Source: Sphingomonadales bacterium
Lineage (GTDB): Bacteria; Pseudomonadota; Alphaproteobacteria; Sphingomonadales; Sphingomonadaceae
Reading direction: 5' to 3'
Assembly: GCA_018067055.1 (NCBI GenBank)
Contig: JAGPVK010000274.1
Span: 1-10,442, forward strand
Length of the DNA: 10,442 bases
Position 1 is the stretch's first letter, and each line of letters begins with the position of its first letter. Positions 1-10,442 of this stretch are shown here, piece after piece. The notes under the pieces are model-generated. The model had not been told where the DNA came from, ran no database searches, and was given only the letters and a program-made list of their open reading frames with translations. The translations under genes and the position numbers were made by a program.

Positions 1-1404
<1,404 letters not shown>

Positions 1405-2829
1405 ATGCAAAAATATCTGCAACATTATATCAATGGCAAATGGGTGGATTCCATCGGTGGAACCTTGCATGCGGTGATCAATCCGGCGACCGAGGAACCG
1501 GGCACAGAAATAACCATGGGGACCGAGGCCGACGTCGATGCTGCGGTTGCGGCAGCAAAATCTGCCTTTGAATCCTATAGTCAGACCAGCCGCGAGGAAC
1601 GGCTCGCCTTGCTCGGCCGGATCGTCGAAGAATATCAGAAACGCATGCCCGACATCGCGCGGTCCTTGGCAGAAGAAATGGGTGCCCCGGTCAGCCTGGG
1701 TACCGCAGCACAAGCGCCGGCAGGACTGGGCGGCTTTCTGGGAACCATAGCGGCGCTCGAGGAATTCCAGTTTTCCGAACGACAAGGCCCCAACACGATC
1801 GTCTATGAACCGATGGGCGTCATCGGCATGATCACGCCGTGGAACTGGCCGTTGAACCAGATCGCGCTGAAAGTCGCACCGGCGCTGGCTGGTGGCAATA
1901 CGATGGTTTTGAAACCGTCCGAGGAATGCCCCGGCAATGCAGCGATACTGGCCGAAGTGATGGATGCGGCCGGCGTTCCGGCTGGCGTGTTCAATCTCGT
2001 GCAAGGCGATGGCCCGACGGTCGGCGCCCGCATAGCATCGCACCCCGATATCGATATGGTCAGCTTTACCGGCTCGACGCGAGCCGGAATATTGGTCGCG
2101 AAAGCGGCCGCCGATACGGTCAAGCGGGTGCATCAGGAACTGGGCGGGAAATCACCGAATCTGGTACTGCCCGGAGCAGATCTGGAGACGGTTCTACCAC
2201 CGACGGTCGCTGGGGTCCTGATCAATACGGGGCAAAGCTGTATCTCGCCCACCAAGGTGCTGGTGCATAATAGCCAGGCCGTCGAAGCGAGCAAGATGAT
2301 CAAGGATATTTTCGCAGCGCAGGAAGTCGGCGATCCGATGAGCGAAGGCGGTCATCTCGGCCCTGTCGTCAACAAGGCGCAATATGACAAGATTCAGGAT
2401 CTGATCCAGTCCGCGATCGACGAAGGCGCAACGCTGGAAACCGGCGGCACCGGGCTGCCGACCAATGTCAACCGCGGCTTTTATGTCAAGCCGACCGTCT
2501 TCAGCGGGGTTAGCTCTGACATGCGGATCGCCAGGGAAGAGATTTTCGGACCGGTCATCACCGTGATGAGCTATGACAATGTCGACGAAGCGGTAACGAC
2601 GGCAAATGACACCGAATATGGCCTGTCTGCGGTCATATCGGGCGACCCGGCCGAGGCTGCCAAAGTCGCTCCACGACTGCGCGCCGGGATGGTGGCCATC
2701 AATAATTGGTCGCCAGCGCCTGGGGCACCCTTTGGAGGCTACAAACAATCAGGCAATGGCCGCGAAGGCGGTGTCTATGGTCTGAAAGACTTTATGGAAA
2801 TGAAATCGATCAGCGGCATTCCAGCCTAG
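1405..2829 (+). CDS. NAD(P)-dependent aldehyde dehydrogenase, substrate unknown
   Basis: This enzyme oxidises an aldehyde to the carboxylic acid with NAD(P)+ in the cytoplasm. From ATG at 1405 the protein has 474 residues, normal for the ALDH superfamily. An in-frame TTG at 1393 would add four residues, but GGAGAG (1395-1400) is the ribosome binding site for 1405, so I use the ATG. All catalytic landmarks are present: oxyanion Asn147 in TPWNWP, the FTGST nucleotide-binding loop at 221-225, general base Glu245 in ELGGKSP, nucleophile Cys279 in GQSC, and cofactor-contacting Glu379 in EEIFGP. The C-terminal GGYKQSGNGREGG is also typical. The gene is divergent from fadH and lies upstream of a TetR regulator on the same strand, which hints at induced catabolism of a lipid-like or aromatic compound. 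Sequence alone does not fix the substrate. Confidence 0.95.
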   Translation: MQKYLQHYINGKWVDSIGGTLHAVINPATEEPGTEITMGTEADVDAAVAAAKSAFESYSQTSREERLALLGRIVEEYQKRMPDIARSLAEEMGAPVSLGTAAQAPAGLGGFLGTIAALEEFQFSERQGPNTIVYEPMGVIGMITPWNWPLNQIALKVAPALAGGNTMVLKPSEECPGNAAILAEVMDAAGVPAGVFNLVQGDGPTVGARIASHPDIDMVSFTGSTRAGILVAKAAADTVKRVHQELGGKSPNLVLPGADLETVLPPTVAGVLINTGQSCISPTKVLVHNSQAVEASKMIKDIFAAQEVGDPMSEGGHLGPVVNKAQYDKIQDLIQSAIDEGATLETGGTGLPTNVNRGFYVKPTVFSGVSSDMRIAREEIFGPVITVMSYDNVDEAVTTANDTEYGLSAVISGDPAEAAKVAPRLRAGMVAINNWSPAPGAPFGGYKQSGNGREGGVYGLKDFMEMKSISGIPA

Positions 2830-3090
2830 CTGGAGACTTTTTGTGAGGCGGTCTGCCGCAGGCTCCTGAGAATGGAAGAAGCGTATTTACGGCTGTTTCG
2901 CGCATGAGCAAGCAGAGGGTGTGTTGCGAAATCGGATCGTCGCAGCCACCCCGCTTGAACACAGAGCTTGTTATTATTAGTTTCAGCCCCTGCACTGCTC
3001 TTCGCTCTGCAAATCCGGCGCTATGTCAATCAAATGTGGCTACCATGATAAATCTCTGCAATTGTTCGCGATTGATACCCATGGCCATAA

Positions 3091-3120
3091 TTGATCAAAA
3101 ACCACAATAATTTCTAATTT
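3091..3120 (+). promoter_or_regulatory. Possible promoter of the TetR gene
   Basis: TTGATC (3091-3096) and TAATTT (3115-3120) are separated by 18 bp and could be -35 and -10 elements. A start of transcription would then fall around 3127, directly on the inverted repeat at 3127-3140, a geometry suited to repression. This rests on visual matching only. Confidence 0.3.
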
Positions 3121-3126
3121 CTGATT

Positions 3127-3140
3127 AAACTGGGCAGTTT
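3127..3140. promoter_or_regulatory. Perfect inverted repeat, candidate TetR autoregulatory operator
   Basis: AAACTG-GG-CAGTTT is a 14-bp repeat with six perfectly complementary bases per arm. It lies 54 bp before the GTG start of the TetR-family gene. TetR-family proteins bind as dimers to such palindromes in their own promoters. I found no equally spaced copy in the fadH/aldehyde dehydrogenase gap, so a wider regulon within this window is not shown. Confidence 0.45.
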
Positions 3141-3181
3141 GCTGGATGGTAATGGGCGAACGGGATTTGATCGGAGACAAC

Positions 3182-3187
3182 AGGGGA
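3182..3187 (+). promoter_or_regulatory. Ribosome binding site deciding the GTG start of the TetR gene
   Basis: AGGGGA ends 7 bases before GTG at 3195. The next in-frame ATG, at codon 16, has no comparable site and would remove residues just ahead of the DNA-binding domain, so the GTG start is preferred. Confidence 0.65.
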
Positions 3188-3194
3188 TTAAACC

Positions 3195-3869
3195 GTGAAC
3201 GCTAAGAGCCGTGGTGAACGCCAATATGCAAGCGAGGCGATGGCCAGACGTCGTAGCGACATATTGGAAACGGCGCGCCAGTTACTGACCGAGCAGGCTG
3301 GCCAATTCACGATGCGCGAGCTTGCGAGCAAGAGCGGCGTCGCGCTGGCGACGCTCTACAATATTTTCGGGAACCAGAGCGAATTGATCGGACAGGCGGT
3401 AATCGAGGTGTTGCGAGACAATCTGACATCCTGGACCGCGTCCGACGATGTGTCGATTTCAGAGCAGGTCGAACTGCGACTCGAATCGGTGGTGAGCGAG
3501 ATTTTTCGCCGGCCAGCCTATGCCCGCAAGATGGCCGAACTCTATTTCCTGCCCGATCCGCAGGGCGTGGTTGCAGACCTGTTGCACAATGTTTCGCTCG
3601 AAGATGTGAGCCAGGCGCTCAAACGCCTTGCCGAGCGGGGCATGCTTGCCGAGGACAGCGACCCGGATATCGTTGCGCGAGAGATGGTCGTCATTCAATA
3701 TGCTGTCGTTGCACGCTGGTCTGCGGGCAGAGTCCCGGATGACCAATTGTTGATCCGGCTCAAGCACGTCACACTCGGACATCTCGCAGGCAGCCTGGTT
3801 CCCGACTTGGCGGATGTTTGCCGCAAGCGAATGTCAGAACTGCGCGCAGCCCTCGGCAAACTTGGCTGA
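3195..3869 (+). CDS. TetR/AcrR-family transcriptional regulator
   Basis: This is a 224-residue DNA-binding repressor-type protein, normal length for the TetR family. The N-terminal domain spans about residues 17-75: ARRRSDILETARQLL forms helix 1, and TMRELASKSGVALATLYNIF (39-58) is the helix-turn-helix with the family's characteristic TLYxxF recognition end. The remainder is an all-helical ligand-binding and dimerisation domain whose sequence does not reveal the ligand. Translation starts at GTG, supported by AGGGGA upstream. The gene follows the aldehyde dehydrogenase on the same strand and converges with the M24 peptidase. Likely targets are its own promoter and perhaps the dehydrogenase/fadH region; that is inference from proximity. 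Confidence 0.93.
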   Translation: MNAKSRGERQYASEAMARRRSDILETARQLLTEQAGQFTMRELASKSGVALATLYNIFGNQSELIGQAVIEVLRDNLTSWTASDDVSISEQVELRLESVVSEIFRRPAYARKMAELYFLPDPQGVVADLLHNVSLEDVSQALKRLAERGMLAEDSDPDIVAREMVVIQYAVVARWSAGRVPDDQLLIRLKHVTLGHLAGSLVPDLADVCRKRMSELRAALGKLG

Positions 3870-3982
3870 GCCGGCCGACGCAGTTCATTGCGATATCCAT
3901 GACGAGGATGTGCGCGCCTCTTCCAGATCGCCTCCAGGCGGCAGCAAGGCTGTCCTCGACCACGCCGTATATAGCGAACATT

Positions 3983-5437
3983 CTAGGGCTGCCTTCCGCT
4001 ACCGCCGTTGATTCCGCCAAGCCCATTTCCGATCAAGTAAAACTCCTTTTGCCGACCATCGATATACAGCACTATATTGCCATCAAAAAACGCATCCTCC
4101 TCTGTCTTAAAGGATACTCTTTGGTTGCTCCATTCGGGAACCGGCACTGTTGCGCTAAGTTCGATTGACCAGGCCGTGTTCGGGTGCACAATATATTCTC
4201 CGTGCGGGCCAGGCGTCTGGTCGTCCCAGAAACCTATAGCAGTGCCTGCCCCATGGCCATGATAGCCAATCGGGTGCGAATAAATGCTGGGCTCCAGCCC
4301 TTGGGCGATAGCTTTGTCACGTGCGCGCGTGAGAATGACATTGCCGCTATCGCCAGTCTTGAAGGACGACGTTAGCGCATCCTGAACAAGGTTGCTGGCA
4401 GCCAGACCATCTCGCAAGCCTTTCGGCGCCTGTGTCTCGCCATCGCGCAAGACATATGCATTCTGCTGGGTGTCAGTGTTCAAACGCAGATATGTAATTC
4501 CAAAATCCGTCCAGAGCATATCGCCTTGCTCAATGACCGTATCACCGTCCAGCGTTTCATCCACTCCCCGGCGACTGATGGCCACGGAAGGTTGGAACCA
4601 GGTTTCTAGCCCCAGTTCCGCGATCCTTTCGCGGAACCACCAGACCACGTCGTCGGTTGTAGTAACACCGGCCGTTATCACCTTGTCCGAGAGCCCTTCG
4701 CCGATAATCGCATGAGCCAGCGCGACGATTTGGGGGTAGCGCTCCATTTCGGAGGGCGTTCGCGTTTCCAGCCAGCGAACCGCAAGCACTTCATCACGGA
4801 TAACCCGCGATTTGAACGAGGCGGGCAATGCCTCCATCATCTCGTCATGGGCGCTCAGCGTCATGCCATCGGCATAGGCGGTGAGTTTCGATGAATTGAT
4901 CGCAATCTTTCGCGGATTGCGTTGGGCGATGATTTCAGCGAGCCGGAGCCATTGGTCAGGCTGCGCTTCCGGCGTCCAGGCCGCCTTGAACATTTCACCC
5001 AAGCCGTAGCGGCTGACGGTGAGCCGCTCGATCGGCTTGCCCACACCGGGATCGAAGAACACCAATATGGTGCGACGTCGTGCCGAGAAGCTCTCGGCAT
5101 CGAGCATCGACGCGACCACCGGCTCCTCGAAATTCTCGCGCGCCACAAGGACCCACATGTCGACGCCCTGTTCGCGCATTATCATGGGTAAGATCGTGTC
5201 GAGACGCTCTTGCAGCCAATCATTCACAAGAGCCGCACGATCTCGAAGCGGCAGGACCGTCGGATAAGCGGCCCTCTCAGCTCCATTCCCGGCAGCAGCA
5301 GGCATAGCGGGCGTCGACAGTAACGTTATGGCAAACAGCACTCTCAGCACCGCGCCAATAAATTTATCCGATCTCGAAAGCCCAAAAAACAATGCATGTT
5401 TTTCGCTTAGTTCCGTGTCGCATGTGTTCGTCAACAT
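3983..5437 (-). CDS. Secreted M24-family metallopeptidase (Xaa-Pro aminopeptidase-like)
   Basis: M24 'pita-bread' enzymes use two metal ions to cleave N-terminal residues, often next to proline. The 484-residue protein has a polar N-terminus, a hydrophobic stretch at about 27-44 and an AxA-type signal cleavage site near PAAAG (46-50), pointing to export to the periplasm. A creatinase-like N-terminal domain (about 55-215) precedes the catalytic domain (about 225-460). Expected metal ligands are visible: Asp311 (WTDFG), Asp322 (NTDTQ), a histidine in HPIGYHGHGAG (388-398, most likely His393 or His395), Glu426 (SIELS) and Glu446 (KTEED). ATG at 5437 has AAGGGG four bases upstream. The signal peptide has an unusually long N-region of about 25 residues, so a later non-ATG start is possible. 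The gene converges with the TetR gene. Activity on Xaa-Pro peptides is likely but unproven. Confidence 0.9.
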   Translation of the reverse strand: MLTNTCDTELSEKHALFFGLSRSDKFIGAVLRVLFAITLLSTPAMPAAAGNGAERAAYPTVLPLRDRAALVNDWLQERLDTILPMIMREQGVDMWVLVARENFEEPVVASMLDAESFSARRRTILVFFDPGVGKPIERLTVSRYGLGEMFKAAWTPEAQPDQWLRLAEIIAQRNPRKIAINSSKLTAYADGMTLSAHDEMMEALPASFKSRVIRDEVLAVRWLETRTPSEMERYPQIVALAHAIIGEGLSDKVITAGVTTTDDVVWWFRERIAELGLETWFQPSVAISRRGVDETLDGDTVIEQGDMLWTDFGITYLRLNTDTQQNAYVLRDGETQAPKGLRDGLAASNLVQDALTSSFKTGDSGNVILTRARDKAIAQGLEPSIYSHPIGYHGHGAGTAIGFWDDQTPGPHGEYIVHPNTAWSIELSATVPVPEWSNQRVSFKTEEDAFFDGNIVLYIDGRQKEFYLIGNGLGGINGGSGRQP

Positions 5438-5495
5438 TCAACCCCTTGATCGAAAGCGCTGATATTCGCGCCTTGCCCCTGTTCGCTTCCTTGTG

Positions 5496-5510
5496 CGGCA
5501 AAGATTGCCG
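5496..5510. promoter_or_regulatory. Perfect 15-bp inverted repeat upstream of the peptidase
   Basis: CGGCAA-AGA-TTGCCG has six-base perfect arms around a three-base centre. It lies 58-73 bp before the peptidase ATG on the minus strand. It could be an operator or a leader hairpin. No partner protein is suggested by the sequence. Confidence 0.4.
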
Positions 5511-5610
5511 ATGGTCCAGCCGCTGCCGAACGGTCGCAGATTATCCGAACTTGAGCGTTGATCTGCTCCAGGAGTGTTCCATTGGCGATATTCCGGCTAT
5601 ATGGATTGAA

Positions 5611-5624
5611 TCTGAGATGTCAGA
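5611..5624. repeat. Perfect 14-bp inverted repeat in the peptidase/DUF423 gap
   Basis: TCTGA-GATG-TCAGA has five-base perfect arms and a four-base loop. It lies roughly mid-gap, 114 bp before the DUF423 start. A repeat this short can arise by chance; operator function is only a possibility. Confidence 0.25.
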
Positions 5625-5722
5625 CGGTCCAAATCATAGTCACCGGCGCTTTGGTTCAATCAGGCTGCGGCAAAACAGATAAGCGGCAACCGGACCAATT
5701 GATGGTTCATTGTTCGGGAAAG

Positions 5723-5730
5723 AAAAGGAG
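5723..5730 (+). promoter_or_regulatory. Shine-Dalgarno site fixing the DUF423 GTG start
   Basis: AAAAGGAG lies eight bases before GTG at 5739. The adjacent ATG at 5734 (three bases away) reads two codons and stops inside the GTG, so only the GTG gives the family's N-terminus (MIGFFAAVSA). Confidence 0.65.
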
Positions 5731-5738
5731 CAAATGCG

Positions 5739-6065
5739 GTGATCGGATTTTTTGCGGCGGTTTCGGCAGCAGTGGCAATTGCTGCAGGTGCTTTCGGAGC
5801 CCATGCTGCACCGGGACAACAGGAAGCGGAATGGCTGAGAACAGGCGGGCTTTATCAATTGCTCCACGCCGTTGCTGCTCTGGCGATTATGGGCGTCGCT
5901 AGAGGTCCGGCGATCTTGCTGCTTGTCGGCTCTGCCGTCTTCGCCCTCACCTTATACGCGATGGCGTTTGGCGCACCACGATGGCTAGGCGCTGTAACGC
6001 CAATTGGCGGGACCTTGCTGATTGGCGGATGGCTATGGGCTGGTTGGATTTATTACCGTGGCTAG
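5739..6065 (+). CDS. DUF423 family small integral membrane protein
   Basis: This 108-residue protein matches the DUF423 family (E. coli YgdD type), whose function is not established. Four hydrophobic segments are visible at about 2-22, 38-54, 58-78 and 83-106, so it should span the inner membrane four times. Family hallmarks are GAFGAH (17-22), YQLLHAVA (39-46), the small-residue LVGSAVFALTLY segment (62-73) and TPIGGTLLIGGWLW (87-100). The start is GTG at 5739, eight bases after AAAAGGAG. An ATG at 5734 is nearer the Shine-Dalgarno but opens only a two-codon frame (ATG-CGG-TGA). The gene stands alone between the divergent peptidase and the LuxR regulator on the same strand 231 bp on. Confidence 0.9.
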   Translation: MIGFFAAVSAAVAIAAGAFGAHAAPGQQEAEWLRTGGLYQLLHAVAALAIMGVARGPAILLLVGSAVFALTLYAMAFGAPRWLGAVTPIGGTLLIGGWLWAGWIYYRG

Positions 6066-6068
6066 GAT

Positions 6069-6085
6069 TTCCGTCCAATTCGGAA
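6069..6085 (+). terminator. Weak hairpin after DUF423, possible terminator
   Basis: TTCCG and CGGAA (five-base arms, seven-base loop) form a hairpin four bases after the DUF423 stop codon. No T-tract follows directly, so intrinsic termination is doubtful. Confidence 0.2.
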
Positions 6086-6219
6086 GGATGCGATTTTCAG
6101 TTCCATTGGCGTCGGCCAACCTGCAGCTAACGATCAAGGGTGATATATTGCTGATATTGCCTGCGTAACAGCGGGTGTGCAGGGTGAATCAATTTATACA
6201 ATCGATGTTTTTCAGTCCT

Positions 6220-6229
6220 AACTGCAGTT
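6220..6229. repeat. 10-bp palindrome AACTGCAGTT upstream of the LuxR gene
   Basis: This perfect palindrome lies in the 231-bp gap between DUF423 and the regulator, about 60 bp before the CTACT repeat. Its half-site resembles the arms of the TetR-gene repeat (AAACTG/CAGTTT) but lacks the two-base centre. A regulatory role is possible but weakly supported. Confidence 0.25.
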
Positions 6230-6279
6230 TCGCCTCCTCACGGCCAAGGTGATTGCGCTGCGTCGCTTGCATTCCATAC

Positions 6280-6293
6280 CTACTTGGTAGTAG
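6280..6293. promoter_or_regulatory. CTACT inverted repeat, site A (upstream of LuxR gene)
   Basis: CTACT-TGGT-AGTAG has perfect five-base arms. The 17 bases 6277-6293 match 8853-8869, ahead of the hydantoinase gene, at 14 positions. The site ends three bases before the longest-ORF start at 6297, so it either overlaps the translation start region or, more likely, is a promoter site of a shorter gene. It is proposed as a binding site for the LuxR protein itself. Confidence 0.6.
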
Positions 6294-6296
6294 CAA

Positions 6297-8810
6297 ATGT
6301 TTTGCAAACATGGGAAGGCAAGGACTACGCTGCCAATGTTAACGGATGGGCATCAGAGCAAAATGGTCGAGCGTATCGTTGCGGGCCGTTCGATTGTGGC
6401 TCTTTGCGCACCGCCAGGCTTCGGCAAAAGTCGACTTGCGCGCGAGGCGGCGAAACGGATTTCAGCTAAGAGCGGACTAGCAATATGTGAGTTTGGCCAG
6501 ATCGAGCATCGGGCCGACCCCCGTGCCTTGGCAGATAGGTTGCTCGGAGCGGCAAAGCAGATCACGATAATTGAGGGTCTGCATCTGACAGACAGAGATT
6601 TCCTTGGCCTGGCGCTCGAACGGATCAGTTTCGACAACAGCAACTCGCGGATCATAATGACGATTAGTCAACCCAGCGACTTTCCGCTGGCGCGGATTGC
6701 GACCCGATGCTCAATCGACATTCTTGACGCCAATGCGCTGCGCCAGCGGCCACAAGTGACTGCTGATGCCCTGAAATCGATACCGCGCGCAAAATTCCGT
6801 TCGCGGATCCGGGAACTGGCTGGTGATTGGCCGGTTGCAATCGAGTTCTTGTGTGCATGGGCAGCGGGATCCCAGGACAGTTGCGAGAGTTGGAGTGATC
6901 TCGACATAATACGTGAAAGCCGGCTCGGGGAGTTTATCAGCCAAGAGGTTCTGACATTATTCTCGGCAGATGAACTTTCCGCGCTTGTTCATGCCAGCTT
7001 GCTGGATGTTCCGGATCTCGACATTATTGCCTCGGTTACGGGTTATCAAAACGACGGCCGGATTCTGGCAGACCTGGCTTTCAGGTTCAAAGGTCTGGTT
7101 GACCGCCACGAAAACCGCATCATTTTGCAGAATGCTCTGCGAATCTGGTTGCGCGACGCGATCGAGGCTTATGATGACCAGGTTCGCGTTGCCCTGCTGG
7201 TTTCAATGGCGGACCAGTGCTCGGCAAAGGGAAGGCTTGCCGAGGCAGCGAGGCTGGCAAGAATGGCGGGTGACACGAGTCGAATACGGGAATATGCTCA
7301 TGCCCATGGCGCTTTAAGAATATGGATTGTCCACGGTTTCTCTGTGCTCAAGGAGTTACTGGAGAATTCAAGCCCGCAGGATATCGCCAGTTCCATCGTC
7401 TTGCGAATGATAGAATGTATTGTCCATATGAAGGCTGGACGGATCAATGCTGCGCAGGATCTGTTCGAGTCACTGGCCCACGAAGTCGGACCCGGCCACC
7501 TATTGACCAAGGACCTTGAAATCGTTCGTGTGACCTTGCTTGTCTATGGCTGCTCACTCGAACGCACAGGCGATCTTGAACTGATCAGAAGTTTGATCAC
7601 GGAACAAGCTGATGATGCCGCGATGCGGACATTTCTCGCTACACTATCTGCTATCCTGAACAGCCAGCGCGCACGGTTCGATGTGGCCGTAGCGAATCTT
7701 ATCGATGCGCGCGCGCAAGCCAAAAAGGTTTCATCGCAATATAATCTGATGTTCCTGCTGATGCACGAAGCGTCCATCAATCTGGCGCAAGGCAAGTTGA
7801 AGCACGCCAGAACCTGTCTGTCGGAGGCACGCAGCAGATGGCAGCGGGATTTCGCTATCGATGTCGGCGTTGAGACAGTTCTTGCCGCATTGAGCGCTTC
7901 TATCGAGTTTGAAGCTGGACGCCTTACCAGTGCCCGCAATTCGCTCAAGAAATCGGCGCATCGGATGCCCGAAGCCGAAGCCTGGTTTGACATATATTTT
8001 GCGGCTTACGAAACAATGATACGGATCAATGTCGCAGATCACGGTATCGGCGCAACGCTTGAGTCGGTCGAGGACGAGGCGCGCAAATTGCGAGCGCAAG
8101 GTTTGCCGCGAGTAGCCGACTTGTTGATGGCTATCAGACTTTGCGTTTGCGGTGAGGCCAGCCTTCAGGGTCAGCAGGCTTTGATATCCCAGATGAAATG
8201 GGAGATACCTCCGGTCGGGCCGACAAGCAGTTGGCAGGAACAGGAGGTCTTCTCGATCGCTCGGGTATATGCCGATTATTTCAACGGAAAATTCGATCAG
8301 GCCTGGACCTTGCTGGAAGGTTCGATCGAAGCAGCCGCGACTTGCGGCCTTGAACGATCACGTTTGCGTTATCTGCTTGTGGCCTTTGTCATTGCGACTG
8401 CTGAGGGTCAAAAGCATCGCGCCAGCGCCATGCTTCGGCGCGCGATATCGATTGGGGCTGCGACCGGCATGCGCCAGATTTTCCGGGAGATTGCGGGCAC
8501 GAAACTGACGCCTGCCCTGCATGCACTGCTGGATGATTCAGACCTTACCGACCTCGAAGAAGGGTTCGTGGCTATGTTGCTCAATCGACTGGGCGATCGT
8601 CAGGGCGTCGCCAGTGGGCAACTCTCCGCGCGGGAACTAGAGATTCTGGGGTTATTGAGTGCAGGAGGATCCGACAAACATCTTGCCCGTCTTCTCAATA
8701 TTTCGGAACATGGCGTTCGTTTTCATCTCAAGAACATCTTTAAGAAGCTGCGTGTCCATGATCGCCTTTCGGCGGTGGCGGCAGCACGCAAACTCGAGCT
8801 TACAAGCTGA
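6297..8810 (+). CDS. Large MalT-like LuxR-family transcriptional regulator
   Basis: This 837-residue protein has the architecture of large ATP-dependent (MalT/STAND-like) LuxR regulators, which bind a ligand and ATP, oligomerise and activate nearby catabolic operons. A P-loop, APPGFGKSRL, lies at 38-47; a candidate Walker B, ITIIEGLH (89-96), has Glu-Gly where related proteins usually have Asp-Asp. The middle (about 300-760) is helical and alanine/leucine-rich, like TPR-type sensor repeats. The C-terminal 62 residues (776-837, LSARELEILGLLSAGG onward) are a LuxR helix-turn-helix with NISEHGVRFHLKNIFKKL as the DNA-reading part. ATG 6297 lacks a Shine-Dalgarno; ATG 6336 (AAGGA upstream) and ATG 6363 (just before the P-loop strand) are alternatives that would place site A in the promoter. 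The ligand is unknown; the hydantoinase gene downstream is the likely target. Confidence 0.88.
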   Translation: MFCKHGKARTTLPMLTDGHQSKMVERIVAGRSIVALCAPPGFGKSRLAREAAKRISAKSGLAICEFGQIEHRADPRALADRLLGAAKQITIIEGLHLTDRDFLGLALERISFDNSNSRIIMTISQPSDFPLARIATRCSIDILDANALRQRPQVTADALKSIPRAKFRSRIRELAGDWPVAIEFLCAWAAGSQDSCESWSDLDIIRESRLGEFISQEVLTLFSADELSALVHASLLDVPDLDIIASVTGYQNDGRILADLAFRFKGLVDRHENRIILQNALRIWLRDAIEAYDDQVRVALLVSMADQCSAKGRLAEAARLARMAGDTSRIREYAHAHGALRIWIVHGFSVLKELLENSSPQDIASSIVLRMIECIVHMKAGRINAAQDLFESLAHEVGPGHLLTKDLEIVRVTLLVYGCSLERTGDLELIRSLITEQADDAAMRTFLATLSAILNSQRARFDVAVANLIDARAQAKKVSSQYNLMFLLMHEASINLAQGKLKHARTCLSEARSRWQRDFAIDVGVETVLAALSASIEFEAGRLTSARNSLKKSAHRMPEAEAWFDIYFAAYETMIRINVADHGIGATLESVEDEARKLRAQGLPRVADLLMAIRLCVCGEASLQGQQALISQMKWEIPPVGPTSSWQEQEVFSIARVYADYFNGKFDQAWTLLEGSIEAAATCGLERSRLRYLLVAFVIATAEGQKHRASAMLRRAISIGAATGMRQIFREIAGTKLTPALHALLDDSDLTDLEEGFVAMLLNRLGDRQGVASGQLSARELEILGLLSAGGSDKHLARLLNISEHGVRFHLKNIFKKLRVHDRLSAVAAARKLELTS

Positions 8811-8812
8811 AC

Positions 8813-8828
8813 CTACTAATTACAGTAG
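8813..8828. promoter_or_regulatory. CTACT inverted repeat, site B (distal site before hydantoinase)
   Basis: CTACT-AATTAC-AGTAG has perfect arms with a six-base centre, starting three bases after the LuxR stop codon. The left arm with its flank (ACCTACT) is identical to site A. Its centre lies 42 bp from that of site C, about four helical turns, which would put both on one DNA face. Confidence 0.5.
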
Positions 8829-8855
8829 TATAAGATTTATCGCATCTATCGATAA

Positions 8856-8869
8856 CTACTAGGTAGAAG
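8856..8869. promoter_or_regulatory. CTACT inverted repeat, site C (proximal site before hydantoinase)
   Basis: CTACT-AGGT-AGAAG is the third copy, with one mismatch in the right arm; the inner CTAC-TAG-GTAG is perfectly symmetric. TTGCAA follows directly at 8870-8875. If that hexamer is the -35, the site is centred near -43, where LuxR-type activators often sit. I see no convincing -10, which fits an activator-dependent promoter. Confidence 0.6.
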
Positions 8870-8902
8870 TTGCAACCTCCCAACCAGTGGCATTGAGCAA
8901 AT

Positions 8903-8919
8903 CGCAAAGCGGCTTAGCG
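8903..8919. repeat. 17-bp near-perfect palindrome in the hydantoinase leader
   Basis: CGCAAAGC-G-GCTTAGCG has eight-base arms with one mismatched pair. It lies 28 bp before the hydantoinase ATG, in the probable untranslated leader. It may be a second regulator's operator or an mRNA hairpin near the ribosome binding site. Confidence 0.35.
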
Positions 8920-8936
8920 TTCCTTACTCATGCAGT

Positions 8937-8941
8937 GGAGG
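8937..8941 (+). promoter_or_regulatory. Ribosome binding site of the hydantoinase gene
   Basis: GGAGG lies six bases before ATG at 8948, a near-ideal site. It fixes the start directly before the family's first phosphate-binding motif. Confidence 0.75.
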
Positions 8942-8947
8942 ATTTAG

Positions 8948-10442
8948 ATGCGAATTGGGGTGGATGTCGGTGGAACAAATACTGACGCAGTCCTGCTTGC
9001 GGGCAAGAAGGTTCTGGGAGCGGTCAAGCGACCAACCAGCAGTGATGTAAGCTCTGGCATCTCCTCAGCCATTGGTGCGCTCATCTCGGATTGCGATGTC
9101 AAGCCTGGCGAAATCACTGCTGTCATGATTGGCACGACTCACTTTACCAATGCATTCATCCAGCGCCGCGAACTTGTCCCGGTATACGCAATAAGGATCG
9201 GGTTTCCAGCCGGGCGAGGCATCCCTCCATATTCTTCATGGCCCGACGATCTCAAAGCCTTGGTATGCGGTGGTTCCGCTATGGTGCGGGGCGGCTTCGA
9301 ATTCGATGGCCGCGAAATTTCTGCGCTTGATGAAGCGGCAATTGCCAATGCGATAACAGAAGCGCGCGCCAACGGGATTGGCCAAATTGCAGTCTCGTGC
9401 ATCTTTAGCCAGCTAAACCCCGATCACGAAACCCGCACTGCGGCCTTGATTAGTGAACTTGCACCGGAAATGGAAGTGTCACTGTCTTCCGAGCTCGGCC
9501 GTGTCGGTTTGCTCGAACGCGAAAACGCGGCAATCATGAACGCCAGCCTTCGGCCGCTCGCCGCCACCATCACCGCAGCCTTTGAACGCGCTTTGCAAGA
9601 ACAGGGGATCACGGCCCCCTTTTACATTAGCCAGAATGACGGCACCCTGATGAGCGCTGACTATATGCAGCGATATCCGGTGATGACATTCGCAGCCGGT
9701 CCGACAAACAGTATTCGCGGCGCAGCCTGGCTGACTGGTGCCAATGATGCGATTGTCGTCGATATCGGGGGCACCACTTCCGATGTCGGAGTATTAATGG
9801 GTGGCTTCCCCCGCCAATCGACGGTCCACGTAGATGTTGGCGGAGTCCGCACCAATTTTCGCATGCCAGACATTTTGTCAATTGGCCTGGGCGGGGGCAG
9901 CCGCGTTCGCGAAAGCGCAGGTAAAGTTACCGTTGGCCCCGACTCGGTTGGCTTCCAACTGCTCACCGAAGGGCTGATCTTTGGCGGTGATACGCTTACA
10001 GCAAGCGACATCGCCGTCGCCAGCGGGCAGATCTCCTTCGGTGAACCATCACGCGTTGCCGGGCTTTCTCCAGTCCTCGTTTCACAGGCGCGCAAGGCCG
10101 TTGCCCGGTTGATCGACGACGCTATCGATCGCATGAAAACAATGCCGGGCGATATACCGATGATACTGGTTGGTGGCGGTTCGATCCTTGTCTCCGAAAC
10201 TCCGCAAGGCATTTCTGAAATGTTGCATCCGGAACATGCGGGTGTTGCCAATGCAATCGGTGCGGCAATTGGCCAGGTTAGCGGAGAAGTCGACCGGATC
10301 TACAACATCGCTGACGCGCAAGAACGAGCAGCAGCGCTCGCAGATGCAGAAGCACAGGCGAAGGCGCATGCGGTCAGCGCTGGCGCTGCTCCCGATAGCG
10401 TGGAAATTGTCAATATCGAGGCCGTTCCCCTACAATATCTGC
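8948..10442 (+). CDS. Hydantoinase/oxoprolinase family protein (HyuA-like), 3' end beyond window
   Basis: This family uses ATP to open cyclic amides (hydantoins, 5-oxoproline) or to energise carboxylation (acetone and acetophenone carboxylases). The visible 498 residues carry the ASKHA nucleotide-binding elements: phosphate-1 GVDVGGTNTDA (4-14), phosphate-2 VVDIGGTTSDVG (270-281) and adenosine motif LVGGGS (407-412). IGTTHFTNA is typical of the N-terminal hydantoinase A domain; FAAGPTNSIRGAA and LSIGLGGGS are typical of the main domain. The alanine-rich helical end (about 430-490) resembles the C-terminus of the shorter, roughly 500-550-residue subgroup, so little may be missing. ATG 8948 follows GGAGG by six bases. 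The gene lies 137 bp after the LuxR gene, behind two shared repeats, so it is probably that regulator's target. The substrate cannot be told from sequence. Confidence 0.92.
   Translation, partial: MRIGVDVGGTNTDAVLLAGKKVLGAVKRPTSSDVSSGISSAIGALISDCDVKPGEITAVMIGTTHFTNAFIQRRELVPVYAIRIGFPAGRGIPPYSSWPDDLKALVCGGSAMVRGGFEFDGREISALDEAAIANAITEARANGIGQIAVSCIFSQLNPDHETRTAALISELAPEMEVSLSSELGRVGLLERENAAIMNASLRPLAATITAAFERALQEQGITAPFYISQNDGTLMSADYMQRYPVMTFAAGPTNSIRGAAWLTGANDAIVVDIGGTTSDVGVLMGGFPRQSTVHVDVGGVRTNFRMPDILSIGLGGGSRVRESAGKVTVGPDSVGFQLLTEGLIFGGDTLTASDIAVASGQISFGEPSRVAGLSPVLVSQARKAVARLIDDAIDRMKTMPGDIPMILVGGGSILVSETPQGISEMLHPEHAGVANAIGAAIGQVSGEVDRIYNIADAQERAAALADAEAQAKAHAVSAGAAPDSVEIVNIEAVPLQYL

Follow-up and report, generated by a model that had tools for sequence, protein, structure and literature searches.

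A predicted CTAC half-site operator array of a MalT-like LuxR-family regulator next to hyuA in sphingomonads

A gene for a MalT-like regulator of the LuxR family precedes a hydantoinase-family gene, hyuA, in the window analysed here (a whole contig of 10,442 nucleotides from a bacterium of the Sphingomonadales), and short inverted repeats stand on both sides of the regulator gene. Do these repeats serve the regulator as its operator, and which genes would it control through them? The initial annotation of this DNA had seen in them a private operator, giving autoregulation plus activation of the hydantoinase operon. Reading the sequence directly, we find the three repeats at the positions it gave, A at 6280-6293 (CTACTTGGTAGTAG), B at 8813-8828 (CTACTAATTACAGTAG) and C at 8856-8869 (CTACTAGGTAGAAG), and by hand count 14 of 17 bases are indeed identical between 6277-6293 and 8853-8869. 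Comparative evidence suggests that A, B and C, together with a further half-site D, form an operator array of the adjacent regulator, through which it probably controls both its own gene and hyuA with its operon (probability about 0.8). That the regulator binds there, that it activates hyuA, with what sign it regulates itself and that it has an inducer are all things that we infer.

Relatives of the regulator were drawn from whole genomes, from named contigs (17 loci, nine with a regulator at least 40% identical) and from plasmids (one record, pABRDHK22 of Novosphingobium sp. EMRT-2). The regulator family is patchy: when genomes were sampled evenly across the order, only 6 of 396 reached E 1e-60. 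Once duplicate records were dropped (L033/L037, L005/L039, L035/L045, L041/L145, L044/L138, L040/L144), 13 loci with a regulator at least 40% identical were left, the distant L036 and L140-L143 being counted apart; the 13 represent about six lineages and hence are not independent. hyuA follows the regulator on the same strand in every one of them, 111-145 bp past the regulator stop. An inversion of the regulator in L004, L005 and L007 was considered and ruled out, these loci being collinear. Two contigs titled as Oceanobacter and Opitutae MAGs (L038 and L042) bear a sphingomonad-type locus; mis-binning is a possible source of these titles.

Orthologous loci with regulators as little as 40% identical still carry the motif, whereas its absence from such loci is what the initial annotation had named as counting against its reading. 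The ortholog alignments also show that the arms are better described as CTAC/GTAG half-sites, separated by three bases at A and C and by eight at B (Table 1). Described in this way, C (8856-8866) is perfect and loses the mismatch formerly ascribed to it, and the B and C centres, given as 42 bp apart, come to lie 40.5 bp apart. The conserved measure is instead the distance from B-left to C-left, which is 43 bp in the window and, across the 13 loci, 43 bp in nine and 44 bp in four. D, spotted only once the alignment was in view, reads CTCC in the window, ACTCC at its position in L040 and CTAC in the distant loci G577 and G550. Counted from B-left, the forward half-sites stand at 0, 43-44 and 64-65 bp, distances close to whole turns of the helix. 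The helical phasing proposed earlier stands once it is restated as intervals of 43-44 and 21 bp from one forward half-site to the next.

Table 1. Features of the window, with conservation among the 13 loci where counted.
Feature	Position	Strand	Description
Site A	6280..6290	no strand	CTAC-N3-GTAG inverted repeat before the regulator; exact in 11/13 loci, L034 and L038 deviate
MalT-like LuxR-family regulator gene	6336..8810	+	ATG 6336 is the likely start codon; the open frame reaches back to ATG 6297
Site B	8813..8828	no strand	CTAC-N8-GTAG inverted repeat directly past the regulator stop; exact in 12/13 loci, one mismatch in L037
Site C	8856..8866	no strand	CTAC-N3-GTAG inverted repeat; exact in 11/13 loci, one mismatch each in L034 and L045
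Half-site D	8877..8880	+	CTCC, direct repeat 21 bp past C-left; CCTNC there in 12/13 loci, starting 20 bp past the C-left start, so that CTNC lies 21 bp past CTAC
Invariant TTG	8893..8895	+	11/11 loci; possibly part of a -35 element
hyuA, hydantoinase/oxoprolinase-family gene	8948..10441	+	Hydant_A_N 2.1e-35, Hydantoinase_A 2.5e-33; contig ends inside the gene

Across 11 of the 13 loci (L145 and L139 were omitted as close copies), the 20 half-site columns of B, C and D have a mean identity of 0.986 and 85% of them are invariant, against 0.584 and 3.8% for the 105 other spacer columns, a comparison that is partly circular because the B and C columns were set by the window's own repeats and D was picked after alignment. 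Just four columns outside the half-sites are invariant in these loci, namely C 8885 and the TTG of Table 1. No sigma-70 consensus promoter was found. A few bases 5' of A, a block close to TTGCTTGCATT (6265-6275 region of the window) is shared by the window, L034, L037, L038 and L039, five loci that make up the closest group in the alignment; it is possibly a promoter element.

The position of A depends on where the regulator starts. ATG 6297 is not conserved, but at the position of ATG 6336 a start codon is found in six loci, the window among them, which puts the end of A about 45 bp, and not 3 bp, ahead of the likely start. The protein carries a C-terminal GerE helix-turn-helix (PF00196, 2.5e-14 in the window), present in all ten aligned members, each of which also keeps the recognition helix HGVR-x-HLK; among solved structures, ChrA is the best match to this domain and NarL (1je8, 8u3b) is among the matches. 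A MalT-type TPR region (PF17874) matches at 1.7e-10 with 41.2 bits, below the cut-off of 45, and is found at E up to 0.01 in 10/10 aligned members. The window protein scores 79.8 bits with the MalT equivalog NF003420, whose cut-off is 537, and a domain search saw no receiver domain in it. The Walker A region (residues 38-45) reads APPGFGKS in the window, and the AAA_16 match is weak (0.0083). By eye, a canonical GK[ST] is present in four of ten aligned orthologs and missing from the other six, the CAPPG just before it being invariant; the distant L140-L143 possess GK[ST]. It is conceivable, if doubtful, that a clade is losing its ATP-binding P-loop with the operator unchanged, in which case the activator would have come off an ATP-driven STAND switch and the pre-spaced B-C-D scaffold would build the multimer. 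The suspicion that the L040 regulator is a pseudogene was dismissed, its frame being open from 6009 to 8484 with the stop preceding the likely start. Our search of the open-access literature found no paper on this branch of MalT-like regulators.

CTACT-N4..6-AGTAG has two matches in the window and none in 200 dinucleotide shuffles, and in the organism's own genome (2.70 Mb in 487 contigs, 80% complete) it occurs at two places only, both at this locus, the reversed control pattern occurring 37 times; the motif is thus not common genome-wide, and its being common is what the initial annotation had said would undo its proposal. The refined pattern CTACYNRGTAG picks out A and C alone in the same genome (15 for the reversed control) and occurs 0-4 times per genome in 32 genomes of the genus. 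In two of these, G014 and G029, whose regulators are 82 and 79% identical, the only two copies both lie at the locus; G025 has four copies with one at the locus, and G024 has the regulator and no exact copy, A and C being altered by one change each. Eleven loci, amounting to 153,225 bp, contain 28 exact copies of CTAC-N3-GTAG or CTAC-N8-GTAG, always at A, B or C and before no other gene. The composite CTAC-N8-GTAG-N18..36-CTAC-N3-GTAG has five matches in 397 genomes of the family, the reversed control giving a by-eye sum of 31, and all five, in the window and in L104-L107, sit between a LuxR relative and hyuA. A wider regulon sought through CTACYN6RGTAG was discarded, as the other matches in the genus look like background; the second match in the own genome lies at G000:C376:6077-6092. 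One sequence of this type, CTACCTGATCAGGTAG (L075 in G011, 1501), is embedded in a more extended stem that has runs of A and T and stands where two genes converge, a terminator-like setting, and sites of the similar form CTACC(C/T)GATC(A/G)GGTAG recur in several genomes of the genus.

Are the sites tied to the regulator-hyuA pair, or to hyuA in general? At E up to 1e-100, 31 of the 397 genomes of the family contain a hyuA relative; 45 matches were listed, loci were taken for 30, and the 29 besides the window (L109-L137) were examined with 1.5-kb flanks for a LuxR match (E up to 1e-5) and for a palindrome CTAC-N3..8-GTAG within 200 bp of hyuA. A LuxR match lies directly upstream of hyuA in 14 loci, and seven of these have the palindrome while the other seven are without it; it is found in 0 of the 15 LuxR-less loci, whose hyuA copies are also more distant and therefore do not make a clean control. 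In ten distant loci with a regulator 22-39% identical (nearby and not directly upstream in G005), CCTACY/RGTAGG occurs nine times before hyuA where 1.3 are expected, a count reached in none of 500 shuffles. The LuxR-less loci show a mild half-site excess too, with three CCTACY/RGTAGG against 0.9 expected (29/500 shuffles) and nine of the looser CTACY/RGTAG against 3.4 (6/500 shuffles). In G577, hyuA is preceded by two copies of CCTACT at a distance of 21 bp, and the longest frame of the regulator by two copies of AGTAGG, again 21 bp apart; in G005, GGTAG occurs twice at the same distance before a regulator 31% identical. Because of these spaced copies and the enrichment in distant loci, the half-site seems to predate the arrangement in which it now stands. 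L140-L143, where start codons are uncertain, showed no A palindrome. Among 18 distant MalT-like regulators (21-27% identical by tblastn), two of which have less than 30 bp of searchable upstream sequence, one (L102) has the palindrome within 300 bp upstream. This is a B-type palindrome (CTACCAAAATTGGTAG, 4229-4244), placed 68 bp ahead of the regulator, a MalT-like protein of about 25% identity, and the 4.9-kb L102 locus holds no hyuA match.

It is because the sites are rare, conserved, fixed in spacing and linked to the regulator-hyuA pair that we read them as an operator. The site is conserved with the regulator and rare elsewhere, and the private-operator reading of the initial annotation gains support from its rarity genome-wide, its presence in orthologous loci and its association with the regulator. 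The helix-turn-helix of the regulator would recognise the CTAC(Y) half-site. Before the regulator gene stands a lone inverted pair, A, at which the protein may tune its own synthesis; five half-sites at fixed spacing (B-left, B-right, C-left, C-right and D) stand before hyuA, where the regulator, in the presence of a putative inducer, would assemble cooperatively on B-C-D and activate the hyuA operon. An excerpt of PMC4381067 describes how MalT multimerises with its inducer and can then bind MalT boxes cooperatively and recruit RNA polymerase. The half-site array would fit a MalT-like assembly, as its forward half-sites are placed near whole helical turns.

Excerpts of the literature on known systems show both likenesses and differences. 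E. coli MalT is likewise a large LuxR-type regulator, has the TPR region that the window protein matches below cut-off, and binds cooperatively to several sites with direct repeats (PMC4381067, PMC6099782), cooperativity being only proposed here; its box is GGA[TG]GA (PMC9628970), whereas the half-site here is CTAC(Y) and inverted pairs dominate. MalT-box direct repeats are absent by eye from the regulator-hyuA spacer, whose only such hexamer is GGAGGA 8937-8942, in ribosome-binding position. NarL has a related helix-turn-helix and reads TAC half-sites in inverted pairs, as in the engineered site TACCCCTAAAGGGGTA (PMC4549865), but its 7-2-7 spacing (TAC-N10-GTA) differs from the TAC-N8-GTA of B and the TAC-N3-GTA of A and C. 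Two LAL regulators also show likenesses: SCO6993 of Streptomyces coelicolor has palindromic sites and binds its own promoter (PMC9628970), which is predicted here, and TpdR of Rhodococcus jostii is the activator of a catabolic promoter in which both direct and inverted repeats occur (PMC6099782); both differ from the system of the window in site sequences, hosts and target genes.

The same operator could work with the opposite sign, the regulator repressing itself and perhaps hyuA until an inducer releases it. A consists of just one inverted pair, not far from the likely start codon, and SCO6993 is, in the excerpt of PMC9628970, a repressor that binds palindromes in its own promoter; yet B, C and D precede the invariant TTG and are 68-135 bp ahead of the hyuA start, a position that would suit an activator, and MalT itself recruits RNA polymerase (PMC4381067, excerpt), which makes this version unlikely in our view. 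Conservation alone cannot tell which protein reads the sites, because regulator and hyuA co-occur, and linkage to the locus does not prove that the regulator is their reader; another transcription factor might happen to control both genes. Apart from L102, moreover, the palindrome was not seen with the 18 distant MalT-like regulators. The scarcity of CTACYNRGTAG in the genus is, however, unlike a factor with its own regulon, and similar half-sites recur, with their 21-bp spacing, before the divergent regulators of G005 and G577; we regard a different reader as quite improbable.

A role of the repeats in RNA, as small hairpins of an attenuator or leader, is more improbable still. B can pair: 91% of cells pair on 13 B sites (reached in 8/500 shuffles), and its covariation score, which comes from changes in two flanking pairs, is reached in 4/500. 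A symmetric DNA site would account equally for these paired changes, and three of the four core CTAC/GTAG pairs are invariant, the remaining one departing once, to an unpaired state. The outermost B pair is broken in five of the 13 loci, the same letters return at A, B and C around differing spacers, and we found neither a terminator-like site nor an Rfam match. The arms are short, as chance or the debris of a repeat element would have them, but conservation in 13 loci refutes such an origin, rarity and spacing also speaking against it, and its probability is negligible. Preferring an operator array of the adjacent regulator, we consider this regulator-operator prediction, made from sequence, unusually well supported; its kind is already known and this member is new.

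Since the contig stops at 10442, within hyuA, the content of the operon is taken from relatives. hyuA is followed in G024 by an S-Me-THD-like (DUF917) protein, a TonB-dependent receptor and a cytochrome b561-like protein, and in EMRT-2 by DUF917, a protein of the Asp/Glu racemase family and a TonB receptor. DUF917 proteins and hydantoin racemases occur together in some gene clusters (PMC11055893, excerpt), and the same excerpt states that DUF917 proteins are without experimental characterisation. Our guess is that the substrate is a hydantoin-like ring or a cyclic dipeptide. An M24 peptidase gene lies upstream in the window (3986-5437, minus strand) and a gene of the Xaa-Pro peptidase family near the EMRT-2 locus, perhaps hinting at a peptide-derived substrate.

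One branch of MalT-like regulators thereby receives a precise, testable predicted operator, whose fixed spacings of 43-44 and 21 bp would allow one to test cleanly in what way direct and inverted half-sites within one promoter are read by a large LuxR-type regulator. The predicted operator would also provide a handle on the inducer, and hence on the substrate, of the hyuA/DUF917 operon.
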